Part shown: positions 1-64,000 of the stretch, in pieces
How positions within the stretch are numbered: position 1 is the first letter of the stretch
Layout: the number at the start of each line of letters is the position of its first letter
Assembly (NCBI RefSeq): GCF_900343155.1
Contig: NZ_OUNG01000001.1
Span: 248,001 to 312,000, forward strand
Reading direction: 5' to 3'
Source: Lactimicrobium massiliense
GTDB lineage: Bacteria; Bacillota_I; Bacilli_A; Erysipelotrichales; Erysipelotrichaceae
Length of the DNA: 64,000 nucleotides
Notes under the pieces: model-generated
What the model was told of the DNA's origin: nothing
Databases searched by the model: none
What the model saw: only the letters and a program-made list of their open reading frames with translations
Position numbers and translations under genes: made by a program

Positions 1-464
1 TCTCCCTGTTCCATGTGGTCAATGGCAGAAAAAGCCGGAATGCCGATATTGCCGACCAGGTTGACTGCCCTCTTCTCTTTGAGTAAGGCATACAGCAGTG
101 ATGTTGTTGTACTTTTGCCTTTGGTGCCGGTAATGCCGATCACCTGACTGCGGTAATGCTTTAAAAACAGTTCTGTCTGGCCGGTGAAGTTGTCAGAAGG
201 AATCGATTTGGGGGCAACGATTCCGGGTGACTTCATGACAAGATCAAACTTTGTAAAGTCTGTCTCATCATCATAGACGGCTTTGACATGCGGGTTTTCT
301 GCCATGATCTTTTTCAGGTCTGCTTTTCTGCTTTCGGCAATGACAATATCCTGATCCGGCAGTAAACGACGGATGAAAGCAAGCGTAGAGCGGCCTTCCA
401 TGCCAAAACCCCAGATCACGATCTTCTTATTTTCAAATTCAGTCTTCCAGTTTTCCAGACTCAT
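1..464 (-). CDS. murD: UDP-N-acetylmuramoyl-L-alanine glutamate ligase, N-terminal part (cut by window edge)
   Basis: This Mur ligase adds glutamate to UDP-MurNAc-L-alanine in the cytoplasm during peptidoglycan precursor synthesis. About 154 N-terminal residues are visible. They begin MSLENWKTEF, continue with a Rossmann-like stretch (VIWGFGMEGRST), and reach the ATP-binding loop GITGTKGKSTT near residue 115. The start is set by an AAGGAGATG ribosome site just upstream. The gene overlaps the end of the preceding MurL-like gene by 26 bases, so the two are probably translated together. The loop has Lys where common MurD proteins have Asn. That, plus the neighbour, makes a MurD2-type enzyme using L-glutamate possible; this is inference. 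The C-terminal half is outside the window. Confidence 0.9.
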   Translation of the reverse strand, partial: MSLENWKTEFENKKIVIWGFGMEGRSTLAFIRRLLPDQDIVIAESRKADLKKIMAENPHVKAVYDDETDFTKFDLVMKSPGIVAPKSIPSDNFTGQTELFLKHYRSQVIGITGTKGKSTTTSLLYALLKEKRAVNLVGNIGIPAFSAIDHMEQG

Positions 465-1821
465 CTGACATCTCCTTCAGTTTTGTTTTCACAATTGCGG
501 CAAAATGCTCTGGCAGTAAATTCTGCTCGTTATAGCTGTGCCAGTCAACACTTCTGCTCTGATAGAAATGATAGTACGGTGTCTTTGTATAGAAGTCATA
601 TAATGCCGGCAGCTGTTTTCCGTTTCTGCTGTATCTGCGGATGCCCATGGCAACGGCAATGTTTACCTCATCACGGGTACCAACACACTCAAACGGCTTA
701 TTATCCTGCATGCCGGTCAACTCCTCAAACAGTTCCTTCATTTCCGGATCTGCCAGCATATTTCTGCCAAAGATGGAAACAACTTCTTCCTCATCCAGGA
801 AGGCAGTCATCATGATGCATACAAACAGACACTTGGCACAGTGCCCGCACCACTTTTCTTCTTTCTGGCCGACATTACAGGAACGAAAAACGGAATGATA
901 TGGCTTCAATGTTGCAAAGATGCCGGCAATCTGCAGTTCTGACAGCGGCCGCAGCATGGAGAAGTAATGGATATCTGCCGGCAGATACTTCTTTACATAG
1001 GCATTAAAATCCTGCTCGAATTCAAATGTCTTGGAATACTGGTGGTTGACTTTGGAACCTTTAACGGTGCTCTCATTGGCACTGCTCTCATTGGAAAGCA
1101 CAATGTATTTCTTGTGCCAGACAGCCGCAGTCAGGTACCCGGCGAAAGCCGCCATGGCAGAGAACGGTGTATGGCCGTTGAGATAGCCCTGCTTGTTTAA
1201 AGCAAGCATCGCTGGATCCAGGGTTCTTGTCGGATTGATCAATCTTTCACCGGTATAGCCTGCTGCCTGGGCAGAGTGAATGGCACTCATGACTTTATTG
1301 ATGACAAAGGCATGGTTGTGCGCTTTCTCTTCTTTTAACAGATCCATCGTTACAAAGGAATCCTTGCCGCCGCCAACGGCAATCAGATTGCCATGGTTCT
1401 CTGCTGTTGAAGTGATAACTGCCAGTTTCTGCTCACCAGACTGCAGATCCATAAATGTATCTTCATCGGTATGAATGCCGTTTTTATAGAAAAACTCACC
1501 AAGGCCATTGAAGTACAATTTCTTCCACCATCTGACCTGATCTTCCTCAAGGGCACAGCACACATGCACATGCGGCGGGCAGGAGATTTTCCAATAGCTG
1601 ATCAATTCCACCATGCCGAGTGAAAACGCACAGCCGCGGATGAGGGGATCATGAGCAATCGATTCCGCATCCGGTTTTGCAAGTGTAAAGGTTGGATGGA
1701 AATGGGATAGATTGTTGATCTCAAAATCGTATGTCACCCTCAGTTGCTTTTCATCTTCTTCGATGGAAAAGCTGTGATAGTAAAAGTCTGTATATTTCTG
1801 TCTCAGTTCTTCGTATTGCAT
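439..1821 (-). CDS. murL: MurL-like UDP-MurNAc-L-Ala-L-Glu epimerase
   Basis: The protein has 460 residues with a PP-loop style motif GGGKDS at about 150-155, a SNESSANES segment near 245, and a cysteine cluster (CGHCAKC) near 330 that could bind metal. I recognise this layout as the MurL family, which epimerises the terminal L-Glu of UDP-MurNAc-L-Ala-L-Glu in an ATP-dependent reaction after a MurD2 ligase has added L-glutamate. It lies directly upstream of murD, overlapping it by 26 bases. That pairing is what the MurD2-MurL route predicts. It follows a terminator after secDF, so it starts a new transcript. A different PP-loop function remains possible; identification is from motif memory only. 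Confidence 0.62.
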   Translation of the reverse strand: MQYEELRQKYTDFYYHSFSIEEDEKQLRVTYDFEINNLSHFHPTFTLAKPDAESIAHDPLIRGCAFSLGMVELISYWKISCPPHVHVCCALEEDQVRWWKKLYFNGLGEFFYKNGIHTDEDTFMDLQSGEQKLAVITSTAENHGNLIAVGGGKDSFVTMDLLKEEKAHNHAFVINKVMSAIHSAQAAGYTGERLINPTRTLDPAMLALNKQGYLNGHTPFSAMAAFAGYLTAAVWHKKYIVLSNESSANESTVKGSKVNHQYSKTFEFEQDFNAYVKKYLPADIHYFSMLRPLSELQIAGIFATLKPYHSVFRSCNVGQKEEKWCGHCAKCLFVCIMMTAFLDEEEVVSIFGRNMLADPEMKELFEELTGMQDNKPFECVGTRDEVNIAVAMGIRRYSRNGKQLPALYDFYTKTPYYHFYQSRSVDWHSYNEQNLLPEHFAAIVKTKLKEMSDESGKLED

Positions 1822-1846
1822 GAAGTATGTCCTTTCCGTTTTGTGA

Positions 1847-1874
1847 GAAAAAGCGGCTCTGCTGAGCCGCTTTT
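1847..1874 (-). terminator. Rho-independent terminator after secDF
   Basis: A ten-base-pair GC-rich hairpin (AAGCGGCTC / GAGCCGCTT) followed by T residues on the minus strand sits directly after the secDF stop. It separates secDF from the murL-murD unit. Confidence 0.85.
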
Positions 1875-1877
1875 ATT

Positions 1878-4175
1878 TTATGCGTTTATGCCTTTGAATG
1901 TATACTCATCCAGCTCTTCTTTGTATTCCTTCTTCTTTTTTGCCTTCTTATGACGGCCTCCGAACTTAATATAGAAGTGCTTCCAGACCGCAGGTGCAAT
2001 GAAGATCGAAGAGAATGTACCGGCAATCAGACCAACCAGCATGGCAAACATGAAGGTGAAGATGGACTTTGCACCAAAGCCGATGATCACGACAACCGGA
2101 ATGATGGTTGTAATGGAACCATATAGAGACATCTTGATTGTTTCGCTTTCAGACTCATTGACAATCTTTGTCAGCGTATCCTGATCCGGCTTTGTCTTGA
2201 GATCACGCACATGTTCACGGATCCGGTCGAAGACGATGATGGAGTTATTGATGGAATAACCGATGATGGTCAGCAGCACAGAAATGACTTCTGTATTGAC
2301 TTCCATTCGGAAGACAGCAAATACTGCCAGCACCATGCATACATCGTGCATCAGGGCAATGATACAGCCAAGCGCGTATTCCCATTCATAGCGGATGGTG
2401 ATGTATGCCATCATGGCAATCCAGGCGACCACAGTCAGAATGACAGCATTGCGCACAAGTTCTCTGCCGACGACCGGCGTGACGACGTTGTCGCCCGGTT
2501 CCTGGCCGAATTCATCTGCCAGATTCTCTTTCAGGGTGATCAGTTCATCGGAAGCAATGGACTGCTTGGTTGTGGCATAGACGGTTGTATCACCTGCTGC
2601 CTGATAGCTGAAGTCTGTATAGCCAAGCTTTTCCATAGCACTGGAAACTTCATCGACAGTGATCGGATTGTCACTCGTAACGGTCAGCTTTGTTCCGGAA
2701 GAGAAGTCAATACCGAGGTTCATGAAGCCATCACCTTTTGCCGTATGGCCAATGCCGAAGCACAGACCGATCAGCAGCAGCACAATCGCTGTGCGGATGA
2801 CATACTTGCCTTTGCCGACATAATCGAATTTCTTAACACCTGTATAGAACTGTTTTTCCCCCTTGGATACATCGGGAATCTGGTTCTTTTTGACATGGAA
2901 CCATTCCGGATGGCCATCTGCGATACCGCTCTTTGATACGGAATCCAGCAGCCACTTGGAGAAGCCGACGTTGATCGCCAGGGTCATGATGACGGTAATG
3001 ATCAGCATTGTTGCAAATCCCTTAACGGCACCATTGCCCCAGATATACATGATCAATGCAGAGATCAGCGTTGTGAACTGAGAGTCAAAGATAGCACTGA
3101 AGGAAAGCTGCTGGCCTCTGGCAATCGAGTTGCGGATACTGTGGCCTTTATACAGTTCCTGACGAATGCGTTCATAGTTGATGATATTGACATCGACGGT
3201 CATACCAACACCAAGCACCAGTGCACCGATGCCGGAAAGTGTGAAGGTTGCCCCCATCAGCGCATAGATACCGAATACTGCCCAGATATAGAGCACCAGC
3301 ATGATGCTGGAAAGAATACCAGGCAGACGGTAAGCGATGATCATGAACAGCATGACCAGGGCAATGCCGACAGCTCCGGCAATAGCTGTGACATGCAGCG
3401 CATCTTCACCATACTGGGCGGAGACAACATTGGAGGAAATCTCCGTCAGCTTGACTGGCAGAGAACCGGAGTTGATCAGATTGGCCAGTGTCTTAGCCTG
3501 TGTTTCAGTGAAATTGCCAGAAATGATGCAGTCACCGCTGATGGATGAAGAAACAGTGGCAGCACTGATATACTTCGGCTCTTCCCCTTTGGCTTCCTTG
3601 GCAGCTTCGGTCTTGTAGGAATCACCATCTTCATAATCCAGCCAAATGACCAGAATATTTTCACCGCTGCTCTTGGCTGCAATCGTGCTTGTAATCTCAG
3701 CAAACTTACTTGTGTCCGCAATCTTGAGGGATACAACCGGCTTGCCATCCTGATAGCCAAGCGATGCACCGCCCTGGGTCAGAATGCTGGCATCTGCCAG
3801 TTCATTGTCATCCACATCGCGGAATGTCAGGTTGGCAGTTGTACCCAGCATCTCACGGGCACTTTCCTGATCCGTTACGCCTGCCAGCTGTACACGGATG
3901 CGGTCATTGCCTTCAACCGTAATGGAAGGTTCTGATACGCCAAGTACATTGACACGCTTGGAGATGCTGTTGACAACCGCATTCATATCAACCGTATCGC
4001 CATCATTCAGAGGGTCGACCTGATACAGGATTTCAAAACCTCCTTTCAGATCAAGGCCAAGATTCAGATGGCTCTTGATCAGACTGAAGGTAGAGGCAAC
4101 CAGCACCCCCAGAAGAACAATCACCACGACGATGGCCGCCAGTGGCCCTTTTCTTACCTTTTTAGTCTTTTCCAT
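1878..4175 (-). CDS. secDF: Protein translocase subunit SecDF (fused)
   Basis: A 765-residue fusion of SecD and SecF, membrane proteins that use the proton gradient to help pull secreted proteins through SecYEG. The SecD half starts with a positively charged N-terminus and one membrane segment, then the conserved LGLDLKGGFEILYQV segment (about 37-51), a periplasmic-type domain, and five membrane segments (about 265-420). The SecF half starts near 455, has the NLGIDFSSGTKL segment near 495 and five more membrane segments. The C-terminus is lysine-rich. The length fits Bacillus-type SecDF. The start lies five bases after the comN-like stop, so the two genes form one unit, as they are neighbours in Bacillus. 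Confidence 0.95.
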   Translation of the reverse strand: MEKTKKVRKGPLAAIVVVIVLLGVLVASTFSLIKSHLNLGLDLKGGFEILYQVDPLNDGDTVDMNAVVNSISKRVNVLGVSEPSITVEGNDRIRVQLAGVTDQESAREMLGTTANLTFRDVDDNELADASILTQGGASLGYQDGKPVVSLKIADTSKFAEITSTIAAKSSGENILVIWLDYEDGDSYKTEAAKEAKGEEPKYISAATVSSSISGDCIISGNFTETQAKTLANLINSGSLPVKLTEISSNVVSAQYGEDALHVTAIAGAVGIALVMLFMIIAYRLPGILSSIMLVLYIWAVFGIYALMGATFTLSGIGALVLGVGMTVDVNIINYERIRQELYKGHSIRNSIARGQQLSFSAIFDSQFTTLISALIMYIWGNGAVKGFATMLIITVIMTLAINVGFSKWLLDSVSKSGIADGHPEWFHVKKNQIPDVSKGEKQFYTGVKKFDYVGKGKYVIRTAIVLLLIGLCFGIGHTAKGDGFMNLGIDFSSGTKLTVTSDNPITVDEVSSAMEKLGYTDFSYQAAGDTTVYATTKQSIASDELITLKENLADEFGQEPGDNVVTPVVGRELVRNAVILTVVAWIAMMAYITIRYEWEYALGCIIALMHDVCMVLAVFAVFRMEVNTEVISVLLTIIGYSINNSIIVFDRIREHVRDLKTKPDQDTLTKIVNESESETIKMSLYGSITTIIPVVVIIGFGAKSIFTFMFAMLVGLIAGTFSSIFIAPAVWKHFYIKFGGRHKKAKKKKEYKEELDEYTFKGINA

Positions 4176-4179
4176 TGGT

Positions 4180-4473
4180 TTATTTCAATCCTCCTATCAA
4201 ATCTGCAAAGTCAGCAAGATTTCCACTTGCCCCCTGCGTTACAGCCTGCTTTGACATAAAGCGAACCAGATCATTGGCTGTTACATGAAGTACATCGTCA
4301 GCCGCTTCATGCAGTGTATGCGGACAGTCTCTCTTCCAGAGAAAATCATTGAGGTAGTCCTCAAGGTCTGTATAAGTAAGGCTGGAAAGACTGGTCCGCT
4401 GCAGCTGCTGAATATGCACAACCATCAGCATCTGCACCGATGTATTATGCACATCAAAAGTCTCCTGATGCAT
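4180..4473 (-). CDS. comN: ComN-like post-transcriptional regulator
   Basis: A 97-residue cytoplasmic protein. The segment YTDLEDYLNDFLWKRD followed by LHEAADDVLHVTANDLVRFMS resembles the ComN (post-transcriptional regulator) family, whose Bacillus member affects comE mRNA and lies beside secDF. The start has a good GGGAGG site eleven bases upstream. It is the first gene of a two-gene unit with secDF. The family assignment rests on motif resemblance plus the conserved neighbour; what it regulates here cannot be told from the sequence. Confidence 0.65.
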   Translation of the reverse strand: MHQETFDVHNTSVQMLMVVHIQQLQRTSLSSLTYTDLEDYLNDFLWKRDCPHTLHEAADDVLHVTANDLVRFMSKQAVTQGASGNLADFADLIGGLK

Positions 4474-4498
4474 GAACTTTCCTCCCGACGATTAAAGT

Positions 4499-4527
4499 AT
4501 TATACCAAAACATGGCATACAGATGAA
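4499..4527 (-). promoter_or_regulatory. Promoter of comN-secDF
   Basis: A perfect TATAAT -10 box on the minus strand with a weak TTCATC -35 box 17 bases upstream, 25 bases before the comN-like start. It lies between the terminator of the preceding unit and comN. Confidence 0.6.
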
Positions 4528-4554
4528 ACCAGAATCGTATACAGGTACAAAAAA

Positions 4555-4584
4555 AGAAAAAACAGGTCTGTCAGCCAGGCCTGT
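4555..4584 (-). terminator. Terminator after the methyltransferase (end of the mra unit)
   Basis: Hairpin ACAGG(CC)TGG...CCTGT followed by a run of six T residues on the minus strand, 20 bases after the methyltransferase stop. Confidence 0.8.
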
Positions 4585-4604
4585 TCAGCAATCATATTTC
4601 TCAA

Positions 4605-5189
4605 TTATCTTTCTTTCTCGGCAACCAGCATCAGCCATGGATCTGCTTCATGACGGTATGCCTTGACTCTGGAAAAGCCGGCATCATACAACAGGGGACG
4701 CAGGCTGCTCTCATCAAATCCAGGTCCTTTGTCATCTGCATTGATGATGGCAAAACAGCCGCCCGTAACAAGTTCTGCATAGATATCCAGGACACTGTCA
4801 TTCAGGTTTTTCCAGGAAGAGATGGAATCAAAGGCAACGATCAGATCAAATGTATCATCCGGGAATGGCAGATGACATGCCTCGCCTTCCATGACAATAC
4901 ACCTGCCCTGCTTGATGGCATCCGCATTGCTGCGGGCAGCCATGGTAACAGTCTGCGATGTGTGATCAATGGCAATGGCATGGCTTGTGGGCCATTCTTT
5001 CATCATCGCCTGCAGCGAAGCACCGGCACCCAGTCCGATTTCCAGCAGATTTTTCGGATCTCTTCTGGAAAGCAGTGACAGGCTCCATTTCCGCAATTGT
5101 TTCTGTGAGGCATCCTGCAGATACAAAGATACTGTGCCTGGCCTGCCATCACGTTTCTCCGTCAGCTTTTTTACTTTTTCAAACAACAT
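4605..5189 (-). CDS. Class I SAM-dependent methyltransferase
   Basis: A 194-residue protein with the Rossmann methyltransferase motifs in order: LLEIGLGAGASLQAM (motif I, about 49-63), the acidic AIAIDHTS (motif II), and FDLIVAFDSIS (motif IV, about 115-125). It looks like a stand-alone small-molecule or RNA methyltransferase of the UbiE/COQ5-like group; the substrate is unknown. The ribosome site GGAAGGAG fixes the start. It is the last gene before a terminator in the mra transcript, 80 bases after mraY, an unusual guest in a dcw cluster. Confidence 0.8.
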   Translation of the reverse strand: MLFEKVKKLTEKRDGRPGTVSLYLQDASQKQLRKWSLSLLSRRDPKNLLEIGLGAGASLQAMMKEWPTSHAIAIDHTSQTVTMAARSNADAIKQGRCIVMEGEACHLPFPDDTFDLIVAFDSISSWKNLNDSVLDIYAELVTGGCFAIINADDKGPGFDESSLRPLLYDAGFSRVKAYRHEADPWLMLVAEKER

Positions 5190-5270
5190 GGAACTTCTCC
5201 TTCCAATGCACGAGAAAAGTGTAGCGATTCAAACTGTGCAATGCAAGAACATCCCATGGATTCTGTTATA

Positions 5271-6230
5271 TCAATGCAGGGCAATGAACAATCCAAGTGC
5301 TGCAAAGCAGGCTTCAATGAGCCAGAACATATGGACAACTGAATTTTCAGGCATGCCCTTGATCCGGAAAGCAAAGTGGATCGGTGTATAGACGAAGACT
5401 TTCTTGTGGCGTGTTTTGACTGATGTGATCTGAATGATGACACTGAGTGTATCCATGACAAAGATGCCGGCGATGACAATAAACGCCACTTCGATCTTCA
5501 TGGTCATCGCCATGGCTGCCATGATGCCGCCCAAAGCCAGGGAGCCGGTATCTCCCATAAAGACTCTTGCAGGTTTTTTGTTGTAATACAGATACCCGCA
5601 CAGGGCGCCAAGCAGTGAGCAGATCAAAACTGACAGGCCGATTCTGTGTTGAACAAGGGCAACCACCAGGAATGCGCATAATGCAATGATGGAGCAGCCT
5701 GCAGCGAGGCCATCCATGCCGTCGGTCAGGTTGACTGCATTTGAGCTGCCGGTAAACATCAGCAGAATCAGAATGAAATATCCCCAGCCCAGATACCATA
5801 CATGATGTGTGAACGGCCAGATGATTTCCAGTCTTGCATGGGAGCGGTACAGCAGATAGAACGCAATGGCCAGCACCAGCTGCATCAGCAGCTTCTGCCA
5901 CGGCTTCAAACCGTCGTTGTTCTTTTTCACAGCAATCAGAAAATCATCGATGAAACCGATCAGTCCATAGCCGGCAAAGGCAAGAATGGCAATCCATGTG
6001 TCCATGTCTTTCAATGCCTGTCCTGAAGAAAGCAATGTCATGACAATCGGTACAGCAATGAACAGAATGCCTCCCATGATTGGTGTGCCAGCCTTGGCCT
6101 GATCTTCCTTTGTGCTGTATTGGGATATACTCTGCCTGATACTTTGTTTCTTCATAAAATCGATAAACCATGGCATCAGGATCAGCACGGCAATCAGGCT
6201 GATCAAATAGCACAATATCAGTTTCATCAT
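5271..6230 (-). CDS. mraY: Phospho-N-acetylmuramoyl-pentapeptide-transferase MraY
   Basis: A 319-residue polytopic membrane enzyme that moves phospho-MurNAc-pentapeptide from UDP to undecaprenyl phosphate, forming lipid I. Visible family signatures are the TPIMGGILF segment near 50, FIDDFLIAVKKNNDGL near 93 (catalytic aspartates), NAVNLTDGMDGLAAG near 165, and GDTGSLALGG near 225. About ten hydrophobic segments are present. The start has GGAG eight bases upstream; a second Met follows immediately. It follows the PBP gene after 53 bases in the expected dcw order. Confidence 0.96.
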   Translation of the reverse strand: MMKLILCYLISLIAVLILMPWFIDFMKKQSIRQSISQYSTKEDQAKAGTPIMGGILFIAVPIVMTLLSSGQALKDMDTWIAILAFAGYGLIGFIDDFLIAVKKNNDGLKPWQKLLMQLVLAIAFYLLYRSHARLEIIWPFTHHVWYLGWGYFILILLMFTGSSNAVNLTDGMDGLAAGCSIIALCAFLVVALVQHRIGLSVLICSLLGALCGYLYYNKKPARVFMGDTGSLALGGIMAAMAMTMKIEVAFIVIAGIFVMDTLSVIIQITSVKTRHKKVFVYTPIHFAFRIKGMPENSVVHMFWLIEACFAALGLFIALH

Positions 6231-6283
6231 GATGAAATCTCCTTTTTCACAATGCTTTTGTTCTTTTTATTATATGGGCCGCC

Positions 6284-8515
6284 CTATCCGAAGACAACCT
6301 GGATTTCGGTCCCCTTACTGACGGTTGTACCAGCCGGCACCGACTGTGAGGTGACAACCCCATCACCACTCAGCTGGAAGCCAAAGCCGGTTACTGCCCA
6401 CAAGGCAGCCACATCCTTTCTTGTCCATCCGGTCAGATCCGGCATGGTAAAGCTCTGCGTATCGGTCAGCAGGAATACCCGCTGGCCGGTATCAACACTG
6501 CTGGCGGCACTTGGATATTGGTCAATGACCGTATCGCCGCTGCCAAGCACAATGGTATCCACGCCAAGAGATGACAGTGCATTGTTTGCATAATCCAGAG
6601 AATGATTGATCAGCGATGGCATACTGCTGGTAACAATCTGATCACTGCTGGCCACAGCAGCAGATGTACTCTCCTGGGTGGTATCACTGCTGTCACTGTT
6701 ATCTGACAGTCCATATACCTGGGCAACCTTGCGCTCCAGATTTGTCACAGCTTCGGTCTTGGTACCAATCGTCTGGAAATCCATCGCAAAGGCATAGTAG
6801 ATGATGTACTTGGGATTGTCAGCCGGCAGGCCAAGCATGATGGAAGAAATCACATAGTCGGTATCGTAGGAATTGTTCTTTGCAACTTCGGTTGTACCGG
6901 TTTTGCCAATGACCTTGCATTCCGGGATCTGATAGTAATAACCCGTACCGCCTTCTTCGTTGACGACCTTATAGAGGATACTTCTGACTTTGGCAGCCGT
7001 ATCGGCAGTAATCGGTGTGCCGGTCACGGTTGTTTCTCCTTGATACAGAACCTTGCTTGCATCATAGGGATCACGGATCGAGTCAATGAAGTATGGTTTC
7101 TTCATGGTGCCATCGGTCATGATCGCACTGTAAGCCTGTAACAGCTGCAGCATGGTCACGGTAGAACCCTGTCCGAATGACAGGTTGATCTTGTCCGCCG
7201 GCCACGTGAAGTTCAGAGTTCCGGAGACTTCCGGAATACCATCTGTATTCACGTTATCAAAGAAGCCGAAGTTCTTGAGGTACTGCAGATGTATTTCCGG
7301 TGTAATGTACTCATTCTGAAGGGTTGCCGCAACTGTGTTCAATGAATATTTCAGGCCGTCATCCAGTGTTGGATTGGAGTAGCTTTCATCATGATAGTTC
7401 ATGACGCAGCTGTATCCTGCGGCTTTGGCACTGGCTTCATCATAGGTGCGCACCGGATCGTTGTTCTCATTGGAGACATAGCAGTACTTATAGCCCTCGG
7501 CAGTATTGTCACTGTTGTAGGTACCTTCATTGACGGCGGCTGCCCATGTGAATGTCTTTAAAGTAGAACCTGGTTCATAGGCAACCTGGGAACCGTAGTT
7601 CTGATATTCGGTGATATCCAGTGTATTGGGATCAAATTCCGGATACTGTCCCCACGCCACGATACGGCCGGTATCTGCTTCCATGACCGCACCCCAGATC
7701 TGGTCCGGATTGAATTCACTCTTGGTGATCTGGAAGGATTGTTCCAAGGTCTGCTGGATATCTGCATCAAGTGTCAGCGTGACATTATCACCATTGGTTG
7801 CGGAAACAATGCTTTCTTTCATACCCGGCAGAACATAGCCATACTGGTCAGTCTGATAGGTGCGGGATCCATCATGGCCGGCGAGGTAAGAATTGAGAAT
7901 CTGCTCAAAGCCCATCTTGCCGCTGTAGGTGCCGTCATCATCCTGCGTGACATAGCCGATGATATATGGTGCAAACGCCCCCATCGGATAAACACGCTGG
8001 ATGGAGTCGGTAAATTCAATGCCGGGAAGATTCAATGCTTCAATAGCATCCTTTGTATCCTTGGACAGGTTTCTGCCATCATTGCCAAGTTCTGTCTGAT
8101 AGACACCATCCTGGCTCAGATACCCCATTACCTTGTCATAATCTATGCCAAGAATTTCAGAGAGCTGCTTTGCCGTGCCTTCTTTGTCTTTGACATAGGC
8201 GGGATGATCCTCGTCTGTGGATGGACGGGATGAGTCAAGAATACAGACGATGTTGTAGGTATGGTTGTCTTCTGCCAGCGTAACACCGTCCTTGTCATAG
8301 ATATCGCCGCGGGTGGCCATGACGGTCTCTGTGACGACGTTGCTTGTATCAGAGTATACAGAAAGGTCGGTGCCGGAACGAAAATGGACTTTGCGCACAG
8401 ATACCAAAAAAACATCGGAAACAAGCACTGCAAATGCTACCGATGTCACTGCGGCAATATGCCCGATCGTATTGGGGATTCTTCTGTTATGTCTGTTTCT
8501 TTTCCTTCTTGCCAT
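6284..8515 (-). CDS. ftsI: Division-type class B penicillin-binding protein with C-terminal PASTA domains
   Basis: A transpeptidase of about 743 residues that cross-links septal peptidoglycan outside the membrane. It has a basic N-terminus, one membrane anchor (about 15-35), a dimerisation domain, and a transpeptidase domain with STLK (about 320), YSLN as the SxN motif (about 380) and KTGT (about 540). Two PASTA repeats follow (about 625-743), as in SpoVD and PBP2x types. The start is uncertain: a TTG at 8521 directly abuts the ftsL stop, five bases after GGAG, while the ATG at 8515 lies eleven bases from it; I prefer the ATG. It is preceded by ftsL and followed by mraY. Confidence 0.93.
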   Translation of the reverse strand: MARRKRNRHNRRIPNTIGHIAAVTSVAFAVLVSDVFLVSVRKVHFRSGTDLSVYSDTSNVVTETVMATRGDIYDKDGVTLAEDNHTYNIVCILDSSRPSTDEDHPAYVKDKEGTAKQLSEILGIDYDKVMGYLSQDGVYQTELGNDGRNLSKDTKDAIEALNLPGIEFTDSIQRVYPMGAFAPYIIGYVTQDDDGTYSGKMGFEQILNSYLAGHDGSRTYQTDQYGYVLPGMKESIVSATNGDNVTLTLDADIQQTLEQSFQITKSEFNPDQIWGAVMEADTGRIVAWGQYPEFDPNTLDITEYQNYGSQVAYEPGSTLKTFTWAAAVNEGTYNSDNTAEGYKYCYVSNENNDPVRTYDEASAKAAGYSCVMNYHDESYSNPTLDDGLKYSLNTVAATLQNEYITPEIHLQYLKNFGFFDNVNTDGIPEVSGTLNFTWPADKINLSFGQGSTVTMLQLLQAYSAIMTDGTMKKPYFIDSIRDPYDASKVLYQGETTVTGTPITADTAAKVRSILYKVVNEEGGTGYYYQIPECKVIGKTGTTEVAKNNSYDTDYVISSIMLGLPADNPKYIIYYAFAMDFQTIGTKTEAVTNLERKVAQVYGLSDNSDSSDTTQESTSAAVASSDQIVTSSMPSLINHSLDYANNALSSLGVDTIVLGSGDTVIDQYPSAASSVDTGQRVFLLTDTQSFTMPDLTGWTRKDVAALWAVTGFGFQLSGDGVVTSQSVPAGTTVSKGTEIQVVFG

Positions 8516-8521
8516 GTACAA

Positions 8522-8860
8522 CTAATCTCCAGACGCTGCCTGATCCGTGCTGGCAGAAATGGTAATGACACTGTTGGAATCGCTGGTCATGCCATCGCTG
8601 GACGCGATCTGATCGACCCGCTCTTTCTTTTCCAGTGTCTGGATATCTACTGCCACGGCATCATTCTGTGTCTGCAGAACAGCAGTTTCAGAATTCCGCT
8701 GCTGGATTCGCGTGCTCAGTTCGTTGTTATATGAACGCAGAAACAGAGAGGAACACAGATATGCAAGACCGGCCGCCACCAATAGTACCATTGAAAAGTT
8801 GAACAGGTTCAGCTTTCTTCTGCGTCTTGCAGTTTTTCTTGTCTTTCTGATCTTCTGCAT
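8522..8860 (-). CDS. ftsL: FtsL-like cell division protein
   Basis: A 112-residue bitopic protein: an arginine- and lysine-rich cytoplasmic start (1-17), one membrane segment (about 20-42, FNFSMVLLVAAGLAYLC), then a coiled-coil stretch (about 45-85) and a Ser/Thr-rich tail. This layout and the position between rsmH and the PBP gene identify FtsL, the divisome scaffold that pairs with DivIC/FtsB. Sequence conservation in this family is low, so the call depends mainly on topology and position. Its stop overlaps the possible TTG start of the next gene. Confidence 0.8.
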   Translation of the reverse strand: MQKIRKTRKTARRRRKLNLFNFSMVLLVAAGLAYLCSSLFLRSYNNELSTRIQQRNSETAVLQTQNDAVAVDIQTLEKKERVDQIASSDGMTSDSNSVITISASTDQAASGD

Positions 8861-8863
8861 CTC

Positions 8864-9802
8864 TCAAACACCTCGTATTCTTTCAATCACCCGCAGCTTT
8901 GCACTGTGGCTGCGATGATTTTCTGCTAGTTCCTGTTCATCTGCCATCACTGGTTTTTTGTTTACCAGAAGGAAGGAGGCCTGCTCCATTTGATCAGCCT
9001 TCAGTGGAATTTTCGGCGCCACAAATGGAGCAGAGGACAAATCTTTAAAGGTCGTTTTCACCAGCCGGTCTTCCAGGGAGTGGAAGGTAATGACAGCGCA
9101 GCGGCCATGCAGGTCCAGCAGACCGCATGCTTCGCGCAGGCCCCTTTCCAGGGAATCCAGTTCGTCATTGACTTCAATCCGCAGCGCCTGGAATGTCTGC
9201 TTGGCGGGATGGCCCTTCTTGTGCAGTTCTTTTTCAGGAAGTGCACTGCGGATGACATCCACCAGCTGGAAGGTTGTATCAATCGGGCCTTCCTGCCGGC
9301 GATGCTCAATCGCACGGGCAATCTGTACGGCATACCGTTCCTCACCATATTCACGCAGAATACGGACAAGATCCTGGTATGGATATGTGTTGACAACCTG
9401 CCATGCATCTTTGGACTGTTCCTGGTCCATCCGCATATCCAGCCTTGCATCATAGCGGTAGCTGAATCCACGCTTGGGATCATCGAACTGCGGTGAGCTG
9501 ACACCAAGATCCATCATGACCCCGTCCACATGTTCAACGCCATATCTGGAAAGTTCTTCCTGCATATAGCGGAAATCATTGTGGATGAATGTCACTTTAT
9601 CCAGAGAATCTTTCAGGTTTTCTCTGGATTCAGCAATGGCCTGCTCATCCTTGTCAAATGCATACAGGTGTCCGGTTGTCAGTTTTGAGATCAGAAGACC
9701 GGCATGGCCGCCCCTTCCCAATGTGCCGTCAACATAGATGCCATCTGGTTTCACATTGAGAAGATCAACGGTCTCATGAAGAAGTACGGATACGTGTTTC
9801 AT
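8864..9802 (-). CDS. rsmH: 16S rRNA (cytosine(1402)-N4)-methyltransferase RsmH
   Basis: A 312-residue SAM-dependent enzyme that methylates C1402 in the decoding centre of 16S rRNA. It has the family start HVSVLLHETVDLL, motif I VDGTLGRGGHAG (about 24-35), DLGVSSPQFD (about 98-107), GFSYRYDARLDMRMD, and the C-terminal VITFHSLEDRLVK. Its ATG overlaps the mraZ stop by four bases (ATGA), so translation is coupled. Length and position are typical. Confidence 0.97.
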   Translation of the reverse strand: MKHVSVLLHETVDLLNVKPDGIYVDGTLGRGGHAGLLISKLTTGHLYAFDKDEQAIAESRENLKDSLDKVTFIHNDFRYMQEELSRYGVEHVDGVMMDLGVSSPQFDDPKRGFSYRYDARLDMRMDQEQSKDAWQVVNTYPYQDLVRILREYGEERYAVQIARAIEHRRQEGPIDTTFQLVDVIRSALPEKELHKKGHPAKQTFQALRIEVNDELDSLERGLREACGLLDLHGRCAVITFHSLEDRLVKTTFKDLSSAPFVAPKIPLKADQMEQASFLLVNKKPVMADEQELAENHRSHSAKLRVIERIRGV

Positions 9803-10260
9803 GCGTCTTTCTCCAGGAACTGGGTCAGTTCTTCGGCATCTTCCTCGAAGGAAGCGGATGCCTCAGCATTCTGCTTGTCCCAGTTTTCTTCAGACCAGAT
9901 CTCAAAGTAGTCTGAAACGCCAACGATGACGCAGGCCTTTTCAATGCCTGCACCGTCGATCAGATACTGCGGCAGCTGCAGTCTTCCCTGACTGTCAAGA
10001 CTGCCTTCAATCGCCTGGGAGGTAATACTCCGGATGTAGCGGCGGGCTTTCAGGTTTGTCCGGGGAAGCTTTGAAAGCTGGGCGATCTGATCGTCCCAGC
10101 TTTCCTGCGTATAAACCGCCAGACAGCCATCTAATCCCTTCGTAACATAAAAAGTGTCGCTTAGTGAATCCCTGAACTTTGCGGGAATAATCAATCTGTT
10201 TTTGGCATCGAGACAGTGCCTGTATTCACCGAGGAACGATGCCTTTCTCCCCACTTTCAT
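9799..10260 (-). CDS. mraZ: Transcriptional regulator MraZ
   Basis: A DNA-binding regulator of the dcw operon, about 153 residues from the chosen start, with two AbrB-like half domains. The two family DxKxR-type signatures are seen as HCLDAKNRLIIP (N-terminal) and SLDSQGRLQLP (C-terminal). I chose the ATG that begins MKVGRKASFLGEY, because GGAG lies eight bases upstream; an upstream in-frame extension would run through the promoter boxes. It is the first gene of the cluster and overlaps rsmH. Four candidate operator boxes overlap its promoter and start, which points to self-regulation. Confidence 0.95.
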   Translation of the reverse strand: MKVGRKASFLGEYRHCLDAKNRLIIPAKFRDSLSDTFYVTKGLDGCLAVYTQESWDDQIAQLSKLPRTNLKARRYIRSITSQAIEGSLDSQGRLQLPQYLIDGAGIEKACVIVGVSDYFEIWSEENWDKQNAEASASFEEDAEELTQFLEKDA

Positions 10261-10299
10261 CCACTTCGCTCCACTTTCTGACACCAGTATACCACTTTT
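10251..10299 (-). promoter_or_regulatory. MraZ-type operator boxes (four repeats)
   Basis: On the minus strand the heptamer (A/G)AAGTGG occurs at 10292-10298, 10271-10277, 10261-10267 and 10251-10257. The last three are exactly ten bases apart; the first is 21 bases away, about two helical turns. Known MraZ operators are short GTGG/TGGG-type direct repeats with a ten-base period. One box sits between -35 and -10, and the last lies inside the first codons of mraZ. Confidence 0.75.
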
Positions 10300-10313
10300 A
10301 CCTTTCGCAACAA
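10286..10313 (-). promoter_or_regulatory. mraZ promoter
   Basis: TATACT as -10 (10286-10291) with TTGTTG as -35 (10308-10313) and 16 bases between them. An MraZ-type box fills part of the spacer. Confidence 0.6.
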
Positions 10314-10374
10314 GACAGACAGGAAAATTTCACACGGTTTTATCTGAAAATTGTCAACGCATCTGCTCAGGAAA

Positions 10375-10402
10375 GAAAAAAATCGTGCCCTGTACAGAGC
10401 AC
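10375..10402 (-). terminator. Terminator after rpmF
   Basis: Hairpin GTGCTCTG/CAGGGCAC followed by GA and seven T residues on the minus strand, about 40 bases after the rpmF stop. It separates rpmF from the mraZ promoter. Confidence 0.8.
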
Positions 10403-10439
10403 AAAAAAGGAAGATTGCTCTTCCTGTTTTCAGAATGAT

Positions 10440-10622
10440 TTACTCAGCAGCAGAAGCTGTCTCTTCATCCTTGCCAACCTTGCCGCAGGACGGGCAGGCA
10501 TGATGAGGACGCTTCATGGCACCGCATACCGGGCACTTTACCAGTGTCGGTCTGTTCAGTACATAGTGAGTTCTTCTCTTATTTTTTCTTGTCTTGGAAT
10601 TTCTTCTCTGCTGTACAGCCAT
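10440..10622 (-). CDS. rpmF: 50S ribosomal protein L32
   Basis: A 60-residue zinc-ribbon ribosomal protein. The start MAVQQRRNSKTRKNKRRTH is the classic L32 N-terminus, and the two CPVCG/CPSCG knuckles (about 31-34 and 44-47) make it the zinc-binding form. It follows the DUF177 protein by 17 bases, the usual yceD-rpmF pair. Confidence 0.98.
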   Translation of the reverse strand: MAVQQRRNSKTRKNKRRTHYVLNRPTLVKCPVCGAMKRPHHACPSCGKVGKDEETASAAE

Positions 10623-10639
10623 CGTCCGTTACCTCCTGT

Positions 10640-11143
10640 TTATTCACTCTTGAATTCTTTCAGTTTGGCCAGACGCGGATCGATCCGATTCTTCCGGCTT
10701 TCCTGATACTCGGCTTCCGAGATTACCCGCCAGCCATCACCAGATGGGTAGGCATCCTCTTCCACTTCCGTCACAGAAATCGGCACTTCCAGCATGATTG
10801 CATCAATCACTGCCGGAAGAAGATCTATGACTTCATCCGTAACGACACGGACATCTTCTTCATCAGTCTCCTCGAAGGAGTAGACTTCATGACTGTCTGT
10901 CTCCAGGGGAACCGCAATCTGTGCACCGGTAATGGCATCCGGCAGAAGCATTTCGCCAGTCAGATGAATATCGCATTCAAACAATCCTGTTTCATCATCC
11001 AGCCAGCCAGTCCCGCCAATGTGAACATTGCGGACGGCATTGATCAGCTTGTTCTCAGCAAATGCAGAATCATCTATTTCTACATCTTCATCAAACGAAA
11101 CAGGACTATCATTCCGTTCCAGTTCTTCCCTTGTCCACTTCAC
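10640..11143 (-). CDS. DUF177 (YceD-type) protein
   Basis: A 167-residue acidic cytoplasmic protein of the DUF177/YceD family, whose genes sit next to rpmF across bacteria; plant homologues are linked to 23S rRNA maturation. Visible are the central FECDIHLTGEMLLPDAITG stretch and an acidic middle with YSFEETDEEDVRV. The C-terminus carries the common D-P-R-(L/F)-A-K-L end (IDPRLAKLKEF). It is co-transcribed with rpmF. Confidence 0.88.
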   Translation of the reverse strand: MKWTREELERNDSPVSFDEDVEIDDSAFAENKLINAVRNVHIGGTGWLDDETGLFECDIHLTGEMLLPDAITGAQIAVPLETDSHEVYSFEETDEEDVRVVTDEVIDLLPAVIDAIMLEVPISVTEVEEDAYPSGDGWRVISEAEYQESRKNRIDPRLAKLKEFKSE

Positions 11144-11208
11144 GGCAGTTCTCCTCTATCGTTAACGCTCATCCATTATAGCAAAGCGTTTTTCAATGTC
11201 AACGGAAT

Positions 11209-12120
11209 TTACTTGACACCAGAAATGCCCTTGGAATGCATGGAATCCAGTGCCGCAAGAATATCTGCATAGACTTTTCCGGCATCTGTTTCGCGCAGAA
11301 TTTCATGGCGCATATGCGGATAGAGCTTTGTGCTGATCTGCGTGTAACCCGCCTGCTTCAATGTGCTTACCGTAGATGCAAATCCCTGTTTGCCGCCAAT
11401 GCACGGGTCATCCTCACCTGCAAACAGGAAAATCGGCAGATCCTGATTCCTGACATGATAGTTTTTCGCATCGCCCATCCGCTGCATGCCATCCATCAGG
11501 TCCATATAGCCCTGGATAGTAAACGGTTTGCCGCAGTCAGGATCATTGACATATGCCTGTACATTGTCCTGGTTCCAACTGAGCCAGTCCACTGGTGTCT
11601 TTGAATTTTCAATGCCTTTGTTAAAGCCGCCGGTCATCAGTTTATCCAAGGTCTTCGAATGGCCCTTCTTTCCTTTGTTCAGCCGGATGATCGCACCAAT
11701 GGCCTTTGCCACACCGACTGCACTGTTATAGTTAGGCACACCGGTCAGCACCATCCCATCAATCATGTCATCATGATCCATCAGAAAGCATCTGCCGATC
11801 ATTGTTCCCATGGAATGGCCAAAGTAATACATCGGTACATCCGGATATTCCTGTTTCAGCCTGCGGATGCCTTCCACACTGCTGTTGATCAGCGTGTCCC
11901 AGCCATGATTATCACCAAAGTAGCCATATGCTCCATTCTGACGTGCCTTTGGGCCATGGCCCGGCAGGTCATAGGTCAGTACGGCATAGCCGCCCTGCTG
12001 CAGATAACGGGCAAAGCCATCGTAGCGGCCGTGATGTTCCTGCATGCCATGCACTACCAGCACGGTTCCTTTCACCGGTCCCTGCGGCCGGTACATTGTT
12101 GAATCCAATTCTTGTGCCAT
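11209..12120 (-). CDS. Alpha/beta hydrolase, monoacylglycerol-lipase or lysophospholipase type
   Basis: A 303-residue serine hydrolase of the S33 'serine aminopeptidase' type. The oxyanion region is VVHGMQEHHGRY (about 22-33), the nucleophile elbow is YFGHSMGTMIGR (about 98-109), the acid is in FAGEDDPCIGG (about 233-243) and the histidine is in LYPHMRHEIL (about 268-277). No signal peptide is visible, so it is probably cytoplasmic and acts on a lipid or short ester. It is transcribed alone from a promoter carrying a CcpA-type cre site, so it is probably repressed on preferred sugars. Confidence 0.85.
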   Translation of the reverse strand: MAQELDSTMYRPQGPVKGTVLVVHGMQEHHGRYDGFARYLQQGGYAVLTYDLPGHGPKARQNGAYGYFGDNHGWDTLINSSVEGIRRLKQEYPDVPMYYFGHSMGTMIGRCFLMDHDDMIDGMVLTGVPNYNSAVGVAKAIGAIIRLNKGKKGHSKTLDKLMTGGFNKGIENSKTPVDWLSWNQDNVQAYVNDPDCGKPFTIQGYMDLMDGMQRMGDAKNYHVRNQDLPIFLFAGEDDPCIGGKQGFASTVSTLKQAGYTQISTKLYPHMRHEILRETDAGKVYADILAALDSMHSKGISGVK

Positions 12121-12154
12121 TATTTTTCACCTCAGAAATCACTTCTTAGATATT

Positions 12155-12182
12155 ATTGTAGTAATGATGTAACCGGTTACAA
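12155..12182 (-). promoter_or_regulatory. Promoter of the hydrolase gene
   Basis: TACAAT -10 (12155-12160) and TTGTAA -35 (12177-12182), 16 bases apart, about 35 bases before the start codon of the hydrolase. Confidence 0.6.
12168..12181. promoter_or_regulatory. CcpA catabolite-responsive element (cre)
   Basis: The perfect palindrome TGTAACCGGTTACA fits the cre consensus TGWAANCGNTNWCA at every position. It covers the region between -10 and -35 of the hydrolase promoter, where a bound LacI/CcpA-type protein would block RNA polymerase. Another LacI-family regulator could use the same site. Confidence 0.75.
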
Positions 12183-12285
12183 TTGTCATTCAGGCATGTT
12201 TGTCTGAATCGGGAACCAGTTGCACAATTGTCAAAAGACGGTATCATCACATCAGGATCAAATTCTACAAAAAGGAGCAGCGAAG

Positions 12286-13407
12286 ATGAAAACATGCGGG
12301 ATCGTGGCGGAGTACAATCCGTTTCATTATGGCCACAAGTGGCAGATTGAACAGGCAAGGAAGTTGTCTGGGGCAGATCTGATCATTGCCGTGATGAGCG
12401 GCAACTTTGTGCAGCGTGGAGAACCGGCGGTACTGGATAAGTGGAAGCGGGCAGAATGCGCACTGCGCAATGGTGTGGATGTTGTCATCGAGCTGCCCTA
12501 TATATATGCCACCCAGAGTGCTTCTCACTTTGCCAGCGGTGCCGTAGAACTGCTGAAGCTGGCAGGTGCAGATGCCATCTGCTTTGGCAGTGAGTGCGGC
12601 AATCTGGAAAATCTGCAGGAAATAGCCGATACCCCTGTCAATCCGGACCATCTTCATGCAGCTATGGGAAATGGTCTCTCCTTCCCGCGGGCATATTCTT
12701 TGTTAACCAGTTCCATGGCACCCAATGATATTCTTGCTGTTTCCTATCTGAAAGCATTGAAAGATACTGGCATCAAACCGATTCCTGTACAGCGCACAAC
12801 CGGTTATCTGGATGATGCCATGGGACACATCGCCAGTGCTTATGCAATCCGCAAAGCCCTGCATGATCATAAAGATCTTTCCGATTCCACGCCGATGGAA
12901 CAAACGCTTCTGGACGCAGAGATCCCCTGGCCTGAGAACTATTATCCTTATCTGCGTACATTCCTTTTGACCAGCCACAAAGAAGATATGGAACGGCTGT
13001 TTCTGTTTTCCGAAGGCATTGAGAATCATCTTGTCAGCCATGCCAAGGATTGTGACAGTTACGATGACTTCCTGGATGCGTGCACAAATTATCGGTATAC
13101 AAGCGGCCGAATCAGAAGAACTTGCTTACAGGCTGTGAATCAGGTAACCAAAGAGGAAGTAAAGAGACTGCCAAAGATGGATACCCTACGCATTCTTGGC
13201 TTTAATGACAATGGCAGGCAGTGGCTGCATGATATGCGCAAAAAAGATGTGCGTGTGGCATCCCGCTTTGCGGATGTGCCATATCCATGGCGGGTGATTG
13301 AATACCGCACCTCCCTGCTGTATACCAGTGTGCTTTCCAAGGAAAAACGGAAAGAAATTCTGGACAATGAGATCCGTGGTGCGCATTATGTGAAAACCAG
13401 CGCATAA
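12286..13407 (+). CDS. tmcAL: tRNA(Met) cytidine acetate ligase TmcAL
   Basis: A 373-residue enzyme (formerly YlbM) that acetylates C34 of elongator tRNA-Met using acetate and ATP. The N-terminal nucleotidyltransferase-like domain carries GIVAEYNPFHYGHKWQIEQ (about 4-22) with the HxGH-type motif, then AVMSGNFVQRGEPAVLDKW and an FASGAVELL segment. The start is the ATG with AAAGGAG nine bases upstream. It is divergent from the hydrolase and close to DUF177-rpmF, matching the ylbM-ylbN-rpmF neighbourhood of Bacillus. Confidence 0.94.
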   Translation: MKTCGIVAEYNPFHYGHKWQIEQARKLSGADLIIAVMSGNFVQRGEPAVLDKWKRAECALRNGVDVVIELPYIYATQSASHFASGAVELLKLAGADAICFGSECGNLENLQEIADTPVNPDHLHAAMGNGLSFPRAYSLLTSSMAPNDILAVSYLKALKDTGIKPIPVQRTTGYLDDAMGHIASAYAIRKALHDHKDLSDSTPMEQTLLDAEIPWPENYYPYLRTFLLTSHKEDMERLFLFSEGIENHLVSHAKDCDSYDDFLDACTNYRYTSGRIRRTCLQAVNQVTKEEVKRLPKMDTLRILGFNDNGRQWLHDMRKKDVRVASRFADVPYPWRVIEYRTSLLYTSVLSKEKRKEILDNEIRGAHYVKTSA

Positions 13408-13408
13408 A

Positions 13409-13440
13409 AAAGACCAGCTTCAATGAAGTTGGTCTTTGTT
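13409..13440. terminator. Two-way terminator between tmcAL and ilvE
   Basis: Hairpin AAAGACCAGCTTC/GAAGTTGGTCTTT with A-rich and T-rich flanks, placed between two convergent genes, so it can end transcription from both sides. Confidence 0.8.
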
Positions 13441-13443
13441 TGC

Positions 13444-14469
13444 CTACATGACTTTGTGAATCCATCCCTCAGGTGCTTCAACGGTACCATTCTGGATGCC
13501 GGTGATGGTGTCATACAGAGCTGCGATATGCTTGCCTGCATGTTCCATGCCAGACGGGAATTCAATGACGTCATCATGATCGACGATTCTGCCGACCGGA
13601 GAGATGACGGCTGCTGTGCCGCACAGGCCGCATTCAGCAAAGCCCTTGACTTCCTCGAATTTGACCGGTCTTTCATCGACCTGCATATGCAGATAATGCT
13701 CTGCGATATAGACAACAGATCTTCTGGTGATGGAAGGCAGGATGGAGTCAGACTTTGGTACGACAAGCTTGCCGTCTTTGTCAACGAAGATCACGTTGGA
13801 GCCGCCGGTTTCTTCAACATAGGTGCGGGTTGCCGGATCCAGGTAGAGGTTCTCAGCAAAGCCGGCTGCGTGTGCCATGACGCTTGCATGCAGACTCATG
13901 GCGTAGTTCAGGCCTGCCTTGACAGCGCCGGTGCCTCTTGGCGCAGCTCTGTCAAAGTCAGATACCTGCAGGGCAATCGGTGTTGCACCGCCTTTATAGT
14001 ACGGTCCTACTGGTGTGGTAAAGATTCTGAATTGATAGGTATCAGCAGGTTTGACACCAATGACAACACCAGTAGCGAATTCATAAGGACGGATATACAG
14101 AGATGCGCCGGAGCCATAAGGCGGTACCCAGTCAGCATTTGCCTTTACAACCTGATCAATAGCATCCAGGAATCTGTCCTTGGGGAACGGCGGCATTTCA
14201 ATCCGCTTTGCCGAGTTGTAAATACGCTCGGCATTGAGATCCGGACGGAAGCATACGACGGATCCATCTTTCCATGTGTATGCCTTCAGTCCTTCGAATA
14301 CCTGCTGGCAGTACTGCAGCATGCCAGCGGATTCATTCAGGACAACATTGGGGTCGCTTGTCAGAGCGCCATCATCCCATTTGCCATCTTTCCAGTTGGA
14401 TACATAGCGGGCATCTGTCACCCGGTAATTGAAACCAATGTTTTTCCAGTCAAGATCTTTCTTTGCCAT
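13444..14469 (-). CDS. ilvE: Branched-chain amino acid aminotransferase
   Basis: A 341-residue fold-type IV PLP enzyme that interconverts leucine, isoleucine and valine with their 2-oxo acids. Signatures include the ALTSDPNVVLNESAG start region, QVFEGLKAYTWKDGS (about 58-72), GLNYAMSLHASVMAH (catalytic-lysine region by family alignment), and EETGGSNVIFV with SILPSITRRSV. The length is typical of the larger class II form. It is the second gene after cstA, 18 bases downstream, under the same T-box leader. No branched-chain biosynthesis genes are nearby. Confidence 0.93.
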   Translation of the reverse strand: MAKKDLDWKNIGFNYRVTDARYVSNWKDGKWDDGALTSDPNVVLNESAGMLQYCQQVFEGLKAYTWKDGSVVCFRPDLNAERIYNSAKRIEMPPFPKDRFLDAIDQVVKANADWVPPYGSGASLYIRPYEFATGVVIGVKPADTYQFRIFTTPVGPYYKGGATPIALQVSDFDRAAPRGTGAVKAGLNYAMSLHASVMAHAAGFAENLYLDPATRTYVEETGGSNVIFVDKDGKLVVPKSDSILPSITRRSVVYIAEHYLHMQVDERPVKFEEVKGFAECGLCGTAAVISPVGRIVDHDDVIEFPSGMEHAGKHIAALYDTITGIQNGTVEAPEGWIHKVM

Positions 14470-14487
14470 GCATATTCCTTCTTTCTA

Positions 14488-16224
14488 TCAGGCAGCCTCT
14501 TTATTGCTGTCAGGATATTTACGCTCTGCAGGTCTGCGGCCTGTTTCAACAAGCGTCTTGATACATGTTACCGCGACAACAAGGCCAAGTACAATCAGGA
14601 ATACGGCCATGATCAGCTGCATGCCATTGACAAGGAATACAGCGGTGCCAGCCATGTATGCCTTGACGTTGTTGATGACGTTAAGAACGATCGCAGTAAA
14701 TGTAACAGCAAGCATCGTTGCCATCGGTGCATAGAGCATCCAGCCTTTGCGGTTGGTTGCCTTCAGGAAGACAGCGATACCGATCAGCACAAGTGCAGCG
14801 AGCATCTGGTTGGCAGCACCGAACAGTGCCCAGATATTCTGATAGCCGCCCAGGCAGAGAACGTAGCCAAGGACAAGTGTGATTGTTGTGGCAACATAGC
14901 GGTTGGTAAGCAGTTTGCGCCATGCCGGCATCTTTTCTTCATCGCCAGAGAAGAGTTCCTGGAAGCTGAGACGGCCGATTCTGCCGACGGAGTCCAATGT
15001 AGACAGAGCCAGTGCCGAGATGCACATAGTCATGAAGACGTTGGCAACGCTTGTCGGGATACCGAACTTTTCTAGGAATCCGGCAACACCGGCAGAGAAG
15101 ATCTGGAATGGTGTCATGTCAGCAGGTACAGTGCCGTTGACAGCAACAGCACCAACAATGATCAGGGAAACAACACCAAGCAGTGTTTCTGTGACCATGG
15201 CGCCATAACCGACACCAAGCATATCCTTTTCATTACTGATGGTCTTGGAGCTTGTTCCGGAGGAAACCAGGGAATGGAATCCAGAGACAGCGCCGCAGGC
15301 AATGGTGACAAACAGAGTCGGGAACATATAGGACTTTGCACCGGTGGATGATGTGAGGACAAAACCATTGAAGGCATTGAGCTTCATGGTCGGATGGCCG
15401 ACGATGACACCAAGGACACCGCCAAGGATCATACCCAGCAGCATGAAGGTTGTCATATAATCACGCGGCTGCATGAGGATCCACATCGGCATGACAGCTG
15501 CAATGAACAGATAGACCATGATCACAAGATTCCACTGATGTGCAGTGAGATAAGCTGGCATTTTCATGCCTGCTGCAAACATGAAGACAATAAGGGCAAT
15601 CGCAAGTACGAATCTGTGCCATTCCTTCATCCTGCTTCCGGCTGCTTTTTCAATCAGGCCGAAGACAATTGCGCAGACAACGAACAGAATGGAGATGGTA
15701 GCGGCAGCAGCACCGTTGAAGTTCTTTGTCACAGCGCCGTCAGATCCTGTCACGTAGCCATTGAAGGTTGACGATGTCATAGAAGTGAAGGCAGCAATGA
15801 CAAGGCAGCTGAACAGCCAGCAGAACAGTGTGAAGAACTGACGGCCTTTGCGTCCAATGTACTTTTCAATGACCATGCCAATGGATTTGCCATCATTCTT
15901 GACGGAGGCATACAAGGCACCAAAGTCCTGTACTGCGCCAAAGAAGACGCCGCCGATCAACAGCCACAGCAGTACTGGAACCCAGCCGAAGACGGCTGCC
16001 AGAATGGGTCCCTGTACCGGTCCTGCACCGGCAATAGATGAGAACTGATGCGCAAATACTGTCAGTCTGCTGGATGGGACATAGTCTTCACCATCATTAT
16101 GAACAACGGCAGGTGTGTCCGCTTTGGGATCGACACCCCATGTTTTGGCAAGCCATCGGCCATAAACCAAATAGCCACAGGCAAGTACGACAACTGCAAA
16201 CAACAAAATGAATAAACTGTTCAT
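14488..16224 (-). CDS. cstA: CstA-family carbon starvation transporter
   Basis: A 578-residue membrane protein with about 16 hydrophobic segments. CstA proteins have been linked to pyruvate and peptide uptake. The family segments HQFSSIAGAGPVQGPILAAVFGW (split by a loop, about 58-80) and CGAVSGFHSLVSSGT (about 310-324) are present. It is shorter than the E. coli protein (about 700) but near the short form common in Bacillota. Only a weak GAGGG precedes the ATG. The transcript begins with a T-box leader, so it is tied to the charge of one tRNA. Confidence 0.9.
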   Translation of the reverse strand: MNSLFILLFAVVVLACGYLVYGRWLAKTWGVDPKADTPAVVHNDGEDYVPSSRLTVFAHQFSSIAGAGPVQGPILAAVFGWVPVLLWLLIGGVFFGAVQDFGALYASVKNDGKSIGMVIEKYIGRKGRQFFTLFCWLFSCLVIAAFTSMTSSTFNGYVTGSDGAVTKNFNGAAAATISILFVVCAIVFGLIEKAAGSRMKEWHRFVLAIALIVFMFAAGMKMPAYLTAHQWNLVIMVYLFIAAVMPMWILMQPRDYMTTFMLLGMILGGVLGVIVGHPTMKLNAFNGFVLTSSTGAKSYMFPTLFVTIACGAVSGFHSLVSSGTSSKTISNEKDMLGVGYGAMVTETLLGVVSLIIVGAVAVNGTVPADMTPFQIFSAGVAGFLEKFGIPTSVANVFMTMCISALALSTLDSVGRIGRLSFQELFSGDEEKMPAWRKLLTNRYVATTITLVLGYVLCLGGYQNIWALFGAANQMLAALVLIGIAVFLKATNRKGWMLYAPMATMLAVTFTAIVLNVINNVKAYMAGTAVFLVNGMQLIMAVFLIVLGLVVAVTCIKTLVETGRRPAERKYPDSNKEAA

Positions 16225-16288
16225 ACCCTCTACGTGATCCGTGTGTGTTACGGATCTCCCCTTTCTGCACTAGAAAATGAGAAGGCGC

Positions 16289-16572
16289 AAAAAAGACTTT
16301 CGCCTCAGCATATTAAGCAAAGACGAAAGTCTGAACTTCCGCGGTACCACTTTGCGTTCCGCACTTGTGCGGCTGCTCTTCGTGTCCAACTACCATTGGA
16401 CCCCCGGATAACGGCGGGTGCCGACCCTTGCCTACTCACTTTCGCTTTCAGGGGGCTGCTCACAGATGAGGCTGACAGACGCTTTCCCTGCTGCCCTTCC
16501 ACCATCTGGCAGCTCGCTGTAGGTACTCGTTGAGTCTGCAGTATGTTCTGATCACTGCATCTCATTTCCTAT
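16289..16572 (-). ncRNA. T-box riboswitch leader upstream of cstA-ilvE
   Basis: On the minus strand the leader has a stem I distal loop typical of T-boxes (GAGCTGCC, then GATGGTGGAA, then GGGCAGC), a GTGAGTAGG segment, and the T-box core AAGTGGTACCGCGG (16339-16355). It ends with a terminator hairpin AGACTTTCG/CGAAAGTCT plus T run (16289-16332). Uncharged tRNA should bind the core and stop the terminator forming. The specifier codon is not certain: two GAA-AGC arrangements suggest AGC (Ser), but this needs folding. Confidence 0.9.
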
Positions 16573-16578
16573 GCGAAG

Positions 16579-16607
16579 ATATTAGCTTTGCAAGTCATTT
16601 AAGTCAA
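16579..16607 (-). promoter_or_regulatory. Promoter of the T-box leader
   Basis: TTGACT -35 (16602-16607), 17-base spacer, TAATAT -10 (16579-16584). The predicted transcript starts a few bases before the first T-box stem. Confidence 0.75.
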
Positions 16608-16697
16608 CTAATTTTCAGTAACTTTTCGAATTCTTTTTCACCATCTTCAGAAACTATTTACATTTCTTACATTTAAGCGTTTACATTTCTTAACATA

Positions 16698-16723
16698 AGA
16701 AAAAGCAGAGCTTTCACCCTGCT
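16698..16723 (-). terminator. Terminator after the YebC-family gene
   Basis: Hairpin AGCAGGG/CTCTGCT followed by five T residues on the minus strand, starting at the stop codon. Confidence 0.7.
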
Positions 16724-17460
16724 TACTCTTCCTCACTTGGAATTCTGACGTTGGAATAAACCTTGTTGACATCCTCAACATCATTGAGCATATCCATCAG
16801 CTTATGATAAGACTCAATGTCTTCCGGATCAGTCAGATCCACATACTCATTCGGCAGCATTGCTGTCTCGCATCTGGAGAATTCCACACCCGGAATCAGC
16901 TTTTCAATTGCATCCTGTGCTTTGCCGAAATCTGCGAATGTTGTCTTGACTGTCATGACGCCGTCATTTACGCTCACATCCTGAACATCAACATCTGCTT
17001 CCATCAGTGCTTCCAGCATCTTATCCTCATCGGTATAAGGAAACTCGAAGATACCGTCGTTCTCATAGTTGTAAGATACGCCGCCGGCATTGACAAGCTT
17101 GGCACCGCGGCATCTGTTGAAACATGTCTTGACGTTGGTGTAGGAACGGTTTGTGTTGTCAGTCAGGCAATCAATGATCACCGTGCTTCCACCAGGGCCA
17201 AATCCTTCATAGCGTGCCTCATCATAGTTCTCATCACTGCCGCCCTTTGCCTTTTCAATGGCTCTCTTGATAACGTCAGCCGGAACCTGATTGGACTTTG
17301 CTTCAGCAATCTTTCTTTTCAGTGTGAGGTTCATATCCGGGTCAGGAACACCACTCTTAGCTGCGATATACAGCTCTTTGCCAAACCTGGAATACAGCTT
17401 GGACTTGATCGCTGCCGTTTTAGCCATTGAGGCAGCGCGTACTTCATGTGCTCTTCCCAT
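16723..17460 (-). CDS. YebC/PmpR family protein (translation or transcription regulator)
   Basis: A 245-residue protein of the YebC/TACO1 family, described as DNA-binding regulators and, in some members, as factors that help ribosomes through proline stretches. Signatures are KAAIKS-type N-terminus (AKTAAIKSKLYSRFGKEL), IAAKSGVPDPDMNLTLKRKI, the VPADVIKRAIEKAKG segment, and YEGFGPGGSTVIIDCLTDN near 85-103. A GGAGG site precedes the ATG. It is a single-gene unit with its own terminator. Confidence 0.93.
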   Translation of the reverse strand: MGRAHEVRAASMAKTAAIKSKLYSRFGKELYIAAKSGVPDPDMNLTLKRKIAEAKSNQVPADVIKRAIEKAKGGSDENYDEARYEGFGPGGSTVIIDCLTDNTNRSYTNVKTCFNRCRGAKLVNAGGVSYNYENDGIFEFPYTDEDKMLEALMEADVDVQDVSVNDGVMTVKTTFADFGKAQDAIEKLIPGVEFSRCETAMLPNEYVDLTDPEDIESYHKLMDMLNDVEDVNKVYSNVRIPSEEE

Positions 17461-17617
17461 GTATACTTTCCTCCTGTTATTTTTTACCGAACCATTATAT
17501 CACGCACTTTTTATATGGGAAGTATAATTGCTTGTTCACCCAATGTTCAGCCTGTATCCACATATCTTCTCATCTTTTCTTCTATCATAGTAACAGTTAC
17601 CTGGAAAGGAGAAGCGT

Positions 17618-17932
17618 ATGTCATATAAACTGTCTGCCGCCCTGGCAGTGATTCTGCTTACGGGCTGTGCCTGTGCACAGGCGGCTGATGTACAGGAACG
17701 CTATACGACCAAAAGTGTCTATGGCACGGTGACATCTATCAGCGGCAATGACCTGACCCTGCAGAACACGCAGAACGGACAGGACTTCACAGTCTCTCTG
17801 GACAGTTCTGTTGTGATTTATGAAAATGATGACACCATCCCGCCTTCCCAGATCCAAATGAACGATGTGCTGCTGTGTACGTATACAGATGGTGAGCTGA
17901 CCGTCATTGCAGTCATCAACCCGGCTTCCTGA
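17618..17932 (+). CDS. Small lipoprotein of unknown function
   Basis: A 104-residue protein with a lipoprotein signal peptide (lipobox LTGC, Cys at 18). The mature part reads like a small beta-rich domain (VYGTVTSISGNDLTLQNTQ... IPPSQIQMNDVLLCTYTDG), similar in style to OB-fold or DUF5666-type domains that follow the pattern 'G-x-V-x-x-I-x-x-x-x-L-T-L'. It should sit on the outer face of the membrane. GGAGAAGC precedes the ATG. I do not recognise a specific function. Confidence 0.75.
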   Translation: MSYKLSAALAVILLTGCACAQAADVQERYTTKSVYGTVTSISGNDLTLQNTQNGQDFTVSLDSSVVIYENDDTIPPSQIQMNDVLLCTYTDGELTVIAVINPAS

Positions 17933-17973
17933 TTCCTTTGTGCTACAATACAGACATAGAGGACACGAATTGT

Positions 17974-18747
17974 ATGTCAGTATATGTAATGAGTGATCTT
18001 CATGGCTGTAAGGATGAATTTGATCAGATGCTGAAGATCATTGACTTCACAGAATATGATGAGCTGTGGATTGATGGCGATGTATGTGACCGCGGCAGGC
18101 ATTCCATTGCCCTGCTGCAGGAAATCATGCATCATGACAACATGCACATGATTTTTGGCAACCACGATGTATGGCTGGCACGCTACACCCAGGAGCTCAT
18201 TGATGCCAAAAAGGATTCGGCATCCGTAGATATGACCAATGATCTTCTGTGCTGGCTGCACTATAATGGCGGCTACCGCACGGCAGATGAATTCATGGAT
18301 CTGTCTTTTCCAGAATGCTATGACATCAAGCTGTATCTGGAAGACAGACTGCTGTACAAGTATCTTGATGTTCATGGCAGAAAGTTTCTGCTGCTGCATG
18401 CCGGTCTTTCGGAAGAATACATGCACCCGGACACAAGACTCTCAGAAGTTCCTGCGCAGATCCTGGTCTGGACCCATGCAGAGATTGATGCCAATCCATT
18501 CCCGGACTGCACCATGATACTGGGCCATGTGCCAACCTTCATGTATCATCCTAAATATGATGGCAAAATCATCCACAGTGATGATAACCGCACCATCCAC
18601 ATTGACTGCGGCTGTGTCTACGGCAGGACCTTGGGATGCCTCCGCCTGGATGATATGAAAGAGTTCTATGTGCCTAGCAGTTACCCGTATCTGCAGTATT
18701 ATCCTGACAGTTATCTGAAGGAATGCGGTATTGAACCGCACGCATGA
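17974..18747 (+). CDS. Calcineurin-like Ser/Thr protein phosphatase or diadenosine tetraphosphatase type
   Basis: About 257 residues with the metallophosphoesterase metal motifs: MSDLHGC (D-x-H), DGDVCDRGRHS (GDxxDRG-like, with Val-Cys), FGNHDVW (GNHD/E), and late histidines in LLLHAGLS and GHVPTFMY. It resembles the PrpE/ApaH/PP1-like bacterial group. I chose the ATG beginning MSVYVMSDLHG, which has AGAGG upstream. It is 40 bases after the lipoprotein and has its own terminator. The substrate cannot be told. Confidence 0.85.
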   Translation: MSVYVMSDLHGCKDEFDQMLKIIDFTEYDELWIDGDVCDRGRHSIALLQEIMHHDNMHMIFGNHDVWLARYTQELIDAKKDSASVDMTNDLLCWLHYNGGYRTADEFMDLSFPECYDIKLYLEDRLLYKYLDVHGRKFLLLHAGLSEEYMHPDTRLSEVPAQILVWTHAEIDANPFPDCTMILGHVPTFMYHPKYDGKIIHSDDNRTIHIDCGCVYGRTLGCLRLDDMKEFYVPSSYPYLQYYPDSYLKECGIEPHA

Positions 18748-18766
18748 GCAGCGAAAGCTGCTTTTT
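18747..18766 (+). terminator. Terminator after the phosphatase
   Basis: Hairpin AGCAGC-GAAA-GCTGCT followed by TTTT, starting at the stop codon. Confidence 0.75.
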
Positions 18767-19478
18767 AATTCTGTTCCATATCCAGATAGATACGAACAGA
18801 GAATTTCTGCGCAGGTGAAAAGTCCACATCGCCATGGTACTTCTCTGCCATTGAACGGATGGAGCGTGTGCCGATGCCGTAGGACGCATGCTTGCTGGAA
18901 AGGAACTGCCCGTTGCGCAGATGGACAAGTGACTGATTGTAAGTATTGGTGCATTTCATCATTAACATACTGCCATGAATGCCAGCATGCAGGGAAATCT
19001 CTTTCTTTCCTTTTACATGGCGGCAGGCCTCAGCGGCATTTTCCAGCATGTTGCCAACAACGACAATCAGATCAGAATCCGCAATCACACCGCAAGATGC
19101 AGGAATATTTCCCTGAATATCCAACGCGATACCTTCCAGCTGACACAGAGGGTCATAATGCAGCAGCAGTGCACTAACAGCATAGTTGTCGCAATAATGT
19201 GAAATCTGAGGAGAAGGAAGCTCATTAGAGATTTTCTGCAGATAGTTTTCCAAAGCATCATAATCCTTCACCTGCATCATCTGCTGCATGACGGTGACAT
19301 GATGGCGTAGATCATGGCGCTGCCGGCGCAGTTCTTCCTGATTCTTCAGCATCAGATCTGCCTTTTCTTTCTGCGCCGCGATGGCATTGTTGACAAGTGT
19401 TACCTCATTGGCAAGCTCGTCTGCTTTTGTCTGCATGAAAAAGGCATTTCTTGTGCGCATCAAAGTGATCTGCATCAT
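18765..19478 (-). pseudogene. GHKL sensor histidine kinase, N-terminal membrane part missing
   Basis: The sequence encodes a linker helix (LANEVTLVNNAIAAQKEKAD), the H-box RRQRHDLRHHVTVMQQ, the N-box VVVGNMLENAAEAC, and the G-box YGIGTRSIRSMAEKYHG of AgrC/ComD-type kinases. These proteins normally carry five to seven membrane segments before this point; here there are none. Upstream codons are simply the reverse of a GGDEF remnant. No response regulator gene is adjacent. A longer reading from an ATG at 19598 is open but its first 40 residues have no family likeness. Probably a deletion remnant, although the kinase core could still be expressed. Confidence 0.7.
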
Positions 19479-19481
19479 ACG

Positions 19482-19619
19482 CCGTATACTCTGCAGGTCA
19501 GTATTGGTGCAGCAAGGCTTTCTGATGAAATCCATACTGAAAAGCAGTGGATCGAAGCTTCGGATGCACAGATGTATACGGAAAAGGCAGTGCATCATCA
19601 GAAAGACAGCAAAAGATAG
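19482..19619 (+). pseudogene. C-terminal fragment of a GGDEF diguanylate cyclase
   Basis: The plus-strand frame that ends with TAG at 19617-19619 reads PYTLQVSIGAARLSDEI, then WIEASDAQMYTEKAVHHQ. This is the end of a GGDEF domain: the VSIGAA strand and the 'AD-x-AMY-x-AK' helix. The catalytic GGDEF loop and everything before it are gone. The fragment is followed by an intact terminator, as a real gene end would be. It overlaps the truncated kinase on the other strand. Confidence 0.65.
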
Positions 19620-19628
19620 ATGATAAAG

Positions 19629-19673
19629 GATGGAAGAATCTCAGGTCATACTGCCTCAGATTCTTCCATCTTT
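19629..19673. terminator. Strong hairpin terminator
   Basis: A 13-base-pair stem (GATGGAAGAATCT / AGATTCTTCCATC) with a TTTG tail on the plus strand, right after the GGDEF remnant. It would insulate lysA from upstream reading. Confidence 0.75.
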
Positions 19674-19728
19674 GTTGCATATATGATTTAAATTGTGATA
19701 AACATGATGACAAAAAGGAGATTTGTCC

Positions 19729-20991
19729 ATGAAGAAACCGTTTGTTTCGGATGAGAAGATCCGTGAGATTGCGAGTCAGTATCCTACGCCCTTTTATTTA
19801 TATGATGAACAGGGTATCCGGAATACAGACGCGCTGGTCAAGCAGGCCTTTGCCTGGAATCCGGGATACCGGGAATACTTTGCCGTCAAGGCAACGCCAA
19901 ACCCGTATATTCTGAAAATTATGCAGGATCTTGGCAATGGGCTGGACTGTTCTTCCTACACGGAATTGCTCATGGCAAAGCGGCTTGGTTTTTCAGGCCA
20001 TGACATCATGTTTTCCTCCAATGACACCCCTGCCCAGGACTTTGCGCTTGCTAAAGAGATGAATGTTCTGGTGAATTTTGATGATATCGGTCATATTGCT
20101 TTCTTCGAGAAATGTGCAGGTTCTCTGCCAGAGACCGTGTGCTGCCGGTACAACCAGGGCGGTGTATTCACGCTTGGCAAAAGCAAGGAAGGCTTCCAGG
20201 TCATGGATACACCAGGCGAGTCCAAGTTTGGCATGACGCGTGAACAGATTTTCTCTTCTTTTCAGATTCTGCAGAAAAAAGGCGTGAAGCATTTCGGCCT
20301 GCATGCTTTCCTTGCTTCCAATACATTATCGAATGACTACTATCCTTCCCTTGCCAAAATCATTTTCCAGCTGGCCGTCGATCTGCACAGGCAGTTAGGT
20401 GTGCATATTGCCTTTGTCAATCTGTCTGGCGGCGTTGGCATCCCCTACCGGCCTGAAGACAAAGAAAATGATATTCTTGCCATTGGTGCAGGTGTGAAAA
20501 AGGCCTATGAAGAAATACTTGTGCCCGCGGGCATGAAGGATGTGGCCATCTTTACCGAAATGGGGCGTTACATGACCGGTCCCCATGGCTGTCTGGTCAC
20601 CCGTGTGCTGCACAAGAAGAAAACGTACCGGGAATATCTTGGCGTGGATGCCAATTCATGCAATCTGATGCGGCCGGCGATGTATGGCGCCTACCACCAC
20701 ATCACGGTTGTGGGCAAGGAAAATGAACCCTGCACACATGTCTATGACGTCACGGGCAATCTGTGCGAGAACAATGACAAGCTGGCTGTGCAGAGAAAAC
20801 TGCCGGAGACTGATGTTGGAGATCTCTTGATCATTCATGATACCGGTGCCCATGGTTTTTCGATGGGCTACAACTACAATGGCAGGCTGCGCAGCGCCGA
20901 ACTGTTGTTAAAAAAAGACGGATCTGTCATTGAGATCCGCCGTGCAGAAACACCCGAGGATTACTTTGCCACCCTTTGCTGGCCGAAGTAA
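19729..20991 (+). CDS. lysA: Diaminopimelate decarboxylase
   Basis: A 420-residue PLP enzyme that converts meso-diaminopimelate to lysine, the last step of the pathway. It has the PLP lysine in YFAVKATPNPYILK (about 46-59), GLDCSSYTEL, the glycine-rich NLSGGVGIPYRPE (about 224-236), and a late TGAHGFSMGYNYNGRLRSAELL. The ATG is chosen because AAAGGAG lies eight bases upstream; a TTG six bases earlier is too close to that site. It converges with the dap operon, stops five bases from the aspartokinase gene, and has no riboswitch of its own. Confidence 0.9.
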   Translation: MKKPFVSDEKIREIASQYPTPFYLYDEQGIRNTDALVKQAFAWNPGYREYFAVKATPNPYILKIMQDLGNGLDCSSYTELLMAKRLGFSGHDIMFSSNDTPAQDFALAKEMNVLVNFDDIGHIAFFEKCAGSLPETVCCRYNQGGVFTLGKSKEGFQVMDTPGESKFGMTREQIFSSFQILQKKGVKHFGLHAFLASNTLSNDYYPSLAKIIFQLAVDLHRQLGVHIAFVNLSGGVGIPYRPEDKENDILAIGAGVKKAYEEILVPAGMKDVAIFTEMGRYMTGPHGCLVTRVLHKKKTYREYLGVDANSCNLMRPAMYGAYHHITVVGKENEPCTHVYDVTGNLCENNDKLAVQRKLPETDVGDLLIIHDTGAHGFSMGYNYNGRLRSAELLLKKDGSVIEIRRAETPEDYFATLCWPK

Positions 20992-20995
20992 TTGT

Positions 20996-22297
20996 TTATC
21001 TTGCCGCCAAACCTTGATGAATGACCCTGATCGTCTTTTCAAAGTCTTCTTCATTGACGCCGATGATCACATTCATTTCACTGAACCCAACATCAATCAT
21101 GCGGACATTGATGCCTGCCTCTGCCACCAGGCCAAACAGCCTTGCGGCAAAGCCGACATGCCGGATGATGCCTTCGCCAACCACAGCAATCAGGGCAATG
21201 CCATCTTCAATGAAGAGATTGTCTGGTGACAGCTGTGCCTGCAGATCAGCCAGCAGTGCTTTGCGGCAGTCTTTCAGATCTGCCGTTGGTACCATAATGG
21301 ACATCGTATCAATTGATGTCGGGTTATGTTCAAAGGAAACACCATGTTCTGCCAGGATTGACAGAGCTTTGGCACCAAAACCAATCTGTGTATTCATCAT
21401 GGCTTTCTCGATCTGGATGTTCGAGAAGCCTTTTTTACCAGCAATGCCAGTAATCGGCTGATGGGCTTGGGTCCACCGTTTCGTCTCTGAGACAATCCAT
21501 GTTCGCTGTACGTTTGGATGGTTGGTATTGCGCAGGTTAATCGGAATGCCGGCATTGCGGCATGGAAAGACAGCTTCTTCCTGCAGCATGCCTGCACCCA
21601 TATAGGAAAGCTCACGCAGTTCCTGATAGGAAATCGTATTGATGGGCTTTGCTTCTGGCACAAGATGGGGATCGGCTGTCAGAATGCCATCCACATCCGT
21701 CCAGTTCTCATAGGCATCTGCCTGTACAGCCCTGGCAGCCAGGGCACCGCTGACATCTGATCCACCCCGTGGAAATACAGCAATATTTCCCGCTTCATCA
21801 CTGCCATAGAAGCCCGGGATCACACCATTGGCATAGGCGAGCATCTCCTTCTTCATGAAACGGTATGTCAGCGGCTCAATCAGATGATGATGCTCATCAA
21901 AGAAGATCATGTCCGCAGCTTCCAGAAATGGCCAGTTCATGTAGGACGCAAAGATCTTTGCATTCAGGTATTCACCCCGGCTGACAAGCCAGGCGGTGCT
22001 GCCGGTATCCAGCCGGTTCTGGATCACTTCAAACTCATGATCCAGATCGAAGGTGATGCCGGCATCACGGATGATGTCGGCGTACCGCTGCTGGATCTTT
22101 GCCAGAATTGAGGCAGTGTGGCGGTCTTTGTCCAGCTGATAGAGAAGATCTGTGACTTTCTGATCGCCATCAAACCGTTTGCCAGGAGCAGAGACAATCA
22201 CATATCTTCTTTCCGGATTGGCAAGCAGAATGTCCTTTACTTTTTTCAGCTGGCTTCCCGAGCAGCAGGAAGTGCCGCCGAATTTACATACAATCAT
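20996..22297 (-). CDS. lysC: Aspartate kinase
   Basis: A 433-residue enzyme that phosphorylates aspartate, the first step toward diaminopimelate, lysine, methionine and threonine. It opens with VCKFGGTSCCSGSQ (the KFGGTS motif), has FPRGGSDVSGALAA (about 194-207) in the kinase domain, and two C-terminal ACT domains (about 300-430, with SIMVPTADLKD and INVRMIDVGFSEMNV). It is the last gene of the lysine-riboswitch operon and overlaps the deacetylase gene by four bases. Feedback control by an amino acid is expected from the ACT domains; which one is not visible. Confidence 0.93.
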   Translation of the reverse strand: MIVCKFGGTSCCSGSQLKKVKDILLANPERRYVIVSAPGKRFDGDQKVTDLLYQLDKDRHTASILAKIQQRYADIIRDAGITFDLDHEFEVIQNRLDTGSTAWLVSRGEYLNAKIFASYMNWPFLEAADMIFFDEHHHLIEPLTYRFMKKEMLAYANGVIPGFYGSDEAGNIAVFPRGGSDVSGALAARAVQADAYENWTDVDGILTADPHLVPEAKPINTISYQELRELSYMGAGMLQEEAVFPCRNAGIPINLRNTNHPNVQRTWIVSETKRWTQAHQPITGIAGKKGFSNIQIEKAMMNTQIGFGAKALSILAEHGVSFEHNPTSIDTMSIMVPTADLKDCRKALLADLQAQLSPDNLFIEDGIALIAVVGEGIIRHVGFAARLFGLVAEAGINVRMIDVGFSEMNVIIGVNEEDFEKTIRVIHQGLAAR

Positions 22298-23442
22298 TGT
22301 TTCTGCTCCTTTCCATACGCTTCCACAATGGCAGCGTGCATCATTGCCCCGATGGCAAGACTGTTTTCATCCGGGCAGAACAGCGGACTGTGCAGCCCCG
22401 GTCCGATGCCGGTGCCAAGATGATAGAAGGAGCCCGGTCTTTCTAGCAGATAATAGCCAAAGTCTTCCGTTGTCATGACCGCTTCTTCCTGGATGCAGTG
22501 CTCTTTGCCAAGCAGTGTTTCAGCAATCTTTTGAACAAGCTGTGTTTCTTTGAGAGTGTTAACCACGCCGGGATATCCTTCATGCATATGAATCTCTGCC
22601 TGCACGGATAATGCACTGGCGATATTCTGGATCTTCTGCTGTGCTTCCTGCATGAGCTGTTTTCTTTTTGCCGTGCTGCAGACACGGATGATGCCGGCAA
22701 AAGACGTGGAGGAAGGAATGACATTGCGCACATTGCCGCCATGCAGGCTGCCAATGGTGACGACCTGGCGGTTTTCTCCTTCGCCTTGTGTCATCTCCTT
22801 GAGAGCACAGCACATTCTGGCAGCCGCATACAGGCTGTCCGTGCCCTTTTCCGGCTGGGCACCATGGCATCCCTGTCCATTGACGGTGACATCAAAGGTA
22901 GCCGCAGCGGCATAAAAGCCGCCTGGTTTATAACCGATTGTGCCTGCCGGCAGCGTTGGATCACAATGCAGTCCAAACACCGCAGATACACCATCCAGCA
23001 CACCTGCCTGGATCATCCTTTGGGCACCGCCGTCACCCTCTTCATCCGGCTGAAACACAAAACGCACAGAGCCTGTATACCAGTCTTCATGTTTCTTCAG
23101 GATAGCCAGTGCGCCAAGCAGAGCTGCCATATGCAGATCATGGCCGCAGGCATGCATGATGCCCTCATGACATGAGGCATAGGGAAGCTGTGTTTCTTCC
23201 TTGATGGGCAGTGCATCAATGTCTGCACGCAGCAGTACACATGGCTTGCCGGCGCCAATGGTGCCAGTGATGCCGGTACCGCAGATTCTTGTGTGAGGAA
23301 TGTCCAGATCATCCAGAACATGTTCGATTCTTCGATCCGTTTCCTGTTCGTGATTGCCAAGTTCTGGATGGGCATGGAACTGCCGGCGCAGATCGATCAT
23401 CATTGGCAGCAGGTCTTCTGCTTCTTTCTTCCAGTCATGCAT
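22294..23442 (-). CDS. N-acetyl-diaminopimelate deacetylase (M20 family)
   Basis: A 382-residue M20 amidohydrolase. Visible are the start RRQFHAHPELGNHEQET, the metal motif HACGHDLHMAALLGA (about 97-111), and FQPDEEGDGGAQRMI (about 130-144) with the catalytic acid. In general M20 enzymes cut many N-acyl amino acids, but the position between patA and aspartokinase in an operon with dapH points to removal of the acetyl group from N-acetyl-LL-diaminopimelate. It overlaps both neighbours by 4-8 bases. Confidence 0.88.
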   Translation of the reverse strand: MHDWKKEAEDLLPMMIDLRRQFHAHPELGNHEQETDRRIEHVLDDLDIPHTRICGTGITGTIGAGKPCVLLRADIDALPIKEETQLPYASCHEGIMHACGHDLHMAALLGALAILKKHEDWYTGSVRFVFQPDEEGDGGAQRMIQAGVLDGVSAVFGLHCDPTLPAGTIGYKPGGFYAAAATFDVTVNGQGCHGAQPEKGTDSLYAAARMCCALKEMTQGEGENRQVVTIGSLHGGNVRNVIPSSTSFAGIIRVCSTAKRKQLMQEAQQKIQNIASALSVQAEIHMHEGYPGVVNTLKETQLVQKIAETLLGKEHCIQEEAVMTTEDFGYYLLERPGSFYHLGTGIGPGLHSPLFCPDENSLAIGAMMHAAIVEAYGKEQKQ

Positions 23443-24589
23443 GTGTATTCTCCCGCAACTGTGTTACAAAGAGCTTCATGCGGCGCATGGCTTCCTGAAG
23501 CTTTTCTTCATTGACGCAGCTGGACAGACGGATACTGCCAGGCATGCCAAAGGCACTGCCCGGCACGGCTGCTACGCCTGCCTTTTGAATCATTTCTCGG
23601 CAGAAAGTTTCATCATCCATGCCAAATTCACGGATACATGGAAAGACGTAAAAGGCTCCCTGAGGTTCCGGTACCGGCAGCTGCATATCAAGCAGTGACT
23701 TGTACAGAAACATGCTTCTTCTGTGATATGCTTCCTTCATTTGTGCAGGATCATAGTCCAGTGCCGTCATACAAGCCTTCTGGAACAGGGATGGCGGGCA
23801 GCTGATGGCATAGATATGCACTTTCATGAATGCATTGATGAAGTCTTCACTGGCACAGACATACCCCATCCGCCAGCCGGTCATGGCATAGGGCTTGGAG
23901 AAGCTCTGTACAAGGATGCACTGATCCAGAATGTCAGGATATGACAATAAGCAAGGCACTTCGTCAAGGAAACTGAGCTGCTCATAGACAGCATCGATCA
24001 AGGCATACATGGGATGCGTCTTCATCACATCATGCACTGCCTGGATGCTTTCTGCATTCAGGATGGTGCCGGTTGGATTGTTGGGTGAGTTGAGGATGAT
24101 TGCTTTTGTTTTGTCACTGATGACGTTTTCAAGCATTTCTTTGCGCATCTGGAAATCTGCTGTGGACAGATCCAGAAAGACTGGCACTGCCCCGCACAGA
24201 TGGACCATATTGACATAGGCTGGATAGGCAGGCAGCGGAATGATGACTTCATCACCAGGGTTCAGAATTGTATACAAAGAGGAAAACAGGGCTTCGGAGG
24301 CACCGATGGTGATGCATACATTTTCCTTTGTGTATGCGGTATGGCGGCGGCCGTTTTCAAAAGATGCCGCTTTTGCACGAAGCTCATCACTGCCGGCATT
24401 GGGACAGTAGTGTGTCTCCTTGTTTTGCAGTGAATGAATCACTGCATCACAAATGGGTTCTGGTGTATCAAAGTCCGGTTCTCCAATGGTCAGTGAGATA
24501 CAGCCCGGTGTCTGTTTTGCCAGGGTATTGAAGGCACGGATGCGGCTGGTGCCGACATCATGGAGTCTCGCATTGAAGGTCAGGCTCAT
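23435..24589 (-). CDS. patA: N-acetyl-LL-diaminopimelate aminotransferase (PatA type)
   Basis: A 384-residue class I PLP aminotransferase. Signatures are [33 protein letters not shown] (about 165-174), and the PLP lysine in [15 protein letters not shown] (about 228-242). In operon with dapH and an M20 deacetylase it most likely makes N-acetyl-LL-DAP from N-acetyl-2-amino-6-oxopimelate. It overlaps dapH by four bases. Confidence 0.9.
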
Positions 24590-25278
24590 AGATTGCGCAG
24601 GCTTTCCTGCAGTGCAGTGGCACTGTCTGTTTTGGCATCGCGCATCTTGACGATCTTTGCCGGGCAGCCTGCCACAACGGCATTGGCCGGTACATCATCA
24701 ATCACAACCGCACCAGCTGCTACAACCGCATTTTCTCCGACTTCCACACCTTCAATGACAACTGCATTGGCACCAACCAGCACATGGTCATGGATGGTAA
24801 CCGGCTTGGCACTGGCTGGTTCAATCACCCCTGCCAGTACGGCGCCGGCTCCAATATGGCACTGTCTGCCAACAATGGCTCTGCCCCCGACTACGGCATT
24901 CATATCGATCATGGTGCCAGACCCGATAACAGCCCCGATATTGATGACTGCCCCCATCATGATGACCGCATTTTCACCGATTTCCACATGATCACGGATC
25001 AATGCCCCCGGTTCAATCCGGGCATGCAGATCTCTGACCTGCAGTAATGGCACCGCGGAATTCCGGCGGTCTTCCAGCACTTCCAGAGAAAGGATATTGT
25101 CTTTGTTCGCTTCCAGGATTGGTTTCAGCTCTTCCCAGTCGCCAAAAACAACCTTGTCTGTATCACCATATACTCTGGCATTGCCATAATCGATCGGATT
25201 TTTCTCTTTCACAAAGAGCTGCACCGGTGTTTTCTTCTTCGCTTCTGATATGAAGCGGATCACTTCTTCTGTATTCAT
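24586..25278 (-). CDS. dapH: Tetrahydrodipicolinate N-acetyltransferase
   Basis: A 230-residue left-handed beta-helix acetyltransferase. The N-terminal domain has [17 protein letters not shown], and the hexapeptide-repeat part runs from about 95 to 210 ([24 protein letters not shown] and further V/I-G-x-x-x repeats). It commits the pathway to the acetylase branch. The ATGA overlaps on both sides show tight coupling with dapB and patA. Confidence 0.95.
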
Positions 25279-26015
25279 CCTGCTAACATCTCCTTCATCG
25301 TATACAGGCCGGCATTTTGTGAAACCAGGAATCTGGCAGCCTGCAGGGCGCCTTTGGCAAACAGACGGCGGTCATAGGCATGATGGCATAACACAAGTTC
25401 TTCTTCTCCATTGCGGATATGTACTTCATGGGTGCCGGTTTCATTGCCAATCCGCAGACTGTGAATGCCGATCTCATGGGGATCGCGCTTTCCATTTTCA
25501 TGCCTGCCAATGTTGTACCAGGCATCCGGCCGTACTTCTTTGACGGCATCCGCCAGCATCAGGGCAGTGCCGGATGGTACATCCTGCTTGTCATGGTGGT
25601 GAATTTCCACGATTTCTACATCCGCATCCGGAAACATCTTCACGGCATCACGGACCATATTGGCTAACAATGCGATCCCAACACTTGTATTGCCAGTAAA
25701 GAAGATGGGAATCTGCCTGGCTGCATCCGCAATCATTGCTTTTTCTATTGCCGTATGGCCGGTTGTGGCAATCACTGCCGGTACGTGATGGGCAATGCAC
25801 CAGGGCAGAAAATCCTGTACAGTGGAATGATGGGAAAAGTCAATCACAACATCGCCAGTTTCTTTCATGCCGGCAAAGCTGGCATATTGATGCGCGCTGA
25901 CATCATCCGGATAGCTTCGTGATACGGCTGCCGCAAGTTCTTCCCCTTCCTGTGCAAGCTGCTGTATGAGAATCTGTCCCATCCTGCCAGCTGCACCGCT
26001 GACAATGATTCTCAT
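25275..26015 (-). CDS. dapB: 4-hydroxy-tetrahydrodipicolinate reductase
   Basis: A 246-residue NAD(P)H-dependent reductase. It begins with the dinucleotide-binding [10 protein letters not shown] (about 4-13), has the [15 protein letters not shown] segment near 107, and the catalytic [18 protein letters not shown] (about 136-153). Second gene of the operon; its start overlaps the dapA stop by four bases. Confidence 0.95.
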
Positions 26016-26899
26016 AACAGGCCCACCTCCTGCATTCTTGCTCTCAGCTGGGCTTCGTGTTCTGTCTCCATTGTTACAAGCGGCAGGCGCAGGGTATTGG
26101 TGCCATAGCCAAGCAGTGCCATAGCAGCCTTGACGGGGATCGGATTGGTCTCGCAGAACAGGGCATGGATGAGCGGCAGATACTGCAGTTGCATCTTTCT
26201 TGCCTGTTCGATATTGCCTTCCAGATAGGCATGCACCATGGCAGAAGTTTCCTTTGGCAGCAGGTTGGACAGGACAGAAATGACGCCCTGGCCGCCCAGG
26301 CTCAGGATCGGGATGATCTGGTCATCATTGCCGGAGTAGATCGTGAAACCTTCTGTAACGGAGGCAGCGATATCTGCAATGGCTGAGATATTGCCGGAAG
26401 CTTCCTTGATGGCATCAATGTGCGGATAGCTGGATAGCTCAGCAACGGTTGCCGGGGCAAGAGAAATACCGGTGCGGCTTGGCACATTGTAGAGAATCAA
26501 TGGCTTTGTAGAGGCATCGGCGATGGTCTTGTACATCCTGATGAGGCCCCGCTGGGTTGTCTTGTTGTAATAAGGTGTCACCACCAGGCAGGCATCATAG
26601 CCAATCTGGCAGGCATACTTTGTCAGATCGCAGGCATAGGCGGTGTCATTGGAACCTGTACCGGCAATCATCGGAACTCTGCCTCTTGCCTGATTTACCG
26701 CAAACTGGAGTACTTCTCTGTGTTCTTCATCGGAAAGCGTGGAGCCTTCACCACTTGTACCGGCAATTAACAGTGCATCAATCCCCTGATCAATCTGCCA
26801 GTCAATCAGTCTGCCCATAGCTTCATAGTCGACACTTCTGTCTTCCCTCATCGGGGTGATCATGGCGGTGGCTGCACCGCGGAATACTGTTTCTTTCAT
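26012..26899 (-). CDS. dapA: 4-hydroxy-tetrahydrodipicolinate synthase
   Basis: A class I aldolase of about 295 residues that condenses pyruvate with aspartate semialdehyde. It has AGTSGEGSTLSDEEH (about 43-57), the catalytic tyrosine in LYNVPSRTGISLAP (about 133-146), the Schiff-base lysine in IDAIKEASGNI (about 158-168) and GGQGVISVLSNLLP. The ATG with AAAGGAGG upstream is the start; a longer reading passes into the riboswitch terminator. First gene of the six-gene operon. Confidence 0.95.
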   Translation of the reverse strand: MKETVFRGAATAMITPMREDRSVDYEAMGRLIDWQIDQGIDALLIAGTSGEGSTLSDEEHREVLQFAVNQARGRVPMIAGTGSNDTAYACDLTKYACQIGYDACLVVTPYYNKTTQRGLIRMYKTIADASTKPLILYNVPSRTGISLAPATVAELSSYPHIDAIKEASGNISAIADIAASVTEGFTIYSGNDDQIIPILSLGGQGVISVLSNLLPKETSAMVHAYLEGNIEQARKMQLQYLPLIHALFCETNPIPVKAAMALLGYGTNTLRLPLVTMETEHEAQLRARMQEVGLL

Positions 26900-26939
26900 G
26901 CGTGATATCCTCCTTTGGCCGAAGCTGCAAATGAGGATA

Positions 26940-27190
26940 AAAAATGCCGGTTTGCAGTAACGCAAGCCGGTATTCATCGCATTCTCCCACTTGAAGGGAC
27001 TACAATAATCCGATAGTTCTCCGCTTACGCGACAGTCATGCAGATGTTCTCTGCATGCCCAGATCAGAGTGCGCCGCTCTGTCTTCGGCAGTCTTTCCTT
27101 TCAGTCAGACACCCGGTACTGCGCATACCGCTTTGTGCCAGCCTACTTTTTCCGACTGCGCCTCTATCCTGCTGTTGCAGTATTCAGTTT
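26940..27190 (-). ncRNA. Lysine riboswitch (L box) controlling the dap operon
   Basis: Minus-strand hallmarks in order: GATAGAGGCGC (27158-27168), AAAGTAG, CTGAAAGG, TGCCGAAGAC, and GGAGAACTATC closing the first stem (27012-27022). The expression platform is a terminator, CCGGCTTGC/GCAAACCGG plus six T residues (about 26941-26974), just before dapA. Lysine binding should favour termination. Confidence 0.93.
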
Positions 27191-27196
27191 TGAAAG

Positions 27197-27224
27197 ATTG
27201 TAACACTGTACGACAATGTGTCAA
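27197..27224 (-). promoter_or_regulatory. Promoter of the dap operon
   Basis: A perfect TTGACA -35 (27219-27224), 16-base spacer and TACAAT -10 (27197-27202), placing the start of transcription just before the L box. Confidence 0.85.
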
Positions 27225-27257
27225 TACAGTTTCAGAAACTTTTTCTTTTCTAACATC

Positions 27258-27284
27258 AAAAAACCACACCGTTTCCAGTGTGGT
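27258..27284 (-). terminator. Terminator after ptsI
   Basis: Hairpin ACCACAC/GTGTGGT followed by six T residues on the minus strand, 20 bases after the ptsI stop. Confidence 0.85.
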
Positions 27285-27303
27285 CTTTGAACACATTGTT
27301 TAA

Positions 27304-29013
27304 TTATGCTCCAATTGTCTTTTTGACAAGTGCTTCTACTTCTTCTGCGGTATCCAGCTCTACTGCCTGGGCAGCCATCTTCTTCATTTCTTCATAGCTG
27401 AGAGCGTTGATCATCTTTCTTGCCCGCAGGATAGATGTAGCACTCATAGAGAACTCATCCAGGCCAAGGCCGAGCAGTACCGGTGCAGCGATCTCATCGC
27501 CTGCCATCTCACCGCACATACCGCACCACTTGCCATGCTTGTGGGCACCGTCGATGGTGTTCTTGACAAGACGCAGGATGGACGGGTTGAGCGGCTGGTA
27601 CAGATAGGAGACAGCCTGGCTCATACGATCAGCAGCCATGGAGTACTGGATCAGGTCGTTTGTGCCGATGGAGAAGAAATCAGCATACTTGGCCAACTGG
27701 TCAGCCAGAACAGCAGCAGCCGGGATCTCGATCATGCAGCCGACTTCAACATCATCGCCGACCTTGACGCCTTCATTGATGAGCTTTGCTCTTTCTTCGT
27801 CATAGAGTGCTCTTGCTTCCTTGAATTCATTGACAGTCGCAATCATCGGGAACATGATGCACAGATGACCGAAGGCACTGGCTCTGAGCAGTGCGCGCAG
27901 CTGGGTGCGGAAGATGACCTTTCTCTGCAGGCAGAAACGAATGGCACGCACACCGAGGAACGGATTCATTTCAGCCGGGAATGTATAATACTTCAGCTTC
28001 TTATCGCCGCCGATATCCAGTGTACGGATCACAACCGGCTTGCCGTTCATGCCTTCCAGAACCTGCTTGTATGCAGCAAACTGTGTATCTTCATCCGGGA
28101 AGTCGTTTTCACTCTTCATATAGAGGAATTCTGTTCTGAACAGACCGACGCCTTCGCCGCCATTGTTGAGAACACCTTCTACATCAGCCGGTGAGCCAAT
28201 GTTGCCAACCAGCAGAACCTTGCGGCCATCGGTGGAAACAGACGGCTTGTCCTTCATGGCTTTCAGAGCTTCCTTTTCCCTGCGGAAATCTTCAGCCTTC
28301 TGCTTGTAAGCAGCGATGACATCCTCACTCGGATTGACAATGACTTCACCCTTTAACGCATCCAGGATGATCGTGTCGCCATCCTGAACGGAATCCAGAA
28401 TGCCCTTGACACCGACAACTGCCGGAATTTCCAGAGATCTTGCCATGATGGCAGAGTGGCTTGTACGGCCGCCCACTTCAGTAGCGAAGCCCTTGGCAAA
28501 TTCCTTGTTCAAAGAACCGGTATCACTCGGGGTCAGATCTTCCGCAACGATGATGACCGGCTGATCCAGTGTAGACAGGTTCGGGATCTCCTTGCCGGCC
28601 AGGTTGCACTGCAGACGGAAGGAAACATCCTTGATATCAGCAGCTCTGCCCTTCATGTACTCATCATCCATGGCTTCAAACATGGCAACCATGTTATCGG
28701 AAACCGTCTTTGCAGCAAACTCGGCATTTTCCTTGTTGTTCTTGATTTCGTCTTCAATCATGGAACGGAAATCCGGATCGTTTGCCATCATCAGATGGGC
28801 ATCAAAGATGGCCAGTTCCTCTTCCTTGAGATGCTTGCTGGCAACTTCCTTGATATGCTCAATGTCTGCAACGGTCTTCTTGAAGGCCGCATCCAGTTTC
28901 TTCAGTTCTTCTTCCGGATCTGCATCCTTCTTCTGAATACCCAGCACCGGCTGTACCAATTTGTAGGCTTTTGCAACGGCAATTCCCTGCGACGCAGCAA
29001 TTCCTTTAAGCAT
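27304..29013 (-). CDS. ptsI: PTS enzyme I (phosphoenolpyruvate-protein phosphotransferase)
   Basis: A 569-residue cytoplasmic enzyme that takes phosphate from PEP and passes it to HPr. The phospho-histidine lies in GGRTSHSAIMARSLEIPAVVG (broken here as GGRTSHSAIMA, then RSLEIPAVVG; about 183-203). The PEP-binding barrel has EGVGLFRTEFLYM (about 285-297), IRTLDIGGDKKL and FFSIGTNDLIQYSMA (about 445-459). No HPr gene is next to it. It overlaps the end of a small ACP-like gene by eight bases. Confidence 0.97.
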   Translation of the reverse strand: MLKGIAASQGIAVAKAYKLVQPVLGIQKKDADPEEELKKLDAAFKKTVADIEHIKEVASKHLKEEELAIFDAHLMMANDPDFRSMIEDEIKNNKENAEFAAKTVSDNMVAMFEAMDDEYMKGRAADIKDVSFRLQCNLAGKEIPNLSTLDQPVIIVAEDLTPSDTGSLNKEFAKGFATEVGGRTSHSAIMARSLEIPAVVGVKGILDSVQDGDTIILDALKGEVIVNPSEDVIAAYKQKAEDFRREKEALKAMKDKPSVSTDGRKVLLVGNIGSPADVEGVLNNGGEGVGLFRTEFLYMKSENDFPDEDTQFAAYKQVLEGMNGKPVVIRTLDIGGDKKLKYYTFPAEMNPFLGVRAIRFCLQRKVIFRTQLRALLRASAFGHLCIMFPMIATVNEFKEARALYDEERAKLINEGVKVGDDVEVGCMIEIPAAAVLADQLAKYADFFSIGTNDLIQYSMAADRMSQAVSYLYQPLNPSILRLVKNTIDGAHKHGKWCGMCGEMAGDEIAAPVLLGLGLDEFSMSATSILRARKMINALSYEEMKKMAAQAVELDTAEEVEALVKKTIGA

Positions 29014-29263
29014 TTGATTTCTCCTCCTTCAGGCATCGGTCAATCAGATCCATCACATCCTGCACGCATGTGCAGGAAAACATCGCCCCATTCGGAATGA
29101 TAATGTCATACTCTGCCTCTGTATCAAGCAGGAAATCAACCATATCGCAGTTATCCATCCCCAGTTCTGCAAACGTAGTATCGGGATGAACAGCAGTGTC
29201 TGTCTGATTGTATGGCATCAGTAATTCTGTCAATGCGGCCTGTTGTGACATGGACCATACCAT
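29006..29263 (-). CDS. Acyl-carrier-protein-like small protein lacking the attachment serine
   Basis: An 85-residue acidic protein that follows the ACP pattern: TTFAELGMD, helix VDFLLDTEAEYDIIIPN, and a final helix VQDVMDLIDRCL. In true ACPs the loop reads D-S-L, where Ser carries phosphopantetheine; here it reads DNCDM, so the serine is replaced. It therefore should not be an ordinary ACP. It overlaps ptsI by eight bases, suggesting coupled translation. No strong ribosome site is seen before either possible ATG (29263 or 29251). Function unknown. Confidence 0.65.
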   Translation of the reverse strand: MVWSMSQQAALTELLMPYNQTDTAVHPDTTFAELGMDNCDMVDFLLDTEAEYDIIIPNGAMFSCTCVQDVMDLIDRCLKEEKSNA

Positions 29264-29282
29264 ACAAGAATATTAACACTCG

Positions 29283-29633
29283 TCAAATATGAAGGCAATG
29301 CAGGAATTCGCCGATTGCCTCCTTCCGTTTCCGGTAGAATGTCGTTCTGCTCCAGTAGCCAAGATACCAGTCTTTATCCTTCTTGTGCAGAAACTCCTCG
29401 TTGATGATCTGCCGGGTGGATGGTGAGCAGTCTGCCAGGGCACGCTCAATCAGACAGACATAGGAATGATCCGCTTCATAGATCAGCCTGCTTTCACTGA
29501 TGCCTTCCATGCGGCAAAGATCAAGCCGCATCAAAGAACGGCGGTAATTGCGGGCAAGATACGCCATCATGATTTCCGCCTCCGGTTTCCGCTTTTTCTC
29601 ACCCATGGCCGTCTCCGTTTTGATATGCCCCAT
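29283..29633 (-). CDS. Small HTH-like protein, MG284/MPN403-type
   Basis: A 116-residue basic protein. The C-terminal part (IINEEFLHKKDKDWYLGYWSRTTFYRKRKEAIGEFLHCL) has the shape of a sigma-70 region-4 style helix-turn-helix, seen in the mollicute MG284/MPN403 family and in phage ArpU-like regulators. I recall such proteins in Erysipelotrichales genomes but cannot verify this. The start may instead be the ATG at 29606 (MGEKKRKPEAE), which overlaps the end of a short upstream reading frame. It is 20 bases upstream of the ACP-like gene. Confidence 0.55.
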   Translation of the reverse strand: MGHIKTETAMGEKKRKPEAEIMMAYLARNYRRSLMRLDLCRMEGISESRLIYEADHSYVCLIERALADCSPSTRQIINEEFLHKKDKDWYLGYWSRTTFYRKRKEAIGEFLHCLHI

Positions 29634-29652
29634 TGTTTTTCCTATTCATCAT
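29599..29652 (-). CDS. Possible 17-codon upstream reading frame
   Basis: A strong GGAGG site is followed seven bases later by ATGATG, opening a 17-residue frame (MMNRKNNGAYQNGDGHG). Its stop TGA overlaps the ATG at 29606 of the downstream protein. This fits a translational-coupling leader, but a simple sequence accident is possible. Confidence 0.35.
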   Translation of the reverse strand: MMNRKNNGAYQNGDGHG

Positions 29653-29751
29653 TGATAACCTCCTGAGGGGATGATATCAGCGTGCTTTTGCAAAGAGAAA
29701 GGGCTTCCGCCATCTCTGGAGCAGCATCTTTCGCCACTTCCAGAAGACATA

Positions 29752-29778
29752 GAAAAAGGAAGACGCATGCGTCTTCCT
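29752..29778 (-). terminator. Terminator after hpf
   Basis: A perfect 22-base palindrome with arms AGGAAGACGCA/TGCGTCTTCCT followed by five T residues on the minus strand, nine bases after the hpf stop. Confidence 0.85.
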
Positions 29779-29786
29779 GAAGAAAC

Positions 29787-30323
29787 TCATTTGCTGTTAT
29801 CTACCTCAATGAGGCCATACTTGCCATCATTGCGGCGGTAGGCAACGGAAATCTTGCCGGTTTCCTCATCTGTGTAGATGTAGAAATCATGGTTGGACAG
29901 TTCCATCTGCAGAATAGCATCATCCAGATCCATTTCATCCGCTGTGATAGCCTTTGTCTTGACGAGTACTTCCTGCTGTTCTTCGTTCTGTTCATCCTCC
30001 TGGGCAAACGCAACAGCAAGGTTTTCCTTGTGGCGTCTGGACAGGCGCGTCTTCTGCCTTCTGATCTGATCTTCCAGCTTGTCAATCGCTCTGTCAACCG
30101 CTGCATAGAAGTCATCATCCACAACTTCTGTACGCAGAATACCAACCTTTGTCGGGATGGTTACCTCAACTTTCTGTCCCTTCGGATACACCCTTGCAAC
30201 GACTCTTGCAATTGTGTTGGGATCAATCAGAAGATACTTATCGAGTGTCGAAAGCTTCTTCTCGATCTGTTCCCTCATCGCCGGGGTTACCGAAACATTC
30301 TTACCAATAATTTCAAACCGCAT
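29787..30323 (-). CDS. hpf: Long-form ribosome hibernation promoting factor
   Basis: About 178 residues. The N-terminal domain (1-100) is the HPF/RaiA fold that sits in the 30S decoding centre (MRFEIIGKNVSVTPAMREQIEKK...). A short linker follows, then the C-terminal domain (about 120-178) that pairs ribosomes into 100S dimers (VVRTKAI-like segment VKTKAITADEMDLDDAILQMEL, split here as VKTKAI and then TADEMDLDDA). The ATG is set by GGAGG eight bases upstream. It is a single gene with its own TATAAT promoter near 30410. Confidence 0.95.
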   Translation of the reverse strand: MRFEIIGKNVSVTPAMREQIEKKLSTLDKYLLIDPNTIARVVARVYPKGQKVEVTIPTKVGILRTEVVDDDFYAAVDRAIDKLEDQIRRQKTRLSRRHKENLAVAFAQEDEQNEEQQEVLVKTKAITADEMDLDDAILQMELSNHDFYIYTDEETGKISVAYRRNDGKYGLIEVDNSK

Positions 30324-30472
30324 ATATGACACCTCCTGTCTATTGACGTATAGCGGTGCGCATGGCTTTTAATGATGATCTTGATATTTCCCTCTCTGCT
30401 TTTATTATAGCCGCCATGCCTTTTCTTGGAAAGAGTATGCCTGCATTGCCGCCGTCAATTTTCAGAAATTGT

Positions 30473-31972
30473 CTATCCATCTTTCACGATTTTTTTCAGC
30501 CAGTGATAGACCACAATCATGGCATAGGAATCCATGCCGCAGTATTTCTTCAGGCCGTCAATGATGTCCTGGTCATTGGCACCATGTTCCTCATGATCCA
30601 GATGGCGCCATTGGGATACAGCTTCCATGCCCTGATTGATTGCCAGATCGTTGTAGCTCTTATCGTTCATCATAGCCATGATCTTTTTCAAAGACCACTG
30701 GCCGCCCATGCGCACATCATAGACCGTTCCCGTCACAAATGGCAGCTGCAGATCTTCCAGTCTTGCGGCAATGTCCAGCAGTCTATCTGCGTATTGCGGA
30801 AAGTCATGGGCAAGTTCCTGCAGGCGGATCTTTTCGGCGGCATCCGCATTGTAGGCAAGCACGGTTCCCTCCTGTGGAATATCCTGCAGCAGTCCCTCCA
30901 CCATCGCTTTTCTGTCATCATGGATGCCAAGAAAGACATTGTGGCGGATGCTGCCATCGGTATCCTGCACATGGACACTGTATTCAAAGGGCAGCACATC
31001 ATAAGGACGCATGCCTTCATAGGGCGGAATGGCAAAACGCTCCCATTCAAAGTCAAGGTATGTAATAGGTGTATGGATGCGTGACAGCCATGTGGAAAGG
31101 GCTGCCTTGTCAACAAACAGACCACCGTTCTTGTCGGCAAGAATCTGGGCATACTGCATACGGGTGCCTTCAATCCGTTCCACATCCGCATCCCGCAGCC
31201 TTATCCGGCCTTCTTTTTCCATGTCGTATTTATACCTGGCAGCTGACAAAGTCAGGATGGAATGATCAGGAATTTCTTTTTCATGCGGAAAGCAGATGTC
31301 ATAGTAGCGGCACTTTGTTCTGCCATTGCATTTGGAAGTATGTACCGGAGCGCCCGCTGTTTGAAAGGTGCAGGCATCCATGCCGTCCAGCAATGGTTTC
31401 AGATCCCGCGCATGGGCATAAATCTGTTCTTTAACCGGTTTGGTTGGATTGTGGCTGATATTATAAAAGCAGTCACTGATGATAAACAGTTTGTCAGGAT
31501 CCAGATCTCCATGGCGGACATAGTCAGGATTCAGATGGATGACATACATCTGCCTGAGTGAAATGTTGTTATGTTCCAATACCCAGACCATGGCTGTATA
31601 GAACAGCATATCATCTGCCATGGGATACAGGCCCGTGTATACAAAGTACAGATCCCAGCCATCCCCATTCCGGTGCAGAAATGGTGCTTTGACCCGCAGA
31701 CGGTCATAGACAAATCTTGCCTTGATCAGCCAGTCATGGTCTTTCATGGCCGCAAGTGCCAGAGATGGATCATCTCCCTTCTGTCCGATAAAAGCTTTCT
31801 CTTCATGGATGCCGAGTTTTCTGGCAGCGATATCGCTGACCTGCATATCCAGGCGCACAAAAGGAATGAATGCCGTCTTCGCAGCACCTGACTGATTTCT
31901 TTCCTGCCGGTCACGCAGGAAGAGGTGCGGACAGCGGGCATATTTTTTTACATCAGAAATATGGTATGTCAT
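30473..31972 (-). CDS. DUF2779 nuclease-like protein whose start was rebuilt by an insertion sequence
   Basis: About 499 residues. The N-terminal half looks like a Cas4/AddB-like PD-(D/E)XK domain with a likely 4Fe-4S set: C14 in ARCPHLF and three cysteines in SKCNGRTKCRYYDIC (about 224-238). The C-terminal half is the DUF2779 domain, with ITYLDFEWE (about 302-310), VLAYNADAAEKIR and YCGMDSYAM, which read like the acidic residues of a DEDD/RNase-H exonuclease. It begins MTYHISDVKKY; the first codons come from the end of the adjacent insertion sequence. The old start was at 33419 and its promoter is now cut off, so expression may be low. Confidence 0.8.
   Translation of the reverse strand: MTYHISDVKKYARCPHLFLRDRQERNQSGAAKTAFIPFVRLDMQVSDIAARKLGIHEEKAFIGQKGDDPSLALAAMKDHDWLIKARFVYDRLRVKAPFLHRNGDGWDLYFVYTGLYPMADDMLFYTAMVWVLEHNNISLRQMYVIHLNPDYVRHGDLDPDKLFIISDCFYNISHNPTKPVKEQIYAHARDLKPLLDGMDACTFQTAGAPVHTSKCNGRTKCRYYDICFPHEKEIPDHSILTLSAARYKYDMEKEGRIRLRDADVERIEGTRMQYAQILADKNGGLFVDKAALSTWLSRIHTPITYLDFEWERFAIPPYEGMRPYDVLPFEYSVHVQDTDGSIRHNVFLGIHDDRKAMVEGLLQDIPQEGTVLAYNADAAEKIRLQELAHDFPQYADRLLDIAARLEDLQLPFVTGTVYDVRMGGQWSLKKIMAMMNDKSYNDLAINQGMEAVSQWRHLDHEEHGANDQDIIDGLKKYCGMDSYAMIVVYHWLKKIVKDG
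31950..31966. repeat. Target-site duplication, left copy (17 bp)
   Basis: ACATCAGAAATATGGTA here is identical to 33394-33410. The flanking base differs on both sides in each copy, so the duplication is exactly 17 bases. Confidence 0.9.
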
Positions 31973-33393
31973 AGTTAAATGAAAATGTCCCACACGTGAT
32001 CAAATGAAAATGTCCCATTGATTTCATGTTTCTTCCGAACTAATGCATTCATCTGGAGGTGATCCAGATGAAGAAGATCAAAGACAAAGTCAAGGCTCTG
32101 GAATTACTGCAGCAGAGGGATTCAAACCCAAAGATTACATGCCAGTGGATAGCTGATCAATGCGGTTACAGCAGGAAGCAGATTGAACGATTGTCTGCCG
32201 AAAGAAAGGAAAAGGATACGTCTGCTATCCTAACTCACGGCAATACCGGAAGAAAGCCGGCAACCACTGCCTCCGACCAAGAGATCAGGTACCTTGAGGG
32301 ACTTAAGAAGACGTATCCGTCTATCACCATAGCACAATTCAGGGATATCTATCTGGAAGACGTCATCAGAAACAAGGATATGGAAGCTGACGTGGTGAAG
32401 TATGGACTGAAGGAACGCAGCAAATCCTGGTTCCGTGAACTGTTTGTCAGAGAAGGATGGAAGTCCCCTGCAGATAAACCGATCAGAATGGACGGCTCCC
32501 GCGTCACACATTCAACGAGGCCTCCAAGAGCACATATGGGAGAACTGGTCCAGATTGATGGAACTCCTTACGACTGGTTCAATGACGGAAGAGACTATGT
32601 ACTGCATCTTGCAGTGGATGATGCCAGTACCAGAGTGCTTGCAGGATACTTCATGCCTGAAGAATGTGCACGCGGATATGCCCGTATGATGAAGCTTGTT
32701 CTGGAGAATTACGGTATTCCGGAAGCGCTGTATTCGGATAAATTCTCAGTGTTTCGCAGCGTTAAGGCAGGTACACCGACACAGTTTGCCAGAATGATGG
32801 ATAAGCTGGGAGTAACGATGATCTTTGCCAATTCTTCCCAGGCAAAGGGACGTGTGGAACGCTACAACGGCACCGCGCAGATGAGGCTCCCGAATGATTT
32901 GATTCGGTGGAAGATTCCTCATAACTATGACCTTCTGAATGACTGGTTCAACAGGAAATATCGGCTCTATCTGAATATGAAATTCTCATATCCGGTGAAG
33001 GATCCGAACGATCTGTTCCGTCCAATACCCGCTGACTTCAACTCTTCGAAAATCTTCAGAGCTGAGTATCCGAGGCAGATCAGGAACAACGTATTCTCAA
33101 TGGGAAACAGTCTGTATACAGCAGTAACAAGCGATGGAGAGGTAGTCCGCTTCAATCAGAAGCAGAGTATTACAGTATATGAAGATGCGATCACTGAAGA
33201 GATCTACATTGAAAGATATGGAAAGCATTACACATGCATGAAGGTTGGGGAGCGGAAGCGCGACAGAATCTATTCAGTTAATAACGAGAAAGAACTTCAG
33301 AAAGTTCTCAATGAGATGGCGGAAGAAAAAACTAAATGATTGTGATGCATCAAAGTTTTATAACAAGATGGGACATTTTCAAAAAATCTTAAC
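31967..33393 (+). mobile_element. Insertion sequence, IS1202-like (formerly ISNCY), 1427 bp
   Basis: A complete element bounded by a 17-bp target duplication, with one transposase gene. The ends share the inverted segment TGAAAATGTCCCA (31979-31992 region on the left, 33368-33381 region on the right). The left end carries a second copy of AAATGAAAATGTCCCA about 26 bases further in. Elements of this group are known for unusually long target duplications. Confidence 0.88.
32068..33339 (+). CDS. DDE transposase of an IS1202/ISNCY-type element
   Basis: A 423-residue transposase. The N-terminus has an HTH (ITCQWIADQCGYSRKQIERL, here about 22-41). The rve-like catalytic core shows the DDE residues in VQIDGTPYDWF (about 167-177), LYSDKFSVF (about 226-234) and KGRVERYNGT (about 266-275). 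A C-terminal beta domain follows. The ATG with GGAGGTGATCC upstream is the start. It is intact, so the element may still move. Confidence 0.9.
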   Translation: MKKIKDKVKALELLQQRDSNPKITCQWIADQCGYSRKQIERLSAERKEKDTSAILTHGNTGRKPATTASDQEIRYLEGLKKTYPSITIAQFRDIYLEDVIRNKDMEADVVKYGLKERSKSWFRELFVREGWKSPADKPIRMDGSRVTHSTRPPRAHMGELVQIDGTPYDWFNDGRDYVLHLAVDDASTRVLAGYFMPEECARGYARMMKLVLENYGIPEALYSDKFSVFRSVKAGTPTQFARMMDKLGVTMIFANSSQAKGRVERYNGTAQMRLPNDLIRWKIPHNYDLLNDWFNRKYRLYLNMKFSYPVKDPNDLFRPIPADFNSSKIFRAEYPRQIRNNVFSMGNSLYTAVTSDGEVVRFNQKQSITVYEDAITEEIYIERYGKHYTCMKVGERKRDRIYSVNNEKELQKVLNEMAEEKTK

Positions 33394-33410
33394 ACATCAG
33401 AAATATGGTA
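33394..33410. repeat. Target-site duplication, right copy (17 bp)
   Basis: Exact copy of 31950-31966. In the uninterrupted gene this stretch encoded part of the N-terminus of the DUF2779 protein. Confidence 0.9.
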
Positions 33411-33435
33411 AATATTCATGTCAATCCCGTCGGCT

Positions 33436-33464
33436 ATTGTAGCACACAGATGTATATGCCACAA
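33436..33464 (-). promoter_or_regulatory. Original promoter of the DUF2779 gene, now stranded
   Basis: TTGTGG -35 (33459-33464), 17-base spacer, TACAAT -10 (33436-33441), 16 bases before the old ATG at 33419 (codons M-N-I then Y-H-I-S-D). Transcription from here now runs into the insertion sequence. Confidence 0.6.
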
Positions 33465-33497
33465 AAATGAAAACAGCAGACCCACACGGGACTGCTG
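33464..33497 (-). terminator. Terminator after the ROK kinase gene
   Basis: Hairpin CAGCAGTCCC/GGGTCTGCTG followed by TTTTCATTTTT on the minus strand. Confidence 0.75.
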
Positions 33498-33518
33498 CAT
33501 CAATCATCGGATCGAGAA

Positions 33519-34421
33519 TTATAAACCTGCGGATTTTGGCAGCATCGCAGCACCGATGATGCCAGGCTCATCCAGCTTGGAAATCACAAACGGTGTATCA
33601 CGCAGTGCTTCATGAGAGAACTTCTTGTAGTTCTCAATGATGCCCGGCAGGAACTTGTCAGCACTCTTCATCATGCCGCCGCCCAGGACATAGATATCCG
33701 GGTCACAGACACAGCCGACCGTTGCAAAGAACTGGCCCATGTCTTCTTCCATGGTCTTCACAATATCCTGTGCCTTCTCATTGCCGCTGGCAGCCAGATC
33801 AAACACAGCACCAGCATGCGGAATGGCATCGCTGCCAAAGACAGCTCTGCCTTTGCGCGTGATGGCTGTGCCGGAGCATTCATTTTCAACCGCACCGGCA
33901 TTGAGGTAGTTCACCTTCTCACGGTCGCGGTCAATGATGATGTTGGCAACTTCACCGCCAAAGCCATGCTTGCCAGAGACAGTCCTGCCATTGACGATCA
34001 AGGCACCGCCAATGCCGGTGGACATGGTCAGATAGAAGACCGTCGAGTAGCCTTTGCCGGCACCCACAAGTGCTTCAGCAAGACCGGCAACGTTGGCATC
34101 GTTGTCAAGGAATGCAGGCATGCCGAACTGTTTCTGCATTTCACTTGCGAATGGATAGCCGGCAAAGCCAGGCAGGTTGGTGGACAGCACCATGGATCCG
34201 GCTTTTGTATCTACCGGGCCTGGTACACCGACGCCAATGCCTTCTGCTTCATTCCAGTCCGGAATTTCACGAACCATTTCTTCCAGATTTGCCATAACCT
34301 TGGCCGGACCTTCCTGACCATAGGACGGTCCCTTTACCTGAGCCAGCACCTTGCCAGTTTCATCAACCCTGGCAACTCTGACATTGGTTCCGCCAAGATC
34401 AATACCGATATAGGTTTTCAT
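33519..34421 (-). CDS. ROK family sugar kinase, glucokinase-like
   Basis: About 300 residues. It begins MKTYIGIDLGGTNVRVARVD (phosphate-binding DLGGT) and has IGVGVPGPVD (about 59-68), LDNDANVAGLAEA (about 104-116, catalytic Asp), STGIGGALIVNG and DIYVLGGGMMKS. The usual ROK zinc motif C-x-C-G-x-x-G-C is not seen; the equivalent region reads AVENECSGTAI. The ATG has GGGAGG upstream. It follows rimO with a 16-base gap, giving a two-gene unit. Substrate uncertain; glucose or an N-acetylhexosamine is plausible. Confidence 0.85.
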   Translation of the reverse strand: MKTYIGIDLGGTNVRVARVDETGKVLAQVKGPSYGQEGPAKVMANLEEMVREIPDWNEAEGIGVGVPGPVDTKAGSMVLSTNLPGFAGYPFASEMQKQFGMPAFLDNDANVAGLAEALVGAGKGYSTVFYLTMSTGIGGALIVNGRTVSGKHGFGGEVANIIIDRDREKVNYLNAGAVENECSGTAITRKGRAVFGSDAIPHAGAVFDLAASGNEKAQDIVKTMEEDMGQFFATVGCVCDPDIYVLGGGMMKSADKFLPGIIENYKKFSHEALRDTPFVISKLDEPGIIGAAMLPKSAGL

Positions 34422-34437
34422 GATATTTCCTCCCGTA

Positions 34438-35739
34438 TTATGCGGCTTCTTCTCCAATGAGATTCTGTCCGCTTACTCTTGTTAATTTTACCATAACAAA
34501 TGCACCTGGCACATATTCTTTCGCAGAGCGGAAACGAATCGTGCCATCCACATTGTCCGGGGCAAATTCTTCACTGCGTCCCAGGTACATGCCAGTTAAA
34601 GGATCTTTTCTTTCCACCAGCACTTCTACAGTACGGCCAATCCGTTCCGTCAGCAGTGCCCTGCCGATTTCTTCCTGTGCATCCAGAATCTCCTGGCGGC
34701 GGCGCATCTTTTCCTCCTGGGGCACATCATCCACCATCAGGGCAGCCGGTGTATTTTCTTCCTGCGAGAACGTAAAGACGCCAAGGCGGTCAAAACGCAC
34801 CTGCCGGATCATGTCCAGTGTCTCCTGGTGATCTGCTTCGGTTTCACCCGGGAAGCCGGAGATCAGCGTTGTGCGCAGAATGGCATGCGGGAATGCTTCC
34901 CGCAGATTATGGGTCAGATCCAGAATCTTCTGTCTGCTTGTCTTGCGGCGCATAGCGTGCAGGACATGGTCTGAGCCGGACTGGCTGGGAATATCGAAGT
35001 ATGGCACGATGTGACGGCACTGCTTCATGACATCAATCAGATGATCTGGGATTTCATCCGGGTAGAGATACAGCATGCGGATCCAGTGAATGCCTTCAAT
35101 GGCATCCAGCTGCTGCAACAGCTCAGGCAGATGGAGCTGATGGTCAAAGTCATAGCCATAGCGGGAACAATCCTGGGCAACCAGGGTGATCTCCTTGACG
35201 CCATTGGCAGCAAGCCTCTCTGCCTCGGAAAGGATGTCTTCCATGGGGCGGCTGTGCAGTCTGCCGCGGATGCCGGGAATGGCACAGAAGGCACACTGGT
35301 TGTCACAGCCATCCGCAATCTGCAGGTAGGCCATCCATGGCTTGCCTGACAGTACCCGGGGCACCAGGCCGTAATTATTGGCAATCGGAACACCGAGTGT
35401 CTGGGTCAGAATCGAGCCCAGAGATGGATATTCATCGATGGAGATGACACGATCCACTTCCGGCAGCTCCTTCTCCAACTGCGGCTTGTAGCGTTTGGCA
35501 AGGCATCCCATCACGATCAGTTTCTGCAGATGTCTCTGCTTGAGATCGGCCATTTCCAGAATGGTATCAATGGCTTCTGTCTTGGCACTTTCAATAAAGC
35601 CGCATGTATTGATGATGATGGCATCTGCCTCTTCATAGCTTGTCGTAATCTCCTGATGAGAAAACTTCAGCATGCCCAGCAGATTCTCTGTATCCACCAG
35701 ATTCTTGGCACAGCCAAGTGAAATAACTCCAATTTTCAT
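34438..35739 (-). CDS. rimO: Ribosomal protein S12 methylthiotransferase
   Basis: A radical-SAM enzyme of about 433 residues that adds a methylthio group to an aspartate of S12. It has the N-terminal cluster region ISLGCAKNLVDTE (about 5-17) with further cysteines in INTCGFIESAK and VMGCLAKRY, the radical-SAM CDNQCAFCAIP (about 147-157), and a C-terminal TRAM domain (about 365-433). The chosen ATG has CGAGG upstream. Confidence 0.95.
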   Translation of the reverse strand: MKIGVISLGCAKNLVDTENLLGMLKFSHQEITTSYEEADAIIINTCGFIESAKTEAIDTILEMADLKQRHLQKLIVMGCLAKRYKPQLEKELPEVDRVISIDEYPSLGSILTQTLGVPIANNYGLVPRVLSGKPWMAYLQIADGCDNQCAFCAIPGIRGRLHSRPMEDILSEAERLAANGVKEITLVAQDCSRYGYDFDHQLHLPELLQQLDAIEGIHWIRMLYLYPDEIPDHLIDVMKQCRHIVPYFDIPSQSGSDHVLHAMRRKTSRQKILDLTHNLREAFPHAILRTTLISGFPGETEADHQETLDMIRQVRFDRLGVFTFSQEENTPAALMVDDVPQEEKMRRRQEILDAQEEIGRALLTERIGRTVEVLVERKDPLTGMYLGRSEEFAPDNVDGTIRFRSAKEYVPGAFVMVKLTRVSGQNLIGEEAA

Positions 35740-35784
35740 ATCATAATCCTCGCGGTATCTCATTTTATCTGCAGAAAGAGAAAA

Positions 35785-35809
35785 AGAAAACCCTGCTTTG
35801 TGCAGGGTT
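35785..35809 (-). terminator. Terminator after pepC
   Basis: Hairpin AACCCTGC-ACAAA-GCAGGGTT followed by TTCTTTTTC on the minus strand, right after the pepC stop. Confidence 0.8.
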
Positions 35810-35814
35810 CGCTG

Positions 35815-37152
35815 TTAATCAGCGAGTGTTCCAAATGGATCCCATGGGGAAAGAACCACAGGTTCTTCCTTCAGTGCTTCCTGATTTTCCTTGGAGAGGT
35901 ATTTCTTTTCAATGGCTGCCACATAAACATACTTGTCAAACCAGGAATCACTGGCAATGAAGTATCCTTTGTTGGCTGTCTTATCACCCCAGGAGTTTTC
36001 AATCTTCCATCTGTCCGGCTGGCCGTTTTCATCCAGATTGACACCGGTGATGACCATGGCATGGTTCATGGCACTCTGTCTGTAGTCCAGCATATCTTCC
36101 TTGCTCATATCGAGGTTCATGTCAAAAGTATTGGCATAGTCATACTGCCTGTCATCCCAGAGGCCGCTTTCACGGTCGCCATCTTTACCGCAGTCACAGC
36201 CAAACCATACCGGCTGGCCGTCTTCCAGCATATCGATGATGCCCTGCTTGAGTTCATCCATCGGCACATTCAGCAGTCTGACCGGGCTGCCGTCTGCGAC
36301 GTTGCCAAGATACTTGACAGTATAGACATGATGGTATGGCTTGTCAGCAGTCGGTCCATTGATCACACTGATGAAGTCTTCCAGATCTTCGCTGAGATAC
36401 TTCTGATAGAACTGAAGCGGCGTGACATGGTAGCTGACATGATATTCATCCTTGCTGTCACGATAGGCAAACGTGAATTCCTTCGGCGGTAAGCCAAAGC
36501 AGTCTGCCAGCAGGCCATAGATCTCAGAAAGTGCCTGTTCATGCAGGGCATTCACCTTGTCCCTGTCACCGTCTGCGGCTGCCCTTCTGGCATCAGCCGC
36601 AAATCTGCGCAGACGCTGGTTGAGAATGCCATTCACATTTCTTGTATGGGAAGAAGAATACGTCTCCTTCATCGCCTCCTTCGGGCAGAGTCCATACTTT
36701 CTGACAATGGACACAAGCATGTTCCACTGACCGCCGTCACCCACGGCAAAATCCAGAAGATAACGAAGTTCCGGACTGTTGAGATCACTGTCCAGTTCAT
36801 TCTCCACGCAGCCCATGAACCAGTTGGCTTTTTCCAGCTTGTCATAGAAAGCGATGAAGTTCTGGGACAGTTCAAACTCCTTGATGTCATACTTATGGCC
36901 GATCTTTTCACGCAGAACATTCATTGCCGAGAAAATCCAGCAGCGTCCGGACTGCAGCTGGTTGGTTACCGGCATGGTCTTCAGATCGACGGAAAAGATA
37001 TTGGGATTGGCATTTTCAGCCTCAAAAACGCGGCTGATGGTGCTGACATCATTCTTGACAAGGGCATTTCTGACAACTCTTGCCTTATCGTTTTCTGTGT
37101 ACGCATGACGCATGGATGCAAGTGCACTTTCACTGATTGATTTCATTGACAT
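35815..37152 (-). CDS. pepC: Aminopeptidase C (bleomycin hydrolase family)
   Basis: A 445-residue C1B cysteine peptidase, a cytoplasmic self-compartmentalising hexamer that trims peptides. The catalytic cysteine lies in LQSGRCWIFSAMN (about 66-78), the histidine in AMNHAMVITGV (about 361-371) and the asparagine in IENSWGDKTANKGY (about 384-397). The length matches the family. Start MSMKS has AAGGAAACAGG upstream; the second Met is also possible. Confidence 0.95.
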   Translation of the reverse strand: MSMKSISESALASMRHAYTENDKARVVRNALVKNDVSTISRVFEAENANPNIFSVDLKTMPVTNQLQSGRCWIFSAMNVLREKIGHKYDIKEFELSQNFIAFYDKLEKANWFMGCVENELDSDLNSPELRYLLDFAVGDGGQWNMLVSIVRKYGLCPKEAMKETYSSSHTRNVNGILNQRLRRFAADARRAAADGDRDKVNALHEQALSEIYGLLADCFGLPPKEFTFAYRDSKDEYHVSYHVTPLQFYQKYLSEDLEDFISVINGPTADKPYHHVYTVKYLGNVADGSPVRLLNVPMDELKQGIIDMLEDGQPVWFGCDCGKDGDRESGLWDDRQYDYANTFDMNLDMSKEDMLDYRQSAMNHAMVITGVNLDENGQPDRWKIENSWGDKTANKGYFIASDSWFDKYVYVAAIEKKYLSKENQEALKEEPVVLSPWDPFGTLAD

Positions 37153-37226
37153 GATTCCTGTTTCCTTCCACGAAACAGATCTCCTCTCTAATTTCAGCAG
37201 TGCTGATACAAAGAAGTTTACTCTTT

Positions 37227-37670
37227 TTAACTGTCAATGCCAACTGGCAGTTCTTCTGCTTTCAGCATGCCCTGTTCAAACAGGTAAACAATGCTGCGGT
37301 AACAGCGGCGGAAGGCCGCATCCCTGCTCATGCCCAGATTTTCAGCGGCCTGTTTCCATGTCCTGTGATCGATGTATACCTGCCACAGCAGACAGGCAGC
37401 GGATGCATCAATCATGGACATCATGCTTTCAAAGGTATCCATCTGCCGCATGCATTCCGAAATCTTCTGCTGATTAACCGCATTTTTCTCAATCCACAGC
37501 AGCGGATCATACGTTCTGGAACCCTGGCGTTCAAACCGCACCGCATGCACACCGTTGGCCCGGTAGGCAATTTCTTTTTTCTGCTGCTGCAGAATATGAA
37601 CTCTCTGCACAGCATCCCGATAGCGCTGCACTGCCTTGCGGAACTGTCTGTTTGCCTCATTCTGCCTCAT
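37227..37670 (-). CDS. Small HTH protein, sigma-region-4/ArpU-like (second of a pair)
   Basis: About 147 residues from the ATG at 37670, which overlaps the end of the previous gene by 14 bases and has GGAGG upstream. The first half is a long helix (RQFRKAVQRYRDAVQRVHIL). The second half ends in a helix-turn-helix like the phage ArpU/sigma region-4 group (WKQAAENLGMSRDAAFRRCYRS). An upstream in-frame stretch is open but runs across the neighbour and has no family likeness. Function unknown. Confidence 0.6.
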   Translation of the reverse strand: MRQNEANRQFRKAVQRYRDAVQRVHILQQQKKEIAYRANGVHAVRFERQGSRTYDPLLWIEKNAVNQQKISECMRQMDTFESMMSMIDASAACLLWQVYIDHRTWKQAAENLGMSRDAAFRRCYRSIVYLFEQGMLKAEELPVGIDS

Positions 37671-38064
37671 ATGCAAAGGCATCCTCCATCCACGTATGAA
37701 TACTGCGCTGCATCGTCCGCAGACAGATGCCGTATTCTTCCGACAGCACCTTCTGCTTTTCCCTTTCCACATACTGCAGAAAAACAATCTGCCTGGCAAT
37801 CAGGCCATGTTTTTTCTCAATGCCATCCAGCACCTGTTCCACCTTGGACATCTGCCGGCGCAGATACATATACTGCCGCCAGATTTCAGCCTGTGCTTTT
37901 CCGTGCTGATAGCCTGCATCCTGCACCTGATCCCCGCACAGCCACGGATATCTTTTCTCCAGCTGCTGCACCCACTTCCGGCAGATGTCATAGGATGCCG
38001 CCTGCCGCTTGAAATCCTTTACCTTGTTGGCTACATACGCCTGATTGATCTCACTTCTGTTCAT
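37657..38064 (-). CDS. Small HTH protein, sigma-region-4/ArpU-like (first of a pair)
   Basis: About 135 residues from the ATG at 38064 (MNRSEINQAYVANKV), with CAGGAGG upstream. The C-terminal half (VFLQYVEREKQKVLSEEYG, then ICLRTMQRSIHTWMED) looks like the same helix-turn-helix as in the gene that follows. The two form an overlapping pair. Such regulators are usually found in phages, but no other phage genes are near. I do not know the target. Confidence 0.6.
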   Translation of the reverse strand: MNRSEINQAYVANKVKDFKRQAASYDICRKWVQQLEKRYPWLCGDQVQDAGYQHGKAQAEIWRQYMYLRRQMSKVEQVLDGIEKKHGLIARQIVFLQYVEREKQKVLSEEYGICLRTMQRSIHTWMEDAFAYEAE

Positions 38065-38113
38065 ATTCGCCTCCTGCTTCTCTATAGGCGGCAATGACGC
38101 AGATTCCCTGAAG

Positions 38114-38149
38114 AAAAAAACACAGACAGGAAATTTTTCCCATCTGTGT
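38114..38149 (-). terminator. Terminator after the iron-type ABC operon
   Basis: Hairpin ACACAGA...TCTGTGT with a seven-T run on the minus strand, a few bases after the ATPase stop. Confidence 0.75.
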
Positions 38150-38153
38150 ACTG

Positions 38154-38939
38154 TCATCTGATATTAGTTGGAATCATGGCCTGATACTCTTTGCCGTCCT
38201 GTGATGCATGGGCGATCACAACCCTGACGCCAAAAGCTTCTTCCATGTTTTCCTTCGTCAGGATTTCTCCCACGGGGCCATAGAGCGCTCTGCCATCCTT
38301 ATGCAGCAGCAGTGTCTGATCACTGATAGACAAAGCATGGTCAGGATAGTGCGTATTGAACACGATCAGCAATCCCTTCTCATGGGCAAGCTTCTGCAGC
38401 AGCCGCATGATGACAAGCTGGTTGCTCAGATCCAGGCCGGTTTCCGGTTCATCCAGAACAAGGATCTTCGGATTGGCCGCCAATGCTCTGGCAATCAGCA
38501 CCAGCTGCAGTTCTCCGCCGCTGATCTGTCCGCAGGATTTGCCGACAAGATGCGTAATGCCGGCCATTTCCATGGCTTTTTCTGCCTCTGCTTCATCTGT
38601 TTTCCCTGGTGAAGCAAACATGCCAAGATACATGCTGCGGCCCAGCAGAACAGTTTCTTTGACCGTATAAGGAAACGCCTGGCTGTGTGCCTGCGGCACA
38701 TAGGCAAAGGTCTGCCAGAACTGCCTGGCATGCAGCTGATCTGCCGGTTTGTCATCCAGCAGAACCTTTCCCTGCCATTTCAGAAATCCCAGGATGCATT
38801 TCAGCAGCGTCGTCTTGCCAGCGCCATTAGGGCCGAGAATCGATACAATCTGTCTTGATTCTGCAGAGAAATGAATATTCCGCAGGATCGGATGATCCTT
38901 TTCATAGGCAAAACTGCCATCTTTGATCATCAGTTTCAT
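38154..38939 (-). CDS. ABC transporter ATP-binding protein, FecE/BtuD type
   Basis: A 261-residue ATPase with Walker A GPNGAGKTTLLK (about 37-48), a Q-loop in FAYVPQAHSQAF, the signature ISGGELQLVLIARAL (about 138-152), and Walker B ILVLDEPETGLD (about 158-169). It powers uptake of an iron complex, heme or cobalamin through the adjacent permease. Its start overlaps the permease stop by four bases. Confidence 0.92.
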   Translation of the reverse strand: MKLMIKDGSFAYEKDHPILRNIHFSAESRQIVSILGPNGAGKTTLLKCILGFLKWQGKVLLDDKPADQLHARQFWQTFAYVPQAHSQAFPYTVKETVLLGRSMYLGMFASPGKTDEAEAEKAMEMAGITHLVGKSCGQISGGELQLVLIARALAANPKILVLDEPETGLDLSNQLVIMRLLQKLAHEKGLLIVFNTHYPDHALSISDQTLLLHKDGRALYGPVGEILTKENMEEAFGVRVVIAHASQDGKEYQAMIPTNIR

Positions 38940-39952
38940 GAGGCAATGCCTCCTGTCTTTTTCAGCAGGAAGATGAACAGCGGTGCCCCGATCAGGCTGG
39001 TCAGGATCGAGACCGGAATTTCAGCAGCAGTCAGTGTGCGTGCCACGGTATCTGTGATTAACATGAACAAGGCACCAAAGACAATCGAGCCTGGAATCAT
39101 GCGGGCATTGTTGTTGCCAAACAGCATCCGGCACATGTGCGGTATCAAAAGTCCTACCCATCCGATCAGTCCGCATCCTGCCACAATGCCGGCAGTAACA
39201 CCGGCTGAAGCCAGAATAACAAGTCCTCTTGTCAATGGCAGATTGATCCCAAGGCTTCTTGCCTCTTCTTCAGGCAGAGACAGTGTGTTCAGGCGGTTTC
39301 GCATCAGAAACAGCAGAATTGTTCCAGATGCAAGGATTGGTGAAAGCAGCCTGAGTGAGCGGACCGTGATCCCGGAGAAGCTGCCCATCAGCCAGAAGGT
39401 AATCGATGGCAGTACATCGTTTGGATCGGCGATGTATTTGACAAAGGATACCATGGCATTGAACAGTGAGGAGATCACCAGGCCTGCCAGAACAACCATG
39501 ATCATGGTGCTGCCGGTATTGTTTCTGGAGCGGCCGACAAGGAAGACAAGTAGAACTGCGCCAATGCCTGCCAGCATCGCCAGCATTTCGATGCCGGCGC
39601 TGTTCATTCCAAGCAGAATGCCCAGGGCAGCACCGAAGCTGGCACCGGACGCGGTGCCTAATGTATCAGGCGTGGCAAGGGGATTGGCAAACAGGGACTG
39701 GAAGGCAGCACCGGATGCCCCCAGGCCTGCCCCTGCCAGCATGCTGAAGAAGATTCTGGGCAGGCGCAGGTTCAGGATCACCTTTTCGGCATTGGCAAGC
39801 TGCGAACCATGTCCCATCAGAATGGAAATCACATCCTTGATGGGAACATGGTACTGACCGGTGCCAAGAGCGATGCAGGTACAGATCACCAGTAGCACAA
39901 TACCAGCTGCCATGATCCACGGATACGTTTTCCTTCCGTCCTGTTTCAGCAT
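38936..39952 (-). CDS. FecCD-family ABC permease
   Basis: A 338-residue membrane protein with about ten hydrophobic segments. It has RLPRIFFSMLAGAGLGASGAAFQ (broken by the limit here as RLPRIFFSML and GLGASGAAFQ, about 63-85), NPLATPDTLG (about 90-99) and GLLIPHMCRM (about 269-278), all FecCD signatures. Its ATG shares one base with the stop of the binding-protein gene (TGATG). Confidence 0.94.
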   Translation of the reverse strand: MLKQDGRKTYPWIMAAGIVLLVICTCIALGTGQYHVPIKDVISILMGHGSQLANAEKVILNLRLPRIFFSMLAGAGLGASGAAFQSLFANPLATPDTLGTASGASFGAALGILLGMNSAGIEMLAMLAGIGAVLLVFLVGRSRNNTGSTMIMVVLAGLVISSLFNAMVSFVKYIADPNDVLPSITFWLMGSFSGITVRSLRLLSPILASGTILLFLMRNRLNTLSLPEEEARSLGINLPLTRGLVILASAGVTAGIVAGCGLIGWVGLLIPHMCRMLFGNNNARMIPGSIVFGALFMLITDTVARTLTAAEIPVSILTSLIGAPLFIFLLKKTGGIAS

Positions 39953-41100
39953 CAGTTCCAGCTGCCGGCGTCACGGTTCGGTGTGTACATGGCAGAAATC
40001 TGATCGTCTGTCAGTGTCACGCCAAACAGCTTGTTGTAGTAATCCCTGACATCAGAAGCCACATCCACATCAGAGAACAGATCCGGATAGACAGCCTGGG
40101 CAAGCCATTCCAGTGTCAATGGTGTATCAATACCAGGCGTATAGGTGCGGTAAACGCCGAGCGGCATCTTGTAGACGCGCTTGTCCTGGACAGCCTTGAC
40201 ACTGGACCAGTCATCAGAACCAACCGCATTGTTATACAGATCATCCGGTGTTGTCTTGGTGAAGTTGGTGATGATGATGACATCCGGGTTCCATTCATAG
40301 ACCTGTTCCATCGTGATCTTGGCATTCATATTATCTGCCGGTACATCCTGGGCAACGTTGGCGGCCCCAACGGCATCACACCACCACTGGCCGAAGAACT
40401 TGGAAGATGAAGTCACCATGGCTGTATCGTCATACTGGTACAGGAACAGAACTTTCTGCTTGTCGGTGACATCCTTGACCTTGTCCTGGACATCATTGTA
40501 GACCTGGCTGGCATAATCGCCTGCCTGCGTGCCGCGCTTGCCGGCATAATCCGGATAAATCTGATCCAGCAGAGACATCCATTCCTGATAGGTCTTGATG
40601 GCATCATAGCTGAACTTGGTAGCAGAGATGCCTACAGCGGTCAGACCCGCATCTTCGAGCTGCTGTGCTTCATCCTTTTTGGCAGCGTTGTAGAAGACAA
40701 CATCCGGCTGCAGAGCCGCAAGAGCTTCCATGTTGACATCATCACCATTCATGATATCCGTGTTCACGTTGAGAATATCCGGATACAGCTGGCTGAGAAT
40801 GCCCGCCTTGGCCGCATTCATGGATACCGGCTCCATGGCAACAATGGAATCTGCACTGTTCAGGTACACAGTCAGCAGAGAAGGCAGCGGATAAATATCA
40901 AGGATCGCTACTTTCTCAGGATCCGTTGGCACCGTAACCGTACGGTCCGCATGGTCAGTGATGGTTACTTCAGCAGGAATTGCGGAAGCAGAAGCACTGG
41001 CAGAGGCACTTGCCGTTGTCTTGGCAGTACTGGCTGTTCCGCAGCCAGCCAGCATCGTCACTGCCAGTACGATGCTGCAAATCCGTTTCATGAGTTTCAT
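39952..41100 (-). CDS. Substrate-binding lipoprotein of an iron/siderophore-type ABC importer
   Basis: A 382-residue lipoprotein: signal peptide with lipobox MLAGC (Cys at 20), a Ser/Ala-rich linker (about 22-40), then a periplasmic-binding-protein fold of the FecB/FhuD class III kind, with VTITDHADRTVTVP (about 44-57) and AALQPDVVFYN (about 128-138). It presents the ligand to the permease. The ligand (ferric siderophore, heme or corrinoid) cannot be told. First gene of the three-gene operon; a hairpin lies in its leader. Confidence 0.9.
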   Translation of the reverse strand: MKLMKRICSIVLAVTMLAGCGTASTAKTTASASASASASAIPAEVTITDHADRTVTVPTDPEKVAILDIYPLPSLLTVYLNSADSIVAMEPVSMNAAKAGILSQLYPDILNVNTDIMNGDDVNMEALAALQPDVVFYNAAKKDEAQQLEDAGLTAVGISATKFSYDAIKTYQEWMSLLDQIYPDYAGKRGTQAGDYASQVYNDVQDKVKDVTDKQKVLFLYQYDDTAMVTSSSKFFGQWWCDAVGAANVAQDVPADNMNAKITMEQVYEWNPDVIIITNFTKTTPDDLYNNAVGSDDWSSVKAVQDKRVYKMPLGVYRTYTPGIDTPLTLEWLAQAVYPDLFSDVDVASDVRDYYNKLFGVTLTDDQISAMYTPNRDAGSWN

Positions 41101-41124
41101 TTCTACTCTCCCATCTCAAGTCTG

Positions 41125-41161
41125 AAAAGGCTCTTCTGCATGCCAAAGAGGCAGAAGAGCC
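41125..41161 (-). promoter_or_regulatory. Terminator-like hairpin in the leader of the ABC importer operon
   Basis: An 11-base-pair stem GGCTCTTCTGC/GCAGAAGAGCC followed by TTTTC on the minus strand. It lies between a TATAAT box (41226-41231) and the lipoprotein start, so it could act as an attenuator. No riboswitch class is recognised in the 65 bases before it. Confidence 0.5.
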
Positions 41162-41284
41162 ATTGCTTGCTGGATTCTATCTCTTCTGACGCAGATTTCT
41201 CTTTGCCATCAGATCTTGCAGTCCTATTATACGTTGAAACCGCAGAAAGAAAAGCCGCACACCTTGGAGAAAGAATGAAACTGC

Positions 41285-41290
41285 TATAAT
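41285..41290 (+). promoter_or_regulatory. -10 box of the PfkB-like gene
   Basis: Perfect TATAAT, 17 bases before the ATG and just ahead of the GGAGG ribosome site. A clear -35 is not seen. Confidence 0.5.
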
Positions 41291-41307
41291 GAACACGGAG
41301 GAATCAT

Positions 41308-42228
41308 ATGAAGAAAATACTTGCGGCGGCAGCTGTGACATGTGATCTGCGCGGCCACGTTCATCAGCTGCCAAAAGGAAATGAGGATATTGAACCTGTT
41401 TCTTTAAGCCAGCATCTTGGCGGGGCAGGCACGTATATGGGCCGGGTATGGAACGGCCTGCATCTGCCCTATGAACTGCTGGCATGTGCCGGCAACGGTG
41501 TCTATGGCGATGCGGTAAAGCAGATGGCAGAGAAAGAACAACTGCCGCTGATGCATGAGAGCGATGACATTCAGGGCTGCACCTATCATCTGATTGATGA
41601 TCAGGGCAGACAGGCAGAAATGGATGTGCCCGGGGCGGAATACAGTTTTGATGAAGACTGGATGGCCTATGAAGATGGCAAAGATTACAACAGTCTGGTG
41701 CTGGCAGATGATCTGTTAAGCGGGCCGGATGCGGACACCATGCTGGAAACACTGAGCTGGCTGGAATGTCCTGTCTTCTTGAATGCCTCGGCTGGCTTAG
41801 ACAAGATGGACAAAGATATTCTGGCATCGGTCCTGGGCATGAAGCCGATGGTATTTCTGCCGGCAACAGATCTTCTGGCATGGGCAGGCACAGGCAGTGA
41901 TATTGCCAAAGCCGCAAAATTGCTGCAGAAAGAAACAGATGCCCCAGTGATTGTCTATACCGGAAAAGAAGGCCTGTATGTGGAGGATGGCAGCCAGCAG
42001 CTGCGCACACCGGATGAGGATGAGATGGCATCCTGGAACCAGGAACAGCTCGATACATGTGCGGCGGCATTTGCTGCTGCGATGGCAAGTGGTTCGGATC
42101 TGCGCAATGCCGTCATGTTTGCGCGTGATCTCACCCTGCGCTTTGTCAAAAACAAGGGTGTCATGGAAGAATTTGACTGGCAGGAACAAAAGCAGCGCCT
42201 GGTGCATATACTGACATGGAAAGCATAG
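41308..42228 (+). CDS. PfkB-like carbohydrate kinase, divergent
   Basis: A 306-residue protein with the ribokinase fold: an N-terminal GGAGTYMGRVW region (about 39-49), PVIVYTGKEGLYV near 212-224 and a late LDTCAAAFAAAMASG near 250-264. The last matches the place of the PfkB motif 'GAGDxFxAG', keeping the aspartate but losing the glycines before it. So it is probably a sugar or nucleoside kinase with a changed anion hole, or an inactive relative. It overlaps the HAD gene by 13 bases. Confidence 0.65.
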   Translation: MKKILAAAAVTCDLRGHVHQLPKGNEDIEPVSLSQHLGGAGTYMGRVWNGLHLPYELLACAGNGVYGDAVKQMAEKEQLPLMHESDDIQGCTYHLIDDQGRQAEMDVPGAEYSFDEDWMAYEDGKDYNSLVLADDLLSGPDADTMLETLSWLECPVFLNASAGLDKMDKDILASVLGMKPMVFLPATDLLAWAGTGSDIAKAAKLLQKETDAPVIVYTGKEGLYVEDGSQQLRTPDEDEMASWNQEQLDTCAAAFAAAMASGSDLRNAVMFARDLTLRFVKNKGVMEEFDWQEQKQRLVHILTWKA

Positions 42229-42794
42229 ATACCCTGAAGCTGATGCATGCCTTGCATCAGTGTGAAAGAACTGCTGCCCATAACAGACAAAACGGGAGAT
42301 CAAAGATTTATGCCTTCCTGGACTTTGACGGTGTCATCAATGTCTTTTATCCACCTGGTTCACCCCAATATGAACACCTAGTGCAATTAAGCAAACAGAA
42401 TGTCCCCTTCCAGTTTTCAGATGAAGACTGCCTGAAAAGATTATCCTCACTCTGTCTGGACTATGATATCAATCTGATCATTTCTTCCTCATGGCGTTAT
42501 TCCGGTCTTGCCTATTGCCAGGATTATCTGGTCAAAGGCGGCCTGGATCAGAATGTCAAAGTCACCGGCATGACATCCGATGTCATTGGTAAAACCCGGG
42601 AAGAACTCATCCTGCAGTATCTGCAGGAACATCCGGATTACAGCGGTTTTCTAATTCTGGATGATATGTCCATGCCGCATCTGTACAAATATCTTGTACA
42701 TTGTGATTCCATGCATGGCTATGATGAAAAACAGGACGAAAAAGCACGGCAGATCCTGCAGGATCAACGCCTTTTCCCGATAACACAAAAGTAA
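42216..42794 (+). CDS. HAD-fold protein of the SAK-type (nucleic-acid repair-like) group
   Basis: A 192-residue protein with the HAD motif I FLDFDGVINVF (about 33-43), motif II serines in LIISSSWRYSGL (about 88-99) and a late acidic FLILDDMSM (about 145-153). The combination resembles 'HAD domain in Swiss Army Knife RNA repair' proteins. Substrate not known. It is coupled to the kinase-like gene by overlap. Confidence 0.7.
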   Translation: MESIDTLKLMHALHQCERTAAHNRQNGRSKIYAFLDFDGVINVFYPPGSPQYEHLVQLSKQNVPFQFSDEDCLKRLSSLCLDYDINLIISSSWRYSGLAYCQDYLVKGGLDQNVKVTGMTSDVIGKTREELILQYLQEHPDYSGFLILDDMSMPHLYKYLVHCDSMHGYDEKQDEKARQILQDQRLFPITQK

Positions 42795-42832
42795 GATTTA
42801 CAAATCTCTGACAAGAAATTTGAAAAAAGTGC

Positions 42833-42861
42833 TGGACATTGATTCAGGGCTATCGTATAAT
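42833..42861 (+). promoter_or_regulatory. Promoter of tRNA-Leu(CAG)
   Basis: TGGACA -35 (42833-42838), 17-base spacer, TATAAT -10 (42856-42861), ending 11 bases before the tRNA. Confidence 0.75.
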
Positions 42862-42872
42862 AGCGAAGCAAT

Positions 42873-42957
42873 GCGGATATGGCGGAACTGGTAGACGCGC
42901 TGATTTCAGGTGTCAGTGGGGAGACTCGTGCAGATTCGAATTCTGTTATCCGCACCA
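42873..42957 (+). tRNA. tRNA-Leu (CAG)
   Basis: A class II tRNA with a long variable arm, the TTCGAAT T-loop, and a 3' CCA encoded in the DNA. The anticodon loop TTCAGGT gives CAG, reading CUG. Confidence 0.95.
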
Positions 42958-42963
42958 TAAAGA

Positions 42964-42987
42964 AGTCCTCGGAAGAGGGCTTTTTTT
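42964..42987 (+). terminator. Terminator after tRNA-Leu
   Basis: Hairpin AGTCCTC-GGAA-GAGGGCT followed by seven T residues. The next gene's ATG begins two bases after the T run. Confidence 0.85.
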
Positions 42988-42988
42988 C

Positions 42989-43195
42989 ATGCCTAAAAAA
43001 GCATCCGGAGAATTCAATCAGTCAAAATACATCAACGATTAGGCAAAGAAGAACATGGGGCGCATCAATGTGCAGTACAAGAAAGAATTCACTGAAGAGT
43101 TCAAAGCCGCCTGCAAGAAGCTTTGCGTTTCCCAGTCCGAAGTGATCAGAGCGGCGATGGAAGAAACCATCAGAAAAGCTGAGGAGATACAGTAA
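42989..43195 (+). pseudogene. Ribbon-helix-helix protein gene interrupted by an amber codon
   Basis: The frame reads MPKKASGEFNQSKYIND, then TAG (43040-43042), then AKKNMGRINVQYKKEFTEE and AACKKLCVSQSEVIRAAMEE before TAA. Across the stop it makes a 68-residue CopG/Arc-like DNA-binding protein: a short basic start, a beta strand (RINVQY) and two helices. The residue before AKKN is commonly aromatic in such proteins, so TAT or TAC may have become TAG. A restart at the ATG of 43055 would give 46 residues that keep the DNA-binding fold. It follows a terminator closely, so expression is uncertain. Confidence 0.65.
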
Positions 43196-43208
43196 TCCTC
43201 AGCTTTTT
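43178..43208 (+). terminator. Terminator after the RHH gene
   Basis: Hairpin GCTGAGGA...TCCTCAGC followed by TTTTTC, spanning the stop codon. Confidence 0.8.
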
Positions 43209-43254
43209 CGTCTTCATTGATCAGACAGTAATATTTATTTCTGACTTTTCTGCA

Positions 43255-45072
43255 TCAGATGAGATCTGCAGCCATGCTGGCAAACTGCCGGGTATACAGC
43301 TCATAGTAATAGCCCTTTTCTGCCATCAGCTGTTTATGTGTGCCTCTTTCAACAATCTTTCCATCTTTTACGGCAAGGATGACATCCGCATCCACAACTG
43401 TGGACAAACGATGTGCAATCATAAAGGATGTTCTTCCCTGGATGATTTTCGATACTGCATTCTGAATCTTTTTCTCTGTGACCGTATCAATGGAGGAAGT
43501 TGCTTCATCCAACACCAGGATTCTTGGATTGCACAGCAATGCTCTGGCAAATGAAAGCAATTGTTTTTCACCTACGGAAAGCAGATCTCCACCTTCGCCG
43601 ACATCGCTGTCCAGTCCTTTTTCCATGCGTCTGACAACATCTGCTGCATCCACTGCCTCCAGTGCTTTCCAGATCTCTTCATCAGAAGCGTCAGGCTTTC
43701 CATAGCGCAAATTGTCACGGATAGATCCGGAGAACAGATGTGGCTGCTGGAGAACATAACCGATATTGGCATGCAGCCAGAGCTGAGAACGCTCTCTGGC
43801 ATCCCGTCCATCAATCAGAACCTGTCCTTCAGTCGGCTCATAGAAGCGGCAGACAAGATTCACGAGCGTGGATTTGCCGGCACCGGTTTCACCTACAATC
43901 GCAACATTGGTTCCCTGCGGCACCTTCAGATTGAAGTGCTGCAGAATCCATTCAGTACCATCAGGATAGCGGAATGAGACATCCTTGAATTCAACATCGC
44001 CATACAGCGGTTCCCAGTTTTCCTTCTTCGGATGAAACGTATCGCCATACTTTGCAATGACTTCCGGACTGTCGGCAACATCCGACTTTGTCTCCATGAG
44101 ATTGACAAAACGCTCAATATTGACCTGAATGGAGATCAAAGCAGAGATGGTTTCAATGATCATCTGCACCGGTTCTACCATGTTTAACGCATAAGACATG
44201 AATACCGACAATGTGCCCAGCATGATCAGTCCGCTGCTGGTCAGCTGACCGCCCTTGGTCAGTACAACCGCCAGCACCAGTGAGCTCATCATTGTTAACA
44301 GTGAAATCAAAGCCGCACTGTATCTGGCTGTATGGACACTCTGGGTGAACATGTGATCCGTATCTTTCTGGAAATCATCATTCATCAGGTCTTCAATGAC
44401 CAGTGTCTTGATGGAACGGGCACCGGTAATGCCTTCGTTGAAGTCGCTGGTAATGGTGGAGTTGAGCTCACGGATCTTCCGGTTGCCAGCCAGCAGATGT
44501 TTCTGAAACCAGGCAATGGCAATCACCGCCAGCGGTACGATCACAATGACCATCAGAGCGAGTTTTGCCTGAATTCTGAACATGACTGCAAAGATAAAGA
44601 TCAGGTAGCTGCCATTCCATGCCAGATCCATCAACCGCCAGGCTACCATTTCACCGATTTTGCCGGTATCGCTCATTACCCTGGCATGGAGATAGCCTAC
44701 ATTGTTCTGGTTGAAAAAGGAGAAAGACAGTGTCTGCAGATGCGTGAAGGCATCATTGCGCAGATCACGGTCAACGGTCATCTCAATGCGGCCGGTATGG
44801 TAGATCGAAATAAAGTTCAAAAGGATCTGAAACAGCAGTAAGACGACATAGGCTGCCACAAAGTACCACAGCGTATCCATGGTCTTTTCACCGATGAAGT
44901 GATTCAGGGCATAGCGGTTGAATAACGGCCAGGCGGCGTCAATTGCCGTAGCAGCAATGGTCAGAACCATTGTCACGATGATTTCCGCCTTGAACTGGCG
45001 GATATACGGCCACAGACGGACGAGTCCGAACCATGGCAGGATCTTTGTTTTCTTTTCTGTCTTTTCTTCCAT
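43255..45072 (-). CDS. ABC exporter half-transporter (second subunit)
   Basis: A 605-residue fusion of a six-helix membrane domain (about 25-330) and an ATPase. Walker A is VGETGAGKSTLVNL (about 397-410), the signature region reads LLSVGEKQLLSFARAL (about 497-512), and Walker B is ILVLDEATSSID (about 518-529), with a catalytic glutamate. It forms a heterodimer with the product of the preceding gene, three bases away, in the manner of YheIH/BmrCD. The cargo may be a drug, lipid or peptide. The signature has SVGEK in place of SGGQ, a change seen in heterodimeric exporters where one site is weak. Confidence 0.92.
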   Translation of the reverse strand: MEEKTEKKTKILPWFGLVRLWPYIRQFKAEIIVTMVLTIAATAIDAAWPLFNRYALNHFIGEKTMDTLWYFVAAYVVLLLFQILLNFISIYHTGRIEMTVDRDLRNDAFTHLQTLSFSFFNQNNVGYLHARVMSDTGKIGEMVAWRLMDLAWNGSYLIFIFAVMFRIQAKLALMVIVIVPLAVIAIAWFQKHLLAGNRKIRELNSTITSDFNEGITGARSIKTLVIEDLMNDDFQKDTDHMFTQSVHTARYSAALISLLTMMSSLVLAVVLTKGGQLTSSGLIMLGTLSVFMSYALNMVEPVQMIIETISALISIQVNIERFVNLMETKSDVADSPEVIAKYGDTFHPKKENWEPLYGDVEFKDVSFRYPDGTEWILQHFNLKVPQGTNVAIVGETGAGKSTLVNLVCRFYEPTEGQVLIDGRDARERSQLWLHANIGYVLQQPHLFSGSIRDNLRYGKPDASDEEIWKALEAVDAADVVRRMEKGLDSDVGEGGDLLSVGEKQLLSFARALLCNPRILVLDEATSSIDTVTEKKIQNAVSKIIQGRTSFMIAHRLSTVVDADVILAVKDGKIVERGTHKQLMAEKGYYYELYTRQFASMAADLI

Positions 45073-45075
45073 GAT

Positions 45076-46893
45076 TCACTCCTGCTGCATCTGCAGATCA
45101 TAGATCTTCTTGTAGATGCCATCTTTTGCGATCAGTTCCTGATGGGAACCTTCTTCCGCGATGCGGCCATGGTCCATGACGATGATGTCATCGGCCTGCA
45201 TCAGGGTCGTGATACGGTGGGCGACAAGGATGACGGTGCTGCCTTTGGTATTGCGTGACAGGGCAGCCCGGATCTTTGCGTCGGTTTCAGCATCCACCGC
45301 CGAAAGCGAATCATCAAAGATCATCAGCGGTGGTTTTCTGATGAGCATCTGAGCAATGGCAGTGCGCTGCTTCTGGCCCCCGGACAGTGTCACGCCGCGC
45401 TCACCAACATACGTGTCATAGCCGCGGTCAAAGTGCTGCACGGCCTCATCAAGACTTGCTTCCCGGGCTGCCATCATGACATCCTGCATGGAGGATGCCG
45501 GCCTTGCAATGCGGATATTATCTGACAGAGAACGCGAAAACAGATACGGTTCCTGCAGCACCATGCCGATCTGTCTGCGCAAAGAGCGCCGTCTGATATG
45601 ACGGATATCCTGTCCTGAAACAGTAATCTTCCCGCATCCCTGAGGCACATCGTACAGACGGTTTAGCAGGCAGACAAGCGTTGATTTGCCGCTGCCAGTG
45701 CCACCCAGAATGCCAACAGTTGTCCCCTTTCTGATCGTCAGGGAAACATCATTCAGAACTTCTGCACCGGCATTTTCATACGCAAAAGACACATGATCAA
45801 AGACAATATCACCGCTCATATCCGCATCGGTATCCTCTGGATCATCCCCTTCCTCCGGCGCATTCATAATCTGGGCCAGGCGGTCAATCGAAACACCCGC
45901 CTTTGACATGTTTGCAATGACTCTTCCCAGCATTCTGACCGGATTTGAAAGCATCGCATTATAAGAGACAAACGCAATATAATTGCCCGCGCTCATCTGT
46001 CCGGATACCGTAAAATAGCATCCAAATCCCATGACCGCCAGAACCTGCAGACCGGAGATCAGATCGCCAGTCATCCAGAACTGGGTCAGCAGCTTCATCA
46101 TGCGCACCCACATATTCGTATACTTCTCATTCTGGGTGTGAAAGCGCTGCTGTTCATACGATTCACGTCCGAAAGCCCGCACTACTCTTACCCCGGTCAG
46201 ATTCTCCTGGGCAATATCGGAAAGCTTTCCTTCTTCCTGATCCGCATTGAGAAAGGCACCGCCGATCCGGGCATGAAAGTAATAGCTGTAGCCAATGATG
46301 ATGGGAATGAAGACAGCAGAGACAAGCATCAGGCGCAGATGAATCGATGCCATGAAGAACAGTGACAGTGTGATCATGACAATTATCCGCAGCAAAGATG
46401 TCAGCTGCTCTGATAAAAACACCTTCACTGTTTCCACATCACTTGTGCAGCGCTGGATGATATCTCCGGTATGGTTTTCGGAATACCAGGAAAATGGCAG
46501 ATTCAGCAAATGCTCATAGAGGGTATTGCGCATATGGCGTACCAGGGACTCTGCACCATGGGCATTGGCAGCCCGGAAAAGATAACTGATCAGCGCATTG
46601 ACAATGGCAACAAAGCACACGGCAAGGCCGACCAGCCAGAGATGGCCGCGCAGATAGGAAAGTCCTCCTGCCCAATTGACTAGAGCAGACGTGATGCCGG
46701 ACATCTTTACAGCTGTATCATCGATCAATGCGTCTACGGTAAAGCTGATGATCTTTGGATTGATCAAAGACACTGCCTGCATGGCAACCGCAGATACCGC
46801 TGCTAAAACAAACCACTTTTTGGACCCTTCGGCAAAAAAGGCAAGCATCTTGCCTCTTGTCGGAAATTTTTTCTGTTCAGACATGCTGTTCAT
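45076..46893 (-). CDS. ABC exporter half-transporter (first subunit)
   Basis: About 605 residues: membrane domain (about 20-325), Walker A LGGTGSGKSTLVCLL (about 393-407), signature TLSGGQKQRTAIAQML (about 497-512), and Walker B LMIFDDSLSAVD (about 518-529). Asp replaces the catalytic Glu after Walker B (FDDS), which marks the degenerate site of a heterodimeric exporter. The ATG is set by AAAGGGG six bases upstream. It overlaps nothing but is tightly followed by the partner gene. Confidence 0.92.
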   Translation of the reverse strand: MNSMSEQKKFPTRGKMLAFFAEGSKKWFVLAAVSAVAMQAVSLINPKIISFTVDALIDDTAVKMSGITSALVNWAGGLSYLRGHLWLVGLAVCFVAIVNALISYLFRAANAHGAESLVRHMRNTLYEHLLNLPFSWYSENHTGDIIQRCTSDVETVKVFLSEQLTSLLRIIVMITLSLFFMASIHLRLMLVSAVFIPIIIGYSYYFHARIGGAFLNADQEEGKLSDIAQENLTGVRVVRAFGRESYEQQRFHTQNEKYTNMWVRMMKLLTQFWMTGDLISGLQVLAVMGFGCYFTVSGQMSAGNYIAFVSYNAMLSNPVRMLGRVIANMSKAGVSIDRLAQIMNAPEEGDDPEDTDADMSGDIVFDHVSFAYENAGAEVLNDVSLTIRKGTTVGILGGTGSGKSTLVCLLNRLYDVPQGCGKITVSGQDIRHIRRRSLRRQIGMVLQEPYLFSRSLSDNIRIARPASSMQDVMMAAREASLDEAVQHFDRGYDTYVGERGVTLSGGQKQRTAIAQMLIRKPPLMIFDDSLSAVDAETDAKIRAALSRNTKGSTVILVAHRITTLMQADDIIVMDHGRIAEEGSHQELIAKDGIYKKIYDLQMQQE

Positions 46894-46924
46894 TATATCC
46901 CCTTTGATGCAATTCACAAAGGCT

Positions 46925-48355
46925 TCATGCCTCTGTCTGCTGCAGCAGACAGAGAATCATAGTGCCAAGCATCACAAATTCATCCATATTCTCAATTTTG
47001 ATCAGCTGCGGAATATGACTCTCCGGCAGAAACTTTTCCAATTCTTTCCTGATTTCCTCCGGATAAGGCGTCATATCACTGCGCAGGCAAATCACCTGCG
47101 GATCCAGATACGTCACTGCCCCGACAATATCCCGGGCAACCACGCGCACCATCTGATCCGGCGTGCACACGGCGCTTCCTACATCATCCAGGCCGGAAAA
47201 CAAAGGTACGATATATTTCACCTCACCGGCAGAACTGTTTTTTCCCGACAGCAGACGGCCATTGACAATAATGCCTTCCCCGCCCATTTTCCAGCCATAA
47301 GGCTGCGAGTGAAAGACAATATTCTGATACGTATCCTGGGCGCTGTACCAGCCAAGAGCAGCCGCATTGACATTGTTAAAAATGTAAACAGGAAGATGAT
47401 ATCGATCCCGGAAAAACTGCTCAATTGCAAAATGATTCCCATACTTTGTCAGATCAATAGAATTGGACGGAGGCAGATCCATTGTCCCGCCATGAATAAT
47501 GCCCGGTATGGCAATCCCAATCATTTCAGGCTTAATACCTTCTGAAGCACACAGGCTTGTTTCAATCACATCAAACAGATCATCAAGGTAGAAGACAGGC
47601 TTAATCGCTTCACTGCTGTCTGTCACTCTGCCGTGATCATACAGGCGGCTGCGGATCAGTGTGCGCCGCACATCTGGCAGCACCGCAATAGAAAGAATGA
47701 CATGATCATTATCACTATGGTGAAGAATATGCCTGCGGGCACGTTCTTCCAGAGATGCATGAAACTGCTTTATTCCTTCCTGCACAAATGTAATGCAGGC
47801 ACCGGCATCATAGGCACCGAATACCTGGGCAGGAATCGTCAGCACCGGAATATCCTTCAGCACATCCGCAATCTTTTTCTGCTGGAAACCAATCTGTGGT
47901 GCCACCAGCACACAGTCAAACTGCATGCCTCTGGCATATACATCGCTGACACTGACTGCCTCAAACGTCCAGTCAAGCTTCAATGCATGGGCAGCTTCAT
48001 TCAGCCCCATGGCAAAATAGCTCGTCGTCAGGCCAGCTGTGCAGCACAGCAGAATTCTTGTTTCATGATGCTTTCCAGTCTCCTTAAGTACTTCCACCAT
48101 TTCCGCAAACAATGCTTTGGAATGTTCTTCAGGATCAGCATGAAAATGAAGGAAAAAGACAACTTCTCCATCCTTGACTCTCTCAATGCGGAATTCAATG
48201 ATCTCAGGCTCATTTTCAACCTGATAGAACTGGATCTGTGCAAGCGCATACGCAGTGACAATTTCAAAATGATTGTCATCCACTCTGGAAACCCTTCCAC
48301 ACGGCGTATTCTGTTCCATGATCCAGTTACGGTAATCAAAATGATGTGTACTCAT
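46925..48355 (-). CDS. PTS EIIB-like domain fused to a ROK kinase/regulator domain
   Basis: About 476 residues in three parts. Residues 1-95 are an unrecognised domain. Residues 98-195 look like a lactose/cellobiose-type EIIB: RILLCCTAGLTTSYFA with the phospho-cysteine at 104 or 105, then FDCVLVAPQIGFQ. Residues 215-476 look like a ROK domain (ILSIAVLPDVRRTL, IGIAIPGIIHGG, FNNVNAAALGWYS, GGEGIIVNGRLLSG, SAGEVKYIV). There is no HTH. The start at 48355 is preferred, because a longer reading would pass through a terminator. A sugar-sensing regulator whose state is set by PTS phosphate is a reasonable guess, not shown. Confidence 0.7.
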   Translation of the reverse strand: MSTHHFDYRNWIMEQNTPCGRVSRVDDNHFEIVTAYALAQIQFYQVENEPEIIEFRIERVKDGEVVFFLHFHADPEEHSKALFAEMVEVLKETGKHHETRILLCCTAGLTTSYFAMGLNEAAHALKLDWTFEAVSVSDVYARGMQFDCVLVAPQIGFQQKKIADVLKDIPVLTIPAQVFGAYDAGACITFVQEGIKQFHASLEERARRHILHHSDNDHVILSIAVLPDVRRTLIRSRLYDHGRVTDSSEAIKPVFYLDDLFDVIETSLCASEGIKPEMIGIAIPGIIHGGTMDLPPSNSIDLTKYGNHFAIEQFFRDRYHLPVYIFNNVNAAALGWYSAQDTYQNIVFHSQPYGWKMGGEGIIVNGRLLSGKNSSAGEVKYIVPLFSGLDDVGSAVCTPDQMVRVVARDIVGAVTYLDPQVICLRSDMTPYPEEIRKELEKFLPESHIPQLIKIENMDEFVMLGTMILCLLQQTEA

Positions 48356-48412
48356 AAGAATTGCCCACCCTTCTACCCATATTGTAGACGCCTGCAGCTG
48401 AAATAAAGCAAT

Positions 48413-48448
48413 AAAAAACTCTTCCATCTACTGACAGAAGAGTTTTTT
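48413..48448. terminator. Terminator after the tRNA operon
   Basis: Hairpin AACTCTTC/GAAGAGTT with T runs on both strands, just after tRNA-Phe. It ends the seven-tRNA transcript on the minus strand. Confidence 0.85.
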
Positions 48449-48451
48449 CGG

Positions 48452-48524
<73 letters not shown>

Positions 48525-48526
48525 AA

Positions 48527-48603
48527 TGGTTGCGAGGGAAGGATTTGAACCAACGACCTCCGGGTTATGGGCCCGACGAGCTACCAGGCTGCTCTACCTC
48601 GCG
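48527..48603 (-). tRNA. Initiator tRNA-fMet (CAT)
   Basis: Starts CGCGAGG with an unpaired first base against A72, and has the GGG/CCC anticodon stem typical of initiators (GGGCCCATAACCC). CCA is encoded. Confidence 0.95.
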
Positions 48604-48640
48604 ATAATAGGAATGCAACACACAATACTGATTGGGAAAG

Positions 48641-48728
48641 CGGAGGAACAGGGATTCGAACCCTGGCGCCGGTTTCCCGACCTACCGGTTTTCAAGACCG
48701 GACCCTTCAACCACTTGGGTATTCCTCC
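48641..48728 (-). tRNA. tRNA-Ser (TGA)
   Basis: Class II tRNA with a long variable arm; anticodon loop CTTGAAA gives TGA. Discriminator G; CCA not encoded. Confidence 0.95.
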
Positions 48729-48734
48729 AGAAGA

Positions 48735-48808
48735 TGGACCTTGAAGGGCTCGAACCTTCGACCAGTCGGTTATGGGCCGACGGCTCTGACCAACTGAGCT
48801 AAAGGTCC
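48735..48808 (-). tRNA. tRNA with CAT anticodon, probably tRNA-Ile2
   Basis: Begins GGACCTTTAGCTCAGTTGG, anticodon loop CCCATAA. This body resembles the Bacillus tRNA-Ile2 in which the C becomes lysidine to read AUA; the separate elongator tRNA-Met is next in the operon. Reading it as Met is the alternative. Confidence 0.85.
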
Positions 48809-48835
48809 AAATGCCAATCAGCCTTGGCAATGCAA

Positions 48836-48912
48836 TGGTAGCGAGGGTGAGACTCGAACTCACGATCTTCCGGGTATGAACCGATTGCTCTAGCCAACTG
48901 AGCTACCTCGCC
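48836..48912 (-). tRNA. Elongator tRNA-Met (CAT)
   Basis: Begins GGCGAGGTAGCTCAGTTGG, anticodon loop TTCATAC, G1-U72 closing pair, CCA encoded. This is the predicted substrate of TmcAL encoded earlier in the window. Confidence 0.92.
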
Positions 48913-48919
48913 AGAAATA

Positions 48920-48996
48920 TGGTCGGGATGGCAGGATTTGAACCTGTGACCCCTTGATCCCAAATCAAGTGCACTACCAAGCTGTGCTACATCCCG
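48920..48996 (-). tRNA. tRNA-Pro (TGG)
   Basis: Begins CGGGATGTAGCACAGCTTGG, anticodon loop TTTGGGA, CCA encoded. Confidence 0.95.
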
Positions 48997-48999
48997 AAA

Positions 49000-49076
49000 T
49001 GGTGCGCCGAACAGGAGTCGAACCCGCAACCTTTTGATTCGTAGTCAAATGCTCTATCCAGTTGAGCTATCGGCGC
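49000..49076 (-). tRNA. tRNA-Arg (ACG)
   Basis: Begins GCGCCGATAGCTCAACTGG, anticodon loop CTACGAA (ACG, read as inosine after editing), CCA encoded. First tRNA of the operon. Confidence 0.95.
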
Positions 49077-49107
49077 AATTTCAAGCACTCGTAAACAGTG
49101 CTTAGTT

Positions 49108-49136
49108 ATATTAGCAAACCCCCTGTCTTAATGCAA
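49108..49136 (-). promoter_or_regulatory. Promoter of the seven-tRNA operon
   Basis: TTGCAT -35 (49131-49136), 17-base spacer, TAATAT -10 (49108-49113), about 32 bases before tRNA-Arg. A small inverted repeat (AAGCACT/AGTGCTT) lies between it and the tRNA. Confidence 0.75.
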
Positions 49137-49158
49137 GCACTTCTTTCATTTTCCAAAC

Positions 49159-49196
49159 AAAAAACCGTAACAGTGCTTTTCAAAGCACCATTACGG
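49159..49196 (-). terminator. Terminator after the ion transporter gene
   Basis: Long hairpin CCGTAA...GTGCTTT / AAAGCAC...TTACGG followed by six T residues on the minus strand. Confidence 0.85.
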
Positions 49197-49212
49197 CGAA
49201 ACGAATCATTTC

Positions 49213-50487
49213 TCAAAGGACGCCCCAGATCAGCCAGTTGGCAAGATAACCCGTGATCACAGCGATCAGTGTAAACGGAACACCGATCTTCACGAAATCG
49301 CTTGTTGAAACATGATATCCCTCTTTGGTCAGGATGCCGATGCCGGCAATATTGGCAGAGGCACCAACCGGTGTCAGGTTGCCGCCAAGAGTTGCACCAA
49401 TCAGCAATCCATAATAGAGCACATATGGAGCAATGCCCATGGAGGCCGCAATGCCCTGCACCACCGGCAGCATCGTGGCAACATACGGGATGTTGTCGAC
49501 AAAGGCAGAAATGACAACCGAGGCAAACACAATCAGCGTATACATGCCGAAGACGGAACGGCCGCCGATCTTGACGAAGACTTTAGCAATAGCATCAATG
49601 ACGCCAGCTTCGGTAATGCCGCCAATGACGATGAACAGACCGATCAACAGCAGCAGTGTCTTGACATCCACCTGTGCCAATACAGATTTATAGTCAAAGT
49701 TTTCACCATGAATCCACTCATAGATCATACCTGCAGCCGCAAAAGCCATGCAGATGTAGCCATTGGTCAGCTCCGGTTTGTTTTCAAACTGGGAGGCAAT
49801 GATCAGTCCGGCAACCACGCCGATCATCAGGAAGCTTGGCACATAGTCCGTGACTTTTGTTTCCACTTCCACATCAATAGCACCCTTGTTCTTGCGGAAC
49901 AGCCAGAGCAGTACCGGCACCGTCATCAGGGCACCGAGTTCTACCGACAGGCAGATACCAGGTCTGCCCTGAAACCAGAAGAAGTCATTGAAGGACATGT
50001 TGGCATAGCCGCCCAGCAGGATGGATGTTGTATCACCGACCAAGGTAGCAGCACCCTGCAGGTTGCTGGAAACAGCAATGGAAATGATGATCGGAACCGG
50101 ATTGATATCGAGCTTCTTTGCGACGGCAAGGCCGATTGGTGCCACCATTAATACCGTTGCGACATTGTCGACAAAGGCAGATACCACACCGGCAAACATT
50201 GCCAGAGCAACAATCGCCCACTGTACGCTTGGCAGCTTGTGCAGCAGCCGTTCTGCCATGCGCATTGGCATTTTGCTTTCAATAAACAATTCCACAACAA
50301 TCATTGTTCCTGCCAGCATCAGGATAATGTTCCAGTTGACAGAGGACATGACCTTGTTCAGAGGCATGATGCCAAGCAGAACGAAGATGGCTGCGAAGAT
50401 CAGTGCTGTCAGCCACCGGTATTCCTGGGTCTTGGGCATCAGAAAGAATACATACATGATGATAAACAGAATCAGTGCCAGTACCAT
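49213..50487 (-). CDS. ArsB/NhaD (ion transporter superfamily) membrane protein
   Basis: About 424 residues with 11-12 hydrophobic segments. Two related halves carry the superfamily signatures SAFVDNVATVLMVAPIG (about 104-120) and SAFVDNIPYVATMLPVV (about 330-346), plus GNLTPVGASANIAG (about 375-388). This is the pattern of the ArsB/NhaD/SLC13 group, which moves anions or sodium/protons. The ATG has AAAAGGAG upstream. A manganese-type riboswitch precedes it, so its physiological ion may be manganese-related; that is inference. Confidence 0.85.
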   Translation of the reverse strand: MVLALILFIIMYVFFLMPKTQEYRWLTALIFAAIFVLLGIMPLNKVMSSVNWNIILMLAGTMIVVELFIESKMPMRMAERLLHKLPSVQWAIVALAMFAGVVSAFVDNVATVLMVAPIGLAVAKKLDINPVPIIISIAVSSNLQGAATLVGDTTSILLGGYANMSFNDFFWFQGRPGICLSVELGALMTVPVLLWLFRKNKGAIDVEVETKVTDYVPSFLMIGVVAGLIIASQFENKPELTNGYICMAFAAAGMIYEWIHGENFDYKSVLAQVDVKTLLLLIGLFIVIGGITEAGVIDAIAKVFVKIGGRSVFGMYTLIVFASVVISAFVDNIPYVATMLPVVQGIAASMGIAPYVLYYGLLIGATLGGNLTPVGASANIAGIGILTKEGYHVSTSDFVKIGVPFTLIAVITGYLANWLIWGVL

Positions 50488-50520
50488 AGTTTCTCCTTTT
50501 CCCTTCTGTGTCATGCCAAA

Positions 50521-50668
50521 GAAAAAGCATGACCGCAGTCATACTTGCCAAACAAACGGCCCATGTATGACAGCCATACATGAGTCTCACGATTTAAAAC
50601 CAGACAGGTCAATAGACCGGATATGTTGCCTGGCTGCCCATAAACGGGCCCGTTACTCCCTCAAGTGC
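50521..50668 (-). ncRNA. yybP-ykoY type manganese riboswitch upstream of the transporter
   Basis: The minus strand reads GAGGGAGTAACGG at the 5' end (50650-50662), then CAGGCAACA, and CGTGAGACTCATGTATGG with its pairing CATACATGGGC. These match the class hallmarks GGGGAGUA and GGUGAGAC. It ends with a terminator hairpin AAGTATGAC-TGC-GGTCATGCTT plus T run (50522-50546). A TATAAT box lies at 50674-50679, so the RNA starts almost at the first conserved bases. Manganese binding usually stops the terminator from forming. Confidence 0.78.
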
Positions 50669-50673
50669 TTAAG

Positions 50674-50679
50674 ATTATA
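50674..50679 (-). promoter_or_regulatory. -10 box of the riboswitch transcript
   Basis: Perfect TATAAT on the minus strand, about seven bases before the riboswitch begins and inside the gap after surE. No clear -35. Confidence 0.5.
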
Positions 50680-50691
50680 GCATCTTCCTTC

Positions 50692-51477
50692 TCATAGAGA
50701 GAAGTCATTCCACAAATACAGATCATGCAGAATGTCATGTGTGACCATGTCGGTGCCAATTGGTGTCACTGAAACATAGCCCTGCTCCACCACGTTGCGG
50801 TCGCCATCTTCCAACGGTGCCTGGGGATATGTGGGTGGATCCTGCTGACAGTGCAGCAGAATTCTGCCATCCTGATGGATCATATCGATCGATTTATTAG
50901 TATACGATTTGAAATGATCAAACTGTGTCACCCGTATTCCCTTGATCTTTTCATACGGGATGGCGGGTACATTGATATTGCAGACATAGGAAAAACGTTT
51001 CTCATCCTGCATATATTTTGGCAGAAGTTTTGCGGCAATATCTGCTGTTGGCGCAAAGTCATCCGACGTAAACGAACAAAGCGATACAGCCATGGATGGC
51101 ACACCAAGCATCAGCCCTTCCGCCGCTGCCCCGACGGTTCCGGAATACAGTACATCCGCATTCAGGTTTTCACCCCGGTTGATGCCGGAGATCACCACAT
51201 CAATCTTGTTCTTCCAGAACAGACTCAGACCATAAAAGACACAGTCTGCCGGTGTGCCATGTACGGCCCAGGCTTCCTTAGCACCTGGCACTTCTCTTCT
51301 TTGGGCTTCGTTGTTCAGCCGCCAGTACGTCACTGCATGTGACATGCTGGAGCGTTCTCCATCCGGTGCACACACATACACATCATGATCCAAAGACAGA
51401 CGTTTCACCAGAGCCCTCAGACCCGGTGCATCAATGCCATCATCATTGGCTACCAGTATTCTCAATTTCTTTTCCAT
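50692..51477 (-). CDS. surE: 5'/3'-nucleotidase SurE
   Basis: About 261 residues. The family start ILVANDDGIDAPGLRAL (about 6-22) carries the metal-binding Asp-Asp, followed by PDGERSSMSHAVT and GTPADCVFYGL, SGINRGENLNADVLYSGTVG (about 100-119). It removes phosphate from nucleotides, mainly purine nucleoside monophosphates. The ATG beginning MEKKLRILV lies only seven bases after a TATAAT box, so the mRNA may be leaderless. Longer upstream readings would start inside the promoter. Confidence 0.94.
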   Translation of the reverse strand: MEKKLRILVANDDGIDAPGLRALVKRLSLDHDVYVCAPDGERSSMSHAVTYWRLNNEAQRREVPGAKEAWAVHGTPADCVFYGLSLFWKNKIDVVISGINRGENLNADVLYSGTVGAAAEGLMLGVPSMAVSLCSFTSDDFAPTADIAAKLLPKYMQDEKRFSYVCNINVPAIPYEKIKGIRVTQFDHFKSYTNKSIDMIHQDGRILLHCQQDPPTYPQAPLEDGDRNVVEQGYVSVTPIGTDMVTHDILHDLYLWNDFSL

Positions 51478-51484
51478 GGGCACC

Positions 51485-51490
51485 ATTATA
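51485..51490 (-). promoter_or_regulatory. -10 box of surE, seven bases from its start codon
   Basis: TATAAT on the minus strand at 51485-51490, with a TTGCAT about 18 bases upstream. The expected transcription start falls on or next to the surE ATG. Confidence 0.55.
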
Positions 51491-51508
51491 CTTTGATACA
51501 ATAAAGCC

Positions 51509-52555
51509 ATGCAAATCATCGCCGATGACAAAATGCACGCTTTCCTCTCAAAATGCATGCACAATATTGAAACAGACCAGAAAAATCAGTTTCTCGGTAT
51601 GCCTGTCACAAAGAAAAATGAGAGAAATGTGATCCACAAGCTGAGGAAAGCTGGCTTTGCAGAGTTTCAGAAAGAGCCATGCCCTTCCCTGTTTCTGAAT
51701 ACGGATGACTGGGAGAAGACACCCTATCATCAGGCTGTCTCACTCAGCTGCATTAAAGATGCACATTTCCGCTATGAAAAGGAATGGGTTGCAGGCAATG
51801 AGCTGTTCAATGCGGACTGCATCCAGAAGGATCCGGAAAGATGCCTGAATGACTGGATGAAGCTGAGGGCAATGGACAGAGATTTTCAGGCTGTGTATCT
51901 GTATCAGGATGATAAAGACTGGATGATGGATGCACCAAGTGAAGCCTTCACCAACGATCCATGTGCTGCCAAAGCACATGGCAGAGTACTGACTTTTGGC
52001 CTGGGTATTGGCTATTTCCTGTTTATGGCCTGTCAAAATCCAAAGGTAGAAGACATCACTGTCATCGAGTACTCACAGCCTGTCATCGATATGTTCAACA
52101 AATACTTGCTGCCGCAGTTTCCACCTCACGTACCAGTTCATATCATCCAGGGCGATGCATACAAAGTCTGGCAGAAAGAATATCTGGATCAGTTTGACTA
52201 TATTTATACAGATATCTGGCAGTCTTCCGATGATGGTTTAAAAGCAATCACAAAACTGCTGGAACAGTACGAGCCGCCTTTTGACAAAGCAGATTTCTGG
52301 ATTGAAGATTCGTGCTATGAAATCATGTGGACACTGTCCCTGCTGTATTTCCGTGAACTTGCCACAAAGAGAAAAGCGCAGATCAATCCACAGCTCAATA
52401 CCTATATGAAAAAAATACGGCGTTATTATGCCGGCAGCAGAGAAACTGTTACCGATGCAAAAAGATTACAGTTCCTAATGTACGATACTGAAACAATACG
52501 GCATATTCTCGCCCACAAAATCATGACCGCCCGTAAAACGGGCGGTTTGTCCTAA
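51509..52555 (+). CDS. Spermidine-synthase-like Rossmann methyltransferase-fold protein
   Basis: A 348-residue protein. Residues 1-150 have no recognised domain. The C-terminal half is a Rossmann fold of the spermidine synthase/methyltransferase kind: VLTFGLGIGYFLFMA (about 160-174), DITVIEYSQPVIDMF (about 182-196), VHIIQGDAYK, and FDYIYTDIW (about 225-233). Substrate unknown. No ribosome site precedes the first ATG, and TACAAT lies just before it, so it may also be leaderless. The last ten residues fall in what looks like the hairpin end of the adjacent IS200-type element, so the natural C-terminus may be altered. Confidence 0.7.
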   Translation: MQIIADDKMHAFLSKCMHNIETDQKNQFLGMPVTKKNERNVIHKLRKAGFAEFQKEPCPSLFLNTDDWEKTPYHQAVSLSCIKDAHFRYEKEWVAGNELFNADCIQKDPERCLNDWMKLRAMDRDFQAVYLYQDDKDWMMDAPSEAFTNDPCAAKAHGRVLTFGLGIGYFLFMACQNPKVEDITVIEYSQPVIDMFNKYLLPQFPPHVPVHIIQGDAYKVWQKEYLDQFDYIYTDIWQSSDDGLKAITKLLEQYEPPFDKADFWIEDSCYEIMWTLSLLYFRELATKRKAQINPQLNTYMKKIRRYYAGSRETVTDAKRLQFLMYDTETIRHILAHKIMTARKTGGLS

Positions 52556-53280
52556 GCCTATAAGGCTTTATTACTAGCCAGCGTCTTAAGGCGCTGGCTT
52601 TCGCATCTTCAATGTTCAAGCCACGATTGCAGTTTAACTCTCTCGCATGCCCGTTAAACGGGCTCTTTTACTCATGACTTCGCTGTTGTCTTCCGATTCG
52701 GATTCGGCTTTCTGTTTTCTTTATCCTCTCCGAATGGATCTTCATATTCCTTTACGCTTAACTTATCTTTTGCGATATCTGCGCTTTCCTGTTCACGGAT
52801 ATATTTGCGTATTGTGGATTCATTGATCCCTACTGTGCTCACATAGTATCCTTCCGCCCAAAAATGTCTGTTCCCATATTTGTATTTCAGGTTCGCATGC
52901 TTATCAAATATTTCAAGCGAGGACTTTCCTTTGATGTATCCCATGATCTGTGATACAGAGTACTTTGGAGGGATACTCAAAAGAAGATGTACGTGGTCGG
53001 GCATCAGATGCCCTTCCAGAATCTCCACTCCTTTGTATTTGCACAGCAGTTTTATGATATCCCGGATATCTGGGCGCAGTTGATTATAAATTACTTTTCT
53101 TCTATACTTCGGAGTGAACACGACATGATATACGCAGTAATATTTCGTGTGAGCTAATGAATCATATTTGTTAGACAATATGTAAAAGCCCTCCATTAAC
53201 TTGTGTGTTCGAGGATCATCCCGCAAACTTGTTATTGGCTAAAAAAGAGATGGGGAAGTTGCCTCATCCAAGAAAGGAAG
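52527..53280 (-). mobile_element. IS200/IS605-type element (boundaries approximate)
   Basis: A Y1 transposase gene flanked on its 3' side by hairpins: CCGCCCG-TAAAA-CGGGCGG (52527-52545), AAGCC/GGCTT, AGCCAGCG/CGCTGGCT and GCCCGTT/AACGGGC (near 52650). IS200-type ends are such hairpins and leave no target duplication, so the exact ends cannot be fixed by eye. The upstream end must lie in the short gap before the IS110-type gene. Confidence 0.55.
52672..53196 (-). CDS. tnpA: IS200/IS605 family transposase TnpA
   Basis: About 174 residues. It is a Y1 HUH single-strand transposase: YYCVYHVVFTPKYRRKV start, the HUH motif LMPDHVHLLLSIPP (about 66-79), KGKSS, and the catalytic tyrosine region WAEGYYVSTVG (about 115-125). 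The start at 53196 (MEGFYILSNKY) is preferred. The protein is slightly longer than the usual 130-155 residues, with a charged tail. No TnpB gene is next to it. Confidence 0.92.
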   Translation of the reverse strand: MEGFYILSNKYDSLAHTKYYCVYHVVFTPKYRRKVIYNQLRPDIRDIIKLLCKYKGVEILEGHLMPDHVHLLLSIPPKYSVSQIMGYIKGKSSLEIFDKHANLKYKYGNRHFWAEGYYVSTVGINESTIRKYIREQESADIAKDKLSVKEYEDPFGEDKENRKPNPNRKTTAKS

Positions 53281-53288
53281 GCCTTTAC

Positions 53289-54416
53289 ATGATAGCATAC
53301 GTTGGAATTGATGCACACACTACAAACTACACTCTCTCGACTTATCTTGAAGGATCAGCAGCACCTGTGAATACAAATACCTATTCCCCTTCTGTTTCCA
53401 ACATCGTAAACTACTGCAAGGGGATCAGGAAAAAGATTGGAAATGATACAGAGATCGTTGTTGGATATGAAGCTGGCTGCCTTGGATTTAAACTGAAGCG
53501 TGATCTTGAGGAGAAGGGTCTTACCGTAAAGATCCTTGCCCCTGCTTCGATTACCGGAACAGAAATAAACAGACGGCGCAGGAAGAAAACAGACAAGCGG
53601 GATGCCGAAGCGATTGCCAGATCGCTGAAGAATCATGAATACAGCGAAGTCTATACCCCCGATGAAGAAGATGAATCAGTACGTGATTTCATCCGTATGC
53701 AGCAGGATCACAAGAAGCAGCTCAGAGTGATCAAACAGCAGATCTGTGCGTTTACCACCAGGCATGGATACAAATTTACGGATGGCAGGAATTACTGGAC
53801 AAAGAAACATCTGAAATGGCTTAAGGAGCTTCCTCTGGAGGGGATCAATAAGGAAACACTGGATTCTTACCTGCTGTCATATGAAACAGTTTCTGATCGA
53901 ATTGAGCAAATGAACAAACGCATTGAAGAAATTGCTGAAACGGATAAATATCGGGAAGCAGTTCACAAGCTGATCTGCTTTAAGTCAGTGAAAGTACTTA
54001 CCGCTCTGGCTGTGATTGTGGAAATCGGAGATTTCACCAGATTCGTTAAAGCAAAGAACTTTGCGGCATTTCTGGGCCTGGTTGCAGGAGAACTCAGCAG
54101 CAGCGATGATCAGAATCAGACGGGAATAACAAAACAGGGAAACACCTTTTTGAGAAAACTACTTGTCGAATGTGCACAATCTTTCTCAAGGGCATCATCT
54201 GGCAAAAGTGAAGCACTGAAGAAGCGGCAGGAAGGCAACGCTCCTGAAGTCATTGCATATGCGGACAGAGCGAATGAACGCCTCCGGAAGAGATACATGC
54301 GTCTTGTGCTGCACAATCGAAAGAACCATAACAAAGCAACGGTAGCTATAGCACGTGAGCTGGCATGCTTTATATGGGGAATGATGACAGGCAATATTCA
54401 TACTGTTCTTGCTTAA
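53289..54416 (+). CDS. IS110 family transposase (DEDD recombinase)
   Basis: A 375-residue recombinase. The RuvC-like N-terminal domain starts AYVGIDAHTTNYTLSTY (about 3-19), with GYEAGCLGFKLKRDL (about 60-74) and KTDKRDAEAIARSL (about 102-115, DEDD residues). The C-terminal transposase-20 domain includes FAAFLGLVAGELSS (about 257-270) and a serine-rich active-site area in QNQTGITKQGNTFLR. IS110 enzymes are guided by a structured RNA from their own noncoding end. The ATG with GGAAGG upstream is the start. It is intact. Confidence 0.92.
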   Translation: MIAYVGIDAHTTNYTLSTYLEGSAAPVNTNTYSPSVSNIVNYCKGIRKKIGNDTEIVVGYEAGCLGFKLKRDLEEKGLTVKILAPASITGTEINRRRRKKTDKRDAEAIARSLKNHEYSEVYTPDEEDESVRDFIRMQQDHKKQLRVIKQQICAFTTRHGYKFTDGRNYWTKKHLKWLKELPLEGINKETLDSYLLSYETVSDRIEQMNKRIEEIAETDKYREAVHKLICFKSVKVLTALAVIVEIGDFTRFVKAKNFAAFLGLVAGELSSSDDQNQTGITKQGNTFLRKLLVECAQSFSRASSGKSEALKKRQEGNAPEVIAYADRANERLRKRYMRLVLHNRKNHNKATVAIARELACFIWGMMTGNIHTVLA

Positions 54417-54972
54417 AATGATTCTATCGATTATCGGGCAGTCAAGACTTGCGTTGAGCACTTCAGATCAGGAAATCATTGAATGACCTAAAAACAAAGA
54501 GGAGGATAAGAATTAGATTGAAGGCATCAGGAAGGAGCAGCCCGGATTTGAACTGGATGGTTCAGCTATCTGCGGCACGGCTATGATGGCACCTTTCCAT
54601 GGTGATCCACGATTTTAGACAGCAGAGCTGGCGGCGAAACCATTGGCCTGTGGGGTGGGAGAGCATTTGTCCCTGATACACGTATAACAGAATGGCTAAA
54701 TACCGCGAACTGTTGAAAATCCGAGACTCTTTCCTCATGCCTTCAACAGCAAAGGAAAAATATTGAATCAATCTGAAACTAACACTTGACATTGGCTTTT
54801 ACATAACAGCCGTATTTGGCACCTCATCTTTCTAGAATCGTGACTTGGACAATCACCATTCTAGATAGATGGGGTGCTTCTTTCTATAAGAAGCACCGGC
54901 CTTCCTCCCGCATAGCGGGAGGTTTTCTGTTTCGCACCTCTTCGGTGCTCAACAGCGCTCCTACGCATAAAT
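54417..54972 (+). other. Noncoding end of the IS110-type element and hairpin cluster
   Basis: No convincing gene. It holds a 36-base imperfect palindrome with arms TCTAGAAT...ATTCTAGA (54831-54866), then three hairpins: GGTGCTTCTT/AAGAAGCACC (54873-54897), CCTCCCGC/GCGGGAGG (about 54905-54922), and GCACC/GGTGC (about 54934-54950). It may contain the right end of the IS110-type element, a guide RNA, and the end of a lost IS200-type copy. Confidence 0.5.
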
Positions 54973-55009
54973 AAAAAAGGATTCCGCTGAGCCCACGGAA
55001 TCCTTTTTT
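54973..55009. terminator. Two-way terminator after the TPR-like lipoprotein
   Basis: AAAAAAGGATTCCG...CGGAATCCTTTTTT hairpin with A and T runs on both sides, just after the lipoprotein stop. Confidence 0.85.
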
Positions 55010-55012
55010 AAC

Positions 55013-55405
55013 TCAGTTAGCAGAAGAAGATGATGATGCCTCAAATCCCAGCTTTGCAGCGAGATCCTGGGCATCCTTGTAATTGTTGTCAAGAAGGTCC
55101 TGCATGTATTCCTTGCCACGGCTGGTAGCCAGCATTCTCTGGCTGGCAACATACTGATATTCAGCCTCAAGGCGCTGAGCATCCGCATCAGAATAGTCGC
55201 CGGCAGAGCGGAAATACTCCGCCGCATTGGCATACTTCCCCTCATTCATCTGTTCCACGCCCTTTTCATAGTCATCTTCCTGAGAAGAAGCTGCAGCACT
55301 TGCTGAAGCAGCTGCAGAGGAACTGCTGCCGCATCCAGCAAACACCAGTCCTCCGCACAGCACAACAGCCAGCAGTGCAGAAGTTGCTTTCATGTTTCTC
55401 TTCAT
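55013..55405 (-). CDS. Small lipoprotein with a TPR-like helical segment
   Basis: About 130 residues. A lipoprotein signal peptide ends in VFAGC (Cys at 25), followed by a Ser/Ala-rich linker. Then one TPR-like helix pair (YEKGVEQMNEGKYANAAEYF, about 47-66) and a second helical pair up to a serine-rich tail. It should be anchored on the outer face. The ATG has TGGAGGAAAG upstream. No function recognised. Confidence 0.75.
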   Translation of the reverse strand: MKRNMKATSALLAVVLCGGLVFAGCGSSSSAAASASAAASSQEDDYEKGVEQMNEGKYANAAEYFRSAGDYSDADAQRLEAEYQYVASQRMLATSRGKEYMQDLLDNNYKDAQDLAAKLGFEASSSSSAN

Positions 55406-55499
55406 ATCACTTTCCTCCATTTAACCTCTGCTTTTCCAGAAACTCACATATACTTCCCAATCCCCCACAATTTTCTGAAAAAAAGCAGTGCCACGAGCA

Positions 55500-55527
55500 A
55501 TTATACTTTATTCTGCCTTTCTTTCAA
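55500..55527 (-). promoter_or_regulatory. Promoter of the TPR-like lipoprotein
   Basis: TTGAAA -35 (55522-55527), 16-base spacer, TATAAT -10 (55500-55505) on the minus strand. Confidence 0.65.
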
Positions 55528-55755
55528 TCAAGTTTATATTGACAAATTCAGACAAACGCAGTTCAGAATCTGAATGTTATTCTCACAGTCAGTTGTTACA
55601 AGCTGCCACTTTCTGACCACTCTGACAGCACGATTAACAGTGCCTGACCACTTTTCTGACTACTTGAAACTGAAAAAGCAGACCAAAATGGGCCTGAATA
55701 ATATAAAAATCCTGCCATTTTCTCACAAGTGAAATTCAGGCTGTGAGCCATCAAA

Positions 55756-55779
55756 AAAGCCCTGTTTCAAGGGCTTTTC
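55756..55779 (-). terminator. Terminator after tRNA-Leu(TAA)
   Basis: Hairpin AAGCCCTTG-AAA-CAGGGCTT followed by T residues on the minus strand. Confidence 0.8.
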
Positions 55780-55784
55780 AAGGA

Positions 55785-55868
55785 TGGGGCCAGTGGGACT
55801 TGAACCCACACGATGTTGCCATCACCGGATTTTAAGTCCGATGCGTCTGCCGATTCCGCCATGACCCC
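55785..55868 (-). tRNA. tRNA-Leu (TAA)
   Basis: Class II tRNA beginning GGGGTCATGGCGGAATCGG, anticodon loop CTTAAAA gives TAA, long variable arm, T-loop TTCAAGT. CCA is not encoded. Confidence 0.95.
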
Positions 55869-55981
55869 GCAATACAAAAAAGATGAATCAACTTCTTTGT
55901 TTTCTGCAGGTAGTTTATACTACATTTCCAGCGAAATCGCAATACAGGACACTCATTGACAGCAACGCACATATCGCCAAC

Positions 55982-56012
55982 ATATACATTGCAGATAATC
56001 ATCAATGTATAT
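55982..56012. repeat. Inverted repeat beyond the far end of the CRISPR array
   Basis: ATATACATT...AATGTATAT with a 13-base loop, about 60 bases beyond the oldest repeat. It could help end the array transcript; there is no T run, so this is weak. Confidence 0.35.
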
Positions 56013-56073
56013 CCACCTATCTAACATGAGCGGAAAGCACTTCCTCATCCTGAGGAAATATACTCTGTATTCG

Positions 56074-59032
56074 GGATCACCCCCGCATACGCGGGAAGCA
56101 CCATCCTCCTATTAAAGAAAAGCGGATAGGGCAGGGATCACCCCCGCATGCGCAGGAAGCACCTCTGTCCATGCATCCCACGATGGCTGCCCGATAGGAT
56201 CACCCCCGCATGCGCGGGAAGCACACACGATCTGTAATCCACTTGAAACGGCTTGCAGGATCACCCCCGCATGCGCGGGAAGCACCCATGTATAACTACA
56301 CAATCAGCGGAAAATCCAGGATCACCCCCGCATGCGCGGGAAGCACGCTTCCACAGTGGGAGTCTTGGCCACAAGCCTGGGATCACCCCCGCATGCGCGG
56401 GAAGCACCTTGTGTAATCATACGAATCAGCAAAGATGTTAGGATCACCCCCGCATGCGCGGGAAGCACGGATAGTCCTCATAATAGACAACATTTTTGTG
56501 AGGATCACCCCCGCATGCGCGGGAAGCACTCTGTGATGGCCCAGTAGATGGCAAGAATTGTAGGATCACCCCCGCATACGCGGGAAGTACTTTGACGTTT
56601 TGTTCACATCAGCCTGTGCGTTAGGATCACCCCCGCATACGCGGGAAGTACTGATAAGTGATCGACGCTGTATTGCCTAGCTGAGGATCACCCCCGCATA
56701 CGCGGGAAGTACCAATGGTGCATCCATCGGCAGCTTGTCGGGCAGGGATCACCCCCGCATACGCGGGAAGTACGGATACCATCTGTACTCGTGTGTCTTG
56801 TCCTTAGGATCACCCCCGCATACGCGGGAAGTACCAGAATTATGCCGATGTAATTCACAGCTGGCAGGGATCACCCCCGCATACGCGGGAAGTACTGGTA
56901 GGCTGGGGCAGATATTACGGTCCTATCAGGATCACCCCCGCATACGCGGGAAGTACGCAGAAAAACCCATTTCACGCATTGCTGCGCCAGGATCACCCCC
57001 GCATACGCGGGAAGTACCTGCTGTTTCCGAGTATCCGACAGTGACTGAGAGGATCACCCCCGCATACGCGGGAAGTACGAGCTTTGCTTCTTTGTAACTG
57101 TACTTGTAGTGGGATCACCCCCGCATACGCGGGAAGTACTTGTTGACTTTCTCCAGACTATCCTGATACTCGGGATCACCCCCGCATACGCGGGAAGTAC
57201 ATGACTGACTGCTGGATCATCCGGTCAAGGCTGGGATCACCCCCGCATACGCGGGAAGTACGGGACAACATCCTTCAGCCGGTATTCAGTGCCAGGGATC
57301 ACCCCCGCATACGCGGGAAGTACTAAGGAAGGGGCAGTCTGCACAACTTTCCGGCAGGATCACCCCCGCATACGCGGGAAGTACTTCTGGCCAGGAACGC
57401 ACAGCGGCAGCAGTGGAGGATCACCCCCGCATACGCGGGAAGTACATGACAGGTTGTTTCACTAGGTAAAACTCATGGGGATCACCCCCGCATACGCGGG
57501 AAGTACTGAAAGAACACGACATGACATTTGAGGGATTAGGGATCACCCCCGCATACGCGGGAAGTACTGGATACGGATAATGTGTCAACCGCCAAGAACG
57601 GGATCACCCCCGCATACGCGGGAAGTACGTCATCTGCTTGGTGAATGTGACCGTAGCCTTAGGATCACCCCCGCATACGCGGGAAGTACCCTCATTTAGC
57701 GATGTATCACGTATGGCTTATAGGATCACCCCCGCATACGCGGGAAGTACCAGCTTTTTCAGTACCTCACGCATAGCAGTCAAGGATCACCCCCGCATAC
57801 GCGGGAAGTACGTATATTAAAGCCAAAGATACTAACGGCAACTAGGATCACCCCCGCATACGCGGGAAGTACCGCCGGCCACATCACCGTTCATCTGGAA
57901 ACGCAGGATCACCCCCGCATACGCGGGAAGTACTACTTAATGGTGGCGTCATAAAAGGACAGGTTAGGATCACCCCCGCATACGCGGGAAGTACTACTTT
58001 GCCTTATCAGAGTTGGCCGCTGCATAGGGATCACCCCCGCATACGCGGGAAGTACTTTGCCATTCTTCTGAATAAAGCCGAGCAGGCGGGATCACCCCCG
58101 CATACGCGGGAAGTACCAAGCATCAGCAAAACGAGCGGCATAAAAACAGGGATCACCCCCGCATACGCGGGAAGTACTTCCAGTTCCGATTTCCAGCAGC
58201 ATTGTTGAGGGGATCACCCCCGCATACGCGGGAAGTACCCATCTATCTGACCAAAGATGATGTGGCACATGGGATCACCCCCGCATACGCGGGAAGTACT
58301 TTGCCATTCTTCTGAATAAAGCCGAGCAGGCGGGATCACCCCCGCATACGCGGGAAGTACCAAGCATCAGCAAAACGAGCGGCATAAAAACAGGGATCAC
58401 CCCCGCATACGCGGGAAGTACTTCCAGTTCCGATTTCCAGCAGCATTGTTGAGGGGATCACCCCCGCATACGCGGGAAGTACCCATCTATCTGACCAAAG
58501 ATGATGTGGCACATGGGATCACCCCCGCATACGCGGGAAGTACCCACTCTCTGCCTTCTGCGATTGCGATGCATAGGGATCACCCCCGCATACGCGGGAA
58601 GTACTTCGCTTCCTGGAAAGCAGAGGATTTCAGCATGGGATCACCCCCGCATACGCGGGAAGTACTGAATAAGAGTATTATTGCTGCCCATGAACTGAGG
58701 ATCACCCCCGCATACGCGGGAAGTACGATGGGAGATGGGACCGGCGTCCGAAAAGCAGAGGATCACCCCCGCATACGCGGGAAGTACACGAGGATTTCGA
58801 GCAGAATTATGCCGATGTAAGGATCACCCCCGCATACGCGGGAAGTACACCGTGACATGATAATCATCACCAGATGCCATAGGATCACCCCCGCATACGC
58901 GGGAAGTACTTGGCTTTCGATCACAGAATGAAATCTGGTAGGGGATCACCCCCGCATACGCGGGAAGTACTTGTTCCTGGCGAATGTTGGATGAAAATGC
59001 GGGAGGATCACCCCCGCATACGCGGGAAGTAC
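56074..59032 (-). CRISPR. Type I-E CRISPR array, 49 repeats and 48 spacers
   Basis: Repeats are 28 bases on the minus strand: GTACTTCCCGCG, then TATGCGGGGGTGATCC, with the stem CCCGC/GCGGG. Spacers are 33 bases, three of them 34. Counting the constant pyrimidine after each repeat, it equals the usual 29+32 layout of type I-E. The leader-proximal end is on the right, beside cas2; the left-end repeats (1-8) are variant and the second is further mutated, as expected for the old end. Spacers 58056-58271 are repeated in tandem at 58300-58515. Confidence 0.98.
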
Positions 59033-59061
59033 AGATAAAAGATCCCTTCAAATAGGCATTT

Positions 59062-59972
59062 TCAGTTTTCAAATTTGTAAAAAACATTTAGTTTGTTTGA
59101 TAACTGAAAGATCAGCTTTGCATCTTCAAGTGCTCTGTGTGGTACCGTTCCACTGATTCCATACGATTTCAGTGTTGTTTGTAGCTTATAGTTTTCTTGA
59201 AACAGTTTTTCCCTCTTTACTGTCTTAAGCACATCTATAATATCATTGCCAATTCCTTGCATACCGCATTTATGCAGTGCAGTGTTTAAAAAATCCATGT
59301 CAAAACTCAAATTATAGCCAACCAAAATATTATTACCGATAAAGTCACAAAATTCCTGTAACGCAGACTGAATATCCATTCCTCCTTTGAGCATATCATC
59401 GGTGATGCCGGTCAGTCCACTAATAACCGGAGGAATTGTTTCATGAATATTGACAAGTGCGTTATAAAACGTTTCCGTTATTCCATCCCATTTTACTGCA
59501 CCAATCTCAATAATCTTATCACGTTCCGGATGCAGTCCCGTAGTCTCAAGATCGATGACAACATAACCTTTGTTTTGACGTAGGCTATGATCACTAACTT
59601 GGCGTTTGGCAAAGGAAGAATTTCTCGCATGATGTATATGTGAAGCAGTGCTAAATCCGTTCCGCAGAACATTCTCCTCCTCATCAGGCTTTTCTTTCAA
59701 AGGCACTAGTACCAGAGGAATACCATCCGAGTCCACAACTGATCTGTCAGCATTAATTGTCAAAAAGTCATACCCAATTTCATTCCTGCTGGCATAGCTC
59801 AGCGTTGCCTCTCCTTCTCCAACACTGTTGCAAATTCTCTCCCACAGATATTGACGCACACGCGTACTAAAGTTACCTACATATACTCCAGTAGCAATTT
59901 CCTGCATCCATTTTGTCAGGTCACCCCGCAGGGAAGCCGGCACTTTTTTCAGAGTAATTACAGTCATTGGCA

Positions 59973-59973
<1 letters not shown>
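59062..59973 (-). CDS. cas2: Cas2 fused to a DnaQ-like 3'-5' exonuclease (type I-E)
   Basis: A 303-residue protein. Residues 1-95 are type I-E Cas2 (MTVITLKKVPASLRGDLTKW, GVYVGNFSTRVRQYLWERI), part of the Cas1-Cas2 integrase. A linker (about 95-135) leads to a DEDDh exonuclease: IDLETTG (Asp141, Glu143), GYNLSFDMDFL (about 218-228), and HRALEDAKL (His and Asp near 280-285). All catalytic residues are present. Such fusions are known in a few type I-E systems, for example in Streptococcus thermophilus; the exonuclease trims new spacers to size. The ATG shares one base with the cas1 stop (TGATG). Confidence 0.96.
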
Positions 59974-61551
<1,578 letters not shown>

Positions 61552-61552
61552 A

Positions 61553-62287
61553 TCATTCCTCCACCCAGGCAAACACGTCATGCTCCGTCTCTTCATCTTT
61601 ATATGATGGGTTATCAATATTGATCAAAGTCTTGCTTTCCTGCCTGAGCAGATACCTGCGTCCTTCCCAGGAAAAAGAGTCAACATAATCTCTACGGTAA
61701 TTTCCTTTTCTTTCTGGAATCAGGCAAGCATCTGCGTGCAGAGAAAGAGAAACTGACTTTGTTTTTCTATGCTTTCTCTGGTACCAGGAGGAAGCCTGCC
61801 ACGGCTGCTGATGCAAGGCAGTAATCACATCAGTATTGATACATCCCATGAAAAAGTCAGCAGGCACCGGATATGATCTTCTGCCCATATAGAGCGGAAA
61901 ATATGGATGCTGTAAAGCTTCGGCAATCTCATCAATCCAGTCATCGTCTTCATGTCCGACCGCTACAACGAAAAGCGCATCCTCCAGATAATATCTCTGG
62001 GTAACGTAAGTTCTGTCCAGAACCACTGGTTCTGTATTATTCTTGTATTTATGTGCCGTCTGGTAATCTTTGCTCATTGCTCCAGGCTGATCTATGCGTA
62101 CAGCAAAATGAAGCTGATTCAATCTGCGGATCTTTGCATCAGAATCTCTGCGATAGCCAAAAGCTGCCGCAATCATCCCAATAACAGCACTTTTTGAAGG
62201 ATACAAGTCTGTATGACGGGTTTCAAAATGAGATGAAGACCCCCAGGACTGCAGGGGTCCTGAAAATTTCAGTAAAATGGTCTTCAT
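61553..62287 (-). CDS. cas5e: Cascade subunit Cas5e (CasD)
   Basis: A 244-residue RAMP protein that caps the 5' handle of the crRNA in Cascade. The start ILLKFSGPLQSWGSSSHFETR is the Cas5 signature, followed by TDLYPSKSAVIGMIAAAFG (about 26-44) and the YMGRRSYPVPADFF segment (about 143-156). It follows cas7 by 13 bases. Confidence 0.95.
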   Translation of the reverse strand: MKTILLKFSGPLQSWGSSSHFETRHTDLYPSKSAVIGMIAAAFGYRRDSDAKIRRLNQLHFAVRIDQPGAMSKDYQTAHKYKNNTEPVVLDRTYVTQRYYLEDALFVVAVGHEDDDWIDEIAEALQHPYFPLYMGRRSYPVPADFFMGCINTDVITALHQQPWQASSWYQRKHRKTKSVSLSLHADACLIPERKGNYRRDYVDSFSWEGRRYLLRQESKTLINIDNPSYKDEETEHDVFAWVEE

Positions 62288-62300
62288 AAAGTCTCACTTT

Positions 62301-63365
62301 CTAAAGCAGAGTTCGGATCTGATCCAGATCTTCCAGCAAATCTGCAAGACTCTGCTCTTCCTTTCCTTCAGGTTTTTCTCTGAGATCAGTATCTGTCAGA
62401 TACAAAGTAAGAACAGGCTTTGAAACGTATTTTTCAGTTTTTTCCAGTTCAGAAAACATTTTTTCCACTGATTTTTCGGCATACCCATCTGTTGATTTAA
62501 CGGGTTTTTCAAAAGCACTGACAAGGTTAACAGGTCTGTCCGTTCTGACATTGATCATGATTGCCTCTGGAAGTGTTGTGTTGGCAAATGTATTAATCTT
62601 TCCGGTCGGCATCGAATTCGAGAATGCTTCCACAAACAGCTTTAATGCGTTGATCGTGTTATCCACATTTCCAAGCTGCCTGTTCAGCTCATGAACAGCG
62701 ACATTGGCATAGCGATACAGTGTCTCCGAATTATACTCAATCGTGCCAAGCATGCCTGCACCTGCGTTATCTGCGGGTGACAAATCATCCATTGCAGTGT
62801 AGTAATCAAATTCTGTTTCAACCGCATGTGTGGAAATAGCATGTGCAACCTGTGCTGAGGCATCTTCATTCAGCGTAGGATCATCTGCAACCATCCTTCC
62901 AAAAAGAGCAATATCAATATCCGGATTATCTTTCAGTATTGCCTGTAAAACCTTTTTGTCTTTTTCTCCATGCAAAGCTGCAGTTGCCAGGTTCTCAGCC
63001 TGCTCTTTGCCAAGGAAAAACAAAGCCTTTGCAATTCTGGCCTTTTTATCCGTTGAAATACCGGCATCATTTAACGCCTTTTCAGCAAGATCCATTGCTT
63101 TTGCACTATCGACAGTGCTGTCCTGTTCCTGTATTGCTTCGGCGACATATTCTACAATATGCTTCGTGCGGACGCCCAGTGTTGCAGCGCTATGATCTTC
63201 AAAGTACTGTCGCATTGCACGCTTCCACGCCTGCGAACTGACCCTCGCCCTTCTGACACCTCCATACTGCGCTGTCTTTGGACTTCCTGTATCATCACGG
63301 TTGATATTGGAAGACGGTAATGTCTGAATTGCATGAATGTCAAGATAAACTCTCTGATTAGTCAT
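62301..63365 (-). CDS. cas7e: Cascade backbone subunit Cas7e (CasC)
   Basis: A 354-residue RAMP protein that forms the six-unit backbone along the crRNA. It has VYLDIHAIQTLPSSNINRDDTG (split as VYLDIHAIQTLPSS and NINRDDTG, about 6-27), GVRRARVSSQAWKRAMRQYF (about 35-54), and the PTGKINTFANTTLPEAI segment (about 253-269). It overlaps the cse2 gene by eight bases. Confidence 0.97.
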   Translation of the reverse strand: MTNQRVYLDIHAIQTLPSSNINRDDTGSPKTAQYGGVRRARVSSQAWKRAMRQYFEDHSAATLGVRTKHIVEYVAEAIQEQDSTVDSAKAMDLAEKALNDAGISTDKKARIAKALFFLGKEQAENLATAALHGEKDKKVLQAILKDNPDIDIALFGRMVADDPTLNEDASAQVAHAISTHAVETEFDYYTAMDDLSPADNAGAGMLGTIEYNSETLYRYANVAVHELNRQLGNVDNTINALKLFVEAFSNSMPTGKINTFANTTLPEAIMINVRTDRPVNLVSAFEKPVKSTDGYAEKSVEKMFSELEKTEKYVSKPVLTLYLTDTDLREKPEGKEEQSLADLLEDLDQIRTLL

Positions 63366-63963
63366 TTGTACTTTCCTCCTTATTCAGATTATTTTCCTGC
63401 TGATCATTAATATTTGCATAGTAATCCTGTGCCCAACGGAAGCATACCGAACGCCGGTATCCTTTCTGCCAGTTATACAAATCATTTGCAAGACGTCCAA
63501 AATTCACGGTCATCACATATTTGCTCTTTACAATCTTAAGCAACTGTCGCAGATGATGCGTCATCTCAGCATACGTATCTGCAGTAATCAGCGCATTGAA
63601 TCTGCGGTCAAGCGCTTCTGAATCATCAGCTTTTCTTCCACTGCGGAGCGATGCGCCGACCGAATGCTCATAAGAACTGTCTGAAATGACGGAAGATGAA
63701 CCCTGCATGCACATTGCATACAGCTGCAATGCTGTAAATACAGCAGACTCCTCTTTTGTTTCTTTTCCGTTTCTGCTGAGAAATTCCGACGGAATGTTTG
63801 CAAGCAGAATCGGCCAAACATCTCCAGCATCTGACAGCGGTTTGCCAATAGAATTTCTCAGCCTGGCCAGGTTTGCAGCTTTATGTGCATCATTTTCCAG
63901 CTGCGAAATGATGCGGATTGTCACTTGTCCTGCAGATTTTCTGATGGTATTTGTCTCTGACAT
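63358..63963 (-). CDS. cse2: Cascade small subunit Cse2 (CasB)
   Basis: A 201-residue all-helical subunit that bridges the belly of Cascade and stabilises the target strand. The segments KAANLARLRNSIGKPLSDAG (about 32-51), LDRRFNALITADTYAEMTHHL and FGRLANDLYNWQKGYRRSV with a Trp-Ala-Gln-Asp end (FRWAQDYY) fit Cse2. GGGAGG precedes the ATG. Confidence 0.94.
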   Translation of the reverse strand: MSETNTIRKSAGQVTIRIISQLENDAHKAANLARLRNSIGKPLSDAGDVWPILLANIPSEFLSRNGKETKEESAVFTALQLYAMCMQGSSSVISDSSYEHSVGASLRSGRKADDSEALDRRFNALITADTYAEMTHHLRQLLKIVKSKYVMTVNFGRLANDLYNWQKGYRRSVCFRWAQDYYANINDQQENNLNKEESTND

Positions 63964-63972
63964 GTTTCCTCC

Positions 63973-64000
63973 CTACTTTAGAATCTTATTAACCCCACCA
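63973..64000 (-). CDS. Possible last codons of cse1 (casA), cut by window edge
   Basis: On the minus strand one frame reads GGVNKILK and then TAG at 63973-63975, just before the GGAGG site of cse2. Type I-E operons place cse1 here. The other two frames also reach stops within the same 30 bases, so the frame is a guess. Confidence 0.3.

Follow-up and report, generated by a model that had tools for sequence, protein, structure and literature searches.

In the type I-E CRISPR array of Lactimicrobium massiliense, the base that follows each repeat is a C or a T, and we propose that this pyrimidine is the third base of the PAM, 5'-AAY-3', which would be brought into the array together with the spacer. 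We put the probability of this reading at about 0.94. The evidence for it comes from sequence: the bias in the array itself, the AA found before the retained pyrimidine at targets matched by its own spacers and by those of close relatives, an intact cas operon, and the presence in Cas1 of residues that bind a TT PAM strand. Hereafter, the window denotes the whole 64,000-nt stretch of DNA that was analysed.

The array and the adjacent cas operon

The array runs on the minus strand from 59032 down to 56074 and contains 49 copies of a 28-nt repeat and, between them, 48 full spacers, of which 45 measure 33 nt and three 34 nt. The repeat unit is GTACTTCCCGCGTATGCGGGGGTGATCC, with a variant beginning GTGCTTCCCGCGCATGCGG toward the old end, and its palindromic form (stem CCCGC...GCGGG) together with the 33-nt spacers fits the type I-E range (28-29 nt for repeats, ~32-33 nt for spacers). 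At the old end (window 56135-56529) the repeats switch to units beginning GTGCTTCCCGCGCATG, and beyond these lie spacer 49 and half of a decayed repeat (56025-56073). This last spacer is 33 nt long, begins with C and lies at 56073-56041 (minus strand), and the remnant of the 50th repeat, GTGCTTTCCGCTCATG, ends the array at 56040-56025 (minus strand). A tandem duplication of four repeat-spacer units is present at window 58028-58543, where spacers 9-12 have been copied as spacers 13-16.

When we recounted the base after each 28-base repeat on the minus strand, we found that 25 of the 48 spacers start with T, 23 with C and none with a purine, the same figures as in the original prediction. Its further claim that this bias would be improbable even without the duplicated units was borne out as well: with the 49th spacer included and spacers 13-16 removed as copies of 9-12, all 45 distinct spacers begin with a pyrimidine (25 T, 20 C, 0 purines; p = 2.2e-14, the null being the pyrimidine fraction of 0.497 at the remaining spacer positions). 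Spacer positions 2-12 and the last eight show nothing comparable, and the restriction thus covers a single base.

In Escherichia coli the type I-E PAM is AAG or AWG, and its G is retained as repeat base 29. None of the 45 distinct spacers begins with G, as an E. coli-like AAG would require. The prediction had described the present array as departing from the E. coli rule; the base is indeed a different one (Y rather than G), but the rule is not, since in both systems the third PAM base is kept at the repeat-spacer border. The two systems also differ in the end of the repeat (ATAAACC in E. coli, GTGATCC in the window) and in Cas2, which in E. coli is a separate protein without a DnaQ domain.

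The cas genes beside the array lie on the minus strand. Closest to it is a cas2e-dnaQ fusion (59062..59973), which joins PF09707 (residues 3-87) and the DEDDh exonuclease domain PF00929 (residues 138-289) in one reading frame, followed by cas1e (59973..60908), cas6e (60916..61617; PF08798), cas5e (61553..62287; PF09704), cas7e (62301..63365; PF09344) and cse2, or cas11e (63358..63963; PF09485). As cas8e and cas3 come right after cse2, just outside the window (L157), the type I-E operon (cas3-cas8e-cse2-cas7-cas5-cas6e-cas1-cas2) is complete. Matches to NCBIfam include TIGR03638 (Cas1e), TIGR02547 (Cse1) and TIGR01873 (Cas2e), and by gene content we identify the locus as a full type I-E system in which Cas2 is fused to DnaQ. 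The first repeat begins 29 bp past the cas2-dnaQ stop codon (window 59033-59061); across 61 related loci (L237-L316) this distance has a median of 29 bp and is at most 60 bp in 54. With a gap this short, any longer leader or promoter would have to lie inside cas2-dnaQ, or else the array would be transcribed by read-through from the operon. Elsewhere in the window (52672-54416), an IS200-type Y1 transposase gene on the minus strand overlaps an IS110-type transposase gene on the plus strand by ~20 bases.

A search of PDB sequences placed Megasphaera Cas1 and the full-length Megasphaera Cas2-DEDDh best or second-best among the matches to the window proteins (Cas1, E = 1e-142; Cas2-DnaQ against chain 8fy9_A of PDB 8fy9, E = 2e-88 over its full length). 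The PAM-pocket residues of the window Cas1, Y124, G146 and Y169, align with Megasphaera Tyr126, Gly148 and Tyr171. Among 81 related Cas1 proteins, the first of these is conserved in 81, the second in 80 and the third in 79. In a tree of these proteins, the nearest relative of the window Cas1 (74% identity) comes from a goat-ileum Lachnospiraceae MAG.

Protospacers and their flanks

In the collections searched, exact targets were found for two window spacers only, and both have AA directly before the base that the array retains. Spacer 9 (58483..58515, with its copy at 58239-58271; minus strand) matches a phage contig (L335/G273) at 33/33 bases with the flank ACAA/C, where the slash precedes the first base of the protospacer, and spacer 28 (57324..57356, minus strand) matches both G273 and a second phage contig, G274, at 33/33 bases with the flank GTAA/T. 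Both are IMG/VR contigs that were reached through homologous phage genes. A third flank could be read within the array, where the start of spacer 4 (58788..58820, minus strand) is identical over 19 nt to the end of spacer 36 (56835..56867, minus strand). As spacer 36 extends 5' of this overlap, it displays the flank of spacer 4, which is GTGAA/T; the 19-nt overlap, searched as an exact pattern, had no match in viral contigs. Near-exact protospacers in G274 gave AGAA/C for spacer 8 (58544..58576, minus strand; 30/33) and CGAA/T for spacer 47 (56163..56196, minus strand; 30/34). Tabulating the bases before the protospacers, as had been suggested from the array alone, therefore gave AA/C or AA/T for spacers 9, 28, 4, 8 and 47, and the prediction that the PAM ends in a pyrimidine kept in the array holds at the two exact targets, where AAY occurs with the matching third base. 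An AAN-type PAM whose third base is kept in the array is thus found at these five spacers and in relatives of the system.

Other near matches were less uniform. The best match of spacer 27 (30/33) has GA in place of AA (CGGA/T), and that of spacer 7 (31/33) has TA (CCTA/C), with AA at another match (30/33, CCAA/C). For spacer 5, the best homologue matches 27/33 and is flanked by CC, and AA occurs in some homologues only. As the matched phages are relatives of the sampled invader rather than the invader itself, their flanks may have drifted or escaped. At the homologous phage sites of spacers 7, 8 and 47, flank variation is mostly confined to one base: position -1 is A at 41/41 sites for spacer 7, and position -2 is A at 21/23 sites for spacer 8, in each case homologous sites and not independent observations. 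This pattern fits an AA in the phage from which the spacers were taken.

Spacers 5, 7, 8, 9, 27, 28 and 47 all point to one phage family, and spacers 5 and 7 match homologues of a single SNF2-like helicase gene (in G273, G274, Dulem virus 35 and sister-species prophages). A search of the host's own genome outside the array gave no second match at E <= 0.02. We rejected two sets of candidate targets. Plasmid matches consisted of many pieces spread over the query, a pattern typical of CRISPR arrays from other bacteria that align by their repeats and not of targets, and the matches of spacer 3 (27-28/33; flanks TG, CA and GA) fall in a bacterial chromosomal region beside a rhomboid-like gene (L046) and were taken as coincidence.

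We observed the same first-base pattern in related systems. Four genomes of the same family have 46/54 (G176), 34/36 (G072), 33/36 (G270, two arrays) and 26/26 (G272) distinct spacers that start with C or T, with one doubtful repeat from outside the array counted in for G176; the Cas2-DnaQ protein is present in G176, G072 and G270. Both exact protospacers of G072 have AA/T. One spacer of G176 (G176_9) begins with G, and its exact protospacer has AA/G, so that array and target agree even in this exceptional case. A genome scan based on a Cas1 alignment recovered 80 loci, 66 of which have arrays, and under a strict spacer parse 1,599 of the 1,657 distinct spacers in these 66 arrays (96.5%) begin with C or T. 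The remaining ~3.5% that start with a purine indicate that Y is a strong preference and not an absolute rule.

For members of this group in Streptococcus and Lactococcus, we compared protospacers in named phages (matches of at least 31/33, n = 13). AA precedes the spacer in 12/13 of these and in 6/6 of the exact matches, and the target base equals the first base in the array in 12/13. In related systems as a whole, AA precedes 9/9 exact non-self protospacers, and it is also displayed by 6/6 overlapping spacer pairs among 1,965 spacers (the pair of spacers 4 and 36 and five others).

Three further observations concern related loci. The oldest spacer of G272 (L195, G272:C22; array L137) has a 33/33 match in its own genome with the flank AC/T rather than AA, as if the PAM had been lost or had never been present. 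At a locus of Nocardia vaccinii (L312), for which no DnaQ fusion was detected on Cas2, the 36 distinct spacers comprise 13 with G and 23 with C or T as first base, so the third base appears mixed. Two sequences labelled 'Bacteriophage sp.' (L040, L041; MT835722.1, MT838183.1) contain type I-E-like CRISPR repeats and are possibly bacterial contigs, possibly phage-borne arrays.

Origin of the retained base

The closest studied counterpart of the window proteins is the Megasphaera trimmer-integrase, Cas1-Cas2/DEDDh. The accessible part of the report on it (PMC10284694; PDB 8fy9-8fyd) describes a prespacer strand that ends in a TT PAM, with AA opposite, held by Cas1 Tyr126, Gly148 and Tyr171. The window system shares these PAM-binding residues, and a TT on the integrating strand corresponds to its AA PAM; in the same part of the report the PAM is treated as TT/AA, and we found there no discussion of the retained base. 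Drawing on that work, we propose that a prespacer would be selected with AAY on one strand and RTT on the other, that Cas1 would sequester the TT while DnaQ trims both ends by a ruler, and that the TT would be taken off after half-site integration. The purine then remaining at the new 3' end would attack the leader-distal border of the repeat, and Y would appear as base 29, a position that can equally be assigned to the repeat as its final base or to the spacer as its first. On this model, Cas1-Cas2 would favour a purine at the 3' end during acquisition, with Y on the opposite strand, and selection for interference-competent spacers may strengthen this bias.

The alternative that fares best, although we judge it unlikely, is that the PAM proper is AA only, with the next base free in the target and C or T enriched by selection for good interference instead of at acquisition. 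A study of Gardnerella vaginalis names the PAM as AA (PMC3559282), and rare purine starters that have AA do occur, such as G176_9. It differs from the explanation that we prefer only in the step at which the retained base is chosen, but a pyrimidine in 45/45 spacers of the window and in 96.5% of the 1,657 in related arrays would demand very strong filtering after acquisition, and in E. coli the third base is fixed at acquisition.

It has also been asked whether the C or T belongs to the repeat, a question that the Gardnerella authors left open (PMC3559282). In such a case the pyrimidine would be a polymorphic final position of a 29-base repeat, passed on from the adjacent repeat at each duplication and unrelated to the target. 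C and T show mild clumping along the array of the window (permutation p = 0.019) and along that of G176 (p = 0.018), as copying would produce, but no significant clumping was found when ~70 related arrays were pooled (permutation p = 0.09). A copied C or T would be expected to agree with the target about half the time, whereas we observed agreement in 12/13 Streptococcus and Lactococcus protospacers, in three exact non-self matches of other relatives, the AA/G case among them, and for spacers 9 and 28. Given this high agreement, which extends to the exception, and the lack of pooled clumping, we reject copying as the main cause and consider it very improbable. Chance or base composition can be dismissed outright, as the bias has p = 2e-14 against the array's own composition and recurs in 66 relatives.

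Published type I-E systems and narrowing to C or T

With a PAM of AAY taken as the preferred reading, the window joins several described systems. In the type I-E system of Gardnerella vaginalis, a 2012 study gave the PAM as AA and found C or T at the start of 97.5% of the spacers (PMC3559282). Like the window, that system has a 28-nt repeat, 33-34-nt spacers and AA directly upstream of protospacers, and two Gardnerella loci (L251, L259) have the same Cas2-DnaQ architecture; the host and the spacers differ. AAY was found upstream of protospacers for the Ldbu1 type I-E system of Lactobacillus casei (PMC3496567), and AAT was functional for Cascade binding by the L. salivarius I-E system in a cell-free assay (PMC11288051). 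Both systems are from other genera than the window, and the portions of these two reports that were accessible contain no analysis that we could find of retention of Y in the array. AAY is also listed for Gardnerella and L. casei (PMC4246573), and Vink et al. assign AAC to Bifidobacterium and AAT to Lactobacillus and, for AAG, discuss last repeat bases that derive from the PAM (PMC8482600). C/T-starting spacers with AAY are the usual, published state for type I-E systems in Bacillota and Actinomycetota (PMC3559282, PMC3496567, PMC4246573). As an AAY PAM with C/T starters was already published for Gardnerella, and AAY for L. casei, the window adds one further member; what is new here is this additional member and a survey of repeated narrowing of Y to C only or T only.

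In that survey, some arrays start almost exclusively with C (L286, 30/30; L288, 25/26; L277, 60/64; L299, 15/15) and others almost exclusively with T (L298, 45/48; L258, 21/22), a skew that exceeds what spacer base composition accounts for. On the Cas1 tree, each of the two preferences requires at least three label changes. At Cas1 position 291 (window numbering), Val tends to accompany a C preference and Ile a T preference, a weak association that is uncorrected for phylogeny, and we judged the links between single Cas1 residues and a C or T preference too weak to support a claim. We tentatively suggest, at somewhat less than even odds, that specificity for the retained PAM base can evolve within the Cas1/Cas2-DnaQ type I-E clade, with many members accepting both C and T and several lineages narrowed to C only or nearly T only; the purine at the attacking 3' end might then be read by Cas1, perhaps through its C-terminal cap. 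Neither the breadth of the C/T rule across the Cas2-DnaQ clade nor its repeated narrowing was found in the accessible parts of the literature cited here.

The agreement between array and protospacer bases favours, on sequence grounds, a PAM-derived origin for the C or T of Gardnerella-type arrays, and the 2012 question of whether this base belongs to the repeat or to the target is thereby answered with protospacer evidence. Since C-only and T-only arrays exist, the structural basis of how the third base is chosen can be tested by exchanging residues between closely related Cas1 proteins. This type I-E group is common in gut and oral bacteria, and natural arrays would fix its PAM as AAY, knowledge that is needed for the use of these systems or for prediction, and the PAM base would be readable from the array alone.
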